Source of the DNA: Thermodesulfovibrionales bacterium
GTDB taxonomy: Bacteria; Nitrospirota; Thermodesulfovibrionia; Thermodesulfovibrionales; JdFR-86
Direction of reading: 5' to 3'
Assembly (NCBI GenBank): GCA_030682405.1
Contig: JAUXOF010000062.1
Span: 1 to 51,512, forward strand
Length of the DNA stretch: 51,512 nt
Below the pieces are notes generated by a model that saw only the letters and a program-made list of their open reading frames with translations, searched no databases and had not been told where the DNA came from. The translations under genes and the position numbers were made by a program. This document shows positions 1 to 51,512 of this stretch, one piece after another (positions within the stretch are counted from its first letter, which is position 1; the number at the start of each line of letters is the position of its first letter).

Positions 1-1143
1 GCCGAGCACTTCTTCGACGGCTACAGTCATAACCCGGAGTATGCAATGAAATGCCTTGAGGCGGCAAAGGACGCCGGCGCCGACTGCATAGTGCTCTGCG
101 ACACAAACGGCGGCATGTTGCCGGACGCCGTGGGCAAGATAACAAAGAATGCCGTAAAGGGGCTTAAGTCGCCGGTGGGCATACACGCGCACAACGACTC
201 AGACTGCGCAGTGGCAAACTCCGTGATGGCTGTTAAGGCCGGGGCGATGCAGGTGCAGGGCACGATAAACGGCCTTGGGGAGCGGTGCGGAAACGCAAAC
301 CTCTGCTCGGTAATCCCAAACCTTCAAATAAAAGAAGGCATGCGCTGCATCCCGGACGAACAGCTCAGGAAGCTGCGAGATGCGGCCCGGTTCGTAAACG
401 AGATAGCCAACCTCAGGCATTTTAAAAGGCAGCCCTTTGTGGGCGACAGCGCGTTTGCGCACAAGGCGGGCATGCACGTGAGTGCGGTGATGAAAAGCCC
501 TGAAACATACGAGCACATAAGGCCCGAACTTGTGGGCAACTCCCGCAGGGTGCTGCTCTCAGACCTTGCGGGCAGGAGCAACATACTAAGGAAGGCAAAG
601 GAGTTCGGCATAGACATAGACCCCGACTCCCCAAAGGTCGCGGACATAGTTCACAAGCTGAAAAGCCTTGAAAATCAGGGCTTTCAGTTTGAGGCCGCAG
701 AGGCGTCCTTTGAACTCCTGATGAAGAAGTCCCTCGGCCTGCACAGGAAGTTCTTCGACCTCATAGGCTTCAGGGTCATAGTGGAAAAAAGAAAAGAGGG
801 GGAAACCCCTTTGAACGAGGCCACCATCATGCTTAAGGTCCAAGGGCATGTAGAACACACAGCCGCAACCGGAAACGGCCCTGTCAACGCGCTTGACAAC
901 GCACTTAGAAAAGCCCTTGAGAAATTCTACCCCGAACTCGGGCGCATAAGTCTCCACGACTACAAGGTGAGGGTTCTGACCGCAGGCAAGGGCACGTCCG
1001 CAAACGTGCGCGTGCTCATAGAATCCGGGGACGAAAAGGACAAGTGGGGGACTGTAGGGGTTTCTGAAAACATCATAGAGGCCTCGTATCAGGCGCTCCT
1101 TGACAGCATAGAATATAAACTCCTAAAAGGGGAAAAACCTTAA
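1..1143 (+). CDS. cimA: (R)-citramalate synthase, 5'-truncated
   Basis: The reading frame is open from base 1 and ends at TAA 1141-1143, so the N-terminal part lies outside the window. It makes (R)-citramalate from pyruvate and acetyl-CoA, the entry to the threonine-independent isoleucine route. The first visible residues, [18 protein letters not shown], carry the HFFDGY signature of citramalate/isopropylmalate synthases; [11 protein letters not shown] and [14 protein letters not shown] follow, the latter holding the metal-binding His-x-His of the HMGL barrel. The C-terminal third (from about residue 240) matches the LeuA allosteric dimer domain, so feedback control by isoleucine is likely. 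The HFFDGY form favours CimA over LeuA. No neighbour from the same pathway is visible. Confidence 0.9.
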
Positions 1144-1191
1144 TGAACAAAAAGTATAGGCTCATCGTGGAAAAGTGTGGGTAAATCTTTG

Positions 1192-1231
1192 CTCCCCCCT
1201 TTGGAAAAGGGGGGTGAGGGGGGATTTTAAA
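1192..1231 (+). repeat. C/G-run hairpin repeat unit, left of DUF559 gene
   Basis: Pattern: C-run, CTTT, short loop, AAAG, G-run, then GAGGGGGGATTTT. It is the inverted partner of the unit at 1590-1627; related units lie at 17703-17782 and 20387-20477. Confidence 0.7.
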
Positions 1232-1236
1232 AACAA

Positions 1237-1584
1237 ATGCTCCAGTACAATAAGCAATTAAAAACCTTCTCACAACGACTAAGGAAAGACCTGACGGAGG
1301 CCGAGAAGCATTTATGGACAAGGTTGAGGCGGAAACAGATGAAAGGATGTCAATTCTATCGGCAAAAGGTCATCGGACAATATATCGTTGATTTCTATTG
1401 TCCAAAGTCTGCTCTTGTAATAGAGCTTGATGGAGGACAGCATTACGGAGTGGCCGGTAAGGAAAATGACCGTTTGCGGGATGAAGCACTAAGCAAAATG
1501 GGGCTGAAGATAATCAGGTTTTCCGATAGGGCGGTATTCGAGAATATCGATGTGGTTATGGAAGTGATATGGGGTCATTTATGA
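1237..1584 (+). CDS. DUF559 (Vsr-like fold) endonuclease-domain protein
   Basis: This 115-residue protein matches the DUF559 family, related to very-short-patch-repair endonucleases. Visible signatures are an N-terminal LRKDLTEAEKHLWTRLR block, then GCQFYRQKVIGQYIVDFYC and LVIELDGGQHY. The D of VDFYC and the E-x-D of IELDGGQHY are the expected nuclease-core acidic residues, and IIRFSDRAVFENID closes the fold. No Shine-Dalgarno is obvious before ATG 1237; the start lies just inside the left hairpin unit. It is flanked by inverted repeat units, a layout seen around DUF559 genes in other genomes. Substrate and role are not established: repair, repeat mobilisation or a selfish function are all possible. 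Family call is firm, function open. Confidence 0.85.
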   Translation: MLQYNKQLKTFSQRLRKDLTEAEKHLWTRLRRKQMKGCQFYRQKVIGQYIVDFYCPKSALVIELDGGQHYGVAGKENDRLRDEALSKMGLKIIRFSDRAVFENIDVVMEVIWGHL

Positions 1585-1589
1585 TTCGT

Positions 1590-1627
1590 AAAATCTCCCC
1601 AACCCCTCTTTGTCAAAGAGGGAATTT
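1590..1627 (-). repeat. C/G-run hairpin repeat unit, right of DUF559 gene
   Basis: Read on the minus strand it repeats the left unit: CCCTCTTTG, loop, CAAAGAGGGG, then GGGGAGATTTT. Opposite orientation to 1192-1231. Confidence 0.7.
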
Positions 1628-1694
1628 GAAAAACCTACTTTTTCAGCGGTCTCAAATTACCCACACGATTGCGCGAAGACAAAAAGTATAAATA

Positions 1695-1715
1695 CCGATT
1701 TTAGACAAAAATCGG
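1695..1715. other. 8-bp hairpin upstream of the pilin promoter
   Basis: CCGATTTT (1695-1702), loop AGACA, AAAATCGG (1708-1715). There is no T-tract on the plus side, so it is not a clear terminator for cimA or the DUF559 gene. Between it and the sigma-54 site I see only a short GACAATTATTGTC palindrome near 1724. Confidence 0.5.
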
Positions 1716-1799
1716 CAGCTCAGGCGACAATTATTGTCACTTAACCTCTTCCCTTATTAATTTTCCATTGATTTTATTGGATTTTTTGGCCTAAAATCG

Positions 1800-1815
1800 T
1801 GGCACGGAATGTGCA
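1800..1815 (+). promoter_or_regulatory. Sigma-54 (RpoN) -24/-12 promoter
   Basis: TGGCAC at 1800-1805, five bases, then GTGCA at 1811-1815: the invariant GG and GC are 12 bp apart as sigma-54 requires, with one mismatch to TGGCAC-N5-TTGCA. It points at the pilin gene at 2054; RpoN control of pilA through an activator such as PilR is well known. Predicted transcription start is about 1826, giving a leader of roughly 230 nt. Confidence 0.75.
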
Positions 1816-1829
1816 TTCTTAAGAGATGA

Positions 1830-2053
1830 GCTTATCAGAAGGAGGTGAAGAACTTCACGAAAGGGGCCGCAAAACCGGCGACATTTGATAAGCAGAGGCA
1901 GTTGATAAGATTAGCAAGATTAGAGATTAGGCAGTTGAAGCGGAGGCAGTTGATAAGATTAAGTGGAAGTGGCGGAAGTGATAGGTGGAAGTTGGTGGAA
2001 TAACAGGCGGAAACGAGCGGTTCGCTCGGACAATAAATCAGCAGGAGGGACTT
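1830..2053 (+). promoter_or_regulatory. Long structured, repeat-containing 5' leader of the pilin gene
   Basis: About 225 nt without a convincing gene. An 8-bp outer stem, GCTTATCA 1830-1837 with TGATAAGC 1886-1893, encloses a GTGAA/TTCAC hairpin (1845-1858, loop GAAC) and a small GCCG/CGGC hairpin with an A-rich loop (1866-1879). Downstream lies a 19-bp exact direct repeat (1895-1913 and 1943-1961), with a third partial copy AGGCAGTTGA at 1929-1938, then purine-rich GGAAGTGG-like repeats. The closed multi-helix layout suggests a cis-acting RNA. It does not match the c-di-GMP-I riboswitch core closely enough to be called one. Confidence 0.45.
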
Positions 2054-2566
2054 ATGTTTAAAGCAGTTGAGAATTTAAGGGGGCAGAAGGGTTTTACCCT
2101 CATAGAGCTCCTCATAGTCGTGGCAATCATCGGTATTCTGGCGGCAATAGCAATCCCCGGGTATATCGGCATGCAGGAGAGGTCAAGGAAGGCCGCTGTC
2201 ATAAGGACCGCAACCGCCTCAGAGTCTGAGCTTTCAGCATGGATGAACTCGGCAAGGAAGGCGGGCACAGTTCAGGGCGCGCTCACGGAAGTGGACAGCG
2301 ATAACAACGGCACTGTTACAATCGGCACCGACTTTACAAACAACGGGCTCGCAGTATCAGGCGCGGTTGCGACATTCGTAGCGGCAAGGGCACTCCAGCA
2401 GTCCCCATGGGGCGGCGTGGCACTGTGGGTCGCTGGGGCTCCAGCGGCTGGGCAGATAGGCCTTGCAGCGTTCCCTGCCGACGATGCCACTATTGGCAGC
2501 GTCTACATGGTGGCGCTGGACAAAGACGGCATACAAATACACTCAAAAGGTATAACCTCAGACTAA
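2054..2566 (+). CDS. pilA: Type IV major pilin-like prepilin
   Basis: The start ATG 2054 has a strong AGGAGGG at 2043-2049; a longer frame from 1985 lacks one. The leader MFKAVENLRGQKG ends in Gly before Phe+1, followed by FTLIELLIVVAIIGILAAIA, the canonical class III signal with Glu at +5, cleaved and N-methylated by PilD. The N-terminal helix anchors the subunit in the inner membrane and packs in the pilus core; the C-terminal globular part (about residues 55-170) is Ala/Gly/Thr-rich and has no Cys, so no disulfide-bonded D-loop. It is transcribed from the sigma-54 promoter at 1800 and followed by a rho-independent terminator at 2588. The assembly operon pilMNOPQ is at 46928-50661. A pseudopilin role cannot be excluded. 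Confidence 0.85.
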   Translation: MFKAVENLRGQKGFTLIELLIVVAIIGILAAIAIPGYIGMQERSRKAAVIRTATASESELSAWMNSARKAGTVQGALTEVDSDNNGTVTIGTDFTNNGLAVSGAVATFVAARALQQSPWGGVALWVAGAPAAGQIGLAAFPADDATIGSVYMVALDKDGIQIHSKGITSD

Positions 2567-2570
2567 TTTG

Positions 2571-4685
2571 ATGCTCGCAAACACTCCAAGCGGCAGGGCA
2601 AAAACCCTGCCGCTTAATTTTTTGGCTCTTACGGCTAAAATCAACACAGATACCGGGATTTCCCTGACTTTATTTTTTACCGTCCTATTCATATACACAT
2701 CATCCCTTTCTCCCTCTGTATATACCGGAGACAGCAGCCTTTTTGCCGCGGCATCGTTCTCCCTCGGCACGGCGCATCCGCCGGGCTATCCGCTTTACAT
2801 AATAATCGGAAAGCTCTTTTCGTTCCTTCCCATAGGCAATGTGGCTTTTAAGGTCAATCTGTCAAGCGCAGTGCTCGCCGGCCTTGCATGCCTCATGGTG
2901 TTTAAGACCTCGCTTTTGCTTACCAAAAGCAGGGCTGCCTCATGGGCCGGTGCCCTGATATGCGGGCTGTCTCCGATATTCTTTTTGGAATCCCTAAAAG
3001 CGGAGGTTTACACCCTTAACGCCCTGCTCGCCATAACCGTGTTTTATCTTGGGCTAAAGGCGTTAAAAGGCATGGACTTCATGCAGAACACCCTTGCCGC
3101 ACTCTTTCTCATAGGGCTTGGCACCGGAGGACACCATACAATCGGGCTTATGGGATTGGTCCTCATGTGGCCGGTTGCCGCGCGGTGGCGGGAGGTAACA
3201 TGGAAATGGCTGCTTCTGGCCCCTGTCGTTTTTGCGGCCGGGACATCCGTAAACCTGCTCATGTACTTCAGGTCATTGGCCATGCTTGAGCACGGAAGCG
3301 TCATGCTCTATTCGTATGCAAGCACATGGCAGGATTTAATAAACGTAATCCTCCGCAGGGCTTACAAGTCGGCTGATACGATTTATGCGCTTAAGGTCAT
3401 GGCCTCCCCACGAGGAGGCGAATGGCTGACCGGCCTTAAAAACAGCATTCTTAACATAGCCGCACCCGCAATACTGCCCGTGCTTCCGTTTTCCGTTATC
3501 GGGCTTGCCTTTCTCATCAAGGAAAAAAAGACGCTCGTTTATTTCATTGTCGCCATATTGGCATGGTTTCTGGTGCTTCCCCGCATAGTGCTGTCCTCGC
3601 CGGAGATGACTGAAAAGTCTCTTCAGGCGGCAATACCCTATTTCGTCCCTGCCATTCCCATACTCTTCAGCCTCGTCTCGGTCGGATTTGCCTCATCCAT
3701 AGGGTTACTAAAAAAAGGGTTCCTAAAAAAAAGGCGGCTTAAGATTATCCCCGGATTCATCCCCGTTGTCCTTGTCCTCTTGCCTTTTGTGCTTCTCCCA
3801 TTCACAATAAGGGACGTCTCATTAAACGGCAATTTCATTGCCCATGATTTCGGCAGGGACATACTGACTGCAATGCCTGTAAAGAGCCTTCTTCTGAATT
3901 ACACGGACAACCCCATGTTCACGGTCTTTTACATGAGGGCGGTGGAGAGGCTGAGGGAGGATGTCCTCGTCATAGACACGGCAGGGAAGAAGGACACCTA
4001 CGGCATGGAAAGCTCCCCGAACTGGAAATACTCAGTCCTTTACCCGGATTTCTACAGAAGCGCAACGAGTTCCGTAAAAGAGATAAACAGGGACTTTGCG
4101 CTTAAAGGGAAGCTCTTTGCAAGCTCTGCCGAGAAAATGACCGAGGTCGTCTCAGGGCATTATTCTTTTTATCCTTACCTGCTGACCGTTGCCTTATACC
4201 CGAAAAAAGCCTATGGCTCGCCTAATTGGCCCGTGGGCCAACGGCCCAGAGGGGAGCCAACGGCTCATAGAGGGGCTGAGGAGGCTGAAATGAAAGCTCT
4301 CATCACCCTGCGCTACAGGGAGAACTACCCGAAGCTCAACTATGAGAGGATTATGGAGACCCCTTACAGGCCGGACATATTCTGCCGGGAGATGTACTCC
4401 CTTTACGGCTTCAACACAATGTTTTACGGCGGGCTTCTTAAAAGAGAGGGCAGGGAAAAGGAAGGGGAGAGGTTTTTCGTAACCGCCTTCAGTTTAAGCA
4501 ACCCCAGATTATTCCTCTGGTCGTATGTAAGCTTTCTTTTAAAAGACGGCAGGAAAGAGGAGGCATTCGCACTCCTCTCTGAAGTCAAGGCTGGAGGAGG
4601 AGGCTATGCACGGCTCGCCGAGACCGTTGAGGCATTGGCCTTCTCTGCTATAGATGCGGCAGAGGCGGCAGATGCGGAAAAATGA
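2571..4685 (+). CDS. DUF2723 family multi-pass membrane protein (GT-C-like glycosyltransferase)
   Basis: About 704 residues with at least nine hydrophobic segments in the first 420 and a soluble C-terminal half. The N-terminal block VYTGDSSLFAAASFSLGTAHPPGYPLY is the DUF2723 signature: the acidic loop after TM1 and the HPPGYP motif match O-mannosyltransferase-like GT-C enzymes that use lipid-linked sugars. The tail (from about residue 620) looks TPR-like. It sits between two pilin genes, so a role in glycosylating pilin or another surface protein is plausible but inferred. Start uncertain: ATG 2571 lies upstream of the pilin terminator, while TTG 2622, just after it, gives a more usual N-terminus (a few residues before TM1). 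An odd Pro/Arg/Gly stretch near residues 548-563 is encoded by a palindrome. Confidence 0.75.
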   Translation: MLANTPSGRAKTLPLNFLALTAKINTDTGISLTLFFTVLFIYTSSLSPSVYTGDSSLFAAASFSLGTAHPPGYPLYIIIGKLFSFLPIGNVAFKVNLSSAVLAGLACLMVFKTSLLLTKSRAASWAGALICGLSPIFFLESLKAEVYTLNALLAITVFYLGLKALKGMDFMQNTLAALFLIGLGTGGHHTIGLMGLVLMWPVAARWREVTWKWLLLAPVVFAAGTSVNLLMYFRSLAMLEHGSVMLYSYASTWQDLINVILRRAYKSADTIYALKVMASPRGGEWLTGLKNSILNIAAPAILPVLPFSVIGLAFLIKEKKTLVYFIVAILAWFLVLPRIVLSSPEMTEKSLQAAIPYFVPAIPILFSLVSVGFASSIGLLKKGFLKKRRLKIIPGFIPVVLVLLPFVLLPFTIRDVSLNGNFIAHDFGRDILTAMPVKSLLLNYTDNPMFTVFYMRAVERLREDVLVIDTAGKKDTYGMESSPNWKYSVLYPDFYRSATSSVKEINRDFALKGKLFASSAEKMTEVVSGHYSFYPYLLTVALYPKKAYGSPNWPVGQRPRGEPTAHRGAEEAEMKALITLRYRENYPKLNYERIMETPYRPDIFCREMYSLYGFNTMFYGGLLKREGREKEGERFFVTAFSLSNPRLFLWSYVSFLLKDGRKEEAFALLSEVKAGGGGYARLAETVEALAFSAIDAAEAADAEK
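2588..2623 (+). terminator. Rho-independent terminator after the pilin gene
   Basis: AAGCGGCAGGG (2588-2598), loop CAAAAA, CCCTGCCGCTT (2605-2615), then AATTTTTT. A perfect 11-bp stem with a T-tract, 22 bases after the pilin stop codon. It overlaps the first codons of the long version of the next gene. Confidence 0.85.
4214..4259. repeat. Imperfect 45-bp palindrome inside the DUF2723 gene
   Basis: The core TTGGCC-CGTG-GGCCAA (4226-4241) is nested within TGGCTC (4214-4219) and GAGCCA (4253-4258). It encodes a low-complexity segment (PNWPVGQRPRGEPTAHRG) unlike the surrounding protein, suggesting in-frame insertion of a REP-like palindrome. Confidence 0.5.
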
Positions 4686-4715
4686 GGGCAAATGTAAATA
4701 TGTTAGAGTATAAAT

Positions 4716-5360
4716 ATGTATAAAGGATTCCTTGTTAAAGGATTTATAGTAGCGGCGCTCTTTTTCCTCATTGTTGGGGGAAGGGTTTTTTATTTACAGA
4801 GGAGCCATTTCATGACTGCCGAAGGATATTATGCAGAGGGGAACTGGAAGCTCGCCGTAAGGGAGTACGACACGGCAATGCACTTTTATACGCCTCTTTC
4901 CCCCTATGTAGAGCGCTCGGCCCAAAGGCTTTGGCAGATAGGGGAGATGTTTGAACAGGAGGAAAGGTTTGACTGGGCAAACATTGCGTACTCATCCATA
5001 AGAAGCTCTTTTTATGCCTCAAGGTCCCTCTACACCCCGGGCAAAGACTGGATAAAGAAGTGCGACGAAAAAATAGCCGGCCTCAATGTGAGGATATTAA
5101 TCCGGGAAGGCTCTGTAAGGCCGGAGGATGCGGCCTCTGAGAAGGCAAGGCATCTTTATGCCATGAATGTGGACAGGGCGCCAAGGCCCCTATGGGCCGC
5201 GCTTGCCGTGGCCGGTTTTTTCGGGTGGATAGGCTCTGTGATATTCATTATTTTTAAAGGCTTCGCCCACGGAAAGACGAGCATGAGACACGCCCTTTAC
5301 GGCGCGGCGTCCTTTGCGCTATCCTTTTCGGTTTGGGTTTTAGCCCTGCTCAGGGCTTGA
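4716..5360 (+). CDS. Membrane-anchored protein with TPR-like soluble domain
   Basis: 214 residues. A signal-anchor helix (FIVAALFFLIVGGRVFYL, about residues 8-25) is followed by a soluble helical region (about 30-150) with YYAEGNWKLAVREYDTAMHFY, typical of a tetratricopeptide unit, and a second helical stretch, RFDWANIAYSSIRSSFYASRSLYTPG. Two more transmembrane helices close the protein (about 160-180 and 192-212). I do not recognise a named family; similar proteins appear beside pilin genes in other anaerobes. It sits between the DUF2723 protein and the second pilin on the same strand, so a shared role in pilin processing or surface glycosylation is plausible but inferred. No strong Shine-Dalgarno precedes ATG 4716. 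Confidence 0.6.
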   Translation: MYKGFLVKGFIVAALFFLIVGGRVFYLQRSHFMTAEGYYAEGNWKLAVREYDTAMHFYTPLSPYVERSAQRLWQIGEMFEQEERFDWANIAYSSIRSSFYASRSLYTPGKDWIKKCDEKIAGLNVRILIREGSVRPEDAASEKARHLYAMNVDRAPRPLWAALAVAGFFGWIGSVIFIIFKGFAHGKTSMRHALYGAASFALSFSVWVLALLRA

Positions 5361-5387
5361 GATTTTCTCATATAAGGAGGGTTTAAG

Positions 5388-5849
5388 ATGGATAAAAAAG
5401 GAGTCACTCTTATTGAGCTTCTGGTAGTCATCGGCATAATAGGCATACTTGCGGCCATTGCCATACCGGCATACGTGGGCCAGCAGAAAAAGGCCGCAAG
5501 GGCCGAGGCATTCGCAAACTTAGAAGGCCTTAGGTTGCTTCAAGAGCAGAACTTTGCGGAAAACGGCAGGTATGCGGCGAGCACCGGGACATGCGGGGCC
5601 AACAACCCGGACAATGTGCTCTTGATACAGGCGGCTGCCGTGCTGCCGGGGTTTAAGCCCGGAAGCGGCTCGAGCTTGAGCTACAGCTACTGCATAATAA
5701 ACGCCGTGTCCATTGTCACCCCGGTCGCGTTCCCTCCTACAACCGCGGCCAAGAACCCCTGCTTTACCGCTTTTGCGTACGGGAACACGGCATCAAAGGT
5801 CAGCGGCGATGTATTCGCTGTAGACTGCGACAACAACAAGAACTATTAG
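5388..5849 (+). CDS. Second type IV pilin / minor pilin (PilE-like)
   Basis: 153 residues. AAGGAGGG sits at 5375-5382 ahead of ATG 5388. A very short leader, MDKKG, precedes VTLIELLVVIGIIGILAAIA: Gly-1, Val+1 instead of the usual Phe/Met, and Glu+5 are present, so PilD cleavage is expected. The mature domain has Cys residues at about 61, 104, 132 and 147, which could form the C-terminal disulfide loop that the first pilin lacks. YVGQQKKAARAEAFANLEGLRLLQEQNFAENGRY is typical of PilE-like minor pilins. It is the last gene of the plus-strand pilin locus and converges with the glutamate synthase operon. Confidence 0.85.
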   Translation: MDKKGVTLIELLVVIGIIGILAAIAIPAYVGQQKKAARAEAFANLEGLRLLQEQNFAENGRYAASTGTCGANNPDNVLLIQAAAVLPGFKPGSGSSLSYSYCIINAVSIVTPVAFPPTTAAKNPCFTAFAYGNTASKVSGDVFAVDCDNNKNY

Positions 5850-5880
5850 AAGCAGGCTCAAGGCAAACTGACGAGGGCTA

Positions 5881-5898
5881 ATAGGGGCATGCCCCTAT
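5881..5898. other. 18-bp perfect palindrome between convergent genes
   Basis: ATAGGGGCATGCCCCTAT lies between the second pilin and the end of the gltD-type gene, overlapping that gene's stop codon (5895-5897). Possibly a bidirectional termination hairpin, though no T-tract follows. Confidence 0.5.
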
Positions 5899-8240
5899 GC
5901 GTTCTCCACCATCTCCCATACGCCGCAGGGGCATATGCCCGCGCAGAAGCCGCAGCCTATGCACTTATCATCGTCAACGACATACTCGTATGAGCCGCCC
6001 TCTTTTTCCATGCGGCTGATTGCGCCAGAGTAGCATACGGCCTCGCACATGCGGCAGTCCCGGCATGTGGCGCAGGACATGCATATGGCTGCTTCCTCTT
6101 GGGGCTTAAACTTTCCGCCGCTTCCAAAGCGGCAAACGTCGTAATATTCGCTCTTTATTCTCTCGTAGGGGATGACCTGTTTGCCCTCCGGCACGTAGTC
6201 GTAATGCATAAGCTCGGAATGTATCACGCTGGCAGCGACCCTGCCCTGCCCTATTGCATGGGTCACAAGACCGGGCCTTGTCGCATCGCCTATGGCAAAC
6301 ACCTTGGCGTCCGAGGACTGGCCAAGCCCGTTTACGGCTATCCACCCGCTTTTGTCCGTATGCATTGACTGAGGGAGAAAGTCCACTAAAGGTGTCTCTC
6401 CAACAGATACAATCACGAGGTCCGCATTCAGGGACGAGCCGTCCTTAAAATATATCTTTTTTGCCTTTCTGTCGTAGCGCTCCGTGAATCTGGGCCAGAG
6501 TATCTTTGTCCCCTTTTCTTTTGCGTCATCAAGCTCCTTGCCGAAGGCCGCAGGCTCCTGTATATCTATAGCTGTAACGCTTTTTGCCCCGCAGTCAAAC
6601 GCCTGCACGGCCACATCCATGCCTACGTTTCCCGCGCCTATGACAACGACATCTTTGCCCTTAAGAGCAGGGAGTTTCCCGGTGTTTATGCCCTTAAGGA
6701 ACTCTATGGCAGGCACGGAATGCTCTGAGCCGGTAAACTTAAGCTCCCTCGGCTTATGCGCGCCCACCGCAACAACAACCGCATCGTGGGCCTTGTATAT
6801 CTTTTCAAACCCCTTCCGGTCTATTTTTTCCCCGAGGTAAGTTTTGACTCCTATCTCTTTGAACCGGGAAAGCTCCTTAAGGAGTATCCTGTGGGGGAGC
6901 CTCTGTCTGGGTATACACAACTCTATTTTTCCTCCGAGCCTGCCCTCTGCCTCGTAGAGGTCCACCGAGTGGCCCTTAAGAGCAAGCTGCCATGCCGCTG
7001 AAAGCCCTGCCGGACCGCCGCCTATGACCGCTATCCTATAGCCCGTCTTTTTTGCGGGCTTCGGGGCCGGAAGATTAAGCGCGAGCGCACCGAGTTCCTT
7101 TATGTTAAGCGGCCTGTCGAGTCTTCCCCTCGTACAGCTCTGCATGCAGAGGTTCGGGCATATCTGCCCGCATACGGTTGCCGGAAGCGGGCTGTACTGA
7201 AGCACCAGTTCAAGCGCCTCCTTGAGATGACCCTGCCTTATAAGCGCCGTCCTTTTATGGGACGGTATATGCGTGGGGCATGCGTATGCGCACGGAGGCG
7301 AGTACTTCTCGTTGGCCCAGACGGGTCTGTTGCGCCTGTCCGCGCCGGTAGTTATGTAAGGCAGGGTTGTCCGCTCGTGTGTTATGTATTCGGCAAATAT
7401 CCCGCCTGCTCCGACCTCTTTTTCCCACATATCATTCCTGAAGTCGGAAAGCGAGAGCTTAAGCCCCAGCCTGCCCTTCTTTTCAGCAGGCGTGTATGCG
7501 ATGAGTTTTCTCCAAGCCTCCGGAGAGGCCGTAAGTTCGCCGTAGCAGGCCGTCCTGTCTATGGCCTTAAGATAGGGCATCATCCTTTCCTTAAGCCACT
7601 GCCAGTCCTGAGGCGTAAGCGGAAGGAGCTTTACGTCATTCTCGCTAAAGCCTTTTATCTGCCCCCTGAAATAAATCGTCCCGCCGACCATCCCCACACA
7701 CGGCCGGTAACCTAATATGTTCTCCGGGTCTCTGGGGTCTACCCCGCAGACAACCGCGATGCCGCCCGCCTTGAACTCTGAAAAAGAGTCCCCGACGTCC
7801 CGGAAATACCACGACTCCGGCGGGTCGAACCGGGGGTTGTGCTTTGTCATCGTATCGCACCGCGCGCCTCCCCCGCCCTGAACAAAAAGCGTGCCTTGGG
7901 CCGCGGCGTTATGCGCGCCGTTTGTTACGTCCCCGAGCACCGTGATTTTCGCGCCGCAGTTAACCCATCCGGCATCGTCCGAGGCGTTGCCTTTGACGGT
8001 TATCTCCGTGCCGAACATCCCCATGCTTCCCAATCTCTGACCCACCGGCCCTGTGACCGTTATCCTTACGGTCTTCTCCACGGGCCATATCCTGCCACCT
8101 ATTCCGTGCTGCCCGTCGGCACGGACGAAGATGTCGCTTGCGCCATCTTTGACGGCCTCCTGTATGCGCTCCTCAAGGACGCGGGAAGAGAGCCTCTTAC
8201 CGTCTATGTTGCCCTCTATGGTTATCTTCTTAACAGGCAT
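5895..8240 (-). CDS. gltD: Glutamate synthase GltB3 (GXGXG) domain fused to GltD-type oxidoreductase with terminal ferredoxin
   Basis: 781 residues in three parts. Residues 1-230 form the Gly-rich beta-helix (GXGXG) domain that is the C-terminal part of bacterial GltB and a separate GltB3 in archaea. Residues 310-720 are a GltD-like FAD/NADPH subunit: Cys-rich CAYACPTHIPSHK and CGQICPNLCMQSCTRG for 4Fe-4S clusters, FAD motif VIGGGPAGLSAAWQLA, nucleotide motif VVIGAGNVGMDVAVQ, and the late FAD motif AIGDATRPG. The C-terminus has two ferredoxin motifs (CMSCATCRDCRMCEAVC and CIGCGFCAGICPCG). It would pass electrons to the FMN domain to make glutamate from 2-oxoglutarate and glutamine-derived ammonia. 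It is the last gene of the operon, overlapping gltB2 by 11 bases. The B3-GltD fusion is unusual against the separate archaeal subunits. Confidence 0.85.
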   Translation of the reverse strand: MPVKKITIEGNIDGKRLSSRVLEERIQEAVKDGASDIFVRADGQHGIGGRIWPVEKTVRITVTGPVGQRLGSMGMFGTEITVKGNASDDAGWVNCGAKITVLGDVTNGAHNAAAQGTLFVQGGGGARCDTMTKHNPRFDPPESWYFRDVGDSFSEFKAGGIAVVCGVDPRDPENILGYRPCVGMVGGTIYFRGQIKGFSENDVKLLPLTPQDWQWLKERMMPYLKAIDRTACYGELTASPEAWRKLIAYTPAEKKGRLGLKLSLSDFRNDMWEKEVGAGGIFAEYITHERTTLPYITTGADRRNRPVWANEKYSPPCAYACPTHIPSHKRTALIRQGHLKEALELVLQYSPLPATVCGQICPNLCMQSCTRGRLDRPLNIKELGALALNLPAPKPAKKTGYRIAVIGGGPAGLSAAWQLALKGHSVDLYEAEGRLGGKIELCIPRQRLPHRILLKELSRFKEIGVKTYLGEKIDRKGFEKIYKAHDAVVVAVGAHKPRELKFTGSEHSVPAIEFLKGINTGKLPALKGKDVVVIGAGNVGMDVAVQAFDCGAKSVTAIDIQEPAAFGKELDDAKEKGTKILWPRFTERYDRKAKKIYFKDGSSLNADLVIVSVGETPLVDFLPQSMHTDKSGWIAVNGLGQSSDAKVFAIGDATRPGLVTHAIGQGRVAASVIHSELMHYDYVPEGKQVIPYERIKSEYYDVCRFGSGGKFKPQEEAAICMSCATCRDCRMCEAVCYSGAISRMEKEGGSYEYVVDDDKCIGCGFCAGICPCGVWEMVENA

Positions 8241-9882
8241 AGTCTATCTCAAGCCTCTCTGCCATCGCCTTGTCGTCTATGCTCAGGCCGTCGGACATGC
8301 CTATCGGAAGCTCGGTGCTCCTGCCCATGGGGGCGAATATCTTTTTAAGCTCCACATCCGCGGACTTAAACACATCCACAACCCTTTCAGCCACCCTGTC
8401 CGGGTCGAGCCTCCTGTAGAGCTTCGGGTCCTGAGTGGTAATGCCTCTCGGGCAGCGGCCCGTGTTACAGAGGTTGCACCTGTTGAACTCATCCCCGAAG
8501 CAGTCTGCCGCGGCCTGCATGATGTATTTGCCTATTGAGACCGCTGATGCGCCTAACATGATGAGCGCAGCCGCATTTGCCGCAAGGTTGCCTTTTTTGC
8601 CTACTCCCCCTGAGGCTATCAGCGGAAGCTCGTTCTGCTTGCCCTGCCTCACGAGGTCAAGGTAGCAGTCCCTTATGTTGGATGCTATAGGGTGCCCCAT
8701 TTTGTCCATTGAAACGTTGTATGCAGCGCCAGTGCCCCCGTCCTCGCCGTCTATGGAGAGGCCGCCTGCATAGGGGTTTCTTGCGAGGTTGTTGAGCACC
8801 GCCCTTGCGGTCTTTGTGCCGGATATCTTGGGGAAGACAGGGACCCTGAAGCCCCATGCCATTGACATAGACTGTATCATCTTTGCGACCGCCTCCTCTA
8901 TGGAGTACTTTGTCTGGTGCGTGGGAGGGGAGGCAAGGTCCACATACATGGGCACTCCCCTTATGCCCGCTATGAGCTTAAGCACCTTGTATGACATCAA
9001 AAGCCCGCCGTCTCCGGGCTTTGCGCCCTGCCCGTACTTAATCTCTATTGCAGCCGGGTCCTCGACCATGTGCGGCAGGGCGTGTATTATCTCGTCCCAG
9101 CCGAAATATCCTGAGGCTATCTGTAAGATGAAATATTTAAGGTACCGGGATTTAAGAAGCCTCGGCGGCATCCCTCCCTCTCCCGAGCACATGACAACCG
9201 GCATGCCAGCAACCTCGTTAAGATAGGCCACTGCGGATGCAAGCCCCTCCCACATCGGAGGGGAGAGCGCGCCTATGGACATGCTCCCTATCATTATCGG
9301 ATATATCTCCCTGACCGGAGGGATGAACGTGTCGTTTGTAACTACAAGCCTTCCGCCGCTTGCCACGAGGGGAAGCTCCTCTGCCGGAAGGTTTCTTCCA
9401 AGAAGCGTCCGTATCCTGAACTCATGCCTTCCGGCATCAAGCGCCGGGTCCGTAAGCATGGATATCCTCGTAAACTTAAGCCTGTCAAGCGTGGATGTAA
9501 GGGGGTCGTTTCTTCTTCCTCCCCTCTTATAAGGCTCGCCAGCCCTGTTTTTATAGTGAAGGAACTTGTGCTGGAGGTTGAACTCAGGCTCTATGGCCTC
9601 GTTGGGGCAGACAAGCGTGCATGCGCCGCACCCGGTGCAGTATCTCTCCATGTCCGCAACCTGCCTTACTACATATACGACCTTTCTTTCGGCCTTGGGC
9701 TCGGGCACAGGCCCTGCCGAATGCACACTCCTTTGGAGCTGAACAGCAGGCTCTATGGCCTTGACCGGGCAGACCGCCGTGCACTTGCCGCAGCGCTTGC
9801 ACCTGTCATCCCTCCAGCGCACTATGTAGGGAAACTCCCTGAGGGAGATGCTATGATTAAAATCTAAATTGAGAGCGCCCAT
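8230..9882 (-). CDS. gltB2: Glutamate synthase FMN subunit with N-terminal ferredoxin domain (archaeal-type GltB2)
   Basis: About 550 residues. The N-terminal 90 carry two 4Fe-4S motifs, CKRCGKCTAVCPVKAI and CTGCGACTLVCPNEAI. The rest is the FMN-binding (beta/alpha)8 barrel that condenses ammonia with 2-oxoglutarate: MIGSMSIGALSP, CSGEGGMPP, EIKYGQGAKPGDGG, and SIDGEDGGTGAA are the conserved strands, and CNLCNTGRCPRGITTQDP supplies the 3Fe-4S cysteines. A longer frame starts at 9912, but ATG 9882, two bases after the gltB1 stop and nine bases after an AGGGG, is the better start. No glutaminase domain is present; that is the separate gltB1 upstream. Operon order gltB1-gltB2-gltB3/D, transcribed leftward from the promoter near 11136. 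Confidence 0.9.
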   Translation of the reverse strand: MGALNLDFNHSISLREFPYIVRWRDDRCKRCGKCTAVCPVKAIEPAVQLQRSVHSAGPVPEPKAERKVVYVVRQVADMERYCTGCGACTLVCPNEAIEPEFNLQHKFLHYKNRAGEPYKRGGRRNDPLTSTLDRLKFTRISMLTDPALDAGRHEFRIRTLLGRNLPAEELPLVASGGRLVVTNDTFIPPVREIYPIMIGSMSIGALSPPMWEGLASAVAYLNEVAGMPVVMCSGEGGMPPRLLKSRYLKYFILQIASGYFGWDEIIHALPHMVEDPAAIEIKYGQGAKPGDGGLLMSYKVLKLIAGIRGVPMYVDLASPPTHQTKYSIEEAVAKMIQSMSMAWGFRVPVFPKISGTKTARAVLNNLARNPYAGGLSIDGEDGGTGAAYNVSMDKMGHPIASNIRDCYLDLVRQGKQNELPLIASGGVGKKGNLAANAAALIMLGASAVSIGKYIMQAAADCFGDEFNRCNLCNTGRCPRGITTQDPKLYRRLDPDRVAERVVDVFKSADVELKKIFAPMGRSTELPIGMSDGLSIDDKAMAERLEIDYAC

Positions 9883-9883
9883 A

Positions 9884-11032
9884 TCAGCAAACCCCTGCCT
9901 TTTTTGAATCATGGGGGACTATTTCGCCCTTTAGCTGGTCCCATACCTTTACTTCCTCGGCGCCTGAAGAGACAATGACCATGCCGTACTTCATCGGGAA
10001 TACGTCCTTGGAGCCGTCCCTTTTTGGGATGGCCCTGTCAAGCCCGCACTCCTCTGAGACAAGCGCATATTTCCCCTTGACCCCTCCAACCACTCCGGGC
10101 CTCAGCTTCTTTGAGTCCTGCACCATGAAACACGTCCCGTCGGGCGTAAATCCTATGACGCAGTTCGGCCCGTCTATGGCAAGCATCCTCAGCGAGGACT
10201 TCAAGAGCCTGAGCGCGGCGCTGTCCGGCCTGCCCTCAATCTCCGGGCCCTTAAGCGGGGTTATTATGTCCTTGTAATACGTAAGCGGATACCCAAGTTG
10301 CCTTACCGCGTAGTGAAGTATGTGGGTGAAGACCTCGCTGTCGCTCTGATAGCCGGTATATCCCGGAAACCCCCTGCTTACAAGGTATTCCCTGACAGGC
10401 ACGAATGCGGTGTTCTCGCCGTTTGTCATCGAGCCGTAGCCCTGTATGAAAAACGGGTGGCAGGCGTAGAGGTTTATCTCATAGTTTGTGTTCTGCCTTC
10501 CCTGCGCAAATATTATCTTTGCCTTGAGAGGCGACTTATCAAGCCCGAAGAACTCACCGAGAGTAAGGGGGTCTCCGACCTCTTTTAAGGAAATCACATC
10601 GGGATAAAACGAAAAGACCACTATGGACTCGTCCTGCTCGCCCATCCTCCTCAGTTCAAGCCTTGTCCTTAAAAGGAGTTCTTCCTTTTCAGCCTGCGAT
10701 TTTTCAAGATACGACTCCGGATACCTGTAGACCTTTGCAAAGTAATAGTCCTTCCCGGCCACCCCCTTAACGGGCTTTACCGCCGGCGACCAGGCATGCA
10801 CTTTCTGAAAACCGCGCCGCTCCATATGCTCGTTGAGGGTCTTGTAGCCGTCCTTGGAGCATATGCCCGAAAGCACAGGGTAGTCCTTGAGCTCCCTAAA
10901 CTCCCCGCCCAAGTCCTTGAGCACAAGACCCATGCCCGAGCCGTCATGCCCCTCTTTCATCGTCTCAAGGGCAAGGATGTTCTCCATAGGCGAAAAATAC
11001 TCGCCGGAGGTTATCGCCACCAGCCTGCACAT
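9884..11032 (-). CDS. gltB1: Glutamate synthase glutaminase subunit, class II amidotransferase (GltB1)
   Basis: 382 residues beginning MCRLVAITSGEYFSP: Cys2 becomes the N-terminal nucleophile of an Ntn-type class II glutamine amidotransferase after Met removal. EGHDGSGMGLVL and the later MTNGENTAF (substrate-binding Asn-Gly pair) and YQSDSEVFTHIL are family landmarks. It hydrolyses glutamine and channels ammonia to the FMN subunit encoded by the next gene. As a stand-alone subunit it is the archaeal-type arrangement; ordinary bacterial GltB fuses all parts. First gene of the leftward operon; a roughly 70-nt leader separates it from the predicted promoter, and palindromic site A (11089-11102) lies in the initiation region. 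Shine-Dalgarno is weak (GAGGG, distant). Confidence 0.9.
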   Translation of the reverse strand: MCRLVAITSGEYFSPMENILALETMKEGHDGSGMGLVLKDLGGEFRELKDYPVLSGICSKDGYKTLNEHMERRGFQKVHAWSPAVKPVKGVAGKDYYFAKVYRYPESYLEKSQAEKEELLLRTRLELRRMGEQDESIVVFSFYPDVISLKEVGDPLTLGEFFGLDKSPLKAKIIFAQGRQNTNYEINLYACHPFFIQGYGSMTNGENTAFVPVREYLVSRGFPGYTGYQSDSEVFTHILHYAVRQLGYPLTYYKDIITPLKGPEIEGRPDSAALRLLKSSLRMLAIDGPNCVIGFTPDGTCFMVQDSKKLRPGVVGGVKGKYALVSEECGLDRAIPKRDGSKDVFPMKYGMVIVSSGAEEVKVWDQLKGEIVPHDSKKAGVC

Positions 11033-11088
11033 TTAACCGTATAAACCCTCGCTTTAAAGTATATCCCTCTTTTCCGGTCTTGCCTATC

Positions 11089-11102
11089 GGCAATCGGTTA
11101 CC
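11089..11102 (-). promoter_or_regulatory. Palindromic operator site A (glt operon)
   Basis: GGCAATCGGTTACC, matching GGYA-N6-TRCC. It lies nine bases downstream of the glt -10 element, where a bound repressor would block initiation. Confidence 0.65.
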
Positions 11103-11111
11103 ATATGCTCA

Positions 11112-11141
11112 TATCGTAAAAGATTCCTACATTATTGTCAA
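11112..11141 (-). promoter_or_regulatory. Sigma-70-type promoter of the glt operon
   Basis: On the minus strand: TTGACA (11141-11136), 18-bp spacer, TACGAT (11117-11112). Predicted start about 11105, immediately before operator A. Confidence 0.6.
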
Positions 11142-11190
11142 CGCCTTTTTCCGGGCCATAGCGCATATTCAGCCCGGCTTAATTTTGCCC

Positions 11191-11204
11191 GGCAAACGGT
11201 TACC
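11191..11204. promoter_or_regulatory. Palindromic operator site B (divergent intergenic region)
   Basis: GGCAAACGGTTACC, between the two divergent promoters: about 50 bp upstream of the glt -35 and 17 bp upstream of the -35 of the regulator gene at 11286. Could act with A or C by looping or cooperative binding. Confidence 0.65.
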
Positions 11205-11220
11205 ATTTGTTAATTTTCCC

Positions 11221-11250
11221 TTGACAAACAACCCTGCCTTTTTGTAAATT
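11221..11250 (+). promoter_or_regulatory. Sigma-70-type promoter of the KaiC-like/XRE/cupin gene
   Basis: TTGACA (11221-11226), 18-bp spacer, TAAATT (11245-11250). Operator C starts ten bases further on. Confidence 0.55.
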
Positions 11251-11260
11251 TACGTCATAA

Positions 11261-11274
11261 GGTAACCGTTTGCC
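11261..11274 (+). promoter_or_regulatory. Palindromic operator site C
   Basis: GGTAACCGTTTGCC, the exact reverse complement of site B. It lies across the predicted start of the mRNA for the gene at 11286, mirroring site A in the divergent promoter. Confidence 0.65.
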
Positions 11275-11285
11275 TAACTAAAAAC

Positions 11286-12542
11286 ATGAGCAAGATATCA
11301 ACAGGCATAAGAGACCTTGACGGGCTCATAGACTCCCTCTACATAGGAGACAATGTGATATGGGAGATAGAGGCAGGCACGTCATCCGAGGCCTTTCTCA
11401 AGGGCTTCATACGGCAGTCCATCTCAGAGGGGCAGAACATCCTGTACATCAGCTTCAATAAATCGCCCCAGAGCATACTGCACCAGCTCGGTGAGCTTCC
11501 CCGGAGCGGCTTTACCCTGCTTGACTGCTTCACCTCCGGCAAGGGGAAAAACGACAAGACCTTTATTAAGTTTTACGAGAGCGGCTCAATGAAAAACGTC
11601 TCGCGCATCGAAAGCCCCGCCGATATAAGCGCATTCTCAAACATCCTCAACTCCATCGAAGACAGCCTCCCCCCGGGGGCGCGCTACATATTCGACAGCC
11701 TCACAGGCATGCAGGACCTCTGGGGAAAGGAGGAGGCCACCTACAAGTTCTTCACCTATATGTGCCCCCGGCTCTATGACCTCGGCACCGTCGCCTACTG
11801 GGTGCTCGAAAAAGAGGCTCACAGCCAGACCTTCAAGGCGAACCTTAGGCATGTGACTCAAGCCGTCTTGGAGCTTTATAAAAGAAAGGACAGCCTCTAC
11901 ATCAAGGCGCACAAATTAGAAGGCAGGCAGAGCAGGGAGCCGTTCAAGCCCCATCCTTACAGGATAGAGGACAGGGACATCTTCATCTCGCAGCTTAAAA
12001 AAGAGCCTCTCTTGGACATCGGCTCAAAGATAAAAGAGATAAGGACAAGGCTCGGGCTGAGCCAGAAGGAGATTGCCGACAGGATAGACCTGACGCCGAG
12101 TTTCATCTCGCAGCTTGAAAACAACCAGATAAGCCCTTCGCTTAATTCGTTCATTCATATCTGCAACGCCCTCGGCACAAGCCCCGACGAGATATGGAAA
12201 GACCTCAGGGCCGGCGAGCCCTCATGGGTGATAAGGAGGGAGAAGATACTTTCCGGAGCATCCTTCTCCGTAAACGGGCTTAAGGGTTTTGACATCATAA
12301 AAAGCGGTGATATGTCCGGCTCGCTTTCAGTGCTTGAGCCCGGTTCTTCGCACAGCGGGCGACTGACAACGCACACAGGCAAGGAATTCGTATACGTCTT
12401 AAAAGGCAATGTTTCCGTAACGCTTACAGGAAGGCGGGAACTGCTTATGGAAGGCGATTCAATATTTCTCAGGGACGAAAGGCCGTCCCTGTGGAAAAAC
12501 GAGGGGGGTGATAAGGCAGAGCTTCTTGTTGTATCGCTTTAA
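11286..12542 (+). CDS. KaiC/RAD55-like ATPase-fold, XRE helix-turn-helix and cupin fusion regulator
   Basis: 418 residues, three modules. Residues 1-230 resemble KaiC/RAD55 RecA-fold proteins (ISTGIRDLDGLIDSLYIGDN at the start, Walker-B-like ARYIFDSLTGM), but the P-loop is replaced by EAGTSSEAFLKG with no GKT, so ATP hydrolysis is doubtful. Residues about 240-300 are an XRE DNA-binding domain (IKEIRTRLGLSQKEIADRI, then SFISQLENNQISPSLNSF). The C-terminus (about 335-418) is a cupin (HTGKEFVYVLKGNVSVTLTG, LMEGDSIFL) that may sense a small ligand. It is divergent from the glt operon with palindromes in between, so a nitrogen- or glutamate-linked regulator is likely; autoregulation is plausible. 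No Shine-Dalgarno precedes ATG 11286. Ligand unknown. Confidence 0.75.
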   Translation: MSKISTGIRDLDGLIDSLYIGDNVIWEIEAGTSSEAFLKGFIRQSISEGQNILYISFNKSPQSILHQLGELPRSGFTLLDCFTSGKGKNDKTFIKFYESGSMKNVSRIESPADISAFSNILNSIEDSLPPGARYIFDSLTGMQDLWGKEEATYKFFTYMCPRLYDLGTVAYWVLEKEAHSQTFKANLRHVTQAVLELYKRKDSLYIKAHKLEGRQSREPFKPHPYRIEDRDIFISQLKKEPLLDIGSKIKEIRTRLGLSQKEIADRIDLTPSFISQLENNQISPSLNSFIHICNALGTSPDEIWKDLRAGEPSWVIRREKILSGASFSVNGLKGFDIIKSGDMSGSLSVLEPGSSHSGRLTTHTGKEFVYVLKGNVSVTLTGRRELLMEGDSIFLRDERPSLWKNEGGDKAELLVVSL

Positions 12543-12664
12543 ACGGCATCCCTTTTAAGTGTGTTTTACCGTGTCATTTTTTGAGTGATTTTTTTTGCCC
12601 TTTGAGATTAGAAATACTTAATTTAGAGGGGCAAAAATTATCCACACTTAAGCGGATGCCCCGT
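12543..12664. other. Long nested inverted repeat upstream of the FMN glutamate-synthase-like gene
   Basis: Outer arms of about 21 bp (12543-12563 and 12643-12664) share TTAAGTGTG/CACACTTAA and GGCATCC/GGATGCC. An inner pair, TTTTTGCCC near 12591-12600 and GGGGCAAAAA near 12628-12638, sits within. A further small CCCG/CGGG hairpin lies at 12660-12672. The left arm begins just after the stop of the fusion regulator. Could be a terminator/leader RNA or a large protein-binding palindrome. Confidence 0.5.
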
Positions 12665-12711
12665 ATTTCGGGATGTCTTACAGGCATTAAACAACAAACA
12701 GGAGGAAAGAA

Positions 12712-14286
12712 ATGTTCAACGGAACACCAAATGCAAGTTCTGCGACAGGCACGAAAAACAGGGTCTCGGACGTTGCGCCGTACTCCGGGATATGCTCGGT
12801 ATGCCTTGACGGATGCCCCGGGCCCTGCGAGCTGGCGAAATCATCCTACAGGGGAAGGGAAGTGCTTTACCCCCGGCCATTCGGCAAGGTAACGGCCGGG
12901 GCCACGAAGCCCTACCCTGTTGACTACTCACATTTGAACATTCAGGGCACATGCGTCGGAGCGAAAGGCGTTGATGCGGACCCCGACAAGGCGGTGTTTC
13001 CGGCTGTATCCACGGAAACAAAGCTCGGAAACAAGCACAAGATAAAGCTCCGTCTGCCGATATTCACCGGAGCGCTGGGCTCAACCGACATCGCAAGGGA
13101 CAACTGGGAAGGGCTTGCCATCGGAGCGGCTATATCGGGGATAATGGTCATCATAGGCGAAAACGTGGTCGGCATGGACCCTGGCGCCGAGATTAAAAAA
13201 GGCAGGGTAGTCAAGTCCCCGGAGCTTGAGCGCAGGGTCAAGTGCTTCAAGGACTGGCAGGACAAGTACGGCGCGATAATACTCCAGCAAAACGTCGAGG
13301 ACACAAGGCTCGCCTCAGCGGAGTATGCGGTCGAGAAGCTCGGGGTCGAGTGCATCGAGCTTAAATGGGGGCAGGGCGCAAAGAACATCGGCGGAGAGGT
13401 GAAGCTTAAGACCATCGAGAGGGCGCTTGAGCTGAAGCAGAGGGGCTATGTGGTACTGCCTGACCCCGATGACTCCACTGTGCAGAAGGCATTCAAGCAG
13501 GAAGAGTTCAAGGAATTCGAGAGGCACTCAAGGCTCGGCATGGTAGACCACAAAGCATTCGTAAAAGCCGTGGAGCACTACAGGAAAGTAGGGGCCAAGT
13601 TCGTATCCTTAAAAACCGGGGCATACAGGGCGTCGGACCTCGCAAGGGCCTTAAGATACGCATCGGACGCCGAAATAGACCTCCTTACGATAGACGGCGC
13701 GGGCGGCGGAACCGGAATGAGCCCTTGGCGCATGATGAACGAATGGGGCATTCCGACGATATATCTTGAGGCCCTTACATACAGGTTCGCAAGCCAGCTT
13801 AAGGCCAAAGGCAGGTATGTGCCTGACATAGCCATGGCCGGCGGGTTCTCGCTCGAGGACCACATATTCAAGGCAATCGCCCTCGGCGCGCCGTTCGTGA
13901 AGGCCGTGTGCATGGGAAGGGCGCTGATGATTCCCGCCTTCATAGGCAAGAACATCCAGAAGTGGATTGAAGAGGACAAGCTCCCCGCGGAGATAAAAAA
14001 GCACGGGGACGTGGCAGAGCGCATATTCATAAGCTACGAGACCCTGAAGTCGTCGTTCGGCAAGGACTTCGGCAGGCTGCCTTACGGCGCCATCGCAATG
14101 CACACGCTGTGCGACAGGCTCAAGCTCGGCCTCCAGCAGTTCATGGCAGGCTCAAGGAAGTTTGCGCTCAATTACCTCGACAGGTCCGACCTCGTCTCGC
14201 TCACAAGGGAGTGCACCGATGTGACGGGCATACCCTACGTGATGGAGTCGGATGCCGAGGAGGCGGAAAGAATTCTCTTGAAATAG
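12712..14286 (+). CDS. FMN-binding glutamate synthase family protein with N-terminal Cys cluster
   Basis: 524 residues from ATG 12712 with GGAGG nine bases upstream of a purine run. An N-terminal C-x2-C-x3-C-x3-C cluster (C28, C31, C35, C39 in GICSVCLDGCPGPCELAKS) could bind an Fe-S centre. The rest is the glutamate synthase FMN barrel: LPIFTGALGSTDIARDNWEG, ELKWGQGAKNIGGEVKL, LLTIDGAGGGTGMSP and IAMAGGFSLEDHIFKAIALGAPFVKAVCMGRAL. It has no glutaminase, GXGXG or NADPH domain, so it either works with the GltB1/GltD subunits or does a different FMN reaction. It lies between the fusion regulator and nrpR, so a nitrogen-linked role is likely. It is distinct from gltB2, with little shared sequence outside the barrel motifs. 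Confidence 0.8.
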   Translation: MFNGTPNASSATGTKNRVSDVAPYSGICSVCLDGCPGPCELAKSSYRGREVLYPRPFGKVTAGATKPYPVDYSHLNIQGTCVGAKGVDADPDKAVFPAVSTETKLGNKHKIKLRLPIFTGALGSTDIARDNWEGLAIGAAISGIMVIIGENVVGMDPGAEIKKGRVVKSPELERRVKCFKDWQDKYGAIILQQNVEDTRLASAEYAVEKLGVECIELKWGQGAKNIGGEVKLKTIERALELKQRGYVVLPDPDDSTVQKAFKQEEFKEFERHSRLGMVDHKAFVKAVEHYRKVGAKFVSLKTGAYRASDLARALRYASDAEIDLLTIDGAGGGTGMSPWRMMNEWGIPTIYLEALTYRFASQLKAKGRYVPDIAMAGGFSLEDHIFKAIALGAPFVKAVCMGRALMIPAFIGKNIQKWIEEDKLPAEIKKHGDVAERIFISYETLKSSFGKDFGRLPYGAIAMHTLCDRLKLGLQQFMAGSRKFALNYLDRSDLVSLTRECTDVTGIPYVMESDAEEAERILLK

Positions 14287-14293
14287 AGTATAA

Positions 14294-14326
14294 TTTCAGG
14301 GGCGTATGAACCATACGCCCCTGAAA
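14294..14326. other. 15-bp perfect hairpin between the FMN protein gene and nrpR
   Basis: TTTCAGGGGCGTATG (14294-14308), loop AAC, CATACGCCCCTGAAA (14312-14326). No T-tract follows on the plus strand. A TATAAT at 14289-14294 abuts its left edge. May be a processing/termination hairpin or a regulator-binding palindrome. Confidence 0.6.
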
Positions 14327-14344
14327 ATCTCACGGGGGTCCGAC

Positions 14345-15334
14345 ATGACCAAAACAACGCTTGCGATACTTAAGATTCTTGAGAAGCATCGGGACACGAT
14401 ACTGGGCTCAAGGGAGATATCACGGCAGATGAAGCTCCACGGGGTCGAGCTCACGGAAAGGACCGTGAGGTATCACATGAAAATACTTGATGAAAGGGGG
14501 CTTACGAAGGTATTCGGCAAGGAAGGCAGGAAGATTACCGACAGGGGCAGGGAAGAGCTCTCAAAGGCCCTTGTGTCCGGCAAGGTCGGTTTCGTCATAA
14601 GCAAGATAGAGACCCTTTCATATCTGACGACCTTTGACATAGACAGCGAAGAGGGAGACATAATACTGAACGTATCCTATTTCCCCCAAAAGAGCCTCAG
14701 GGAAGCCTTAAAGATAATGAACCCCGTCTTCCACTCCCCGTATGTGATGAGCGACAGGGTAGTGCTCGCAAGGGAAGGGGAAAAGATAGGGGAGATGATA
14801 GTGCCGGAGGGAATGATAGGGCTCGGCACCATCTGCAGCGTTACGATAAACGGCATATTCCTTAAGGCGGGCATACCCGTCGCGTCAAAGTTCGGCGGAC
14901 TGCTTGAGATAGACGAGGGCGAGGCATCGAGGTTTCTTGCCCTCATAAGCTACGAGGGGACTTCTCTTGACCCGCTCGTCGTGTTCATCAGAAGCAGGAT
15001 GACCGCGGTCACGGATGCCGTGAAGAAGCGTTCAGGGAACATACTTGCAAGCTTCAGGGAAATACCGGTCGTCAGCATGGAGACGGCAAAAGGGCTTCTG
15101 GCAAAGCTATCGGAAAAGAACATCGGCGGCCTGATACGCATCGGGAATCCCAACCAGCCGTTCCTTGAAATGCCGGTGGGCATTGACAAGACCGGCATGG
15201 CGATAGTGGGCGGCCTCAACCCGGTTGCCGCGCTTGAGGAGGCCGGCATACGGACGGAAAGCACGGCCATGGCCGTGCTCCACAACTACTCTGAGATGCC
15301 GGAGTTCAAGGAAGCCGCAAAGGCGTTCGCATAA
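14345..15334 (+). CDS. nrpR: NrpR-type nitrogen transcriptional repressor (HTH + one DUF128 domain)
   Basis: 329 residues from ATG 14345 (GGGGG just upstream); a longer frame from 14306 would run through the hairpin. Residues 1-65 are a winged helix (TTLAILKILEKHRDTILGSREISRQM, then TERTVRYHMKILDERGLTKVFG). The rest is one DUF128/NRD effector domain with GMIGLGTICSVTINGIFL, GIPVASKFGGLLEI and IGNPNQPFLEMPVG. In methanogens NrpR represses nif, glnA and amt genes and is released by 2-oxoglutarate. The one-NRD form resembles Methanosarcina NrpRI. It sits beside glutamate synthase and glnA genes and is the best candidate for the GGYA-N6-TRCC palindromes nearby. NrpR homologues are known in some bacteria, though their biology is little described. 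Confidence 0.85.
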   Translation: MTKTTLAILKILEKHRDTILGSREISRQMKLHGVELTERTVRYHMKILDERGLTKVFGKEGRKITDRGREELSKALVSGKVGFVISKIETLSYLTTFDIDSEEGDIILNVSYFPQKSLREALKIMNPVFHSPYVMSDRVVLAREGEKIGEMIVPEGMIGLGTICSVTINGIFLKAGIPVASKFGGLLEIDEGEASRFLALISYEGTSLDPLVVFIRSRMTAVTDAVKKRSGNILASFREIPVVSMETAKGLLAKLSEKNIGGLIRIGNPNQPFLEMPVGIDKTGMAIVGGLNPVAALEEAGIRTESTAMAVLHNYSEMPEFKEAAKAFA

Positions 15335-15367
15335 AAAAAAAGGCGGCCCGCGGGCCGCCTTTTTTTG
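15332..15367. terminator. Bidirectional terminator between nrpR and glnA
   Basis: AGGCGGCCCGCGGGCCGCCT, a 20-bp perfect palindrome at 15341-15360, is flanked by A-runs on the left and T7 on the right, so it works as a rho-independent terminator for both convergent genes. Confidence 0.9.
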
Positions 15368-15381
15368 CCTTTTTCATCAGC

Positions 15382-16719
15382 CTAAAGCATCGGCAGATAT
15401 GTATCTATCTCGTAGGGGAAAACCTGTGTGCGGTAGTTGTCCCACTCGGTCCTCTTGCTCATAATAAGCTCGTTGAATATATGGTCGCCGAGGGTCTCTT
15501 TAAGGAGGTCGCTCTTTTCCGCCACCTCTATGGCCTCTATCAGGCTTCCCGGAAGCTCTCCGACTCCCATCTGCTTTCTATCCTTAGGGGAAAGGTGATA
15601 GACATCCACCTCTGTGGGGTCGACGAGCTTATAGTTTTTCTCCATGCCCCTCAGTCCGGCATTGAGCATGCAGGAAAACGCAAGATAGGGGTTGCACGCG
15701 GGGTCAGGGGAGCGGAGTTCTATCCTCGTTGCCTTCTCCTTGCCCGGCTTATAAAGCGGCACCCTCACAAGCGCAGAGCGGTTTCTTCTTGCCCAGCATA
15801 TGTAAACCGGAGCCTCGTACCCGGGCACAAGCCTCTTATAGGAGTTGACCCACTGGTTTAAGACGAGTGTTATCTCCCTTACATGCGTGAGGAGGCCCGC
15901 GGTGTATTTCTTTGCGGTGTCCGAGAGAAAATACTTGTCCTTTGCATCGAAGAACTCGTTCCTTTGGCCCTTAAAAAGAGACTGGTGGGTGTGCATCCCG
16001 CTTCCGTTGTGCCCGAACAGCGGCTTGGGCATGAACGTTGCGTAAACCCCGTGCTTTCTTGCTATCTCCTTTACAACGACCCTGTAGGTCATCACAGTGT
16101 CCGCCATGGTAATGGCGTCTGAATACCTGAGGTCTATCTCGTGCTGGGAGGGCGCAACCTCGTGGTGGGCGTACTCCACGGCTATGCCCATCTGCTCCAG
16201 AGAAAGTATGGTGTCGCGCCTGAGGTCCTCGGCCGCATCCATCATATAGTCGAAATATCCGCCCTTATCGAGGATGTCCGTGCCCTGGTTCGTCTTAAAA
16301 TAGAAGAACTCAAGCTCCGGGCCGAGATAGAGCGTATAGCCCTTTTTGGTTGCCTTCTCGACGTTCCTCTTCAGCACATACCTGGGGTCGCCCTTATACG
16401 GGGTGCCGTCCGGCTCGTATATGTCGCAGAACATCCTTGCCACGGCCTTCTCCGTGGGCCTCCACGGCAGGAGCTGAAACGTGGTGGGGTCGGGCCTTGC
16501 TATCATGTCGCTTTCATCTATCCTCGCAAACCCCTTTATAGAGGAGCCGTCAAAACCCATTCCCTCTTTGAATGCAACATCAAGCTCCTCCACCGGAAGG
16601 GCAAACCCCTTCAGCATCCCGTGGATGTCCGCAAACCAAAGCCGTATAAACTTAACGTCGTGCTTTTTAATAAGCTCTTTGACATCTTTGATGTCCCTTG
16701 CCTTAGCCATTTTAGCCAT
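15382..16719 (-). CDS. glnA: Type I glutamine synthetase (GSI-alpha)
   Basis: 445 residues; makes glutamine from glutamate, ammonia and ATP in the cytoplasm. KFIRLWFADIHGMLKGFA opens the N-terminal domain; MGFDGSSIKGF, GPELEFFYF and EVAPSQHEIDLRY are metal/substrate motifs; GHNGSGMHTHQSLF holds ATP/glutamate-binding residues; the RIELRSPDPACNPYLAFSCML region follows. The C-terminus has DVYHLSPKDRKQMGVGELPGSL, where GSI-beta enzymes carry the NLYDLPPE adenylylation loop, so this is the unadenylylated GSI-alpha type, fitting transcriptional control. Start ATG 16719 has AAGGAGG five bases upstream; a second in-frame ATG is at 16710. It converges with nrpR across a shared terminator. Confidence 0.95.
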   Translation of the reverse strand: MAKMAKARDIKDVKELIKKHDVKFIRLWFADIHGMLKGFALPVEELDVAFKEGMGFDGSSIKGFARIDESDMIARPDPTTFQLLPWRPTEKAVARMFCDIYEPDGTPYKGDPRYVLKRNVEKATKKGYTLYLGPELEFFYFKTNQGTDILDKGGYFDYMMDAAEDLRRDTILSLEQMGIAVEYAHHEVAPSQHEIDLRYSDAITMADTVMTYRVVVKEIARKHGVYATFMPKPLFGHNGSGMHTHQSLFKGQRNEFFDAKDKYFLSDTAKKYTAGLLTHVREITLVLNQWVNSYKRLVPGYEAPVYICWARRNRSALVRVPLYKPGKEKATRIELRSPDPACNPYLAFSCMLNAGLRGMEKNYKLVDPTEVDVYHLSPKDRKQMGVGELPGSLIEAIEVAEKSDLLKETLGDHIFNELIMSKRTEWDNYRTQVFPYEIDTYLPML

Positions 16720-16748
16720 TAAATCCTCCTTAAAATTATTACCTTACA

Positions 16749-16777
16749 ATCATACACTATCTCGCAGGATGCCTCAA
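16749..16777 (-). promoter_or_regulatory. Sigma-70-type promoter of glnA
   Basis: Minus strand TTGAGG (16777-16772), 17-bp spacer, TATGAT (16754-16749). GGTAATAATTT follows directly but only half matches the operator palindrome seen at the other nitrogen promoters. Confidence 0.6.
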
Positions 16778-16852
16778 TCCCCTGCCCCCAACCCGCCGTC
16801 ATGCCACCACCTCCCTTTTTTCTTTCAGCCCTTTCGCCGGGGCTCGCAGCCC

Positions 16853-17542
16853 CTACAGGAAAAATGCCTTATAGAAATTCACGGCCCTGCCGGAATACTC
16901 CTCGTAGAGCCTGTCCGTATCCTTCATGACCCGCTCGTAATCCGGGCCGTTCCTGAACCATTCCCTGAGCATCTCCTTTGTAACCTCCATGTGGAACTGA
17001 AAGCCGTATACGTATTTGCCGCAGTTAAATGCCTGATTCGGATAAAGAGAGGAGACTGCAAGGCGGGCAGCGCCCATCGGCAGGTCGAATGTGTCCCCGT
17101 GCCAGTGGAGGACCTTAAACCGCTTCCAGAAATCCCCCACGCGCGGATGGACGGCAAGCCTTCTCATGAGCGGGTCTTTAATCCCCTCTGCCGTAAGCTC
17201 TATGTCAAGCCAGCCTGTCTCCTCCGCATGCCCTTTATAGACCTCTGCTCCGAGACAGTGGGCAAGAAGCTGCGCCCCAAGGCATATGCCCAAAACCCTC
17301 ATCTGCCTGTTTAATGCCTCCCTCAGAAGCCTTGAGCCCACGGCAAGATGGGGATGCCTGTCCATCTCGTAGACCCCCATAGGCCCGCCGAGCATGACCA
17401 CCGCATCGAACTTGTCAAGCTCCGGCACAGGCTTTCCGTCCCACAGCTCAACAACCTTAAACGGCACGGAGTTTTCCCTTAGGAAGTCCCCTATTGTCCC
17501 CGGCCCCTCGGTTTTTATGTTTTTAAGTATCAAAACAGCCAT
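16853..17542 (-). CDS. Class I glutamine amidotransferase (GMP-synthase-like)
   Basis: 229 residues, a stand-alone triad glutaminase domain. LGICLGAQLLAHCLGA contains the nucleophile Cys, VYGFQFHMEVT the catalytic His and Glu, and VMLGGPMGVYE the oxyanion-strand Gly motif. It resembles the GuaA-like amidotransferases of unknown acceptor often found near nitrogen genes. It would release ammonia from glutamine for a partner enzyme or act as a glutaminase. Operator D and a promoter lie just upstream, linking it to the glutamate synthase block. The intergenic stretch to glnA (about 130 bp) holds glnA's promoter. Substrate unassigned. Confidence 0.8.
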   Translation of the reverse strand: MAVLILKNIKTEGPGTIGDFLRENSVPFKVVELWDGKPVPELDKFDAVVMLGGPMGVYEMDRHPHLAVGSRLLREALNRQMRVLGICLGAQLLAHCLGAEVYKGHAEETGWLDIELTAEGIKDPLMRRLAVHPRVGDFWKRFKVLHWHGDTFDLPMGAARLAVSSLYPNQAFNCGKYVYGFQFHMEVTKEMLREWFRNGPDYERVMKDTDRLYEEYSGRAVNFYKAFFL

Positions 17543-17574
17543 CCGGCGCCCCCCATCTTATCGCCCCCTCATAC

Positions 17575-17588
17575 GGCAAACGGTTGCC
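17575..17588 (-). promoter_or_regulatory. Palindromic operator site D (amidotransferase promoter)
   Basis: GGCAAACGGTTGCC, a near-perfect GGCAA-N4-TTGCC palindrome, 32 bp before the amidotransferase start and two bases from its -10. Confidence 0.65.
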
Positions 17589-17590
17589 GT

Positions 17591-17620
17591 ATGTTATTCA
17601 AATTTGTAAATCTTTGTCAA
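17591..17620 (-). promoter_or_regulatory. Sigma-70-type promoter of the amidotransferase gene
   Basis: Minus strand TTGACA (17620-17615), 18-bp spacer, TAACAT (17596-17591). Same 18-bp spacing as the other two operator-linked promoters. Confidence 0.5.
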
Positions 17621-17702
17621 GCACCCCGCCCTATGGGTCGTGACCCACGGGTCATAGACTTGACCGGCCACTGGCTCGCAGAGAATCTTTCTTTATTCTA
17701 CC

Positions 17703-17782
17703 TTACCCCTCCAACCTCCCCTGATTAAAGGGAGGATTAAATCCCCTCCTTACTAAGGAGGGGTTAGGGGAGGTCATTTCTC
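17703..17782. repeat. Inverted pair of C/G-run hairpin units
   Basis: Two abutting units in opposite orientation around an ATTAAAT centre, related to those at 1192-1231 and 20387-20477. The 17543-18070 gap otherwise holds operator D with its promoter, a GGGTC-GT-GACCC palindrome near 17637, and the direct repeat at 17873. I see no gene in it. Confidence 0.65.
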
Positions 17783-17872
17783 TGTGCCTCCGGGGTTATT
17801 TTCCTATGGCCTTAAGGAACTGGTCTACCCGAACTGGTTCAGTCAAATGAGGACAGAGGGGGCTTAAATTCT

Positions 17873-17921
17873 TGCCTTTTTGAGGGGGAAGGGGGTAGCA
17901 TTAAGCGGGTTTTGGGGCGGG
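17873..17921 (+). repeat. Left copy of a ~48-bp direct repeat flanking the PIN pair
   Basis: Shares TGCCTTTT, GGGGGAAGGGG, TAGYATTARGCGGGTTT and GGGGCGGG with 18744-18790 in the same order and orientation; a few substitutions and single-base gaps separate them. Confidence 0.7.
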
Positions 17922-18070
17922 CTTTGACCGAGGAAACAAAAGGGTCAAGCTCAAACCTATCCGCAAAAAAAAACGCATAGACGGGCGGGCTGACGAATGA
18001 ACGTTCAATTACTTGAAAAGATTAACCGCCGGAAATGGTAAAATTATATGCATGAGAAGAAACCGGTGAT

Positions 18071-18529
18071 ATGTCAGATATGAAAGAAAAAACCGTTTAT
18101 CTTGATGTTTGCGCCTTAAGCAGGCCGTTTGACGATCAGAGCTATCTAAGGATAAGGTTGGAAACGGAGGCCGTTAACCTGATATTGTCTAATGTGAAGG
18201 AGGGCAAATACAAACTCTTGTATTCTCCCGTCCATATAAAGGAAATTAAAGATGTTGCCGAGACTTTTGAGCGCATTGAATTGGAAGCGGTTCTAACAAA
18301 ACTTGGCGCAATGATAACAACTAAATTTGCCGAAACGCGCGCCCGCGCCGAAGAACTGGCAGATCTGGGCTTCGGAATTGCGGATGCGGCGCATGTTGCG
18401 TTTGCCGAGTTGGCCGGAGCTTCTTTTGTCAGTTGCGACGACAGGCTTATTTCTAAATGTAATAATCATAAAGTGGGCGTCTGGTGCGGAAATCCGGCCG
18501 CCTACTGTGAAAGGGAGGGGTTAAAATGA
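18071..18529 (+). CDS. PIN-domain protein, probable toxin ribonuclease
   Basis: 152 residues. TVYLDVCALSRPFDD supplies the first PIN acidic residue (D of YLDVCAL); LETEAVNLIL gives a conserved Glu; GIADAAHVAFAELAGASFVSCDDRLI carries the later Asp residues of the Mg-binding nuclease site. Residues 1-9 could be trimmed, as a second in-frame ATG is at 18080. It overlaps the next gene by four bases (ATGA), so the two are translationally coupled with the nuclease first, opposite to most VapBC loci. A TAAAAT -10-like element lies at 18039-18044. Direct repeats bound the pair. VapC-like RNA cleavage is inferred from the fold. Confidence 0.75.
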   Translation: MSDMKEKTVYLDVCALSRPFDDQSYLRIRLETEAVNLILSNVKEGKYKLLYSPVHIKEIKDVAETFERIELEAVLTKLGAMITTKFAETRARAEELADLGFGIADAAHVAFAELAGASFVSCDDRLISKCNNHKVGVWCGNPAAYCEREGLK

Positions 18530-18726
18530 AAACGTTAAAGTACATGGATGAGGATGAGGTAATTAAAAAAGCAATAGCAGTGCTCGTTAAAGAGCTGGGG
18601 CCGGTCGAAGCAATGAGATTTATCAACATGCCGAGAAGGAAAAGGGCCGAAAGCGTAAAACGCCATAGAGGATGGCAGAAGCTGCTTGATAAGACACGGT
18701 TCTTTGATGAGGTGTTTGCGGGTTAA
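18526..18726 (+). CDS. Small protein paired with PIN toxin, putative antitoxin
   Basis: 66 residues, ATG overlapping the PIN stop as ATGA. The sequence (ELGPVEAMRFINMPR, then SVKRHRGWQKLL, then FFDEVF) is a short helical protein with a basic centre and acidic tail, of a kind often found directly after PIN proteins of this sort. No ribbon-helix-helix or AbrB motif is evident, so DNA binding is not shown. The antitoxin role rests on position and coupling alone. Confidence 0.55.
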   Translation: MKTLKYMDEDEVIKKAIAVLVKELGPVEAMRFINMPRRKRAESVKRHRGWQKLLDKTRFFDEVFAG

Positions 18727-18743
18727 GCAAACTGCCGTTTTTA

Positions 18744-18790
18744 TGCCTTTTGCGGGGGAAGGGGTAGTATTAGGCGGGTTTGGGGGCGGG
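18744..18790 (+). repeat. Right copy of the ~48-bp direct repeat flanking the PIN pair
   Basis: Begins 17 bases after the antitoxin stop; counterpart of 17873-17921. The two copies bracket the PIN pair. Confidence 0.7.
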
Positions 18791-18975
18791 AAAATAAAGG
18801 GGCGGAAAGTGGTGCTTCCGAACAGCGAAGTTAGAGGAAAGAGATGGGGGTGGATGGTGCTTACTGTAACACTCAGGCGCAGTTCTGGTAAAATTGTGCT
18901 GATTATTTGGTAATACGTAAAGGATAATGAGGAATTAAGTATGGTATCCCCTGAATCTGACAAACAACAGGTCAA

Positions 18976-19488
18976 ATGGACAAAAAGGTGAATTTCTCCA
19001 TACACAGCACATTGCCAGCTTTGTGCATGGTTGAGCCAACTAAAAGGGAAGGTTACCTGATAGTTGCCCGCGATCTTTTGCAAGCGGTTGAGGCTCTCTC
19101 CACGTTACAAAATATTCCTCCGAGGGGTTGCGCATTGATTGCCGCGCACGCTTTGGAGTGTGCACTTAAAGCTTTCTTGTGGGATAAGGGAAAGGAAAAG
19201 GTGATTCGAAAGGTTCGACATAACTTAGTGGCTCTGTGGAATATGGCGTATAAAGAAAAGACTCTGAATATTCCAGAAGTGCTACCTGATTGGTGCAAAG
19301 TACTTAGTTCGGGGCATGGGCCAATTTTTTATTTTCGCTATCAAGTAGGGGAAAAGGATGCCGTGGTTCACGGCGGACAAACACCTGCGTTAATTCCCAT
19401 GGCGGGTGAATTAAAAAAGCTGATAGAGATGGTGGAGCATGCCATTAAGGTTAAGCTTCCCAAAATAGCGGGAGCCCTCGAACATTAG
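18976..19488 (+). CDS. HEPN-like hypothetical protein
   Basis: 170 residues, family not recognised. CALIAAHALECALKAFLWDKGK followed by RKVRHNLVALWNMA is reminiscent of HEPN four-helix proteins, which often act as RNases or as partners of nucleotidyltransferases; RHN may be a degenerate form of the HEPN R-x4-6-H motif. There is no Shine-Dalgarno at ATG 18976. A 16-codon frame beginning at 18941 after GAGGAATT overlaps its start out of frame and could couple translation. It lies between the PIN pair and the AbrB/Doc module, within a lower-GC accessory stretch. HEPN assignment is tentative. Confidence 0.5.
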   Translation: MDKKVNFSIHSTLPALCMVEPTKREGYLIVARDLLQAVEALSTLQNIPPRGCALIAAHALECALKAFLWDKGKEKVIRKVRHNLVALWNMAYKEKTLNIPEVLPDWCKVLSSGHGPIFYFRYQVGEKDAVVHGGQTPALIPMAGELKKLIEMVEHAIKVKLPKIAGALEH

Positions 19489-19568
19489 AGCTAAGAATCC
19501 ATATATTCGACAAGTTAAGGAATGCCTGAACAGAAACTCATAGAGTCATTAACATCTGCCCGCGCCGC

Positions 19569-19609
19569 TTGACAAAATCCGAATATAGTGATACATTGTA
19601 GTAACAATG
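19569..19609 (+). promoter_or_regulatory. Promoter and palindromic operator of the AbrB/Doc module
   Basis: TTGACA (19569-19574), 17-bp spacer, TACATT (19592-19597). CATTGT-AGTA-ACAATG (19594-19609) overlaps the -10, a typical autoregulatory site for an AbrB-type antitoxin. Confidence 0.65.
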
Positions 19610-19633
19610 ATAGACCCTTAGGAGGCTCGGATT

Positions 19634-19861
19634 ATGATTAAAAAAATGACCAAGCACGGCAATAGTCTGGCGCTCGTAATAGACAAGGGGGTGCTTGAGC
19701 TTCTGAATATCGACGACAAGACGCCTCTTGATATCTCTACCGATGGCAAGATACTGCTAATCGCTCCGGTAAGGGATGAGAAGCGAAAGCGGCAGTTTCA
19801 GGCGGCGCTTGAAAAGGCGAACCTGAAGTACGCGCGCGCGCTTAAGGGGCTTGCCGGGTGA
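19634..19861 (+). CDS. SpoVT/AbrB-type antitoxin
   Basis: 75 residues with AGGAGG ten bases before ATG 19634. MIKKMTKHGNSLALVIDKGVLELL is the swapped-hairpin AbrB DNA-binding domain; the tail (residues 48-75) is basic and helical and would wrap the toxin. The stop overlaps the GTG start of the toxin gene (GTGA), so the two are coupled. It likely represses its own promoter through the palindrome at 19594. Confidence 0.85.
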   Translation: MIKKMTKHGNSLALVIDKGVLELLNIDDKTPLDISTDGKILLIAPVRDEKRKRQFQAALEKANLKYARALKGLAG

Positions 19862-20250
19862 CGGAACTCCTCTTCCTTGGACTTGACGAGGTCGTTGAAA
19901 TCCACCGCGACCAGATTGAGAGGTACGGCGGAAGCCCGGGCATCCGCAATATTGAACTGTTACAGTCTGCCGTAGCGATGCCGGCCGCAGGCTTTGGCGA
20001 AGATTATCTGCATACGGATATTTATGAAATGGCCGCCGCATATCTTTTCCATATCGTCCGGAATCATCCGTTTATAGACGGAAATAAACGGACGGGAGCC
20101 GTGGCGTCAGTGGTTTTTCTCTTAATGAATGGGACGGGGCTTCATGCCAGCGAAAACAGCTTCGAAAAGATAGTTCGCTCTGTGGCCGAGGGGAAAACAG
20201 ACAAGGCAGGAGCCGCCGAATTTTTCAGGAGAAATTCAAGAGTGGGATAA
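19858..20250 (+). CDS. doc: Doc/Fic family toxin
   Basis: 130 residues from a GTG start. The Fic core HPFIDGNKRTGAVASVVFL contains the catalytic His and the anion-loop; the N-terminal GLDEVVEIHRDQIERYGGSPGIRN is the usual Doc opening. Doc toxins phosphorylate EF-Tu rather than AMPylate; HPFxDGNKR fits the Doc subset. Neutralisation by the upstream AbrB-type protein is expected. The pairing AbrB-Doc is common in environmental bacteria. Confidence 0.9.
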   Translation: MTELLFLGLDEVVEIHRDQIERYGGSPGIRNIELLQSAVAMPAAGFGEDYLHTDIYEMAAAYLFHIVRNHPFIDGNKRTGAVASVVFLLMNGTGLHASENSFEKIVRSVAEGKTDKAGAAEFFRRNSRVG

Positions 20251-20333
20251 TAACCCTCTCCCTAAATGCACTCGTTTGTCAGAATCGCCTTGACACTCGG
20301 CCTTCCGCTTCCGCCGCCCTCTAACAGAGAAAA

Positions 20334-20529
20334 CCCATCGCCCACGGGTCTGCGTCAGATTTGTGGGGCTGGTTGTTTTTCTTATACCCCCTTTAGCAAA
20401 GGGGGTAGGGGGGATTTTATAATGACAGCGATTTTATTGAAAAAATCTCCCCTCGCCCCTCTTTTCCAAAGAGGGGACAAAACCCCAATCGGGCCTGCCC
20501 CACTTTTATGTCGCAGTCCCATCGCCCAC
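20334..20529. mobile_element. Candidate MITE-like element without ORF
   Basis: A 12-bp direct repeat, CCCATCGCCCAC, lies at 20334-20345 and 20518-20529. Inside are inverted ends CTGCGTCAGATTTGTGGG (20350-20367) and CCCACTTTTATGTCGCAG (20499-20516), then two opposed C/G-run hairpin units (about 20387-20418 and 20446-20477). Layout parallels the DUF559-bearing element at 1147-1690, so this may be its non-autonomous relative. It fills most of the 20251-20560 gap. Confidence 0.5.
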
Positions 20530-20549
20530 AAACGGTTTGCCAAAAGTTC

Positions 20550-20555
20550 TATAAT
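20550..20555 (+). promoter_or_regulatory. -10 element close to the rel start codon
   Basis: TATAAT ends five bases before ATG 20561, so transcription would begin at about the ATG. No convincing -35 is present 16-18 bp upstream and no ribosome binding site precedes the ATG. Confidence 0.45.
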
Positions 20556-20560
20556 GATAC

Positions 20561-22696
20561 ATGGCAGAAGAAGTCAAAGGCATAGACGACCTCATCCTAA
20601 AGGTGCGCTCGTATAACTCCTCCGCGGACACGGAATTTCTGAGCAGGGCCTACTGGTTTTCGAGCGAGGCCCACCAGAGGCAAAAAAGGAAAGAGGGAAC
20701 CCCCTACATAGAGCATCCCATCGCCGTGGCCTCCATCCTTGCGGACCTCAAGATGGACACGGTCACCATAGCGGCGGGAATCCTCCATGACACGATTGAA
20801 GACACGGACGTAACGGTTGACGACATAAGCAAGCGTTTCGGCTACGACACCGCATTCCTTGTGAAGTCCCTCACCAAGCTTTCACGCATGGAGTTTAAGT
20901 CAAAGGAGATGGCGCAGGCCGAAAACTTCAGGAAGATGCTCCTTTCCATGGCCGAGGACATAAGGGTGATACTGATAAAGTTCGCCGACAGGCTCCACAA
21001 CATGCGCACCCTTGAGTTCCTCCCTGAGGCCAAGCGGCAGAGGATTGCGACCGAGACCCTAGACATATACGCCCCCATCTCAAACAGGCTCGGCATAGGC
21101 TGGCTTAAGACCGAGCTTGAGGACCTCTCGTTCAAATACCTCATGCCGCAGCTCTATGCGGAGCTTGCCGTAAAGGTCGAGAAAAAACGCGAGGAGCACG
21201 AGGGGTACATCAAGGAGGTTGCGGCCATAGTGGCTGCCTATATCAAAAAAGAGGGCATCAGCGGCACGGTCACCGGCAGGGTGAAGCACTACTACGGCAT
21301 ATACCAGAAGATGCTCAGGCAGAAGGTCCCTTTCGAGCAGATATACGACGTTCTGGGGATAAGGATAATTACGGACACAAAGGCCAACTGCTATGCCATA
21401 CTGGGGCTCATACACTCCCTCTGGGCGCCTGTCACGGGCAAGTTCAAGGACTATATCGGCGTGCCCAAGTTCAACCAGTACCAATCCCTTCACACCACCA
21501 TCATAGGGCCGCGCGGGGAGAGGGTGGAGTTTCAGATAAGGACCGAGGATATGGACAGCGTTGCCGAAGGAGGCATAGCATCGCACTGGCGGTACAAGGA
21601 ACAGGGCGGGGTCAAGGAACGGGACGAGAGGTACATCACGTGGCTCAGGGACCTCGTTTCCGCACAGACCGAGATGACCGACTCAAGGGACTTCCTCGAT
21701 GCGCTGAAGGCCGAGGTCGTCCCCCACGAGGTGTATGTATTCACGCCAAACGGCGACGTCAAGGAGCTTCCCTACGGCTCGACCCCTGTTGACTTCGCCT
21801 ACAGCATCCACACGCAGGTGGGCCACAGGTGCGTCGGAGCAAAGATAAACGGAAGGATGGTCCCCCTCGGGCAGAAGCTCCAGAGCGGAGACACCGTGGA
21901 GATTACAACGTCGCCCACGCACACCCCGAGCAGGGACTGGCTTAAGTTCGTTGCCACGCAGAGGGCAAAGACGAGGGTAAAGCAATGGCTTAAGACAGAG
22001 GAGAGAAAGCAGAGCCTTGAACTCGGCATAAAGCTCTTTGAGGCGGAATTAAGGAGGCATCACCTCAGCCCCTCGCTTGTGAAATCCGAGGAGATGACCG
22101 GGCTTGCCAAGGGTTATAACCTTCAGGACAAGGACGACCTTCTGGCCTCCATAGGCTTCGGCATGATATCCGCGCGTCAGGCGGTCAACAGGCTCATGCC
22201 GGAACATGCCGAGGAGCCGGGGAAAGAGCCTGAGAAAAAACCCCGCGGGAAGGTCAAGGAGCCGGGGATAAGCATAAAGGGAATAGACGGAGTTCTTTAC
22301 CACACGGCAAAGTGCTGTTTCCCGGTGCCGGGCGACAGCCTCATCGGCTTCATCACAAAGGGGAGAGGGGTTGCCGTCCACAGAAGGAACTGCCGGAGCC
22401 TCGGCAACCTCGCCGTAGATAACGCGCGGGTTGTGGATGTCGAATGGGCATCCGAGGGGGGAAGCGTATCCCACGCAAAACTCCTTGTGGACACGATGGA
22501 TAAGCCCGGCATGCTTGCCAACTTAAGCGCCCTCATCTCTGCCATGGACATAAACATAAGCCATATGGAGGCCGCTACCACTGCCGACAAAAAGGCCCGC
22601 ATAGTATTCACCCTTGAGGTGAAGGACAGGGCACAGCTTGCTGCGGTCATGCAGAAGATGGCGCAGATGGACGGCGTATTGAGCATCAAGCGGTAG
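20561..22696 (+). CDS. rel: Bifunctional (p)ppGpp synthase/hydrolase
   Basis: 711 residues, the usual RelA/SpoT homologue length. Hydrolase: an HD domain with YIEHPIAVASILADL and GILHDTIEDT, residues about 45-200, catalytic His-Asp intact. Synthetase: about 240-360 with RIITDTKANCYAILGLIHSLW and KDYIGVPKFNQYQSLHTTI. TGS domain about 385-450 (VYVFTPNGDVKELPYGSTPV); a Cys-containing linker (TAKCCFPVPGD); ACT domain from about 635. Both activities look intact, so this is likely the sole long RSH enzyme. It sets the stringent-response alarmone level. Leader appears very short or absent. Converges with the PBP1A gene. Confidence 0.95.
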   Translation: MAEEVKGIDDLILKVRSYNSSADTEFLSRAYWFSSEAHQRQKRKEGTPYIEHPIAVASILADLKMDTVTIAAGILHDTIEDTDVTVDDISKRFGYDTAFLVKSLTKLSRMEFKSKEMAQAENFRKMLLSMAEDIRVILIKFADRLHNMRTLEFLPEAKRQRIATETLDIYAPISNRLGIGWLKTELEDLSFKYLMPQLYAELAVKVEKKREEHEGYIKEVAAIVAAYIKKEGISGTVTGRVKHYYGIYQKMLRQKVPFEQIYDVLGIRIITDTKANCYAILGLIHSLWAPVTGKFKDYIGVPKFNQYQSLHTTIIGPRGERVEFQIRTEDMDSVAEGGIASHWRYKEQGGVKERDERYITWLRDLVSAQTEMTDSRDFLDALKAEVVPHEVYVFTPNGDVKELPYGSTPVDFAYSIHTQVGHRCVGAKINGRMVPLGQKLQSGDTVEITTSPTHTPSRDWLKFVATQRAKTRVKQWLKTEERKQSLELGIKLFEAELRRHHLSPSLVKSEEMTGLAKGYNLQDKDDLLASIGFGMISARQAVNRLMPEHAEEPGKEPEKKPRGKVKEPGISIKGIDGVLYHTAKCCFPVPGDSLIGFITKGRGVAVHRRNCRSLGNLAVDNARVVDVEWASEGGSVSHAKLLVDTMDKPGMLANLSALISAMDINISHMEAATTADKKARIVFTLEVKDRAQLAAVMQKMAQMDGVLSIKR

Positions 22697-22721
22697 CGTC
22701 CCTGAATCGCTTACATCCCCT

Positions 22722-25151
22722 CTACGGCGCGCCTTTTGTCTCAGGCAAGGAGCCTTCATTGCCGCGGGGGGGTTGAGGAAGCTGCTCCTTCTCCGGCTTC
22801 GCCTTCGGCAGTCCGTTCTCCCTGAAATACTCCATTACCGCACCCTTGGCTGTCCCGTCAACGCGGAGGCCGGTATAGGGGTCTACCGGGCAGGTTACGA
22901 TGCCCTCAGGCACGGTGAAATTCCTTATCTCGGAGCCTTCGAGCGTTGCGCTCATGAACCTGAGCCACACCGGGGCCGCAGCCCTCGCCCCTGTCTCCTT
23001 TTCCCCAAGAGGGCGCATGTCGTCAAACCCGACCCACACGCCTGCAAGAAGCCCGGGGGTATATCCTATGAACCATGCATCCCTGTAGTCGTTCGTTGTG
23101 CCGGTCTTTCCGGCAGCGGGCCTTCCAATCTGTTTCACCCCCGCGCCGGTGCCGTAATTTATGACATCCTGAAGCATGGATGTTATGAGGAATGCGGTCT
23201 GGGGGCTTATGACCTCCTCGCCCACGGGCGTGTTGCTTTCAAGCACCTTGCCTTTTGAGTCTGTGACGTATTTCACTGCCGCCGGGGTCATCCTCTTGCC
23301 GCCGTTTGCAAATGCGGCGTAGCTGAAGACAAGCTCAAGCGGGCTTATGCTCAAGGAGCCGAGGGCCAGAGTAAAGTCCCTCGGAAGGGCGCTCGTTATG
23401 CCAAGGGCCTTTGCAAGGTTTATGGCCTTCTCTATTCCTATATGCTCAAGGAGTTTCACAGTGACCGTGTTCCTTGAATATGCAAGCGCGTCCCTCATGC
23501 TTATGAGGCCGTAGTAGTCGTCGTCGTAGTTCTTGGGGCTCCACTCCTTGTTCGCCCATTTATATGTCACTGCCTCATCATTTACAATGGAGGCGGGCGT
23601 AAACCCGCTGTCAAGGGCAGCGGTGTAGATTATAGGCTTAAATGCAGAGCCTGCCTGCCTCTCTGCATAGAGCGCCCTGTTGTATTCGCTCTTTGTATAA
23701 TCGTACCCGCCGACCAGCGCCCTTATGAAGCCTGTCTGCGGGTCTACGGCCACGACCGCGCCCTGCGCCTCCGGCTCCTGCTCAAGCGTGAGAGTAACGG
23801 CATCGCCCCTTACGGACTTTATGCCGACCCAGATGACATCTCCGGGCTTTAGTATCTTGGTCAGGTTGAACCCCTCAATCGTCTTTTGTTTTGCGCCTGC
23901 GAGGGCTATCTGCGCCCACTGCGCATCAGCCGTCTGGAGCGTTCCGGCTGCGTCTTTTACCAGGACCGAGGCTGCGGTCGTTTTGACGTCGGTTACGGTC
24001 CCCTGCACGATATCGCCTTCCTTAAGAGTGCTGGTCAGCGCGCCGCCGCGCTTTTTCCCGTCCGTGCCGCCTTTTTTGTTGACAAGGCCAAGCATGAATT
24101 TTGCGATGCCCCTTTCTCCGGGCTTTTTGTTCGCTGCCGTCTCTTTTACCGGTTCCCTGTGGTCCACCGGGCCCCTCCAGCCCCTTCTCTTATCAAGCGC
24201 CCTTAAGCCTTGCTTCAGCGCCTGCTGGGCGTTTAACTGCGCCTTCCTGTCCAGAGTTGTGTATACCTTGAGCCCGTCTTTATATACGGCATCCGCACCG
24301 TGCTTGCCCTCGATGTATTTTCTTATGTAATCAATGAAATAGTTGTTTGCCGCATCCCCGTTTTCCCTGCTTGAGATGTGCACGGCCGCCTCCACTGCCT
24401 CCTGCCGCTCTTTTTCCGGTATAAAGCCCTCTTCAGCCATCCTTGAAATCACGAGGGCCTGCCTCTCCTTGGCCTTTTTCATCCTGATAAAAGGGGAGTA
24501 CTGGGACGGGGCCTTAAGCAGTCCCGCAACCAGCGCGGCCTCGGGCAGGGTTATCTCCTCCACGGGTTTTCCAAAGTATGTCCTGCTGGCCATCTCCACC
24601 CCGTATGCGCCGTGTCCGAAATACGCCCTGTTGAGATAAAGCTCAAGTATCTCCTCCTTTGTGAGGCTCCTCTCTATCTTGGTTGCGAGGGCAACCTCCC
24701 TGAGCTTCCTCTGTATGGTCTTCTCCGGCGTAAGGAAGGTCATTTTTGCAAGCTGTTGGGTTATTGTGCTCCCGCCCTCTTTGAGCCGGCGGTGGATGAC
24801 GTCCTTTACCGCCGCCCTCAGTATCGCAAGGTAGTCTATGCCGCCGTGCCGCCAGAAGCTTGAGTCCTCAACCGCAATAACCGCATTTATCAGGTGAGGG
24901 GGCATCTTCTTAAGCGGCACGAATATGCCCTTCTCCGCCCGTATCTCGCCCAAGAGGGTGTCGTCGTCCGCATATACCTTTGTGCTTGGGATGTCCCCGT
25001 AGTGTTTGAGTTCCTCTACAGAAGGCACGCCTTTCATAAGGGCAAAGTAGCCGCCCGCGGCAGCGCCTACGAGGAGGGGCAGGATGAAAAAAACGATTGC
25101 GAGCTTTACCTTAAAGCAAAACCCTTTTTTCCGCTTTCTTTTTGAGCCCAT
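22722..25151 (-). CDS. mrcA: Penicillin-binding protein 1A (bifunctional transglycosylase/transpeptidase)
   Basis: 809 residues. One N-terminal anchor helix (LAIVFFILPLLVGAAAGGYFAL), then GT51 glycosyltransferase (EDSSFWRHGGIDY near residue 95 with the catalytic Glu; GGSTITQQLAK; EILELYLNRAYFGHGAYG). An insert of about 130 residues (GDIVQGTVTDVKTT...) forms the OB-like/ODD region. The transpeptidase has SAFKP (Ser near 502), SRN (AYSRNTVTV) and KTGTT (near 679). It polymerises and cross-links peptidoglycan in the periplasm. The C-terminus is Pro/Glu-rich. A consensus promoter overlaps the start codon region with no room for a leader. Confidence 0.95.
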   Translation of the reverse strand: MGSKRKRKKGFCFKVKLAIVFFILPLLVGAAAGGYFALMKGVPSVEELKHYGDIPSTKVYADDDTLLGEIRAEKGIFVPLKKMPPHLINAVIAVEDSSFWRHGGIDYLAILRAAVKDVIHRRLKEGGSTITQQLAKMTFLTPEKTIQRKLREVALATKIERSLTKEEILELYLNRAYFGHGAYGVEMASRTYFGKPVEEITLPEAALVAGLLKAPSQYSPFIRMKKAKERQALVISRMAEEGFIPEKERQEAVEAAVHISSRENGDAANNYFIDYIRKYIEGKHGADAVYKDGLKVYTTLDRKAQLNAQQALKQGLRALDKRRGWRGPVDHREPVKETAANKKPGERGIAKFMLGLVNKKGGTDGKKRGGALTSTLKEGDIVQGTVTDVKTTAASVLVKDAAGTLQTADAQWAQIALAGAKQKTIEGFNLTKILKPGDVIWVGIKSVRGDAVTLTLEQEPEAQGAVVAVDPQTGFIRALVGGYDYTKSEYNRALYAERQAGSAFKPIIYTAALDSGFTPASIVNDEAVTYKWANKEWSPKNYDDDYYGLISMRDALAYSRNTVTVKLLEHIGIEKAINLAKALGITSALPRDFTLALGSLSISPLELVFSYAAFANGGKRMTPAAVKYVTDSKGKVLESNTPVGEEVISPQTAFLITSMLQDVINYGTGAGVKQIGRPAAGKTGTTNDYRDAWFIGYTPGLLAGVWVGFDDMRPLGEKETGARAAAPVWLRFMSATLEGSEIRNFTVPEGIVTCPVDPYTGLRVDGTAKGAVMEYFRENGLPKAKPEKEQLPQPPRGNEGSLPETKGAP

Positions 25152-25157
25152 TTAAAA

Positions 25158-25186
25158 TTATAACTCTTGGGGGAAAAGAGTGTCAA
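25158..25186 (-). promoter_or_regulatory. Perfect-consensus sigma-70 promoter giving a leaderless mRNA for PBP1A
   Basis: Minus strand TTGACA (25186-25181), exactly 17 bp, TATAAT (25163-25158). The expected start is seven bases downstream at about 25151, the A of the ATG. No Shine-Dalgarno can fit. Confidence 0.75.
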
Positions 25187-25240
25187 AGAGACGTAAAAAC
25201 GGAAGCAGCTTCAACAGCCTTTTTTACATCTGAGCTGCAA

Positions 25241-25615
25241 TCATTTGATATAAAACCGAGCTTTTTCAGCCAACTCTATAGCCTTCAGCTTTATCGCTGA
25301 ATCTTCGGACGGCCAATCTGTAATATTGGCATGATGCGGCGGAGTGTTATCGGGATCGATAGAGAGCCCGATTTGAAAAACATCCAATGCCTTGATATCG
25401 GCACGTCCTAACAAAGACTGTTGCCTCAAGTTTTTACCGATAGCCCATATCTCATTTTCTGGAAGACTTGAAATACGAAAGATAGATAAGCGTCTATTGT
25501 CCTTCGGCGGAACAAATGCAGCATATTTAACTGTATGATCCGAGGAGCGATAATGGTGTTTCGAATAGATATATCGCGCTAATGTCTCATGCGGCGCAAC
25601 GGTATTTAAAACCAT
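25241..25615 (-). CDS. Conserved hypothetical protein, third gene of TIGR04255 operon
   Basis: 124 residues. Recognisable conserved patches are YIYSKHHYRSSDHTVKYAAFVPP, LSIFRISSLPENEIWAIG and PPHHANITDWP. The last patch recurs in hypothetical proteins encoded beside TIGR04255 genes. No transmembrane segment or known catalytic motif is seen; the many His residues might bind metal, but that is only a possibility. It follows the middle gene by eight bases, so co-expression is expected. Function unknown. Confidence 0.6.
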   Translation of the reverse strand: MVLNTVAPHETLARYIYSKHHYRSSDHTVKYAAFVPPKDNRRLSIFRISSLPENEIWAIGKNLRQQSLLGRADIKALDVFQIGLSIDPDNTPPHHANITDWPSEDSAIKLKAIELAEKARFYIK

Positions 25616-25623
25616 AGTCTTTC

Positions 25624-26139
25624 TTACGAGTACAATCTCCGAAGATGCTGTCTGATTGCAAACGGGAGATTATCTTCAAGATATTCTGAGCCGTGAACTT
25701 TATTGCCGGAGAATATTCCAGCATAAGTAATCCGGTGTTTGCCTCCAACGCTGATAACAAAAACCTGCCCCTTTCCTCTGCGCCATTCAAAACCTATCTC
25801 GCCGGTCGGCTCAGCAACAAGCGCAGGAGCAGGGATAGAGGAAGGCATTAAGTCAATTATCTTCATCGCCTCCTCATATGCGTTCATAGTAATAGCATGC
25901 GCTCCATATCCATCCCAGTCTTCACGAGAACACTCCTCACGGATTTCTCGCAAGGAATCACGCATATCACCTGATGGCTGTCCAAAAGTGATAGTTACAG
26001 CATCTTTCAGTTGCGCTATTGCGGTTCCGAGAGTGACGGCTATTTTCTCTGATAATTCACTATCGATTTTGCCGCCGCTGGGCAGAGTCCAGAAGGGAGG
26101 GCAATCAGAGCCGATACAGTGGACGGATAAGTTACTCAT
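25624..26139 (-). CDS. Conserved hypothetical protein, second gene of TIGR04255 operon
   Basis: 171 residues. The centre holds REDWDGYGAHAITMNAYEEA and PAPALVAEPTGEIGFEWRRG, a pattern found in a family of unnamed accessory proteins; WDGYGA is its hallmark. GIFSGNKVHGSEYL precedes a basic C-terminal helix. It overlaps the upstream TIGR04255 gene by four bases (ATGA) and so is translationally coupled. No membrane segment; probably cytoplasmic. Function unknown. Confidence 0.6.
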   Translation of the reverse strand: MSNLSVHCIGSDCPPFWTLPSGGKIDSELSEKIAVTLGTAIAQLKDAVTITFGQPSGDMRDSLREIREECSREDWDGYGAHAITMNAYEEAMKIIDLMPSSIPAPALVAEPTGEIGFEWRRGKGQVFVISVGGKHRITYAGIFSGNKVHGSEYLEDNLPFAIRQHLRRLYS

Positions 26140-26879
26140 TGAAATAGCTCCTTTGTTTTTTCTGTTATGCTTGCAAAGAAAATTTTATTCTTGAAATTAC
26201 GCAATGCTTCAAGCGTCTGCCATGCTTCTTCTTCTCTTATCAATTCCTTCTGTTTGAATACATCTATATCCAATATTATAGGCAAAACCTTTGGATCAAT
26301 ATGCTCAAATGCTTGGGTAATTATTGCGTTAGCATCTATCCCGGGTTCCTGGATAACCATACGTGTTAAGAAACTACTGATACCCTGCGGCAAACCCTTC
26401 GGCACAATCGGGCCAGCCGTCAAATAGTCATCGAAGTCCAAGGCGGTTTGAGAGAAAAAAGGAATATCTATTTTATTGATAAAGCGCAGAGCAACCCTGA
26501 TGATTTCCGGAGAAATCAAATCCTTATAAAGCTGCCACAATCTGAAGGCTTCATCACGAAAGGTCTCCCATTTATCATAAGGCTTTAATCGATTAAACGT
26601 GAACCTGTCAATTCCGGCTTGAAACAATTGTTTGCGGTCAGCCGAAGTAAAAATATAACCATCAACCGTTTCGGTACTGGCTGAAATCGGTGCTTGACCT
26701 CTTTTGAATTCACTCTTGATTTCCAATTTGTGGCGGATCTTCTTTTCAGGATACTGTGCTGAAATTGCATCATGGAGGGTCAGAAGACGCGCAACATCAA
26801 AATCCGCTCCTACCTTAATGTGGATATCAATCAAAGCCTCTGTTATTGGCGCATTTGGCAATAACGGGTACTCAGCCAT
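26136..26879 (-). CDS. TIGR04255 family protein
   Basis: 247 residues. The opening MAEYPLLPNAPITEALIDIHIKV is the signature of TIGR04255, a sporadically distributed family of unknown function; FKRGQAPISAS and YIFTSADRKQLFQ form the strands, and FTFNRLKPYDKWETFRDEAFRLW is the family's second conserved block. First gene of a three-gene minus-strand operon with TATAAT at 26911-26906. The unit has lower GC than the genes on either side, which suggests transfer. Patchy distribution plus tight coupling suits a defence or conflict module, but no activity is known. Confidence 0.75.
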   Translation of the reverse strand: MAEYPLLPNAPITEALIDIHIKVGADFDVARLLTLHDAISAQYPEKKIRHKLEIKSEFKRGQAPISASTETVDGYIFTSADRKQLFQAGIDRFTFNRLKPYDKWETFRDEAFRLWQLYKDLISPEIIRVALRFINKIDIPFFSQTALDFDDYLTAGPIVPKGLPQGISSFLTRMVIQEPGIDANAIITQAFEHIDPKVLPIILDIDVFKQKELIREEEAWQTLEALRNFKNKIFFASITEKTKELFQ

Positions 26880-27034
26880 TATTTTTCTCTCGTTTCATTT
26901 TGTTTATTATATCAGAAAAAAGACTTTTATCTGCATAACTTTCCGGCACGGGGCGTTTCAATCACATCTTCACTCCCGGCCATGGCCCTGCGGTCTTGCC
27001 ATCAATTTTTTAATACATCCATTCTATTCCGCCC

Positions 27035-27751
27035 TCAGGAGGCCGGGCATCCAAAAAGTTCCCTCATCTTTTCATTGTACGAGCCGTCCTCATTATAGAT
27101 GAAAACCGGCGGCTCTATCTCAAGCCCCGCATTGCCGTCCTTTACAGCCTCCATGAGGAGCATCTTGGCCACTGTCTCTTTTTTTGAATGCACAAGCCTC
27201 ATCCTCTTAGGTTCAAGGCGTTCGGCCCTCAGCCTCTCAATCAGCTCAGGAAGCCTCTCAGGCAGATACACGAGGCAGAGCCTTCCGTGATGCTTAAGAA
27301 GGCCGGAGGCGGCCCGTATAAGCTCAGGGAGTTTCAGCTTTATCTCATGCCGGGCTATTGCCCTTTCCTCCTGCCGGCTTATCCTGCCTGTAAGCGGCCT
27401 TCTGAAAGGCGGGTTTGAGACCACCAAAGAGGCTGGCTTAATGACCAGGGGCAGTTTCCGGATGTCGGCCTTCAGCGCAGTTACCCTTTTGCCAAGGTCG
27501 TTAAGAGCGATGTTTTTCTCGGCAAGCTCAAAAAGCCCCTTCTGAAGCTCAACGAGCGTGACGCGCGCCTCAGGGTATTTCTTGGCGAGCAGGAGCCCCA
27601 CCACTCCCCCTCCTGCGCCCAAATCCGCGATTGACATTACCCGCTTTAAGTTCACAAAGTCGTAGAGCAGCAGGGCGTCAACCGAAAAACGATAGCCCGT
27701 CTTCGGCTGGTAGAGCCTGATGTCCCTTATTGTGTCTAAAGTGGTTTCCAT
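27035..27751 (-). CDS. trmN6: tRNA1(Val) (adenine(37)-N6)-methyltransferase family protein
   Basis: 238 residues. SAM-binding motif I is SIADLGAGGGVVGLLLAKK; motif IV is VVSNPPF, the NPPF/Y of N6-adenine and N5-glutamine methyltransferases; RFSVDALLLYDFV at the start matches the TrmN6/YfiC subfamily. In E. coli TrmN6 methylates A37 of tRNA1(Val). The subfamily match is good, though a different RNA target cannot be ruled out. It is divergent from the Fic gene. The gap to the TIGR04255 operon (26880-27034) holds nothing obvious except the operon's -10. Confidence 0.8.
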   Translation of the reverse strand: METTLDTIRDIRLYQPKTGYRFSVDALLLYDFVNLKRVMSIADLGAGGGVVGLLLAKKYPEARVTLVELQKGLFELAEKNIALNDLGKRVTALKADIRKLPLVIKPASLVVSNPPFRRPLTGRISRQEERAIARHEIKLKLPELIRAASGLLKHHGRLCLVYLPERLPELIERLRAERLEPKRMRLVHSKKETVAKMLLMEAVKDGNAGLEIEPPVFIYNEDGSYNEKMRELFGCPAS

Positions 27752-27779
27752 TGTCTTGACCTAAACTATGACATAAGTA

Positions 27780-27808
27780 TTGACAAAAATTCAAACAATT
27801 CTTAAAAT
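27780..27808 (+). promoter_or_regulatory. Sigma-70-type promoter of the Fic gene
   Basis: TTGACA (27780-27785), 17-bp spacer, TAAAAT (27803-27808). A second -10-like TAAAAT (about 27834) follows, and two direct ATGACAAA repeats (27845-27852 and 27857-27864) lie between it and the gene. Confidence 0.6.
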
Positions 27809-27877
27809 TTAATTAAATATCAGTATATTGTGCTAAAATAGCATATGACAAAATATATGACAAATTGAGGGACATCC

Positions 27878-29044
27878 ATGAAGACATATGAAAGGACACA
27901 TCCTTGGTTAAAATTTGAGGCAGATATGCGAAATGCCGGTCATTTTTTATGGATGACGCTCGGTGAAGCTATTTCAAAATGCGAGCATATAGCCGGTGTT
28001 CCCTTACAGCCCGAAACAGCTAAAAAACTTCACCTTCTATACCTTGCAAAAGGGATAAGAGCGACAACTGCTATTGAAGGAAACACGCTTACCGAGGAAG
28101 AAGTATTGGAACGGTTAGAAGGTAAGTTGGCATTACCACCCTCACGGGAATATCTCGGGCAAGAGGTCGACAATATTCAAAAAGGCTGCAATAAAATATT
28201 TGCCAGCCTGATGAGTGGGGAATCTGGCGACTTGGCTATCGAGGAAATTAAATCCTTTAATAGGATAGTTTTAGATGGTTTGTCTCCGGGTGAAGATATT
28301 GTACCGGGAGAAATAAGAAACATTTCCGTTGGCGTTGCCGGATATAGAGGGGCTCCGGCTGAAGATTGTGAATATTTGCTACACCGCATGTGCGAATGGT
28401 TGAACGGTCTGGATCAGAATCTATTTGGCGAACCTATGGCTCTGGGTATAGTTCGCGCAATATTGTCTCACCTTTACATAGCGTGGATACATCCATTTGC
28501 CGACGGTAACGGTAGAACGGCAAGGCTTGTCGAATTTAAATCGCTTCTGGCCGCAGGTGTCCCAACCGCCGCCGCGCATCTATTGAGTAATCATTACAAC
28601 CTTACAAGAAGCGAATACTATAAACAGTTGGACCATGCAAGCAAATCCAACGGGGATATAGTTCAGTTTGTTCATTATGCGCTTAAGGGTTTTGTTGATG
28701 GTCTCAGGGGACAAATTCAACACATACAAAAACAACAGTTGGAGATTGCATGGCGGGATTTTGTTTATGAGAGTTTCAGGGACAAAATCGGGCCTAAATA
28801 CGAAAGAAGGCGGAATCTGGCGCTTGACATTTCAAAACAGGCCGCCCCTGTGCCGTTTAACAAAATTCGCGAGGTTAGTCCGAGAATTGCCGCAAGCTAT
28901 GCAAGCAAAACATCAAGGACAATCAGGAGAGACCTTTTAGAACTGCAAAAAATAGAACTTATAAAACATGTAGCAGAGGGCTATGTTGACAGGAGCGATA
29001 GAATGTTATCGTTCTTACCTCAACGGCGGCAAAATAAAAATTAA
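27878..29044 (+). CDS. Fic-domain AMP-transferase, class II (N-terminal inhibitory helix)
   Basis: 388 residues. The Fic core HPFADGNGRTARLVEF (near residue 208) has all catalytic residues, including the GNGR used by AMP-transferring Fic enzymes. An inhibitory (S/T)-x3-E-(G/N) motif, TTAIEGN, lies near residue 66, ahead of the Fic core, defining class II; the helix blocks ATP until displaced. A Fic-N type domain covers the first ~130 residues. The last 90 look like a winged helix (RRNLALDISKQAAPVPFNKI, SKTSRTIRRDLLELQKIELI), suggesting DNA binding. No separate antitoxin gene is adjacent, as expected when inhibition is built in. GC is lower than the surroundings. Confidence 0.85.
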   Translation: MKTYERTHPWLKFEADMRNAGHFLWMTLGEAISKCEHIAGVPLQPETAKKLHLLYLAKGIRATTAIEGNTLTEEEVLERLEGKLALPPSREYLGQEVDNIQKGCNKIFASLMSGESGDLAIEEIKSFNRIVLDGLSPGEDIVPGEIRNISVGVAGYRGAPAEDCEYLLHRMCEWLNGLDQNLFGEPMALGIVRAILSHLYIAWIHPFADGNGRTARLVEFKSLLAAGVPTAAAHLLSNHYNLTRSEYYKQLDHASKSNGDIVQFVHYALKGFVDGLRGQIQHIQKQQLEIAWRDFVYESFRDKIGPKYERRRNLALDISKQAAPVPFNKIREVSPRIAASYASKTSRTIRRDLLELQKIELIKHVAEGYVDRSDRMLSFLPQRRQNKN

Positions 29045-29059
29045 CGCCATTCTCATACC

Positions 29060-29093
29060 AAAAAAGGGGAAGGCTTTCGCCTTCCCCTTTTTT
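29060..29093. terminator. Bidirectional terminator between fic and groEL
   Basis: AAAAAAGGGGAAGGC (29060-29074), loop TTTC, GCCTTCCCCTTTTTT (29079-29093). Works for both convergent genes. Confidence 0.9.
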
Positions 29094-29126
29094 ATTGCTG
29101 CCCAATGTGGTTGCCCACATTTCTTT

Positions 29127-30764
29127 CTAATACATCCCTTCCATGCCTCCGCCGCCTCCGGGCATTCCGGGCATCTTCTTCTCATCCTCCGGGATGTCCG
29201 TGACCATGACCTCTGTGGTAAGCATCAGGGACGCCACTGATGCGGCATTCTGGAGCGCAAACCTTGTTACCTTCGTCGGGTCTATGATTCCGGCCTTCAT
29301 AAGGTCTACATATTCTTCTGTCTGCGCATCGAACCCGAAGTTTATGTCCTTGGAAGACTTCACCTTCTCCACGACTATTGCGCCTTCGCTTCCGGCGTTG
29401 CCGACTATCTGCTTTATCGGCTCCTCAAGGGCCTTCATTATCAGGGTCACGCCCAACTGCTGGTCGTGGTTTTCTAACTTGAGTTTTTCAAGCGCGGGCA
29501 GGCACCTTAGGAGGGCCACCCCTCCGCCGGGCACTATCCCTTCCTCAACCGCAGCCCTTGTGGCGTGAAGCGCGTCCTCGACGCGGGCCTTTTTCTCCTT
29601 CATCTCTATCTCTGTGGCAGCGCCTACGTTGATGACCGCAACCCCGCCCACTATCTTTGCAAGCCTCTCCTGGAGCTTCTCCCTGTCGTAGTCAGAGGTG
29701 GTCTCCTCAACCTGCGCCTTAATCTGTTTGACCCTGCCCTGAATCTTGGCGTGGTCGCCCGCGCCCTCTACGATGGTCGTGTTTTCCTTGTCTATCGTGA
29801 CCTTCTTTGCCCTTCCGAGGTCCGAGAGCTTTACGTTTTCGAGCTTGATTCCGAGGTCCTCGGATATCATCTGGCCGCCTGTCAGCACGGCTATGTCCTC
29901 AAGCATGGCCTTCCTTCTTTCTCCAAAGCCCGGGGCCTTCACCGCGCATACCTGAAGGGTTCCGCGGAGCTTGTTGACAACGAGTGTGGCAAGGGCCTCG
30001 CCCTCTATGTCCTCGGCGATTATGAGCAGCGGCCTGCCCATCTTTGCGGTCTGTTCGAGAATCGGAAGGAGGTCCTTCATGCTCGATATCTTCTTTTCGT
30101 TAATCAGCATGAAGACGTCTTCAAGTGTGCACTCCATCCTCTCCGGGTCTGTTATGAAATAAGGCGAGACATAGCCCCTGTCAAACTGCATGCCTTCCAC
30201 CACCTCCAGAGTGGTGGCCATGCTCTTTGCCTCCTCAACAGTAATGACGCCGTCTTTTCCGACCTTGTCCATTGCCTCTGCTATAAGCTCTCCGATTGAG
30301 GGGTCGTTGTTTGCCGAGATTGTGCCCACCTGCGCTATCTCTTTTTTGTCCGCAACAGGCTTGCTTATTTTCTTAAGGGCCTCGACAACGGCCTCTACCG
30401 CCTTTTCAACGCCCCTTTTGATGTCCATGGGGTTTGCGCCTGCCACAACGTTCTTTATCCCCTCCCTGTAAATCGCATGGGCTAAGACGGTTGCCGTGGT
30501 CGTGCCGTCGCCTGCGACATCCGAGGTCTTTGAGGCAACCTCGCGCACAAGCTGTGCGCCCATGTTCTCCCACGGGTCCTTAAGCTCTATTTCCTTTGCC
30601 ACGGTCACGCCGTCCTTTGTTATGGTGGGCGCTCCGTATTTTTTGTCCAGAATTGCGTTCCTGCCCTTGGGGCCGAGCGTGGCCTTCACGGCAGCCGTAA
30701 GAATGCTGACGCCCCTCAGCATCGCAGTTCTTGCCTGATCGTCAAAAAGAAGCTGTTTTGCCAT
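29127..30764 (-). CDS. groL: Chaperonin GroEL (60 kDa)
   Basis: 545 residues, the standard length. Starts [22 protein letters not shown]-site [20 protein letters not shown] and [30 protein letters not shown] near residue 405; the C-terminus ends in the usual Gly-Met-rich tail ([13 protein letters not shown]). It folds proteins in a double-ring with GroES. The ATG overlaps the groES stop by one base (TAATG), with the AGGAG-type ribosome site inside groES. Expression from the CIRCE-bearing promoter upstream of groES. Confidence 0.98.
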
Positions 30765-31042
30765 TATTTTTTCTCCTCCGTATCTTCAATTATTCCTAAG
30801 ACGTCCTCTTCCTTGACAATCAGGTACTCGGCGTCGTCTATCTTGACCTTTGAGCCTGAATACTTGTCAAAGAGCACATTGTCTCCGACCTTAAGCTCCT
30901 TGACCTTCGCGCCTACCGCCTCGACCTTGCCCTTCTGGGGCTTCTCCTTTGCGGTCTCAGGCACGTAAATGCCGCCGGCAGTCTTCTCCATCTCCTCGGC
31001 ATAGCTCACAAAAACCCTGTCCTTTAAAGGTTTAAACTTCAT
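30764..31042 (-). CDS. groS: Co-chaperonin GroES (10 kDa)
   Basis: 92 residues from ATG 31042 ([20 protein letters not shown]), which has AAGGAGGAG upstream; a 16-residue extension to 31090 would run into the CIRCE element and is rejected. The mobile loop region [20 protein letters not shown] and the dome [17 protein letters not shown] are typical. Heptameric lid for GroEL. Under CIRCE/HrcA heat-shock control. Confidence 0.97.
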
Positions 31043-31083
31043 AAGCAACACTCCTCCTTCTCCGTAGCAACGGGAATTTTTTA

Positions 31084-31110
31084 TTAGCACTCACAGGAAG
31101 TGAGTGCTAA
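31084..31110 (-). promoter_or_regulatory. CIRCE operator (HrcA binding site)
   Basis: TTAGCACTC (31084-31092), nine bases, GAGTGCTAA (31102-31110): exact match to the CIRCE consensus. Implies an hrcA gene elsewhere in the genome. Confidence 0.97.
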
Positions 31111-31112
31111 TA

Positions 31113-31142
31113 ATGATACATTTAAAGGGTTTTTTTAGGCAA
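31113..31142 (-). promoter_or_regulatory. Promoter of groESL
   Basis: Minus strand TTGCCT (31142-31137), 18-bp spacer, TATCAT (31118-31113), directly upstream of CIRCE. Confidence 0.5.
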
Positions 31143-31251
31143 GGGTTGATATGTGGGGAAAACAGCCGATTTTAATTGAAAAACCAGATTATCTTTAAAT
31201 AGCTCTTTTTATCTGACGATTATGCCGGAAAGCTCGGCTTTAGAGGGCGAC

Positions 31252-32214
31252 TTATTTAATGCCCAAGGACTTCTTTCTCGTTTCTATGAAATTGGCTATC
31301 TCTTCGTTGTAGAAGTCGCCCTTTTTTCTTGTCTCCTCCGAAACCCTCTGATTAAAGAGCTTAAGCCCCTCTTTCAGGTCCCCTGCAAAGGCCTCCCGGA
31401 AGTTATTGTTCCTTACAGCCTCCTCGACCTTCTGTGCGCCGTAGAGGTATATGTCAGAGAGGATTATCCTTGCAAGCCTCTTTGCCTTCTCAACCATGTC
31501 GTCGGCCTTAGGCGCCGCAACTACGGCGGGCTTTAACGCCGCAGGCTCCTGCCGGGGCGCCTCAGCACGGGGGGCCGGGGGTGCAGATGGGGGTGCAGAT
31601 GGGGGCGCAGATGGGGGCGCGACAGGGGGCGGGACGGCTGCGGTTGTCCCCTCAGGGGCCTTAACAGGAGCTTCTTTTTCCTTAATAATGGCAGGGGCTT
31701 TTATCTTTTCAAGCAGACGGGTTTCTATCTCGTGCTCGTCTATATAGTCGTCCGCGCCGTAGAGAGACACAGGCTCCCTCTTATACCTCTTCTTGTCGTA
31801 GACAGAGCTTACGAGCACCATTCTCATGCCCTTGGTCTCTTGCCTTTCCCTCAGGCGCTTGCATATCTCAAAGCCGTATATCTTGGGAAGGGCGACATCG
31901 ATAATCGCCAGATGGGGAAGCACTCTCAGGATTTTAACCATTGTATCCACGCCGTCCGTAGAGGCGATTACATTGTACCCTGCCTTCAAAAGCACGGCCT
32001 TAACCCTCTCTATTACCGATGCATCCGCATGGGCGATTATGACCTTTGTCTTGTCAAGCTGCCTTCCGGGTGCGGCCTTTGCCGCCTCTGACTTGGGCCT
32101 TTTTATCAGAAGCACGGTGTTGCACTTTGGGCACTTGAACCTTGAGCCCTCGGGCGCTATTTTTTCGTCCGCTATCTTAAGCCGGACTTTGCATTTAGGG
32201 CAAACTGCTACCAC
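31252..32214 (-). CDS. Zinc-ribbon and response-regulator receiver protein with proline-rich linker
   Basis: 320 residues. Residues 1-38 are an MJ0042-like zinc ribbon (CPKCKVRLKIADEKI, FKCPKCNTVLLIK). Residues about 56-165 are a receiver domain: the phospho-Asp is in LAIIDVALPKIYG, with conserved Lys/Thr positions partly replaced (MVLVSSVYDKKR). Next comes a Pro/Ala/Ser linker with PPSA repeats (about 190-225). The C-terminus (about 240-320) is a helical domain, AKRLARIILSDIYLYGAQKVEEA, found in other Zn-ribbon/REC proteins of deltaproteobacteria-like anaerobes. No DNA-binding output is visible, so signalling by protein contact is likely. The start overlaps the rhomboid stop by 20 bases. Confidence 0.75.
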   Translation of the reverse strand: MVAVCPKCKVRLKIADEKIAPEGSRFKCPKCNTVLLIKRPKSEAAKAAPGRQLDKTKVIIAHADASVIERVKAVLLKAGYNVIASTDGVDTMVKILRVLPHLAIIDVALPKIYGFEICKRLRERQETKGMRMVLVSSVYDKKRYKREPVSLYGADDYIDEHEIETRLLEKIKAPAIIKEKEAPVKAPEGTTAAVPPPVAPPSAPPSAPPSAPPAPRAEAPRQEPAALKPAVVAAPKADDMVEKAKRLARIILSDIYLYGAQKVEEAVRNNNFREAFAGDLKEGLKLFNQRVSEETRKKGDFYNEEIANFIETRKKSLGIK

Positions 32215-32887
32215 TTCTCGGTCTCCTCCTTCCTATCATGAATATCCTTATAACAAGCACTCCGAAGACGAACCCTCCTATGTGCGCGGCCCATGCAACG
32301 CCTCCTTTTGCTCCTGCGGCCCCGCTTGTCAGCAGTCCGTTGACGAGTTGTATAATAGCCCAAAATCCGATAACTATCAAGGCCGGCACTCTCAGAATCT
32401 GGTAGAAGAAGCCGAAAAACATTATCGTATAAACGCGGGCGCGAGGGAAAAGCAGTATATATGCCCCGAGGACCGCGGAGACCGCCCCGCTTGCCCCTAT
32501 CATCGGCACAGTGGAATCCGGCGCTGTGAGCGTGTGGGCATATGCGGCTGCTATTCCTCCCATAAGGTAGAAGAGGAGGAACCTCAGGTGCCCGAGCCGG
32601 TCTTCTATGTTGTTGCCGAATATCCAGAGGTAGAGCATGTTTCCCCCGAGGTGGAAAAACCCGGCGTGCAGGAACATGGCCGTAAATATGGATGCCGCAG
32701 GGTGTATAGGCTGGAGCCGCTCAAAGGTAATCAGGCTGTGGGGGATTGCGCCGAACGAATAGGCTATTTCCTCGGCCCCGGTGGGAGAGGCAAGCTCCCA
32801 GATAAACACCATGACATTAAGAGCGATGATGCATATAGTGAAGTACGGGACTATGGAGACCGGGTTATCGTCCTTGTACGGGATCAC
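32195..32887 (-). CDS. Rhomboid-family intramembrane serine protease
   Basis: About 230 residues. GTG 32887 (MIPYKDDNPVSIVPYFT) is preferred: GGAGG lies ten bases upstream and rhomboids commonly begin with IP-x-x-D-x-x-P; a longer frame to 32998 would translate the 41-bp repeat region. The catalytic Ser is in MIGASGAVSAVLG and the His in WAAHIGGFVFG; FLHAGFFHLGGNMLYLW is the conserved HxxxN/LxxN helix. Six transmembrane helices are expected. It would cleave membrane proteins within the bilayer. It shares a transcript with the zinc-ribbon/REC gene. An R-M cassette has been inserted just upstream. Confidence 0.9.
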   Translation of the reverse strand: MIPYKDDNPVSIVPYFTICIIALNVMVFIWELASPTGAEEIAYSFGAIPHSLITFERLQPIHPAASIFTAMFLHAGFFHLGGNMLYLWIFGNNIEDRLGHLRFLLFYLMGGIAAAYAHTLTAPDSTVPMIGASGAVSAVLGAYILLFPRARVYTIMFFGFFYQILRVPALIVIGFWAIIQLVNGLLTSGAAGAKGGVAWAAHIGGFVFGVLVIRIFMIGRRRPRSGSSLP

Positions 32888-32944
32888 TCTGTTTCCGCCT
32901 CCATTAAAAATTATAGCAGTTACAGCCGCATTTGTCCCACTGCG

Positions 32945-32985
32945 CATTGGCTGAAAAATAGAGGCGGGGATTGGACCGGAGAGGC
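32945..32985 (+). repeat. Left copy of the exact 41-bp direct repeat bounding the R-M unit
   Basis: Identical to 35543-35583 over 41 bases (starts CATTGGCTGAAAAATAGAGG, ends GACCGGAGAGGC) and different on both sides. It lies in the 5' region of the rhomboid gene. Confidence 0.95.
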
Positions 32986-33041
32986 CCATACTATCCACTG
33001 CACCTCAGGTAGTTGACAATTGGGTATAGTTTCCAGCTACT

Positions 33042-33995
33042 TCAGATAGAACATAACCATTGTGAAATAGAAGCAATCTGGTCTTCGTCGGTGAGGTTCG
33101 CGGCGTTCTCCAAAATAGATTGTGTGAGCATTTCCCAAATATCCGTGGCCATCCTGGTTTCAATGGCCGCTCCGATGAAAAAGGTATGTGGTCTGAGTTT
33201 CTTCTTTGAAAATGCCTCGTGAATTCGGTTGAGCGCAGTGCGAGCCGTCTTCCAATGTTCATCCGCTCCTGCCGGGTCAATGCCGCCTTTGAGTTCGCCA
33301 AGTGCGATATAAGCGGAAGGTGCTTTGATGATTTCACGCGTCAGGTCTTGGGCGGCACAATTGAATAGAACCAAATCAACATTGTTTCTGAAAAACGGAA
33401 CTGTTACATTATAGAAGAGCGTACGTTGCCCTTTGCCAGCATTCCAGCTAAGCCCCCTTAACAACAACTCGACATCGGCATCATCCTCCGGCATATCAGC
33501 CCATGCCGTGGTTTTATTAGGAAGCCATTGACATTTGTGCCCGGCAAGTTTCAAGTAAGCAATAATAGCCCGTGTAATCTTCTTTTGCGCTATAGAGCCA
33601 CCGATATTTCGCATAGAACCGCCGAGGGTGTCGCCGCGTGTTAGAAGGAAGCGAAAAACAAGTTCCTCGACAAAATTAGCGCCTGCCGGTTCAAGAAAGT
33701 TCCTGATAAGGCCATCAACAGCCTCAAGTTTATCAGAATCTTGCAGATGGTTCGTCGCTTTGTCCGACACTCCAGCCGCCGTCAGCAATGCGGGTTGGAT
33801 CTCTGGAATCTTTAGAAGATCAGAGGCCGATTTGGCTTTGCTCGCGGCAGATTTCAAGGCACGTGCCTGAGCGACAAACGGCGTTGCACGTCGATTTTTC
33901 TCAAGCGCAAGGGCGACGAAGCCTGCTCGCACTGCCTCATAGCTGGTCTCAAGACTCTTACTGGATTTCAAGTGCTGCAAATATGGCTTCGCCAT
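33042..33995 (-). CDS. Type II restriction endonuclease, AvaI/BsoBI family
   Basis: 317 residues. The block [18 protein letters not shown] (near residue 231) is the characteristic AvaI/BsoBI active-site region, with E-x-K catalytic residues and an upstream Asp in NNVDLVLFN (near 203): a PD-(D/E)xK arrangement. BsoBI and AvaI cut C^YCGRG; the same target is expected here but not shown. The ATG is made by the last copy of a seven-fold heptamer, with AAGG of the repeats serving as ribosome site. It is the second gene of a two-gene minus-strand unit after the methylase, so methylation precedes restriction. GC below the surroundings fits acquisition. Confidence 0.8.
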
Positions 33996-34042
33996 ACCTT
34001 ATACCTTATACCTTATACCTTATACCTTATACCTTATACCTT
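33994..34042. repeat. Seven perfect tandem copies of ATACCTT joining methylase and endonuclease genes
   Basis: Seven uninterrupted 7-bp units. On the coding (minus) strand the unit is AAGGTAT. The first unit contains the methylase TAA stop (34036-34034); the last supplies the ATG (33995-33993) of the endonuclease; every unit offers an AAGG core at 7-base steps. Copy number would set the spacing between ribosome site and start codon. Confidence 0.97.
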
Positions 34043-35449
34043 TCGCCAGATATATACACATTTGCGCAGTACTTCGCGTCCATGCGCGCCCATTTGCTGG
34101 CTACTATTTCCTTTGCCGTTCGGAAGTATCAGAATCTGCTCTACCCTAAAACCCAACTGCTCGGCAATTTCCGAAAGAATGATGTCTACGGAGATACCAG
34201 CCCCAGCGTATCGCACGTTGTCGTTGACCATGATGAGTGGCGCTCCTCTCTTCAGCACTCTCGCTGACTCAAAAATAACGCACGCCATCTCATAAAAATA
34301 GCCGCGCACCATCCGAGGAATTCCGCTATTGTTGAGCAGGTCGAGATCCTTCTGCGAATCCAAGTAAGCAAGAATGCTTTGCAGTAGCGTTTGTTGGTCA
34401 GCGGCAAGAACAGCTTGTTTCCATTCTGGATTCAGCGCCAGAAGGTCTTTGGCTCGGTTTTCAACAGTGCAACTTAACATTTCTTGCCTGAGTTTGAGCA
34501 GTTCTCCCTCATCAACGCCAAGTAGCGCGAGTTCCAGCGCGTAGGTGCGTGTGTAATCGTAGCGATTACAATAAGGCGGTGAGGTAATCAGGCAATCGTA
34601 GGATTCGGTTGCGAGATGAGGCAGGATTTCCAAGCAAGAGCCGCCGTAAAGGCGGACATCTGCCTTAGAGCGAGTTGTGGCAAATAAATCTTCAGGCAGT
34701 TCAGCAGAACGCAAATCAGTAATAATTTCATGGAGCTTATGTGTTATGGCCTTGTCGAAACTCAAAATCTCGCCTTTGTCGAAAACCTTCTTTCCTTGGC
34801 GTCGCCCGGCGCGGTAGTCCCATCGGAGATATTGCCCGTCTTTTCGTGTGTAGCTGACGCTCTCAAGTATGCACAGTAAAGCAAATAGCAGGACAGCCTT
34901 TACTCTTTCTTCCTCTTGTTCCGCCGCTTTAAGAAAACGCCTTATTGCCTCAAGAGTTTCTACCGGATATGCGCCGCGTGTAATGCGTAGTTCAATAATG
35001 GGCTTCTCCATCGTGCTTTGACGCCAAGGATGCTTGTCGAGCCAAAAGACCAACCGCTCAATAGCACTGTCATCTAAATCCTCTTCAATAATCCGCCTCG
35101 TCTCGATGATAGTTCGGCCTATCGGAAGCAACTCAATGCCTTCGGCCTTCATTCCAAGCCCACCTGCTACAAACAAGGCCGTCCCACTGCCTGCAAATGG
35201 GTCGAGCATGATGCCGCTGGTAATTCGATGCCTTCTTAACAAATATTCAATGAGGTCAGCGGAAAATGCTTCCTTGTATTTGAACCAACGATAAACTGCT
35301 TTGCCCTTATTGGCCTGAAAACTCACAAGTGCGCGTGTGAGCGAGCTATCAACTTGAATTCTGGTCGCCCATTGCAGTTTGGCTTCCTGCTCAAGCTTTT
35401 CAATGTCGTCAAGTTTTATGGATGTTGAAAGCAACATTTGTTCGCTCAC
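34034..35449 (-). CDS. DNA methyltransferase of the R-M unit (TSPPY-type, probably N4-cytosine)
   Basis: 471 residues from a GTG start. SAM-binding motif I, MLDPFAGSGTALFVAG, is near residue 84; the catalytic motif IV, CLITSPPYCNRYDYTRTYALEL, near 288. S/T-S-P-P-Y favours N4-methylcytosine, as for the AvaI/BsoBI class methylases. The ~200 residues between the motifs probably hold target recognition. It protects the host target of the neighbouring nuclease. No good Shine-Dalgarno precedes GTG 35449; ATG four codons later is an alternative. The stop lies in the heptamer array. Its AT-rich upstream region (35450-35520) likely holds the promoter, but no clear -35/-10 pair stands out. Confidence 0.85.
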   Translation of the reverse strand: MSEQMLLSTSIKLDDIEKLEQEAKLQWATRIQVDSSLTRALVSFQANKGKAVYRWFKYKEAFSADLIEYLLRRHRITSGIMLDPFAGSGTALFVAGGLGMKAEGIELLPIGRTIIETRRIIEEDLDDSAIERLVFWLDKHPWRQSTMEKPIIELRITRGAYPVETLEAIRRFLKAAEQEEERVKAVLLFALLCILESVSYTRKDGQYLRWDYRAGRRQGKKVFDKGEILSFDKAITHKLHEIITDLRSAELPEDLFATTRSKADVRLYGGSCLEILPHLATESYDCLITSPPYCNRYDYTRTYALELALLGVDEGELLKLRQEMLSCTVENRAKDLLALNPEWKQAVLAADQQTLLQSILAYLDSQKDLDLLNNSGIPRMVRGYFYEMACVIFESARVLKRGAPLIMVNDNVRYAGAGISVDIILSEIAEQLGFRVEQILILPNGKGNSSQQMGAHGREVLRKCVYIWRKV

Positions 35450-35520
35450 CTAAGTTTTACTTATTTTCTGTCATAATTTCAAGTATTATGATATTTATAG
35501 GCCGTCTTAAAAAACAAAAA

Positions 35521-35538
35521 CCCACTTTTCTGACGCAG
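35521..35538. repeat. Element-end motif at the R-M cassette border
   Basis: CCCACTTTTCTGACGCAG matches the right end of the MITE-like element at 20499-20516 in 16 of 18 positions and, inverted, its left end in 15 of 18. It sits four bases from the right 41-bp repeat. Confidence 0.6.
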
Positions 35539-35542
35539 GCCC

Positions 35543-35583
35543 CATTGGCTGAAAAATAGAGGCGGGGATTGGACCGGAGAGGC
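35543..35583 (+). repeat. Right copy of the exact 41-bp direct repeat bounding the R-M unit
   Basis: Identical to 32945-32985. It lies just downstream of the lipoprotein gene's stop codon, so removing one copy with the R-M unit would rejoin lipoprotein and rhomboid genes. Confidence 0.95.
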
Positions 35584-35586
35584 ACT

Positions 35587-36621
35587 TCAGGGCTTGTTCT
35601 TAGGCGTCCGGGGGTAGAAGTCGTAAATACTGAGGCGTCCCACATTCGGCATTATCCTCTGGATTCCGTACGCATTGGGCTTTTTAAGGTTTCTTGCCGC
35701 GGTCTTGAAGTCTATCCTCCCCTCTCCGGTAAGCAGTCCCCCTGTCCATGCGTCAGAGAGGTCTCTCGGAGATACCGCGGCAATCTCAGGAAGGACGTAG
35801 ACTTCATTTGTGCCGAAGCTTCCGGTGATGGACATGTAGAAGTTCTCAAGGCACCTGCCTATATAGCCTCCTCCAAGCAGTATGTGCCTTGCCCCTATCT
35901 CCCTTAGGAAATCCGAAAGCAGTCCGAGGTTTTCTTCCGTCAGGTACCCGAGGTTCCAGTCGGAGGATTTTACGTATATCACGGATTCGGACTCGTTTGT
36001 CACCTCGTTTATGTACCTTGCGTATTCGTCAAGACCGGGTATGCGGCCGTAACTCAGATGCCCTTCGTAGTCCAGCGGCAGGACGACGATGATGAGCCTT
36101 TTTTCCGCGGACATGACCTCGAGGAAATCCCTCAGGAGCCGTTCCTGCTCCTGCATTATCTTAAAATTCAGGTCAAAGAAGGAAAGCCTGTCGTAGAGCC
36201 TCTCTACAATGTTTTTTTCAGGGAAGACCGTCTTGTCCTTTTCAGAAGACAGTATGACGTCGTTTTCGAAAAAGGCGTAATATGCCGGATGGACGATGAT
36301 GTAGGCGGCGTTTTTCTTCAGATATTTCCCGTAGCCGGCGAACTCCTCGCGGGGTATGTCGTTTAGGAGCTTTATCTTTACCGAGCCGTACGCCTCCCGG
36401 AGCCACTCAGGGGATTTCTCAACGGTCTCGTTCCTCTGCCTGAGTTCCTTAAGAACCTGCCCGAATCTTTCGACCTCCCCCGGGTCCGTCGCCCTTTTTG
36501 GGTTGAGGTAAACGCGGATATCGTCGCCCTTTGGGGCAGAGGCGCAGCCTAAGGGGGCAAGCATTAACACCCCCATTAGGATAAGGATTAAGCCGCTGAA
36601 TTTGATGTTAGCATGTCTCAT
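35587..36621 (-). CDS. Probable lipoprotein of unknown function
   Basis: About 344 residues from ATG 36621 (MRHANIKFSGLILILMG); a TTG start five codons earlier is less likely. The signal peptide ends PLGC, close to a lipobox although Pro at -3 is unusual, so lipid attachment at that Cys is probable. The mature part has no recognisable catalytic motif. SSEKDKTVFPEKNIVERLYDRLSFFDLNF, LIIVVLPLDYEGHLSYGRIPG and GARHILLGGGYIGRCL suggest an alpha/beta fold. Followed by the 41-bp repeat and preceded by purC on the same strand, with a 27-base gap. Function not assigned. Confidence 0.6.
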   Translation of the reverse strand: MRHANIKFSGLILILMGVLMLAPLGCASAPKGDDIRVYLNPKRATDPGEVERFGQVLKELRQRNETVEKSPEWLREAYGSVKIKLLNDIPREEFAGYGKYLKKNAAYIIVHPAYYAFFENDVILSSEKDKTVFPEKNIVERLYDRLSFFDLNFKIMQEQERLLRDFLEVMSAEKRLIIVVLPLDYEGHLSYGRIPGLDEYARYINEVTNESESVIYVKSSDWNLGYLTEENLGLLSDFLREIGARHILLGGGYIGRCLENFYMSITGSFGTNEVYVLPEIAAVSPRDLSDAWTGGLLTGEGRIDFKTAARNLKKPNAYGIQRIMPNVGRLSIYDFYPRTPKNKP

Positions 36622-36648
36622 AAAGCAATGCTGCAATAAAGCATACAG

Positions 36649-37527
36649 TCATCCGGTCAGTATGCGGAGTATTTCCCTGTATCTCTCTACAGTCTTCTCC
36701 ACTATATGTGCGGGCAGCTCAGGCCCGGGCGGTGTCTTATCCCAGTCAAGCGTAAGCAGATAATCCCTTACTATCTGCTTGTCGAAGCTGTCCTGCCCTT
36801 TGCCCTGCCGGTAGTTGGCCAGAGACCAGAACCTCGAGGAATCAGGGGTGAGAAGCTCGTCTATCAGTATAAGCCCGCCTCCGAGTTCCCCGAACTCCAT
36901 CTTGGTGTCCGCTATGATTATGCCTTTTTTCTCGGCAATGCCCCTTGCCTTTTCGTATATCCTCATGCTCGCATCCCTAAGATGAAGTGCCGTCTCCTCG
37001 CCGACCATGCCCTTCATCTCATCAAAGGATATATTTATGTCGTGCCCTTCCTCGGCCTTTGTGCTCGGGGTGAAGACCGGCTCATCGAGCCTTGCGGACT
37101 CGGAAAGCCCCTCCGGAAGCCGTATGCCGCAGATGCCTCCTGTCTCCTTATAGTCCTTCCATCCTGAGCCTGAAAGATATCCCCTTACGATGCACTCCAC
37201 AGGCATGGGCCTTGCTTTTTTGACGAGCATGCTCCTTCCTTCAAGCATCCGGGCGTATTTGCGGAGTTCCGCGGGATAGTCCTTAATCTCTGTTGCGACG
37301 ATGTGGTTCCGGATTATCCCTTCCATCCGCTTAAACCAGAATAGCGATATCAGGGTCAGGACCCTGCCCTTATCAGGTATGCCGTTTGGGAGCACAACGT
37401 CGAATGCCGAAACCCTGTCCGTGACCACAAGGAGGAGGTGCTCCCCAAGGTCGTAGATGTCCCTGACCTTCCCCCTCCGGGGCGTCCCTATATCAGGCAT
37501 CTCCGTCTTTAGGATAACTTCATGCAT
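36649..37527 (-). CDS. purC: Phosphoribosylaminoimidazole-succinocarboxamide synthase (SAICAR synthetase)
   Basis: About 292 residues. Catalyses the ATP-dependent joining of aspartate to CAIR in purine synthesis. [33 protein letters not shown] is the N-terminal nucleotide-binding motif; [25 protein letters not shown] and LTPDSSRFW are family signatures. ATG 37527 with GGTG just upstream is chosen; GTG 37533 is an in-frame alternative. The ~300-residue yeast-like form (longer than the E. coli 237) is common in environmental bacteria. Confidence 0.95.
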
Positions 37528-37608
37528 AGGCACCTATTATGACATTTTCAGGCGGTGCGGTAAATAGGCCCAAGTTCACTTTTACAGGGAATAGTCCGGT
37601 TTTAAAAA

Positions 37609-37694
37609 TGGTGCCGAAGGCGGGATTTGAACCCGCATGGGTTACCCCACACGCCCCTCAAACGTGCGTGTCTACCAAGTTCCACCACTTCGGC
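37609..37694 (-). tRNA. tRNA-Leu (anticodon GAG)
   Basis: On the minus strand: acceptor GCCGAAG (37694-37688) pairs with CTTCGGC, followed by A and an encoded CCA (37611-37609). The D-arm has GGTAGAC; the anticodon stem CACGT/GCGTG encloses loop TTGAGGG, giving GAG at positions 34-36 (Leu, CUC/CUU). A long variable arm and a GGTTCAAATCC T-arm complete a class II tRNA of about 86 nt. Confidence 0.95.
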
Positions 37695-37757
37695 AGTATT
37701 TTAATACTACACCAAAAATCTTTTTTTGTTCAAGGGACGACCGGAGACCCGAAAGGC

Positions 37758-38426
37758 TCAGTCCGAGATAAGCTCGTTGTTGACCTTTATATCCATCCTG
37801 AGCTTGAGCCCCTCGATGTAGGACTGAAGGGCCTTTTCCTTTTTATCGGCAAGAAGAAGTTCCTTCAACTCCTTTCTAATGGCCTCGTCTCCGCTCAGCC
37901 CCTCAAACTCCTCCGGCGGGATGTCCACAGGCTCGGTCACAAGATTTATCATCTTCTCCGCAATCAGCCCCCTGCGCTTCATGGCCTCATACGCCTGAGG
38001 GGTCATCCTGTTGAGCTTGAGCGTCCTCAAATAGGTATCCCTGTTGAATGCGCCATCCCTGAGGAATGTCGGGTCGTGGGTGATGGAATCCTCAAGCTCC
38101 TCGTCCGTAACCCTCATGCCAGAGTCCTCGGCTGCGGCCTGTATGACCCTCTCGTTTATCAGGTTATTGAGCACCTTCTCTTTAAGCTTCAGTTTCTTTT
38201 CCATCTCCGCGTCGAACTTTTCCTTGTACACTTCCTTTGAAAGCCTCACCGTGGTTTCGTATGCCCTCCAGTACTCCTCAACGCTTATCTTTTCCTTCCC
38301 GACCGTGGCCACTGGCACGCTCGCGGACTGATCTACGGTGCCCACCCCCCAGAAGAGGAAAGAGAGGATTACGAGAACGAAAAGCACGTAGAAGTATTTG
38401 GCATGCCTGCGCATGGACTTAAGCAT
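37758..38426 (-). CDS. PpiD/SurA_N-like membrane-anchored chaperone without PPIase domain
   Basis: 222 residues. The N-terminus ([20 protein letters not shown], then LSFLFWGVGT) is a PpiD-like transmembrane anchor. The SurA_N domain follows (VATVGKEKISVEEYWRAYE, EKVLNNLINERVIQAAAEDSGM). It stops where PpiD would begin its parvulin domain, so only the chaperone half is present. It may hold unfolded secreted proteins at the inner membrane. Its ATG overlaps the NUDIX stop by one base (TAATG), and the NUDIX and hfq genes lie upstream on the same strand. A DNA break or missing C-terminus is not obvious: the tail ends cleanly in a TGA before a tRNA. Confidence 0.7.
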   Translation of the reverse strand: MLKSMRRHAKYFYVLFVLVILSFLFWGVGTVDQSASVPVATVGKEKISVEEYWRAYETTVRLSKEVYKEKFDAEMEKKLKLKEKVLNNLINERVIQAAAEDSGMRVTDEELEDSITHDPTFLRDGAFNRDTYLRTLKLNRMTPQAYEAMKRRGLIAEKMINLVTEPVDIPPEEFEGLSGDEAIRKELKELLLADKKEKALQSYIEGLKLRMDIKVNNELISD

Positions 38427-38824
38427 TAAAACCTCCCTGAGAAATAGTCATCGAGTATTGACCTGTGGTCAAACGCCATATCCTCCGGCAGCGCGGCATG
38501 GCCGAAAACCCCGGCCCTGCCTGCATCGTCACCGGCCCTGAGCGCCCCCCCGCCGGCCTTCGCTATGAAGACCGTGGATATCGTATGATGCCGGGGGTCT
38601 CTTTCAGGGTCGGAATAAGTGTGAAACTGCCTTATAAGCTCCACGTCAAGCCCTGTCTCCTCCTTTGCCTCCCTGACGGCCGCATGCTCAAGGCTCTCGC
38701 CGTAGTCCGCAAACCCCCCCGGAAGCGCCCAGCCCGGAGGAGGGTTCTTCCTCTCTATTAAGACAATCCCGCTTTTGTATTCTATGATTATGTCCACTGT
38801 AGGCAGCGGGTTCCTGTGGGTCAT
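38426..38824 (-). CDS. NUDIX hydrolase
   Basis: 132 residues. The NUDIX box is complete: [27 protein letters not shown] matches G-x5-E-x7-R-E-U-x-E-E-x-G-U. It would hydrolyse a nucleoside diphosphate linked to another group; the PGG ahead of the box and short length resemble ADP-ribose pyrophosphatases. Exact substrate unknown. It lies 16 bases after hfq and overlaps the PpiD-like gene. Confidence 0.85.
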
Positions 38825-38840
38825 TGCCGGAGCCGGATTT

Positions 38841-39080
38841 TCACGGTTCCGGTTTCATATACAGGTTTATTTCAATATCCCTTTCCGGCAGCACCGTTGA
38901 GATGGCATGTTTATATATGAGCTGAAGCACCGCCTCCTTCAGGAGCACAACGAAGTTGTCAAAGCCCTGTATGACGCCTTTTAGCCTAACCCCGTTTGTG
39001 AGGTATATCACAACCGGCACCTTCTCCTTCCTCAACTGGTTGAGATAGCTATCCTGAAGACTCTGATTTGTAGCAGGCAT
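38841..39080 (-). CDS. hfq: RNA chaperone Hfq
   Basis: 79 residues. [29 protein letters not shown] is the Sm1 motif with the proximal-face Gln8-type residue; [11 protein letters not shown] is Sm2 with the YKHA uridine-binding loop. A hexameric RNA chaperone for sRNA-mRNA pairing. GGGAG lies just upstream of ATG 39080. First of three genes read leftward. Confidence 0.95.
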
Positions 39081-39205
39081 ACCTTCTCTCCCCGGAGCCG
39101 TTAACCCTTGCAGGGCCGCAAACTCCTGTTTTTTCTATTTACCTTAAAGTATTTCTCTTAATAATTCAAGGGGGTCTCAATTTAAAAATGTTTCTCAACG
39201 TCCGT

Positions 39206-39233
39206 TTGACTTGTCATTAAATAACCGTATAAA
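39206..39233 (+). promoter_or_regulatory. dnaE promoter giving a leaderless or near-leaderless mRNA
   Basis: TTGACT (39206-39211), 16-bp spacer, TATAAA (39228-39233). Expected start about 39240, one or two bases before ATG 39242. No ribosome binding site fits. Confidence 0.6.
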
Positions 39234-39241
39234 ATCTCCAT

Positions 39242-42200
39242 ATGCACAAGCACTCGGACTACGTCCCCCTCCACCTGCACACGGAATACAGCCTTCTGGA
39301 CGGGGCCATAAGGATAGACGAGCTCATGGAGGCGGCCTCTGCCATGAGGATGCCTGCCGTTACGGTGACAGACCACGGCAACCTGTTTGGCGCGGTGGAG
39401 TTCTATAAAAAAGCAGTCAAGGCGGGAATAAAGCCGATTATCGGCTGCGAGGTCTATGTCGCGCCTGAGAGCCGCTTTGACAGGTCAAGGTCGGAGACGG
39501 ACGAGTCCTCTTTCCACCTGATACTCCTTGCAAAGGACAATGCAGGCTACAGGAACCTCCTTACCCTGGTCTCAAAGGCGTACATAGAGGGTTTTTACTA
39601 CAAGCCCCGTATAGACCGCAGCCTCCTTGAGCAGTACAGCGGGGGACTCATAGCCCTCACCTCCTGCATGAAGGGCGAAGTTCCGTATTATCTCAAAAGG
39701 GACATGACCGAGAGGGCAAGGGAAACGGCCCTCGCGTACAAGCACATACTCGGCCCGGAGAACTTCTTTATAGAGCTTCAGGAAAACGGGCTTGCCGAGC
39801 AGGAGGCGCTGAACAAAAAGCTCATCGCCCTTTCAGAGGAGCTTCACATCGGCCTTGTGGCCACAAACGACTGCCACTACCTCCTTAGGGAGGACGCAAG
39901 GGCGCACGACATACTCCTTTGCATACAGACCGGAAAAACATTCAACAACCCCAAGAGGCTCAGGTTTGAAAGCAACGGGTTTTATTTCAAGTCCCCTGAC
40001 GAGATGAAGGCCGCATTCAGGGACGTGCCTGAGGCGGTGCTCAACACCATGGCCATAGCCGAAAGGTGCAACGTGGAACTTGCCCTCGGGGCAAGCCTCT
40101 TGCCGAAGTTCACCCCTCCGGGCGGAATGAAGGCATCGGCGTATCTTCAGTCATTGGCAGAGGAGGGACTGAGGGAAAGGCTCGGAGGCAGCCCCCCTGA
40201 GGCCTATGCCAAAAGGTTGAGCTTTGAGCTTTCCGTCATAAAGAAAATGGGGTATGCGTCCTATTTCCTCATAGTCTGGGACTTTGTAAATTATTCCAAA
40301 CGGCACGGCATACCCGTGGGCCCGGGCAGGGGCTCTGCCGCAGGCAGCCTCGTCTCCTATGCAACCGGGATAACCGAGATAGACCCCCTGCGCTACAACC
40401 TCCTGTTTGAGCGTTTCTTAAACCCCGACAGGGTAAGCATGCCGGACATAGACATGGACTTCTGCAAGGACAGGAGGGGCGAGGTCATATCCTATGTGTC
40501 GGAGAAGTACGGCAAGGACCACGTAGCACAGATAATAACCTTCGGCACGATGGCGGCAAAGGCCGCCATAAGGGACGTGGCACGCGCCTTGGATTACCCT
40601 TACGCAGAGGCGGACAAGCTCGCAAAGCTCGTCCCTGAGACGCTGAAGATGACGATAGACAACGCCCTCAAAAGCGAGCCCCGGCTTAAGGAGCTTTACG
40701 ACAACGACCCGAAGGTCAAAGAGATTCTGGACATCGCAAAGAGGCTTGAGGGCATCGCAAGGCACGCCTCCACGCATGCCGCAGGGGTGGTCATATCCCC
40801 GGTGCCGCTTACGGACATCGCGCCCCTTTACAAAAACCCCGGGGACGAGACTGTAACCACTCAGTTTGACATGTCCGCCGTGGAGAGCGTGGGGCTTGTA
40901 AAATTCGACCTTTTGGGCTTAAAGACCCTGACGATAATTGACAAGACCCTGAGGCACATAAAGGAGACTGGAGAGGAGTTCCGCTTAAAGGACATCCCGC
41001 TTGACGACAGGGAGACCTACGCTCTTCTTTCTTCGGGCCAGACCACGGGGATATTCCAGTTTGAAAGCGCGGGGATGAGGGACCTCCTCATAAAGCTTGA
41101 GCCCAACAGGTTTGAAGAACTGCTTGCCCTCGTTGCGCTTTACAGGCCCGGGCCCATCAGGAGCGGCATGATAGAGGACTTCATCAAGGGGAAAAAGGGA
41201 CTCATCCCCGTGGAATACAAAATCCCCGGGCTAAAGGGGATACTGGCTGAGACATACGGCGTGATAGTCTATCAGGAACAGGTCATGCGGATTGCAAACG
41301 AGATTGCCAGCTTCACATTGGGGCAGGCAGACGCCCTCAGAAAGGCCATGGGCAAGAAGCTTCCAGAGGAGATGGAAAAGCACAAGGAGGCGTTCATAAA
41401 GGGCGCCGTCTCAAACGGGATAAAAAAAGCAGGCGCGCTTGAGCTCTTCAACCTCATGGCGAAATTCGCAGAGTACGGGTTCAACAAATCGCACTCTGCG
41501 GCTTACGCATACATCGCATACCAGACGGCGTATCTTAAGGCCCATTACCCTGTGGAGTTCATGGCCGCCACACTAAGCGCGGACATAGACAGCACGGACA
41601 AGATAGTGAAGTCCATCAAGGAGCTAAAGAGCATGGGCATTGATATCCTCCCGCCTGACATAAACCACTGCGGGGTGGAGTTCAGGGCCATAGGGGCATC
41701 CATAAGGTTCGGGCTCGGCGCGGTCAAGGGTGTAGGCGCTGCCGCGGTAGAGTCCATTATTGCAGAGAGGCAGAGGGGCGGCCCGTTTGCGTCGTTTGAG
41801 GATTTCAGAAAAAGGGTGGACGGAACAAAGGTGAACAAAAAGGTAATGGAGGCCCTCATAAAGGCAGGGGCGTTTGATTCGGCAACCATAGGGGATAGCG
41901 AACCCGGCGTCTCGGCCATCGCCTCAGGCAGGGCCGGAAACTTAAAGACCCTGAACTCCTCGGGCGGGGCAACGCCGTCTCTGAGCCTTTTTGAGCAGCC
42001 CGAAGAGAAGGCCGGAGAGGAGGCCGGGGACGAGGCGGAGTTCCTGAGAAACGAAAAAGAGGCGCTCGGCTTTTACATTACAGGCAATCCTATGACAAAA
42101 TACAGGGAGGCCCTCGCTGCCATGAACATCAGGGGCACATCAGGGCTTGAAGAGGCCGGCGACAGGGAGGATTTGGAACTGGCGGGAATCGTCACCGCCA

Positions 42201-42694
42201 TTAAGAGGATACGGACCGGCAAGGGAGACATAATGGCTTATATGAGCCTTGAGGATGACGAGGGCAGCGTCGAGGTCATAGTGTTTCCCGAGCTTCTTAA
42301 GAACAACCCCGAACTCGTTAAAAAAGACACCCCTGTGCTCGTCAAGGGCGCTGTTGACAGGACGGACAAGGGCATAAAGCTCGTTGCCAAGGAACTCTCA
42401 GGCCTTGAAAGCTGGATTAAAGACGCAGGCTCAGGACCCAAGACAAACGGCAACGGAAAAAAGGTCGAGATAAGCATAAATATCGGAAACGGCCCTGATA
42501 TGGCGGAAGAAACGCTGCTGGGCCTAAAAAGTCTCCTTGCCTTAAGCCCTGGCGCAGCCCCGCTTTATCTGAAAATCCGCATAGAGGGCAGGGGCGAGGC
42601 GCTGATACTAACGGCAGAGGGGGTGAGGCCGGACCTCTCCCTGATTAAGCGGGTGGAGGGCTTTCTGGGGAAGGGGAGCGTGAGGGTGCGATGA
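39242..42694 (+). CDS. dnaE: DNA polymerase III alpha subunit
   Basis: 1150 residues. The N-terminal PHP domain ([37 protein letters not shown]) keeps its metal-binding His residues. The polymerase core has [15 protein letters not shown] and the [16 protein letters not shown] catalytic Asp pair. HhH and OB-fold regions follow ([16 protein letters not shown]... and [19 protein letters not shown]), and the clamp-binding motif SLSLFEQ lies around residue 915. Replicates the chromosome with the beta clamp. Its stop overlaps the accA start (ATGA). The HhH and OB domains and their order match E. coli-like DnaE, not PolC. Confidence 0.97.
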
Positions 42695-43686
42695 AGTATT
42701 ACCTCGAATTTGAAAAACCCATAGAGGAGCTTGAACTGAAGATAGAGGAACTCCGGCGGCTTTCCGACGGCAAGGACTTAAACATAGACTCCGAGATAAA
42801 GAACCTTGAGAAGAAGGCCTGGGACCTGCGCTCCGACATATTCAGCAAGCTCAGCAGCTGGCAGAAAACCCAAATAGCAAGGCATCCTGACAGGCCATAT
42901 ACGCTCGATTACATCAACATGATTACAGAGGACTTTGTGGAGCTTCACGGGGACAGGAAGTTCGCCGACGACCCGGCCCTTGTCGGCGGGCTTGGGAGGC
43001 TCAGGGGCAAGGGCGACTCCGTCATGATAATAGGCCACCAGAAGGGCAGGGATGTCAGGGACCGGATAAAGAGGAATTTCGGCCAGCCCCATCCCGAGGG
43101 CTACAGAAAGGCCCTAAGGCTCATGAAGCTTGCCGAGAGGTTCAAGAAACCGGTGATAACCCTCATAGACACGCCCGGCGCGTACCCGGGCATAGGCGCC
43201 GAGGAGCGCGGGCAGGCAGAGGCCATAGCCGTAAACCTCATGGAGATGTCCCGCCTGAGAACCCCCATAGTCTCAATCGTCATCGGAGAGGGCGGAAGCG
43301 GCGGGGCGCTCGCCATCGGGGTTTCGGACAGGCTCTACATGCTTGAGCACTCCGTCTACTCGGTCATATCCCCGGAAGGGTGCGCGGCGATACTCTGGAA
43401 CAAAAACGGCGACCTGTCGTCAGCCGATTTTGCAAGGGCCGCGGATGCGCTTAAGCTCACCGCGCATGACCTCATTGAGTTTAAGATTATAAACGAGATA
43501 ATACCGGAGCCTCTTGGCGGCGCGCACAGGGAGCCGCAGGCACAGGCGGACAGGGTGCTTGAGACCGCAGCAAGGGCAATTGACGAGCTTAAGACAAAAC
43601 AGCCGGGAAAGCTCATAGAGGAAAGATACAGAAGGCTCCGTAAAATCGGAAGCGTCGTCGAAGGCGGCTCGCCCCCCGGGGATTAG
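42691..43686 (+). CDS. accA: Acetyl-CoA carboxylase carboxyltransferase subunit alpha
   Basis: 331 residues. Together with AccD it transfers CO2 from carboxybiotin to acetyl-CoA for fatty acid synthesis. [37 protein letters not shown] and [23 protein letters not shown] are the carboxyltransferase motifs; [15 protein letters not shown] follows. The start overlaps dnaE by four bases, and no separate promoter is seen, so the two are co-expressed. dnaE-accA linkage is common in bacteria. Confidence 0.97.
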
Positions 43687-43734
43687 GGGCGCGGCCAGGC
43701 TACCTAAAAGGAAACTTTCGGCCCTGCCCTGTGC

Positions 43735-43740
43735 TATAAT
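43735..43740 (+). promoter_or_regulatory. -10 element upstream of hicB-like gene
   Basis: TATAAT; a matching -35 is weak. AAGGAGGG follows before ATG 43789. Confidence 0.4.
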
Positions 43741-43788
43741 TTCTTAGGAATAATATAGATAACATAATGATGTTTTTAAGGAGGGAAA

Positions 43789-44064
43789 ATGATAAGCATT
43801 GAGTTCGACATGATGGTCTTTAAGGAAAATAACACCTTTGTGGCTTACTGTCCCGAGCTTGATATATCAAGCTGCGGCAATACCGTCGAACACGCTAAGG
43901 AAATGCTAAAGACCGCCGTGAGGCTTTTCCTTGAAGAGGCCGAAAAGATGGGCACTATTAAAGATATCCTTGAAGAGTCAAACTATAAGAAAGATAAAAG
44001 CGGCAAATGGCTTCCTCCCAAGATGATAGCAACAGAGAAGGAAGCCGGGGCGCTAAACGCCTAA
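43789..44064 (+). CDS. HicB-like antitoxin fold protein, no HicA partner
   Basis: 91 residues with AAGGAGGG upstream. FVAYCPELDISSCGNTVEHAKEMLKTAVRLFLEEAEK is the partial RNase-H fold of HicB. No C-terminal ribbon-helix-helix or HTH is present, and no HicA-sized gene precedes or follows it. It may be a remnant antitoxin or a stand-alone regulator. Its last 12 bases overlap the convergent TrmH-type methyltransferase gene. Confidence 0.7.
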   Translation: MISIEFDMMVFKENNTFVAYCPELDISSCGNTVEHAKEMLKTAVRLFLEEAEKMGTIKDILEESNYKKDKSGKWLPPKMIATEKEAGALNA

Positions 44065-44874
44065 ATTCACTGCTGGCCCCCTCTGCCTGACTGCCTCAAA
44101 AATGATGACTGCTGCTGCGGAAGCCACATTCAGACTTTCCGCCCTGCCGGGTATCGGAACCCCTATCTCCATATCCGCCGCAGCCCTCATCTCCGCGCTT
44201 ACCCCCTCTGATTCGTTTCCAAAAATAATGGCCAGAGGCCCGCTTAAGTCCGCATCGTAGATTGAGTGCCCGGCCTTCTGATGCGTTGCCGCAATCTCTA
44301 TGTTTCCCCCCCTAAGCCAATCTATAAGGTTTTTCATTTCGGCGTTTACAACCGGGATATTAAAGACACTTCCCTGTGACGCCCTCAGGCACTTGGACAT
44401 GAACGGGTCGCACGAGCCGGGAAGCACGATAAACGCATCCGCGCCTGCGGCGTCAGCCGTCCGTATCATGGCGCCCATGTTGCCGGGGTCCGAGACCCCG
44501 TCGCTTACGGCTATAAGAGGGATGTCTTTAAAAGACAGGTCTTCAAGCCTCAGGGGGGCATACGATGACAACGCAACTATCCCCTGAGGCGCCTCGGTGT
44601 CCGTAATTTTACGGAGTATGTTTTCCGTAATCTCAAACATCTCCAAATCCTTTTTCTGAAGCTCCCTGAGAAGCCTCCCGCCCTCTTTTTTGCCTGCGAA
44701 GCCCTCCGTGAAAAAGACTTTTTTTACCGGTGCGCCGGAGGCAATAGCCGTCCTTATAAGATGCGGCCCCTCTATGATGAACTCCTTATGCCTGTACCCT
44801 GCCGGCCTGTTTCGGATTTTGACAAGCTCCTTTATCAGCGGGTTCTGCGGGCTTGTGAGTTCCGTGTACCTCAT
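44053..44874 (-). CDS. TrmH/SpoU-family RNA 2'-O-methyltransferase
   Basis: 273 residues. N-terminal substrate-binding domain (SPQNPLIKELVKIRNRPAGYRHKEFIIEG), then the SPOUT knot: VSDGVSDPGNMGAMIRTADAAG, AIIFGNESEGVS and VPIPGRAESLNVASAAAVIIFEA, the three SpoU motifs with Asn/Arg/Glu/Ser residues. Likely modifies 23S rRNA or tRNA ribose; the target cannot be named. A TATACT (44887-44882) ends eight bases upstream of ATG 44874, pointing to a leaderless transcript. Confidence 0.85.
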   Translation of the reverse strand: MRYTELTSPQNPLIKELVKIRNRPAGYRHKEFIIEGPHLIRTAIASGAPVKKVFFTEGFAGKKEGGRLLRELQKKDLEMFEITENILRKITDTEAPQGIVALSSYAPLRLEDLSFKDIPLIAVSDGVSDPGNMGAMIRTADAAGADAFIVLPGSCDPFMSKCLRASQGSVFNIPVVNAEMKNLIDWLRGGNIEIAATHQKAGHSIYDADLSGPLAIIFGNESEGVSAEMRAAADMEIGVPIPGRAESLNVASAAAVIIFEAVRQRGPAVNLGV

Positions 44875-44923
44875 ATGAAATAGTATAGCCCATCCGCCGG
44901 GTGTGCGGAAGAAAAGAGGGGGG

Positions 44924-45466
44924 CTAATTTTTCAAAAAAGGTTCGAGCTTAACGGTTAGATGAAATGTTTTTGCCAATTCAATCACTTTTTTTATATCGG
45001 CTTTTTTCAAAAGCCGCTTTATATCAACGCTATCCTGTTCCGACAAAGGCAGGAGTTTAAGAAGTATGAGATATTCAGGGGTGGCCACCTTCACGCGCTT
45101 ATCGAACACATCAGTCGGCAGGGCGTGCTCTATGGCTTTCTGCGCCAATTTAAACCCCCTTGCGCTTATAAGGTCTATTTCTATCTGCCCGAAAATAAAG
45201 GAGAGTTTTTCTTTTATATGAGTCCGCTGATTCCCTTCCTGAAGGAAGACTCTTTTATGGAAACGGTGTTCGATATCCGAGGAAAGATTTTTCCACGAGA
45301 CGTCTTTATGAAGGAGCACGACTACATCGACATCTCTGGTTGTTCTCGGCCTCGTCCACGCAGAAAGGGCAAGCCCGCCGATAAGCGCGTAATCCTTTAT
45401 TGTCCCGCCAGCCCGAAGTTCGTCAAGAAGCGAAACGGCATTTCTGAATGCCTCGACTACGGGCAC
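44924..45466 (-). CDS. Nucleotidyltransferase-fold protein (AbiEii/MNT-like)
   Basis: 180 residues from a GTG start that overlaps the stop of a small upstream frame (TAGTG). YALIGGLALSAWTRPRTTRDVDVVVLL carries the GG...D-x-D of DNA-polymerase-beta-like nucleotidyltransferases, and GQIEIDLISARG gives the third acidic residue. The C-terminal half (about 110-180) is helical. This fold is used by MNT antitoxins and AbiEii toxins; which role applies here is unknown. It lies in an AT-richer stretch after the methyltransferase. A paired small gene upstream supports a two-component accessory module. Confidence 0.65.
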   Translation of the reverse strand: MPVVEAFRNAVSLLDELRAGGTIKDYALIGGLALSAWTRPRTTRDVDVVVLLHKDVSWKNLSSDIEHRFHKRVFLQEGNQRTHIKEKLSFIFGQIEIDLISARGFKLAQKAIEHALPTDVFDKRVKVATPEYLILLKLLPLSEQDSVDIKRLLKKADIKKVIELAKTFHLTVKLEPFLKN

Positions 45467-45576
45467 TACTTCTTCCCGTTTTTCCGGGCGGCCTTCCGAA
45501 CACCCTTTTTCAGGGCCAACGCAAGCTCAAGCAGTTCAAGAGAGGTTTCTATGTTTTTCCCGTTCGGCTTTTTCAT
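45466..45576 (-). CDS. Small basic peptide coupled to the nucleotidyltransferase gene
   Basis: 36 residues (MKKPNGKNIETSLELLELAL then ALKKGVRKAARKNGKK). The TAG stop overlaps the GTG start of the nucleotidyltransferase gene by one base. A TATAAT (45592-45587) precedes the ATG by ten bases. Lys/Arg-rich with an amphipathic helix of Leu and Glu; a possible partner protein. It is short, and coding status rests on the coupling, so treat with caution. Confidence 0.45.
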   Translation of the reverse strand: MKKPNGKNIETSLELLELALALKKGVRKAARKNGKK

Positions 45577-45660
45577 GGCGTACTGGATTATAGCATAGCT
45601 TGAACCGCATGGCGGAATCAGTTCATGCGAACTAAGATAGAATTTATTTTAAAATTTATC

Positions 45661-45690
45661 TTGACAAGAATGTTTAATATGATTTAATAT
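45661..45690 (+). promoter_or_regulatory. Promoter and phased repeats upstream of HTH-domain gene
   Basis: TTGACA (45661-45666), 18-bp spacer, TAATAT (45685-45690). Three imperfect 10-bp repeats of the form GTTTAATAT occur at about 45670-45700, one helical turn apart, overlapping the -10. Confidence 0.5.
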
Positions 45691-45731
45691 GTTTAAATAA
45701 GATTAGCATAAGATTTAAAGGAGATGAGGTT

Positions 45732-46535
45732 ATGAAGGAATGGATGAATGTAAAAGAATTAAGTGAATATTTGGGACTACCAGAAAGTAAAATTCGTTTT
45801 TTAATCAAACAAAAAGGCATTCCCTTTTCATCTCGACTTGGAGAGCCGCGGTTTAACAAAAAAGAAATCGACGAGTGGATGAGAGGAGAGTCATCCACAG
45901 AAACGGAAGGAAGGGACAACATGCTGAAAATCCATGACGAGGGAAAAGACTTTATTTATCGGGGGAAACCAATTAAAGATAATACGCTATCTGCAAGCAG
46001 AGTCCTTATTGGGGAAACGCCTTTAAATCGTTTGCCCGGATTTATAAAAAAGACCGTAGAGAAAGTGAAAGGGAAGAAAGAAGGCTATTTGTATCGTGAA
46101 GAATTTAAACCCTTCCTAAATAATTTTAACGACTTCCTCAGGCTTTCTTGTCAGCTTGGGTTAATTAATAATTTGGTGGAGGAGGAGAGAAAAAAACATT
46201 ACCATCCTACAGAATACGCTGAAAGAATTTATCACGAAAACGATCCCCATCAGATAAAGCAAATTATCCTTGAAAGTATTCTTAATATTGTAAGAAAACA
46301 AATTGAGATTAAACCCGATGAAAAACATGCCGTTCTCCTCCTATGGTATTTACTGAAATTAAAAGAAGAGGGGATTAAACCTATGGAATATCATTTTAAG
46401 TTAGATAAAGATAAACCCAATAATTATTTTCCGAAAATACGCTTGGATTTCGCATCGGGCTTGAACTATTTTTTGTTCGAAGGCGATGAGGAAAAAGAAA
46501 GGGAATTTCTAAGTGAGTGGGGTAAGCTTATGTAA
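45732..46535 (+). CDS. Excisionase/MerR-type HTH protein with unknown C-terminal domain
   Basis: 267 residues. The first ~55 are a HTH_17/excisionase-like winged helix (WMNVKELSEYLGLPESKIRFLI, FSSRLGEPRFNKKEIDEWM). The remainder is a long charged domain that I do not recognise (NTLSASRVLIGETPLNRLPG, YLYREEFKPFLNNFND, DEKHAVLLLWYLLKLKE). Excisionase-like domains commonly bind DNA in phage, ICE or regulatory settings. The gene is markedly AT-rich compared with neighbours, a sign of transfer. It has its own promoter with phased repeats; autoregulation is plausible. AAGGAGATGAGG lies just ahead of ATG 45732. Confidence 0.6.
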   Translation: MKEWMNVKELSEYLGLPESKIRFLIKQKGIPFSSRLGEPRFNKKEIDEWMRGESSTETEGRDNMLKIHDEGKDFIYRGKPIKDNTLSASRVLIGETPLNRLPGFIKKTVEKVKGKKEGYLYREEFKPFLNNFNDFLRLSCQLGLINNLVEEERKKHYHPTEYAERIYHENDPHQIKQIILESILNIVRKQIEIKPDEKHAVLLLWYLLKLKEEGIKPMEYHFKLDKDKPNNYFPKIRLDFASGLNYFLFEGDEEKEREFLSEWGKLM

Positions 46536-46637
46536 CGCCTCAGTCACTATCAGAGTTAAGGGTGAGAGCCGCATGGGTCATCTGCCCTGCCTTAGAAAAG
46601 CGTTGACATTTTGGGCTCTTTGATGTGCCAAAAAACC

Positions 46638-46666
46638 TTGACATTTTACGGTTTAAAGGCTATTCT
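46638..46666 (+). promoter_or_regulatory. Promoter of the pilMNOPQ operon
   Basis: TTGACA (46638-46643), 17-bp spacer, TATTCT (46661-46666). A second TTGACATTTT copy lies 35 bp upstream at 46603. AAAAGGAGG precedes the first gene. Confidence 0.7.
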
Positions 46667-46696
46667 TTTAAAGTATAACTTTAAAAGGAGGCTTTT

Positions 46697-46924
46697 ATGA
46701 CTGCTGTGACCTTTGCCGTAACCATAGGGGCGCTTGCATTTCTAATGGGTTTTCTACTCCTGTTTATGCCTTCCGTGCTTAAGAGGCTCAACGAACTATC
46801 CGCAAGGATGATAGCCAGGGTAGACACCATCACTTTCTCATACAGGATAGGGTTCGGCATATCGCTTATGATAATTGCCGCGTTCATGTTCTTCATGGCG
46901 TATTATTTTGCAAAGAGGTACTGA
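46697..46924 (+). CDS. Small two-helix membrane protein ahead of pilM
   Basis: 75 residues. Two hydrophobic segments (VTIGALAFLMGFLLLFMPSV and FGISLMIIAAFMFFMAYYFA) around a basic cytoplasmic loop (KRLNELSARMIARVD). No named family. It lies three bases before pilM and shares its promoter, so a role in type IV pilus assembly is possible. AGGAGG precedes ATG 46697 by about five bases. Confidence 0.6.
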   Translation: MTAVTFAVTIGALAFLMGFLLLFMPSVLKRLNELSARMIARVDTITFSYRIGFGISLMIIAAFMFFMAYYFAKRY

Positions 46925-46927
46925 TTA

Positions 46928-47878
46928 GTGGGGTTTTTCCGGCCGGTCCAGTTGGGAGTGGACCTCGGCGGCAGCTCGATTAAGGTTGCCGAGGTCAAGG
47001 GTAAAAAAGTAGTTCTTGCCGCCTATGCCGACATACCAAAGGAAATAAGGGAAAACGAGGCGTTTCTGATAGGCGCGCTCCGTGAGTTCTTAAGCAGCAT
47101 CGGCGCACAGGGCAGGCAGGGGGTTGTCCAGCTTCCGGCGCAGCTTGCATTCGTGAGGGCCGTAAACTTCCCTCCTATGCCGCATGCCGAGCTAAAGGAG
47201 GCTGTGAAGTGGGAGATAAAAAGACAGCTTCCGTACCCGCTTGAAGAGGCGGTGCATGATTATGTCGCGGTGGAGACTGCCGAGGGCATTGCAGTTACAT
47301 TCGCCTCGGCGGAAAGAAGGGCTGTACAGAGGTATCTTTTCCCGTTCCGGGAAGCGGGTCTTGATGTGACTGCCGTGGATGTCAGCCCGATGTGTCTCAT
47401 AAGGTCGCTTAAACCCCGGTCCCCGGGCAATGCGATAATACTTGACATAGGCGGGCTCTCGACAGAGATAAATATAATAAAGGGCGGGGTGCTGCGCATA
47501 ACAAGGACAGTTGAGCTCGGAGGCGATTTCATAAAACAGCATTTTAAGGACGGGGGGGCCGGCGCAGAGGAAGCTGAAAAGATATTGATGGAAGGCGGGG
47601 AGGATGAGTTAAAGGTTCCCCTCGATGAATTCCTGAGAGAAGTCACCCGCTCCATGGATTACTATCAGGCAAATTTCAAGGAGAAGACCTTCTCAGATGT
47701 CATACTTACCGGGGGGGTTGCGATAAACCCGGGCGTAAGGAGTTATTTCTTGCGCGCCCTTGACATGCCGGTGAGCGTGCCGGACCCGTTTGAAGGCCTT
47801 GTCATGGCGGATGAGACCATGAGGCGGCTCGGCCCGAGGTTTTCCGTGGCAGTGGGGCTTGCAGGGAGGTCTGAGTGA
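46928..47878 (+). CDS. pilM: Type IV pilus inner-membrane assembly ATPase-fold protein PilM
   Basis: 316 residues from GTG 46928. The actin-like fold begins VQLGVDLGGSSIKVAEVKGKKVVL (phosphate 1 motif); NAIILDIGGLSTEINIIKGG is phosphate 2; VILTGGVAINPGV is the adenosine motif. PilM binds PilN in the cytoplasm. The stop overlaps the pilN GTG start (GTGA). Confidence 0.93.
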   Translation: MGFFRPVQLGVDLGGSSIKVAEVKGKKVVLAAYADIPKEIRENEAFLIGALREFLSSIGAQGRQGVVQLPAQLAFVRAVNFPPMPHAELKEAVKWEIKRQLPYPLEEAVHDYVAVETAEGIAVTFASAERRAVQRYLFPFREAGLDVTAVDVSPMCLIRSLKPRSPGNAIILDIGGLSTEINIIKGGVLRITRTVELGGDFIKQHFKDGGAGAEEAEKILMEGGEDELKVPLDEFLREVTRSMDYYQANFKEKTFSDVILTGGVAINPGVRSYFLRALDMPVSVPDPFEGLVMADETMRRLGPRFSVAVGLAGRSE

Positions 47879-48405
47879 AAAAGACCCTTAACCTGCTGCC
47901 TGCCGGCAAGAAGGAGCGAATCGCCAGAGGCATGGCCTTTTATGCCGGCGCAGGGATTTTGCTCTACCTTGCGGTCATCTGCGGCCTCTGGGCATACAAC
48001 CTTTCAGAGGCAAAGAGTATTCGAGCAGCCATAGATGAGACGGATAAAAAGGTCGCGGGCCTGCGCAGCCAAATCGTCGGCCTGCCCCTGCCGGAACCCA
48101 TTGTCACGCCGGAGGGACAGGGCATAGCCGTAAAGCTTGGGCAGACGCCGCCGTGGGACATGGTGCTCTGGGAGCTTTCGCACATAACGCCTGAGAAGGT
48201 ATGGCTCAGTCTTATAGACATAAAAGACTCCGGCGGGGGAATTTCCATGAGCATCAAGGGGTTTTCCAAAACACAGGTCGCTGTTGCGGATTTCATAGGA
48301 GGACTTGAGGAATCCAGATATTTTTCGGATGTGGAGGTGGTGTTTTCGCAAAAGGGCGAAACGGATGCGGTGTTTGAACTGAGGGTGAAAATAAAGTGGA
48401 TATAA
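47875..48405 (+). CDS. pilN: Type IV pilus assembly protein PilN
   Basis: 176 residues from GTG 47875. The N-terminus MKKTLNLLPAGKKERIAR carries the PilM-binding LNLLP motif; one transmembrane helix (GAGILLYLAVICGLWAY) follows, then a ferredoxin-like periplasmic domain. It links PilM to PilO. It overlaps pilO by ten bases. Confidence 0.9.
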   Translation: MKKTLNLLPAGKKERIARGMAFYAGAGILLYLAVICGLWAYNLSEAKSIRAAIDETDKKVAGLRSQIVGLPLPEPIVTPEGQGIAVKLGQTPPWDMVLWELSHITPEKVWLSLIDIKDSGGGISMSIKGFSKTQVAVADFIGGLEESRYFSDVEVVFSQKGETDAVFELRVKIKWI

Positions 48406-48947
48406 AGACCATTAAAGCAAGGCTCGAGAAGCTCTCAGGAAGGGAGAAGGTCATCGGTATTATGACCGTCGTCGCCCTTATCGTGATTGCGCCGTATGTG
48501 CTCCTGTACTCTCCTTCCGAGAAGGCCCTGCGGATGGAAAAGCAGCGTCTCTCAGACCTCCAGAATGAGGCTGCCGCGCTTGAGACCTCCCTCACAGAGC
48601 AGTCCCGGCAGGTTGCTGCTGCGGCTCCCCGGCTGAAACCCGTCATGCTTCCCAAGGCCGACGACCTTCACGGGATTTTCCGCTCCATAAGCACAAGGGC
48701 AACCGAACTCGGGGTGGATTTCATATCAATAGCGCCTGAGGCTGTCAGCGAGAAGGAAGGTTTTATTGAGATGAGGCTTAAGCTTGAGCTTAGGCTGAAA
48801 TACAAGCAGCTTTACGATTTCGTCGCGTATCTCAGCGCAAAACACAGGCTTTTTCTTATAGAGTCCCTGAGGTTTGAGACCAACGATGCGGTCTACCCCT
48901 CCGGGGTGGCCATTATTAAAGCCGTGACGTATCTGGAGAAGAAATGA
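48396..48947 (+). CDS. pilO: Type IV pilus assembly protein PilO
   Basis: 183 residues. GTG start within pilN. A single transmembrane helix (VIGIMTVVALIVIAPYVLLY, residues about 18-37) is followed by a coiled coil (EKALRMEKQRLSDLQNEAAA) and the ferredoxin-like domain. Forms heterodimers with PilN in the periplasm. Overlaps pilP by four bases (ATGA). Confidence 0.9.
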   Translation: MDIKTIKARLEKLSGREKVIGIMTVVALIVIAPYVLLYSPSEKALRMEKQRLSDLQNEAAALETSLTEQSRQVAAAAPRLKPVMLPKADDLHGIFRSISTRATELGVDFISIAPEAVSEKEGFIEMRLKLELRLKYKQLYDFVAYLSAKHRLFLIESLRFETNDAVYPSGVAIIKAVTYLEKK

Positions 48948-49360
48948 AGGGCTCGAATTTCATAAACAGGGCAGCGGTCATCGCCGTAATTACAGCAATG
49001 ACAGCCCCTTTTTGGCCGTCTTATGCAGAGACTTCAGGCTCGCAGGTATCTGATATAAAATTGGCGCATCTGAGGAAGGCCCCTGAGTCAAAATGGGGCA
49101 GGGACCCCTTCATAAAATACGATGACAGGTTCAAAAGGCCGGAGGCATTGAAAGAGCAGATGCCTGTTATCAAGATAAGCGGTATAATATCAGATGGGGG
49201 CAAGGCGGTGGCGATAATAAACGGGGAGTTTCTGAGGAAGGGCGACATGGTATCCGGCTTTAAGATTGCAGACATCTCAGGGGACAATGTGCTCCTTGAG
49301 AAGAACGGCGGGAAGTTCCTTCTCGGCATAGACAGGTTTGCGCTCAGAGGCTTAAAATGA
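48944..49360 (+). CDS. pilP: Type IV pilus protein PilP
   Basis: 138 residues. An N-terminal signal (AAVIAVITAMTAPFWPSYA before ET) has no lipobox Cys, so this PilP is not a lipoprotein, unlike many homologues. The beta-sandwich holds KWGRDPF, ISGIISDGGKAVAIINGEFLRKGD and NVLLEKNGGKFLL. It bridges the PilNO complex to the PilQ secretin. Overlaps the long version of pilQ by four bases. Confidence 0.85.
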   Translation: MKGSNFINRAAVIAVITAMTAPFWPSYAETSGSQVSDIKLAHLRKAPESKWGRDPFIKYDDRFKRPEALKEQMPVIKISGIISDGGKAVAIINGEFLRKGDMVSGFKIADISGDNVLLEKNGGKFLLGIDRFALRGLK

Positions 49361-49389
49361 GCGTCCGGATTAAAAGGGGAGGCAATCCT

Positions 49390-50661
49390 ATGGCCGGAGC
49401 TTTTAGAAAATCTGCGGTTACCGCGGCTTTCGTATTTATGCTGCTTGCATCCGCATCCCCTGCCAAGGCTGCGGCCCAGCCTGATGCCGGGGCAAAAGGA
49501 CCGCTCATCTCCATAGAGCTAAGAGGCGTTGACCTCAAAGACGTCTTGCGGGCCCTGAGTCAGGAACACGGCATAAACATAATCGTAGACGACAGCATCT
49601 CAGGAACTGTGACTGTGAGCATAAGGGATGTCCCGCTCTGGGACGCCATAGACTCCATCTTAAGGAGCAAGGGTTACGGCTACAGGCTCATTAAAGGAAA
49701 CCTCCTCCTCATAGAGCCGATGAGCGATTTTCTAAAGAAGCAGGAGGACGTGGTCGTCAGGGAGTTCAGGCTCAAATACTTAAGGACTGTTGATAAATCC
49801 ATAGGAGCGTTAAACGGGTTTTTGAGCGAGAAGGGACAGGTCATACCGGTTGAATCCACGAATTCGATTATCGTAAGGGATATGCCCCGCGTCGTTGACA
49901 AGATAGGGGAGCTTATCGGCAATATGGATGTGGAGCCTGCCCAGATAATGATAGAGGCGCGGATAGTGGAGGTAAGCACCTTGCACGAAAAAAACCTTGG
50001 GATTCAGTGGGGCGCCCAGTACAGGCGGGGCGAGACGGCTACGGACTTTACGGTAAACCTGCCTATGGCCGCAGGGACGCCTGCCGGCATCTTGGGGCTG
50101 GGGTATATTGCGGATAAATTCAAGCTGGATGTCCAGCTTACAGCCCTTGAGTCCTCTGGAAATGCAAAAACAGTGTCAAGCCCAAAAATCAGAGTTCTTG
50201 AGAACAACGAGGCCCTCATTACGAGCGGCGAGGAAATCCTTACGCCTGTAACAACAACCGCAGAGGGGGTGACCACGACTTCATGGGACACAAGACAGGC
50301 GCTTCTTTCACTTAAGGTCAAGCCGAGGGCTATAGCAAACGAGATGATTTTAATGGTAATAAATACCAAACAGGATGAGTTTAACCGTGCCCAGCAGGAA
50401 CGAGGCATGCCCCCTCCAAAGGACACGCGCGAGGCTAGCACACAGCTTATTGTTAAAGACGGCGAGACTATTGTCATCGGCGGAATATACAAAAAGAATG
50501 AATCTAAGGGGGAGAGCGGAATCCCTTTCCTTTCAAAAATCCCCGTGCTCGGATGGCTCTTTAAGAGGCAGAGCAAGAATGAAACACAGAGGGAGCTTCT
50601 AATCTTCATCACCCCCTCTCTAATCAAGGGTGAAAAACTATCGGACTTGCAGACCCGATAA
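49390..50661 (+). CDS. pilQ: Type IV pilus secretin PilQ
   Basis: About 423 residues from ATG 49390, with GGGGAGG seven bases upstream and a normal signal peptide (KSAVTAAFVFMLLASASPAKA); a start at 49357 (ATGA with pilP) is also possible. An STN/N0 domain (ISIELRGVDLKDVLRALSQE), an N1 domain (residues about 125-190) and the secretin domain (ALESSGNAKTVSSPKIRVLENNEALI, VKDGETIVIGGIYKKNES, PVLGWLFKRQSKNETQRELL) follow. The AMIN peptidoglycan-binding domain of longer PilQ proteins is absent. Forms the outer-membrane channel for the pilus. Confidence 0.95.
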   Translation: MAGAFRKSAVTAAFVFMLLASASPAKAAAQPDAGAKGPLISIELRGVDLKDVLRALSQEHGINIIVDDSISGTVTVSIRDVPLWDAIDSILRSKGYGYRLIKGNLLLIEPMSDFLKKQEDVVVREFRLKYLRTVDKSIGALNGFLSEKGQVIPVESTNSIIVRDMPRVVDKIGELIGNMDVEPAQIMIEARIVEVSTLHEKNLGIQWGAQYRRGETATDFTVNLPMAAGTPAGILGLGYIADKFKLDVQLTALESSGNAKTVSSPKIRVLENNEALITSGEEILTPVTTTAEGVTTTSWDTRQALLSLKVKPRAIANEMILMVINTKQDEFNRAQQERGMPPPKDTREASTQLIVKDGETIVIGGIYKKNESKGESGIPFLSKIPVLGWLFKRQSKNETQRELLIFITPSLIKGEKLSDLQTR

Positions 50662-51512
50662 GGGACATCTACAGGGTCAATCTCAGGGTGAAGAGGTCCG
50701 AAAGGGTTCTGGTCTTCACGGACAAGCCCTCGCCGCATGAGGCCGTTGAGCCAGAGGATTTGACAAGAAGGCGGAACCTCAGGGACATCTCTCTTATTAC
50801 AGCGGAACTCGGAAGGGGCATTGCAAAGGAGATAATCTTCTGCGAGTATCCGGCCACATGCGTCCACGCCAAGGAGCCTCCGAAAAAACTCTGGGAGCTT
50901 GCGTTCGGCAAAAAGGCTGTCTCAGCCCTGCGCTCTGAAGGGCTTTTAGCCCCCATACTTTCAAAAAAGGCCGATGACTTAAAACTCAAGAACGCCGAAG
51001 GCATAATCCTTAAACACAAAAGGCATGCAGTGGATGCGGTTATCGCTCTTTCCAATTATTCCACAAGCCACACCGCCTTCAGAAACCTCCTTACAAAGGT
51101 CTGCGGCGCAAGGTATGTAAGTATGCCGCTTTTTGACGTCAGGATGCTTGAAGGCGCAATGGCTGTTGACTACAAGGCCCTTGGAAAAAGAACAAGGCTC
51201 ATCGCAAGGGAGGTGGGAAGGGCCGATTCCATAGAGATACAGACCCCAAACGGCACGGACATCTCTTTTTCCAAAAAGGGAAGAAAGGCCCATGCGGACA
51301 CCGGCGAGCTGGCAAGACCCGGGTCTTTCGGAAACCTGCCTGCCGGAGAGGTTTTTCTTGCGCCCCTTGAGGGCACGGCAACAGGCAGGCTTGTTCTTGA
51401 ATGGGCGCCTACGAGGCGGCTTTTATCCCCTGTTGCCCTGACCGTAAGAGATGGCTCTGTCACCGGAGTTTCGGGAAGGGAGCCGTTTGCAGGGCTTCTG
51501 AGGGACAGGCTT
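50634..51512 (+). CDS. Aminopeptidase-like protein (M29/leucyl aminopeptidase family), 3'-truncated
   Basis: The frame is open from 50634 (after a TGA at 50631-50633) to the end of the window. The N-terminus reads DPIRDIYRVNLRVKRSERVL; later YSTSHTAFRNLLTKVCGARY, FGNLPAGEVFLAPLEGTATG and DGSVTGVSG match M29-type aminopeptidases, the Glu of PAGE being the metal-linked acid. No ATG, GTG or TTG lies between the stop and the conserved block; the first is GTG 50688, which would trim about 12 conserved residues. It starts within the 3' end of pilQ and runs off the window, so the C-terminus is not seen. Confidence 0.75.

Follow-up and report, generated by a model that had tools for sequence, protein, structure and literature searches.

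Which protein reads the short palindromes that lie among the nitrogen genes of this Thermodesulfovibrionales contig? In the window (the whole stretch of DNA that was analysed, 51,512 nt), an earlier note had described four 14-bp palindromes starting at 11089, 11191, 11261 and 17575. It had named two candidate binders, an archaeal-type nitrogen repressor (NrpR) and the XRE domain of a fusion regulator. The four palindromes (O1 to O4, Table 1) were confirmed and all of them lie at nitrogen promoters (glt operon, fusion-gltS2-nrpR row and amidotransferase gene). Our analysis suggests that they are very probably the operators of an autoregulated bacterial NrpR regulon, with repression presumably relieved by 2-oxoglutarate.

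The four palindromes are more closely alike than the earlier note said. The form GGYA-N6-TRCC fits all four but lacks the specificity that the claim needs. It was matched 10 times in the window (shuffles gave a mean of 2.87 and reached 10 in 1 of 100), and genome-wide it gave 164 matches, compared with 106 of its reversed control. It was rejected as a genome-wide signal and tightened to the pattern common to all four, GGYAANCGNTTRCC, for which 5 exact sites were found in the 2.03-Mb genome against 0 for the reversed control. Four of the five are in the window, and the fifth precedes a sigma-54 activator gene beside glnB-amtB. When one mismatch was allowed, 16 matches (the 5 exact ones included) were obtained against 10 in the control, and thus there are no clear further sites in this genome. 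Occurrence before other nitrogen genes, as the earlier note had anticipated, holds here for the sigma-54 activator but not for glnB-amtB itself or nif. No GGYAANCGNTTRCC match with fewer than three mismatches precedes glnB-amtB, and nif was rejected as a target in this genome because nifH had no match over the family cut-off of 394 bits (the two weak matches obtained reached 27 bits or less).

Table 1 Genes, promoter-like elements and predicted operators of the nitrogen block (positions in the window)
Feature	Position	Strand	Remark
Glutamate synthase subunit, GXGXG + FAD/NAD oxidoreductase	5895..8240	-	
Glutamate synthase domain + ferredoxin domains	8230..9912	-	profile search
gltA-type amidotransferase gene	9884..11032	-	first gene of predicted glt operon; our own label, based on its position ahead of the synthase genes
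Operator O1, GGCAATCGGTTACC	11089..11102	.	10 nt past -10 of glt operon promoter
Sigma-70-like promoter, glt operon	11113..11141	-	TTGACA-17-TACGAT
Operator O2, GGCAAACGGTTACC	11191..11204	.	upstream of fusion-gene -35, 16 nt between
Sigma-70-like promoter, fusion gene	11221..11250	+	TTGACA-18-TAAATT
Operator O3, GGTAACCGTTTGCC	11261..11274	.	10 nt past -10; precedes fusion-gltS2-nrpR
KaiC-like + XRE + cupin fusion regulator gene	11286..12542	+	proposed target, not general binder
gltS2 (our label), second glutamate-synthase-like gene	12712..14286	+	PF01645; between fusion gene and nrpR
nrpR, HTH_12 winged helix + one NRD (NRD1_2)	14345..15334	+	proposed binder
Intrinsic-terminator-like hairpin	15335..15366	+	3' of nrpR
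glnA, glutamine synthetase	15382..16719	-	133 bp downstream of class-I amidotransferase gene
Class-I glutamine amidotransferase gene	16853..17542	-	
Operator O4, GGCAAACGGTTGCC	17575..17588	.	2 nt past -10 of amidotransferase gene
Sigma-70-like promoter, class-I amidotransferase gene	17591..17620	-	TTGACA-18-TAACAT

When positions 10950-17750 were scanned for sigma-70-like promoters, seven matches were obtained against a shuffle mean of 4.8, and therefore the number of promoters is not unusual. The three matches scoring 10 of 12 are the ones beside operators, and the remaining four score 9. Three operators lie 2-10 nt past a -10 element, as had been claimed; O2 is not downstream of any. The claimed 18-nt spacing between -35 and -10 was found for the fusion gene and the amidotransferase gene but not for the glt promoter (17 nt). 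Across 149 genomes of the order, 83 of the 88 sites with a recognisable sigma-70-like promoter start 2-28 nt after the -10 element, a placement that fits a repressor. Sites of the O1 type are kept before gltA in relatives, and O4 has a counterpart at the same place in G008 and G021. The gene that we call gltA-type had zero Pfam or NCBIfam matches. The class-I amidotransferase gene and glnA are possibly on one transcript, and the promoter scan also gave a weaker promoter-like match directly before glnA.

NrpR is best known from methane-making archaea. The one-NRD protein that had been placed about 3 kb away is indeed encoded at that distance from O1, O2 and O3. It has the architecture of the NrpR family, an N-terminal HTH_12 followed by the NRD, and matches PF01995 (E 8.6e-85, 284.2 bits, cut-off 25) and PF08461 (E 1.2e-17, 64.0 bits, cut-off 21.4). 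NrpRI of Methanosarcina mazei likewise has one NRD. The protein translated from position 14348 matches, over its residues 80-322, MJ0159 of Methanocaldococcus jannaschii (PDB 3nek; E 2.3e-31), the effector-domain part alone being covered. The sites, too, are of the kind expected of the family, 14-bp palindromes with GG-A-N6-T-CC ends at nitrogen promoters. The potential operator reported for M. mazei NrpRI is GGTA-N6-TACC (PMC3177094), and the palindromes here share with it the 14-bp length, the GGTA/TACC ends and the connection to nitrogen regulation. They differ in their bacterial host and sigma-70-like promoters, in a fixed inner AA-N-CG-N-TT and in allowing Y/R at positions 3 and 12. In Methanococcus maripaludis, NrpR is reported as a repressor of nitrogen assimilation with the operator GGAA-N6-TTCC before nif, glnK-amtB and glnA (PMC2723118). 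Genes of these types are also preceded by sites in the order studied here, whereas the ends are GGYA/TRCC, and the molybdate transporters and alanine symporter of that archaeal list are absent among the targets. 2-Oxoglutarate is reported to weaken operator binding by archaeal NrpR (PMC11957540).

The earlier note had predicted that the motif would be enriched before other nitrogen genes, and across the order this was observed. When the 149 genomes were searched, 134 exact sites were found against 27 in the control, of which 133 were located (the exception is one G033 site). A nitrogen gene or the gene of the KaiC-XRE-cupin regulator is preceded by 93 of the 133, including 7 that count solely through reference genes added after being seen beside sites (second glnA, nifH, glnB-amtB, gdh and KaiC-PPDK_N). 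When the fusion regulator is set aside as a target, 73 of these 93 still precede a nitrogen gene, and the targets in some relatives include glnB-amtB, glnA, gdh and nifH. The remaining 40 sites are mostly inside a frame of at least 150 codons (35/40, against 10/93 of the target-linked sites). The surroundings of 79 named nrpR loci contained 67 core matches, of which 63 precede a nitrogen gene or the fusion regulator, and the reversed control gave 0. Sites are also found upstream of nrpR itself in G074, G021, G031 and three Deltaproteobacteria, and all of these except the one in G074 adjoin a divergent glutamate-synthase gene.

Presence of nrpR was then compared with the core GGYAAN4TTRCC in the gltA promoters. 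The core was present in 47 of 67 NrpR-bearing and 4 of 58 NrpR-lacking genomes (Fisher p=9e-14), with promoters from 125 of the 127 genomes that have gltA; G071 (contig end) and G135 (partial match) were left out, G059 was counted as NrpR-lacking (21 bits, under the Pfam cut-off), G131 was reclassed as NrpR-bearing (contig-edge fragment, E 2.5e-43), and other contig-edge nrpR fragments (such as G046, G049 and G100) were also counted as NrpR-bearing. When the genomes were collapsed by genus and NrpR state, the core was in 28/43 with NrpR and 3/31 without (p=1.2e-6). In genera g17 and g29, the gltA site is present solely in the NrpR-bearing member.

Single-base shuffles of the gltA promoters contained the core in 0.05 % of cases. 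Together with the counts of the tight motif against its controls, in this genome and in the order, this makes it hardly credible that the palindromes stand near nitrogen genes by chance or base composition, a reading that the abundance of the loose form would otherwise favour.

Relatives without nrpR, in which the motif had been held to speak against NrpR, rarely carry it, but the number is not zero. The four are G079, G105, G059 and G114. In G114, where a contig ends, and in G059, which is 86 % complete, the lack of nrpR may be due to an assembly gap. A perfect gltA site without detectable nrpR was observed in G079 (listed as 100 % complete) and G105 (a single contig, 91 % complete). These two genomes, and a survey of regulators that was partial, leave some room for a third DNA-binding protein, co-inherited with nrpR, as the reader of the sites. 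We consider this improbable, as the palindrome ends match the potential M. mazei operator (PMC3177094), archaeal NrpR has targets in common with the sites found here (glnA, glnK-amtB and nif; PMC2723118), and some genomes have sites upstream of nrpR itself. Among the NrpR-bearing genomes, 20/67 have no core in the 330 bp next to gltA (10 in family f4, 6 in f7 and 4 elsewhere); in 5 of the 10 f4 genomes, it is the sigma-54 activator that is preceded by an exact site. The operator thus follows nrpR as a strong association, not as a strict rule.

In the other candidate reading, NrpR is a bystander and the KaiC-XRE-cupin fusion protein (11286) binds the palindromes through its XRE domain. The fusion gene is among the commonest targets: in genomes with both genes it is among the targets of 41/63 such sites, and 31 of 41 of these genomes have an exact site before it. 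Moreover, 20/93 sites have only the fusion or a KaiC-like gene as target, and when NrpR is ignored, presence of the fusion is a predictor of the gltA site within families (p=0.0002). However, fusion adds nothing within family and NrpR class (p=0.21), whereas NrpR predicts the core within family and fusion class (p=0.0002). Target-linked sites were found in 18 of the 42 genomes with NrpR and without fusion (17 when G111, with a KaiC-like-PPDK_N gene as its target, is subtracted). A stand-alone XRE-cupin protein was rejected as the binder in these 18, since the XRE-cupin query, in a search of 25 genomes that included them, gave in these 18 weak matches only (short, 33-41 % identity, in 5 genomes, with two cupin remnants). 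In G103, G070 and G055, the fusion gene is a remnant without its XRE part and perfect operators are kept. Three NrpR-lacking genomes, G045, G120 and G104, have nothing closer than 3, 3 and 5 mismatches, respectively, within 300 bp upstream of the fusion gene. Of six genomes in which a fusion match was obtained without NrpR, five are free of exact sites; among these five, G106 has only a partial fusion match, and two one-mismatch sites were seen in G139. Sites are present in the remaining genome, G114, but its contig stops within the fusion gene. Nor does the operator follow the XRE protein as in an XRE-cupin autoregulator (PuuR-like), given the same p=0.21 and the operators found without an XRE domain. 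Binding by the XRE domain is thus disfavoured and seems quite unlikely, because sites occur in NrpR-only genomes, are kept beside fusion remnants and are mostly missing from fusion-only genomes.

The nitrogen-gene enrichment and the tie to nrpR over the fusion gene support, at the level of sequence comparison, the proposal of an archaeal-type nitrogen repressor acting at bacterial sigma-70 promoters. With ample nitrogen, NrpR would occupy the 14-bp sites at or just past the putative transcription start and block sigma-70 RNA polymerase. The units blocked would be the glt operon, the fusion-gltS2-nrpR row, the amidotransferase gene (perhaps with glnA) and the sigma-54 activator beside glnB-amtB. 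Because one site precedes the fusion-gltS2-nrpR row, NrpR would also limit itself. In nitrogen shortage, 2-oxoglutarate would rise, bind the NRD and free NrpR from DNA, so that the assimilation genes would switch on. For the whole order, we lean slightly towards an autoregulated NrpR as the master nitrogen switch over sigma-70 promoters of glutamate synthase and, depending on the lineage, of glutamine synthetase, glutamate dehydrogenase, the PII-ammonium transporter pair and nifH. NrpR would also command a second tier (sigma-54 activator and KaiC-like-XRE-cupin regulator), which single lineages would lose while keeping the NrpR layer.

Archaeal promoters are of the TATA/BRE type, and if the NrpR reading is true, one repressor family acts on these as well as on bacterial sigma-70 promoters. 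The motif is open to simple binding assays, and operator decay can be traced in lineages that have lost nrpR or the fusion gene. NrpR had been reported in 'certain Bacteria' by 2009 (PMC2723118). No operator or regulon of the bacterial homologues was found in the literature searched, which covered few subscription journals. To a protein already known from bacteria, the analysis offers the addition of a candidate operator and regulon across an order of anaerobes. These anaerobes are relatives of Thermodesulfovibrio, in which a nitrogen fixer has been reported (PMC12501866).

Outside the order, genome-wide enrichment in the Deltaproteobacteria was rejected, as the looser core gave 36 matches against 38 in the control. 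The sole support there comes from two sites with a distance of 22 bp that are conserved in the stretch separating nrpR2 from gltS2 in L383, L388 and L390. As for the KaiC-like-XRE-cupin fusion regulator, its nucleotide-binding loop looks degenerate.

Each of the four palindromes claimed in the earlier note was found at its position in the window. The form given for them, GGYA-N6-TRCC, fits all four but is too loose, and a tighter motif, GGYAANCGNTTRCC, is common to them. When the host genome (G000; 2.03 Mb in 87 contigs, the window being contig C36) was searched by pattern, five copies of the tight motif and none of the reversed pattern, our control, were found. As a genome-wide signal GGYA-N6-TRCC was unusable (164 matches vs 106 for its control). 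The fifth tight copy, on contig C54, lies immediately ahead of a GAF-AAA+ sigma-54 activator gene, or across its start if the earliest candidate start is taken, and glnB-amtB adjoins this gene.

Candidate operators (O1-O4 and a fifth copy) and a terminator-like hairpin; fusion, KaiC-like + XRE + cupin regulator gene; gltS2, second glutamate-synthase-like gene
Feature	Position	Placement	Genes
O1	11089	10 nt after -10	glt operon (9884-11032 and on), minus strand
O2	11191	end 16 nt upstream of fusion gene's -35	
O3	11261	10 nt after -10	fusion-gltS2-nrpR, 11286-15334
O4	17575	2 nt after -10	amidotransferase gene then glnA, 17542-15382, minus strand
Fifth tight-motif copy	C54:8571	9 nt after TATCAT -10-like hexamer	
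Terminator-like hairpin	15335-15366		nrpR row ends there

The claim that three of the sites follow a -10 by 2-10 bases stands as to spacing (O1, O3 and O4), and the promoter-like matches at these three are those reaching 10 of 12 in the region. We infer that the fusion-gltS2-nrpR row is a single transcript. Because nrpR closes this row at the hairpin, O3 probably renders NrpR self-limiting. A promoter of its own may serve glnA (9 of 12 match).

Across 149 genomes of this order we counted 134 copies of the tight motif, vs 27 of the reversed control. Of these sites 133 were located with flanking DNA, and 93 of them have a target reading-frame start within -60 to 400 bp. Targets were frames matching the window's nitrogen genes, the fusion and the C54 activator, together with reference genes added during the analysis (second glnA, nifH, glnB, amtB, gdh and KaiC-PPDK_N), through which alone 7 of the 93 sites count. 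The proposed enrichment before nitrogen genes was thus observed: 73 of the 93 sites have as target a nitrogen gene other than the fusion or a KaiC-like gene, and 20 only one of the latter. Frames of at least 150 codons enclose 35 of the 40 non-target sites vs 10 of the 93 target sites. Just outside the motif, the base before GG is C or A in 92 % of the sites and the base after CC is G or A in 91 %; in a logo made from them the invariant bases are imposed by the search pattern itself.

The best TTGACA-N15-19-TATAAT match near the site reached a score of 9 or more for 88 of the 93; in 83 of these the operator lies 2-28 nt after the -10 and in five upstream of it. With shuffled flanks 42 of 93 scored as much, and their positions ranged from -46 to +60. 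A repressor would be expected to obstruct polymerase from just such a place, downstream of the -10 and across the start point.

The best 80 of 271 nrpR loci were also taken (79 distinct, some from genomes already in the 149-genome count; many record titles put them in Nitrospirota, Thermodesulfovibrionales). Around these 79 best loci the core GGYAAN4TTRCC matched 67 times in 1.2 Mb (reversed control 0), 63 times upstream of nitrogen or fusion-type genes; 40 loci have such a site and 39 have none within the DNA searched.

NrpR (PF01995) was scored present in 83 of the 149 genomes after two re-assignments, and the fusion in 47 (G106 and G114, with partial matches, among them). At least one target site was found in 37 of 41 genomes with both genes, 18 of 42 with NrpR only, one of six with the fusion only and four of 60 with neither; for targets other than the fusion or KaiC-like genes the counts were 28/41, 17/42, 1/6 and 4/60. 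The promoter of gltA, the amidotransferase-like first gene of the glt operon (330 bp, 125 genomes), gave a cleaner test than the any-site count. Here the core was present in 34/36, 13/31, 1/6 and 3/52, respectively, and in 0.05 % of single-base shuffles. The XRE domain of the fusion had been suggested as an alternative reader of the sites. With NrpR ignored, the fusion does predict the gltA site within families (p=0.0002; label permutation here and below); within family and NrpR class it does not (p=0.21), and NrpR predicts the site within family and fusion class (p=0.0002). Collapsed by genus and NrpR state, the site occurs in 28/43 with NrpR vs 3/31 without (p=1.2e-6), kinship being handled by family and genus strata only, without a tree. 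Five genera hold both NrpR states: g17 and g29 show the gltA site only with NrpR, g33 and g9 in neither state, and g19 in both; of its six genomes without NrpR, the one with the site is G114, whose contig ends inside the fusion gene.

Natural losses also bear on the two candidate readers. The fusion is reduced to its first 26 codons, in front of gltS2, in G103; has lost its start codon, KaiC and XRE parts in G070; and was found only as a cupin fragment in G055. All three genomes have nrpR and keep an exact candidate operator (in G055 337 bp before the gltA frame, beyond the 330-bp test). In the NrpR-lacking G045, G120 and G104 the best match before the fusion gene has 3, 3 and 5 mismatches, and NrpR-lacking G139 has two sites with one mismatch each, as if decaying.

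In relatives without nrpR, where the motif should be missing if NrpR reads it, it is rare but not absent: four such genomes keep the gltA site, of which G079 and G105 cannot readily be explained away. Conversely, 20 of 67 NrpR-bearing genomes have no gltA site (10 in family f4, six in f7). An exact site stands before the sigma-54 activator in five of these f4 genomes and before glnB-amtB in G060 (f7). In other f7 genomes (G006, G030, G109 and G129) the centre of the gltA site differs, e.g. GGCAAATTTTTGCC, which fits the core and not the tight motif. In G129, as in G141, glnA is preceded by an exact site.

Published accounts give GGTA-N6-TACC as the potential operator of Methanosarcina mazei NrpRI (PMC3177094) and GGAA-N6-TTCC, before nif, glnK-amtB and glnA, as the operator of Methanococcus maripaludis NrpR (PMC2723118). 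They also describe release of archaeal NrpR by 2-oxoglutarate (PMC11957540) and the presence of NrpR in 'certain Bacteria' (PMC2723118). No bacterial NrpR operator or regulon was found in the literature within our scope, which left out most subscription journals and regulon databases. As far as could be seen, this is a known repressor family with a putative undescribed bacterial regulon at sigma-70-like promoters.

Several further observations were made. In three genomes of genus g14 (G094, G110 and G102; loci L129, L131 and L133) an operator sits between nifH, 122-217 bp upstream of it, and a divergent fusion gene; nifH may therefore be under NrpR control. The window's glutamate synthase (5895-11032) has separate amidotransferase-like, synthase and GXGXG/FAD genes, and the second synthase-like gene (12712-14286) adjoins nrpR. 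In the KaiC-like domain of the fusion (11286-12542) no Walker A loop was seen by eye; EAGTSSEAFL stands in its place, and the other fusion proteins examined (relatives L088-L135) have similar sequence there. Judged from sequence, this domain may sense rather than hydrolyse. On C54 (L208, about 7150-7240) the 3' end of the activator, in which Pfam showed no HTH at the C terminus, overlaps that of an amtB frame of only 309 aa; the two genes are convergent and both seem truncated.

Near nrpR or gdh a protein that begins with a KaiC-like part is found repeatedly (L123, L118 and L383 10968-13571), with a PPDK_N (PEP-synthase-like) domain in L123 and L383; in G111 and G118 a candidate operator precedes a gene of this type. 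No genome-wide excess of sites was found in the Deltaproteobacterial relatives. Three Deltaproteobacteria (L383, L388 and L390) have two nrpR genes each, and a conserved pair of operator-like sites, 22 bp apart, lies near a promoter between the divergent nrpR2 and gltS2.

What the first reader, a model, noticed from the sequence alone, without database searches (positions are those of the whole stretch)
25241..26879. TIGR04255 three-gene operon, candidate conflict module
The TIGR04255 protein, a WDGYGA-family protein and a HANI-WP protein are coupled (4-bp overlap, then 8-bp gap) with their own -10 and GC below the surroundings. All three families are unnamed and patchily distributed; a fixed trio with no metabolic neighbours suggests a defence, toxin-antitoxin or similar system.
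Basis: partly seen in the sequence, partly recalled or inferred. Interest (0 to 1): 0.68.

Follow-up and report, generated by a model that had tools for sequence, protein, structure and literature searches.

The report
TIGR04255 tripartite toxin-antitoxin-like operon
Three linked bacterial genes look like a self-poisoning anti-virus switch (controller, antidote, toxin), and the controller gene turns out to be shared by many operons that carry different, well-known toxins.

Summary
In detail: three co-oriented genes at 26879-25241 (minus strand), joined by a 4-bp overlap and an 8-bp gap, in low-GC DNA. Gene A is TIGR04255 (131.7 bits, cut-off 30). Genes B (WDGYGA) and C (HANI-WP) have no Pfam family.

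The trio recurs in the same order in several phyla. In Nitrospirota, 22 of 25 B loci abut TIGR04255. B and C match, weakly, the two halves of PADLOC's untested candidate PDC-M32.

The main new result is that TIGR04255 heads a whole class of such operons. In its siblings the middle gene resembles an antitoxin (HTH, HicB-like, VapB-like) and the third gene is a toxin: PIN, Zeta, MazF, HEPN, weak HicA, or two unknown families. On the TIGR04255 tree the toxins swap. By position, B is the antitoxin and C the toxin. C's confident model (pLDDT 96) most resembles, without significance, Tpt1-type ADP-ribosyltransferase folds.

Viral contigs carry the B domain alone, without the N-terminal extension; a bacterial B-C pair that lacks A also lacks the extension. 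I infer that A controls B through this extension and that viral B may be an antidote.

It works like toxin-antitoxin-chaperone systems, but no SecB likeness was found.

The parts
26136..26879 (-). Gene A: TIGR04255 protein, 247 aa; proposed controller (sensor/chaperone-like) component
   Evidence: NCBIfam TIGR04255.1, 4e-38, 131.7 bits, cut-off 30; AF2 model pLDDT 95.4; conserved R132, N135 (A8) and E14, D204, F234 (A8, A9)
25624..26139 (-). Gene B: WDGYGA protein, 171 aa; variable N-terminal extension (about residues 1-70) plus conserved C-terminal domain (about 71-171); proposed antitoxin
   Evidence: No Pfam/NCBIfam hit; C-terminal part matches PDC-M32A 269-325 weakly, 0.0019, and 9 of 12 family members match it, best 2.8e-8; W75, D76, G113, W119 at least 90% conserved over 80 sequences
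25241..25615 (-). Gene C: HANI-WP protein, 124 aa; proposed toxin, possibly of ADP-ribosyltransferase-like fold
   Evidence: PDC-M32B 8.1e-5; S44 and H95 invariant, R14 and F34 at least 90% over 59 sequences; AF2 pLDDT 96.3; Foldseek top nine hits all Tpt1/KptA, best E 0.26, not significant
26136..26139 (-). 4-bp overlap joining A and B
   Evidence: sequence; the same overlap in many homologous operons
26907..26915 (-). possible extended -10 element TGATATAAT of the operon
   Evidence: sequence; scan not clearly above shuffles

Best explanation
The operon is a tripartite toxin-antitoxin-like conflict module, most likely anti-phage. C is the toxin, possibly an ADP-ribosyltransferase-fold enzyme that uses NAD+. 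The C-terminal WDGYGA domain of B neutralises C. TIGR04255 (A) acts through B's N-terminal extension to keep B folded or active, and releases it when infection or stress occupies A, which frees C to stop growth. Shown computationally: conserved co-transcribable order A-B-C; exchange of antitoxin/toxin pairs behind TIGR04255; recognised toxins in the third position of sibling operons; a short B in solo viral copies and in one operon without A. Inferred: which protein is the toxin, the chemistry of C, binding of A to B's extension, and the phage trigger.
For: (1) Co-occurrence: the trio is contiguous and in the same order in Nitrospirota, Planctomycetota, Verrucomicrobiota, Bacteroidota, Cloacimonadota, Desulfobacterota, Alphaproteobacteria and other Pseudomonadota and in viral contigs; a cyanobacterial plasmid shows TIGR04255 followed by two unassigned genes of matching size and spacing. 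22 of 25 B loci in 296 Nitrospirota genomes abut TIGR04255. (2) Sibling operons: third genes hit PIN (4e-12, 1.6e-16), Zeta_toxin (5.6e-10), DUF7689 (6e-43), HEPN (6e-4, just under cut-off), HicA weakly (0.025) in Pfam, and MazF/PemK structures (8.5e-6). Of 63-64 distinct Nitrospirota loci, about 51 carry a recognised third gene; in 39 control loci the same seeds hit once. The seeds come from the TIGR04255 loci themselves, so the Pfam and PDB hits are the independent part. (3) Middle genes resemble antitoxins: HTH proteins (weak; by inspection), HicB-like and VapB-like by inspection. (4) Toxin exchange on the TIGR04255 tree: 10 label changes against a minimum of 6; PIN (L176) nested among QDCD operons under a 100/100 branch. 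(5) After that exchange the middle genes of L181 (QDCD) and L176 (PIN) still share their N-terminal 78 residues (score 71, null maximum 46) but not their C-termini. (6) B's extension before WDGY: median 67 residues in operons, 20.5 in solo viral B (p = 1e-6), and 24 in L122, which has B-C but no A. (7) C model and its Tpt1/RES/HopF neighbours, echoed in a second library.
Against: The Foldseek matches of C are not significant (best E 0.26, TM about 0.4-0.5), and hhalign against an automatically gathered RES set of poor quality gave nothing. C has an invariant His where classical ARTs have Glu. TIGR04255 has no convincing structural match: the best E (4.8e-5) has TM 0.27, and SecB is not among the 50 listed. 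A general hydrophobic tag in the middle genes was tested and is absent in B. About nine TIGR04255 loci with room had no recognised partner, so TIGR04255 may also act alone. No experiment exists. The restriction-modification neighbours scanned were picked because they looked like such genes, so they are illustrative, not a statistic.
Confidence: 0.6

Rival explanations
1. A defence module without toxin-antitoxin logic: A, B and C form one complex in which A senses a phage protein, B is a scaffold and C the effector, held inactive by assembly rather than by a neutralising antitoxin.
For: PADLOC lists B and C relatives as phage-defence candidates; canonical PDC-M32 fuses another domain to B, which suits a sensor-adaptor; type I, IIG and III restriction-modification genes lie beside several loci (chosen by eye).
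Against: Sibling operons carry classical toxin-antitoxin toxins with antitoxin-like middle genes; viral solo B fits an antidote better than a scaffold.
Confidence: 0.2
2. A toxin-antitoxin or addiction element whose main role is stabilising mobile DNA or responding to stress, not defence.
For: Plasmid copies, patchy distribution, absence from sampled same-family genomes, broken copies (L112, L113, L012).
Against: Many chromosomal copies lie next to restriction-modification genes; a TIGR04255-HEPN operon sits inside a type III restriction-modification operon (L170); viral carriage of solo B suggests conflict with phages.
Confidence: 0.3
3. A housekeeping or metabolic operon.
For: Neighbours at 22722-25151 and 27035-27751 read as cell-wall synthesis and an RNA/protein methyltransferase.
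Against: Neighbours differ between the homologous loci; the trio is absent from three same-family genomes; low GC; pseudogenes occur.
Confidence: 0.03
4. B is the toxin and C the antitoxin or regulator.
For: B carries the most conserved motif (WDGYGA), and neither protein has a known fold by sequence.
Against: In sibling operons the recognisable toxin is third and the antitoxin-like gene second; viruses carry B without C; C has invariant polar residues in a compact fold.
Confidence: 0.12

Closest known systems
PADLOC candidate PDC-M32 (PDC-M32A + PDC-M32B; unvalidated, from a guilt-by-embedding screen as reported in PMC12988326)
   Same: C-terminal WDGYGA-like domain of PDC-M32A matches B; PDC-M32B matches C; the B-C order is the same
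   Different: PDC-M32A carries a ~250-aa N-terminal module, not recognised as TIGR04255, fused to B; here a separate TIGR04255 protein stands in its place and B and C hit the models only weakly
Toxin-antitoxin-chaperone (TAC) systems, especially CmdTAC (PMC11618068)
   Same: Three genes; variable toxins behind one common third component; CmdT is an ADP-ribosyltransferase and C may have an ART-like fold; antitoxin segment proposed to depend on the third component
   Different: TAC chaperones are SecB-like; TIGR04255 showed no SecB match. TAC antitoxins use C-terminal addiction domains, here the extension is N-terminal. No function is shown here
Type II toxin-antitoxin families VapC/PIN, HicAB, MazF, Zeta, HEPN
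   Same: These toxins occupy C's position in sibling TIGR04255 operons
   Different: The ordinary two-gene versions lack TIGR04255; C itself belongs to none of these families
tRNA 2'-phosphotransferase Tpt1/KptA and RES toxins (ADP-ribosyltransferase fold)
   Same: Top structural neighbours of the C model
   Different: No sequence similarity; matches not significant; conserved R-S-H instead of the known catalytic sets

Membership tests
TIGR04255 (NCBIfam) | score over the curated cut-off across the whole model | tested here: met
   131.7 bits against 30, model positions 2-251 of 252
PADLOC PDC-M32 | full-length PDC-M32A protein (N-terminal module plus B domain) | tested here: not met
   only positions 269-325 of 375 match, E 0.0019; a true member scores 2.6e-155
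PADLOC PDC-M32 | PDC-M32B partner directly downstream | tested here: inconclusive
   C matches positions 17-114 of 123 with E 8.1e-5, 21 bits; a true member 6e-54
Toxin-antitoxin-chaperone (TAC) | SecB-like chaperone as third component | tested here: not met
   no Pfam hit; no SecB among the 50 listed Foldseek matches of a pLDDT 95 model
Toxin-antitoxin-chaperone (TAC) | three-gene operon in which one third component serves different toxins | tested here: met
   PIN, Zeta, HEPN, DUF7689, MazF, HicA-like, ART-like behind TIGR04255; exchange on the tree
Toxin-antitoxin-chaperone (TAC) | antitoxin extension that makes it depend on the third component | tested here: inconclusive
   B extension missing in solo viral B and in the A-less L122; shared N-terminus across a toxin exchange; no hydrophobic tag in B; binding not testable here
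Type II toxin-antitoxin system | C toxic alone and neutralised by B | not testable with these tools
   needs expression experiments
ADP-ribosyltransferase superfamily (for C) | ART fold | tested here: inconclusive
   top nine PDB matches are Tpt1/KptA, plus HopF and RES further down, but best E 0.26; Tpt1 again at rank 7 in BFVD
ADP-ribosyltransferase superfamily (for C) | catalytic triad (R-S-E, H-Y-E or equivalent) | tested here: inconclusive

The most novel reading that the evidence does not exclude
TIGR04255 defines a broad, undescribed class of tripartite toxin-antitoxin defence systems with a non-SecB controller that couples to antitoxins through exchangeable N-terminal extensions; the window's member uses a new minimal ADP-ribosyltransferase-like toxin (C); and phages carry the bare WDGYGA domain as a controller-independent antidote.
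Probability: 0.35. Interest if true: 0.88.

Novelty: new variant of a known kind. Interest (0 to 1): 0.74.

Why it matters
If right, a family that annotators call only 'TIGR04255 family protein' (57 of 296 Nitrospirota and 24 of 279 Pseudomonadota genomes searched) becomes the common controller of many toxin systems, comparable to SecB-like chaperones in TAC systems but apparently of another fold. That would give a new handle for finding defence systems, since each TIGR04255 gene points to an antitoxin-toxin pair downstream, including two toxin candidates of unknown kind (the QDCD family and DUF7689). The viral solo B domain gives a directly testable counter-defence candidate.

Tried and rejected
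PHROGs gave nothing for A, B, C and at most weak hits for solo viral B. PDB sequence searches for B, C and A gave nothing useful; the one apparent TIGR04255 hit, 9hnh, is a de novo designed solenoid and is spurious. Cultured phages held no B relative by tblastn for four B queries, so the viral evidence rests on IMG/VR contigs. A KptA comparison set could not be gathered (no PF01885 in 148 genomes), and the RES comparison gave no sequence link. hhalign between A, B and C shows no mutual homology. The idea that all middle genes carry a signal-peptide-like hydrophobic tag was tested: true for several QDCD operons, not for B. Synteny in five relatives did not give a clean empty site, because the downstream penicillin-binding-protein gene is not next to the methyltransferase there. 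B was not modelled (two jobs only).

Full report
WHAT IS THERE. Three minus-strand genes, A (26136-26879, 247 aa), B (25624-26139, 171 aa) and C (25241-25615, 124 aa), are joined by a 4-bp overlap and an 8-bp gap. A is TIGR04255 far above the cut-off. B and C have no Pfam or NCBIfam family. GC is 43.3% against 51.8% for the window, and only 3% of equal stretches are as low. A plausible extended -10 precedes A, although promoter-like matches in the region are not clearly above chance.

KNOWN CANDIDATE. PADLOC has weak matches: B to the C-terminal quarter of PDC-M32A and C to PDC-M32B. Nine of 12 aligned B relatives match PDC-M32A, best 2.8e-8. A canonical pair, L067, hits both models at 2.6e-155 and 6e-54. 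There an N-terminal module that is not recognised as TIGR04255 is fused to B, and no separate TIGR04255 gene was seen. PDC systems are unvalidated candidates from a guilt-by-embedding screen (PMC12988326); PDC-M32 has been listed in a Sinorhizobium prophage (PMC12429752).

CO-OCCURRENCE. Relatives of B in GTDB genomes lie in the order A-B-C in Nitrospirota, Planctomycetota, Verrucomicrobiota, Bacteroidota, Alphaproteobacteria and others. A cyanobacterial plasmid has TIGR04255 followed by two unassigned genes of matching size and spacing. Among 296 Nitrospirota genomes, 57 have TIGR04255 and 24 have B; comparing coordinates, 22 of 25 B loci abut TIGR04255. The three same-family genomes in both searches have neither. 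Broken copies exist: a transposase-like gene next to a truncated B (L112), an internal stop (L113) and a disrupted frame (L012).

SIBLING OPERONS. The remaining TIGR04255 genes are mostly not alone. With 3-7 kb around each, the gene is typically first of two or three tightly spaced genes. Third genes match Pfam Zeta_toxin (5.6e-10), PIN (4e-12, 1.6e-16) and DUF7689 (6e-43) over the cut-off, HEPN just under it (6e-4), and HicA weakly (0.025). A further unnamed family has a conserved S/T-x-C-D-like motif ('QDCD' here). Middle genes include helix-turn-helix proteins and, by inspection, HicB-like and VapB-like ones. In 63-64 distinct Nitrospirota loci the third gene is C in about 25, QDCD in 9-12, HEPN 3-4, HicA-like 4, PIN 3, DUF7689 2, Zeta 1; three are cut by contig ends and about nine have no recognised partner. 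In 39 control loci the seeds hit once. The seeds were taken from the TIGR04255 loci, so the independent evidence is the Pfam and PDB matches. In Pseudomonadota (24 of 279 genomes) the same picture holds, with a MazF/PemK-like third gene as well (L241, PDB mRNA interferases, 8.5e-6).

EXCHANGE OF TOXINS. A maximum-likelihood tree of 51 TIGR04255 proteins needs 10 changes of toxin class where 6 is the least possible. Supported cases include a PIN operon (L176) inside QDCD operons (100/100) and a PIN/DUF7689 pair (L184/L186, 100/99). Long branches make the deepest joins unsure. For L176 and L181 the middle genes share their first 78 residues (score 71 against a shuffled maximum of 46) while their C-termini and toxins differ. 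This suggests that the N-terminal part goes with TIGR04255 and the C-terminal part with the toxin; it is one case, so it is a lead.

B ALONE. Viral contigs hold complete trios (L072, L073, L076) and also B domains without A or C, some beside ORFs that read as phage integrase or endolysin. Solo viral B has a median of 20.5 residues before the WDGY motif; operon B has 67 (p = 1e-6; sequences are related, so the p value overstates independence). A bacterial B-C pair without A (L122, next to a type I specificity gene) has 24. Hence the reading that the extension serves A and the WDGYGA domain serves C. Another B-C pair without TIGR04255 (L140) does keep 57 residues, but it has a different small ORF upstream.

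STRUCTURES. C (59-row alignment) models at pLDDT 96.3. Its PDB neighbours are headed by nine Tpt1/KptA entries, with HopF (AvrPphF ORF2) and the RES toxin further down; the best E is 0.26. In BFVD a viral Tpt1 is rank 7, again not significant. S44 and H95 are invariant and R14 nearly so. An ART-like core is therefore the leading but unproven guess. A models at pLDDT 95.4 as a long-stranded antiparallel sheet with long helices. Foldseek gave no global match (best E 4.8e-5 at TM 0.27) and no SecB in the 50 listed.

MECHANISM. The arrangement works like CmdTAC, where a SecB-like chaperone stabilises an antitoxin until phage capsid protein displaces it and frees an mRNA ADP-ribosyltransferase (PMC11618068). 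By analogy A holds B, B holds C, and a phage product breaks the hold. The toxin role of C, the A-B contact and the trigger are inferences. Membership in TAC is not claimed, because the SecB criterion was tested and not met. Membership in PDC-M32 is not claimed either, because the PDC-M32A N-terminal module is absent.

CONTEXT. Several loci sit beside restriction-modification genes: type I specificity (L004, L007, L122), type IIG (L009, L182), type I methyltransferase and restriction subunit (L173, L178), and a TIGR04255-HEPN operon inside a type III system (L170). These were chosen by eye for confirmation, so they illustrate the context but do not measure it. No paper in the held library names TIGR04255, and no bioRxiv preprints or most subscription papers are in it, so prior description elsewhere cannot be excluded.

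Noticed in passing
window 27878-29044 (+): A Fic/DOC protein (Pfam 1.9e-14) in low-GC DNA beside the trio; in same-family relatives L164 and L165 the flanking conserved genes are adjacent without it (gap 147 bp in L164), so it looks like a separate insertion.
   Followed up: partly
L075, L077-L085, L088-L090, L095-L099 (IMG/VR contigs): Stand-alone WDGYGA domains of about 110-135 aa in viral contigs, some next to integrase-like or endolysin-like genes, without A or C.
   Followed up: partly
L169, L175, L177-L179, L181-L183, L187, L197, L203 and, in Pseudomonadota, L240, L242, L243, L247, L251, L262, L264: A family of about 180-280 aa with a conserved S/T-x-C-D-like motif ('QDCD'), third gene in TIGR04255 operons; the one scanned gave no Pfam hit; a candidate toxin of unknown kind.
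   Followed up: partly
L173, L186, L210: DUF7689 (NCIAWAA) as third gene of TIGR04255 operons; a candidate toxin or effector.
   Followed up: no
L170 489-6445: A TIGR04255-HEPN operon nested between type III methyltransferase and type III restriction genes.
   Followed up: partly
L105, L106, L140: B with small unrelated ORFs upstream in place of TIGR04255, suggesting further alternative partners.
   Followed up: no
window 45000-47000: Second low-GC stretch (40-43%) in the window, not examined.
   Followed up: no
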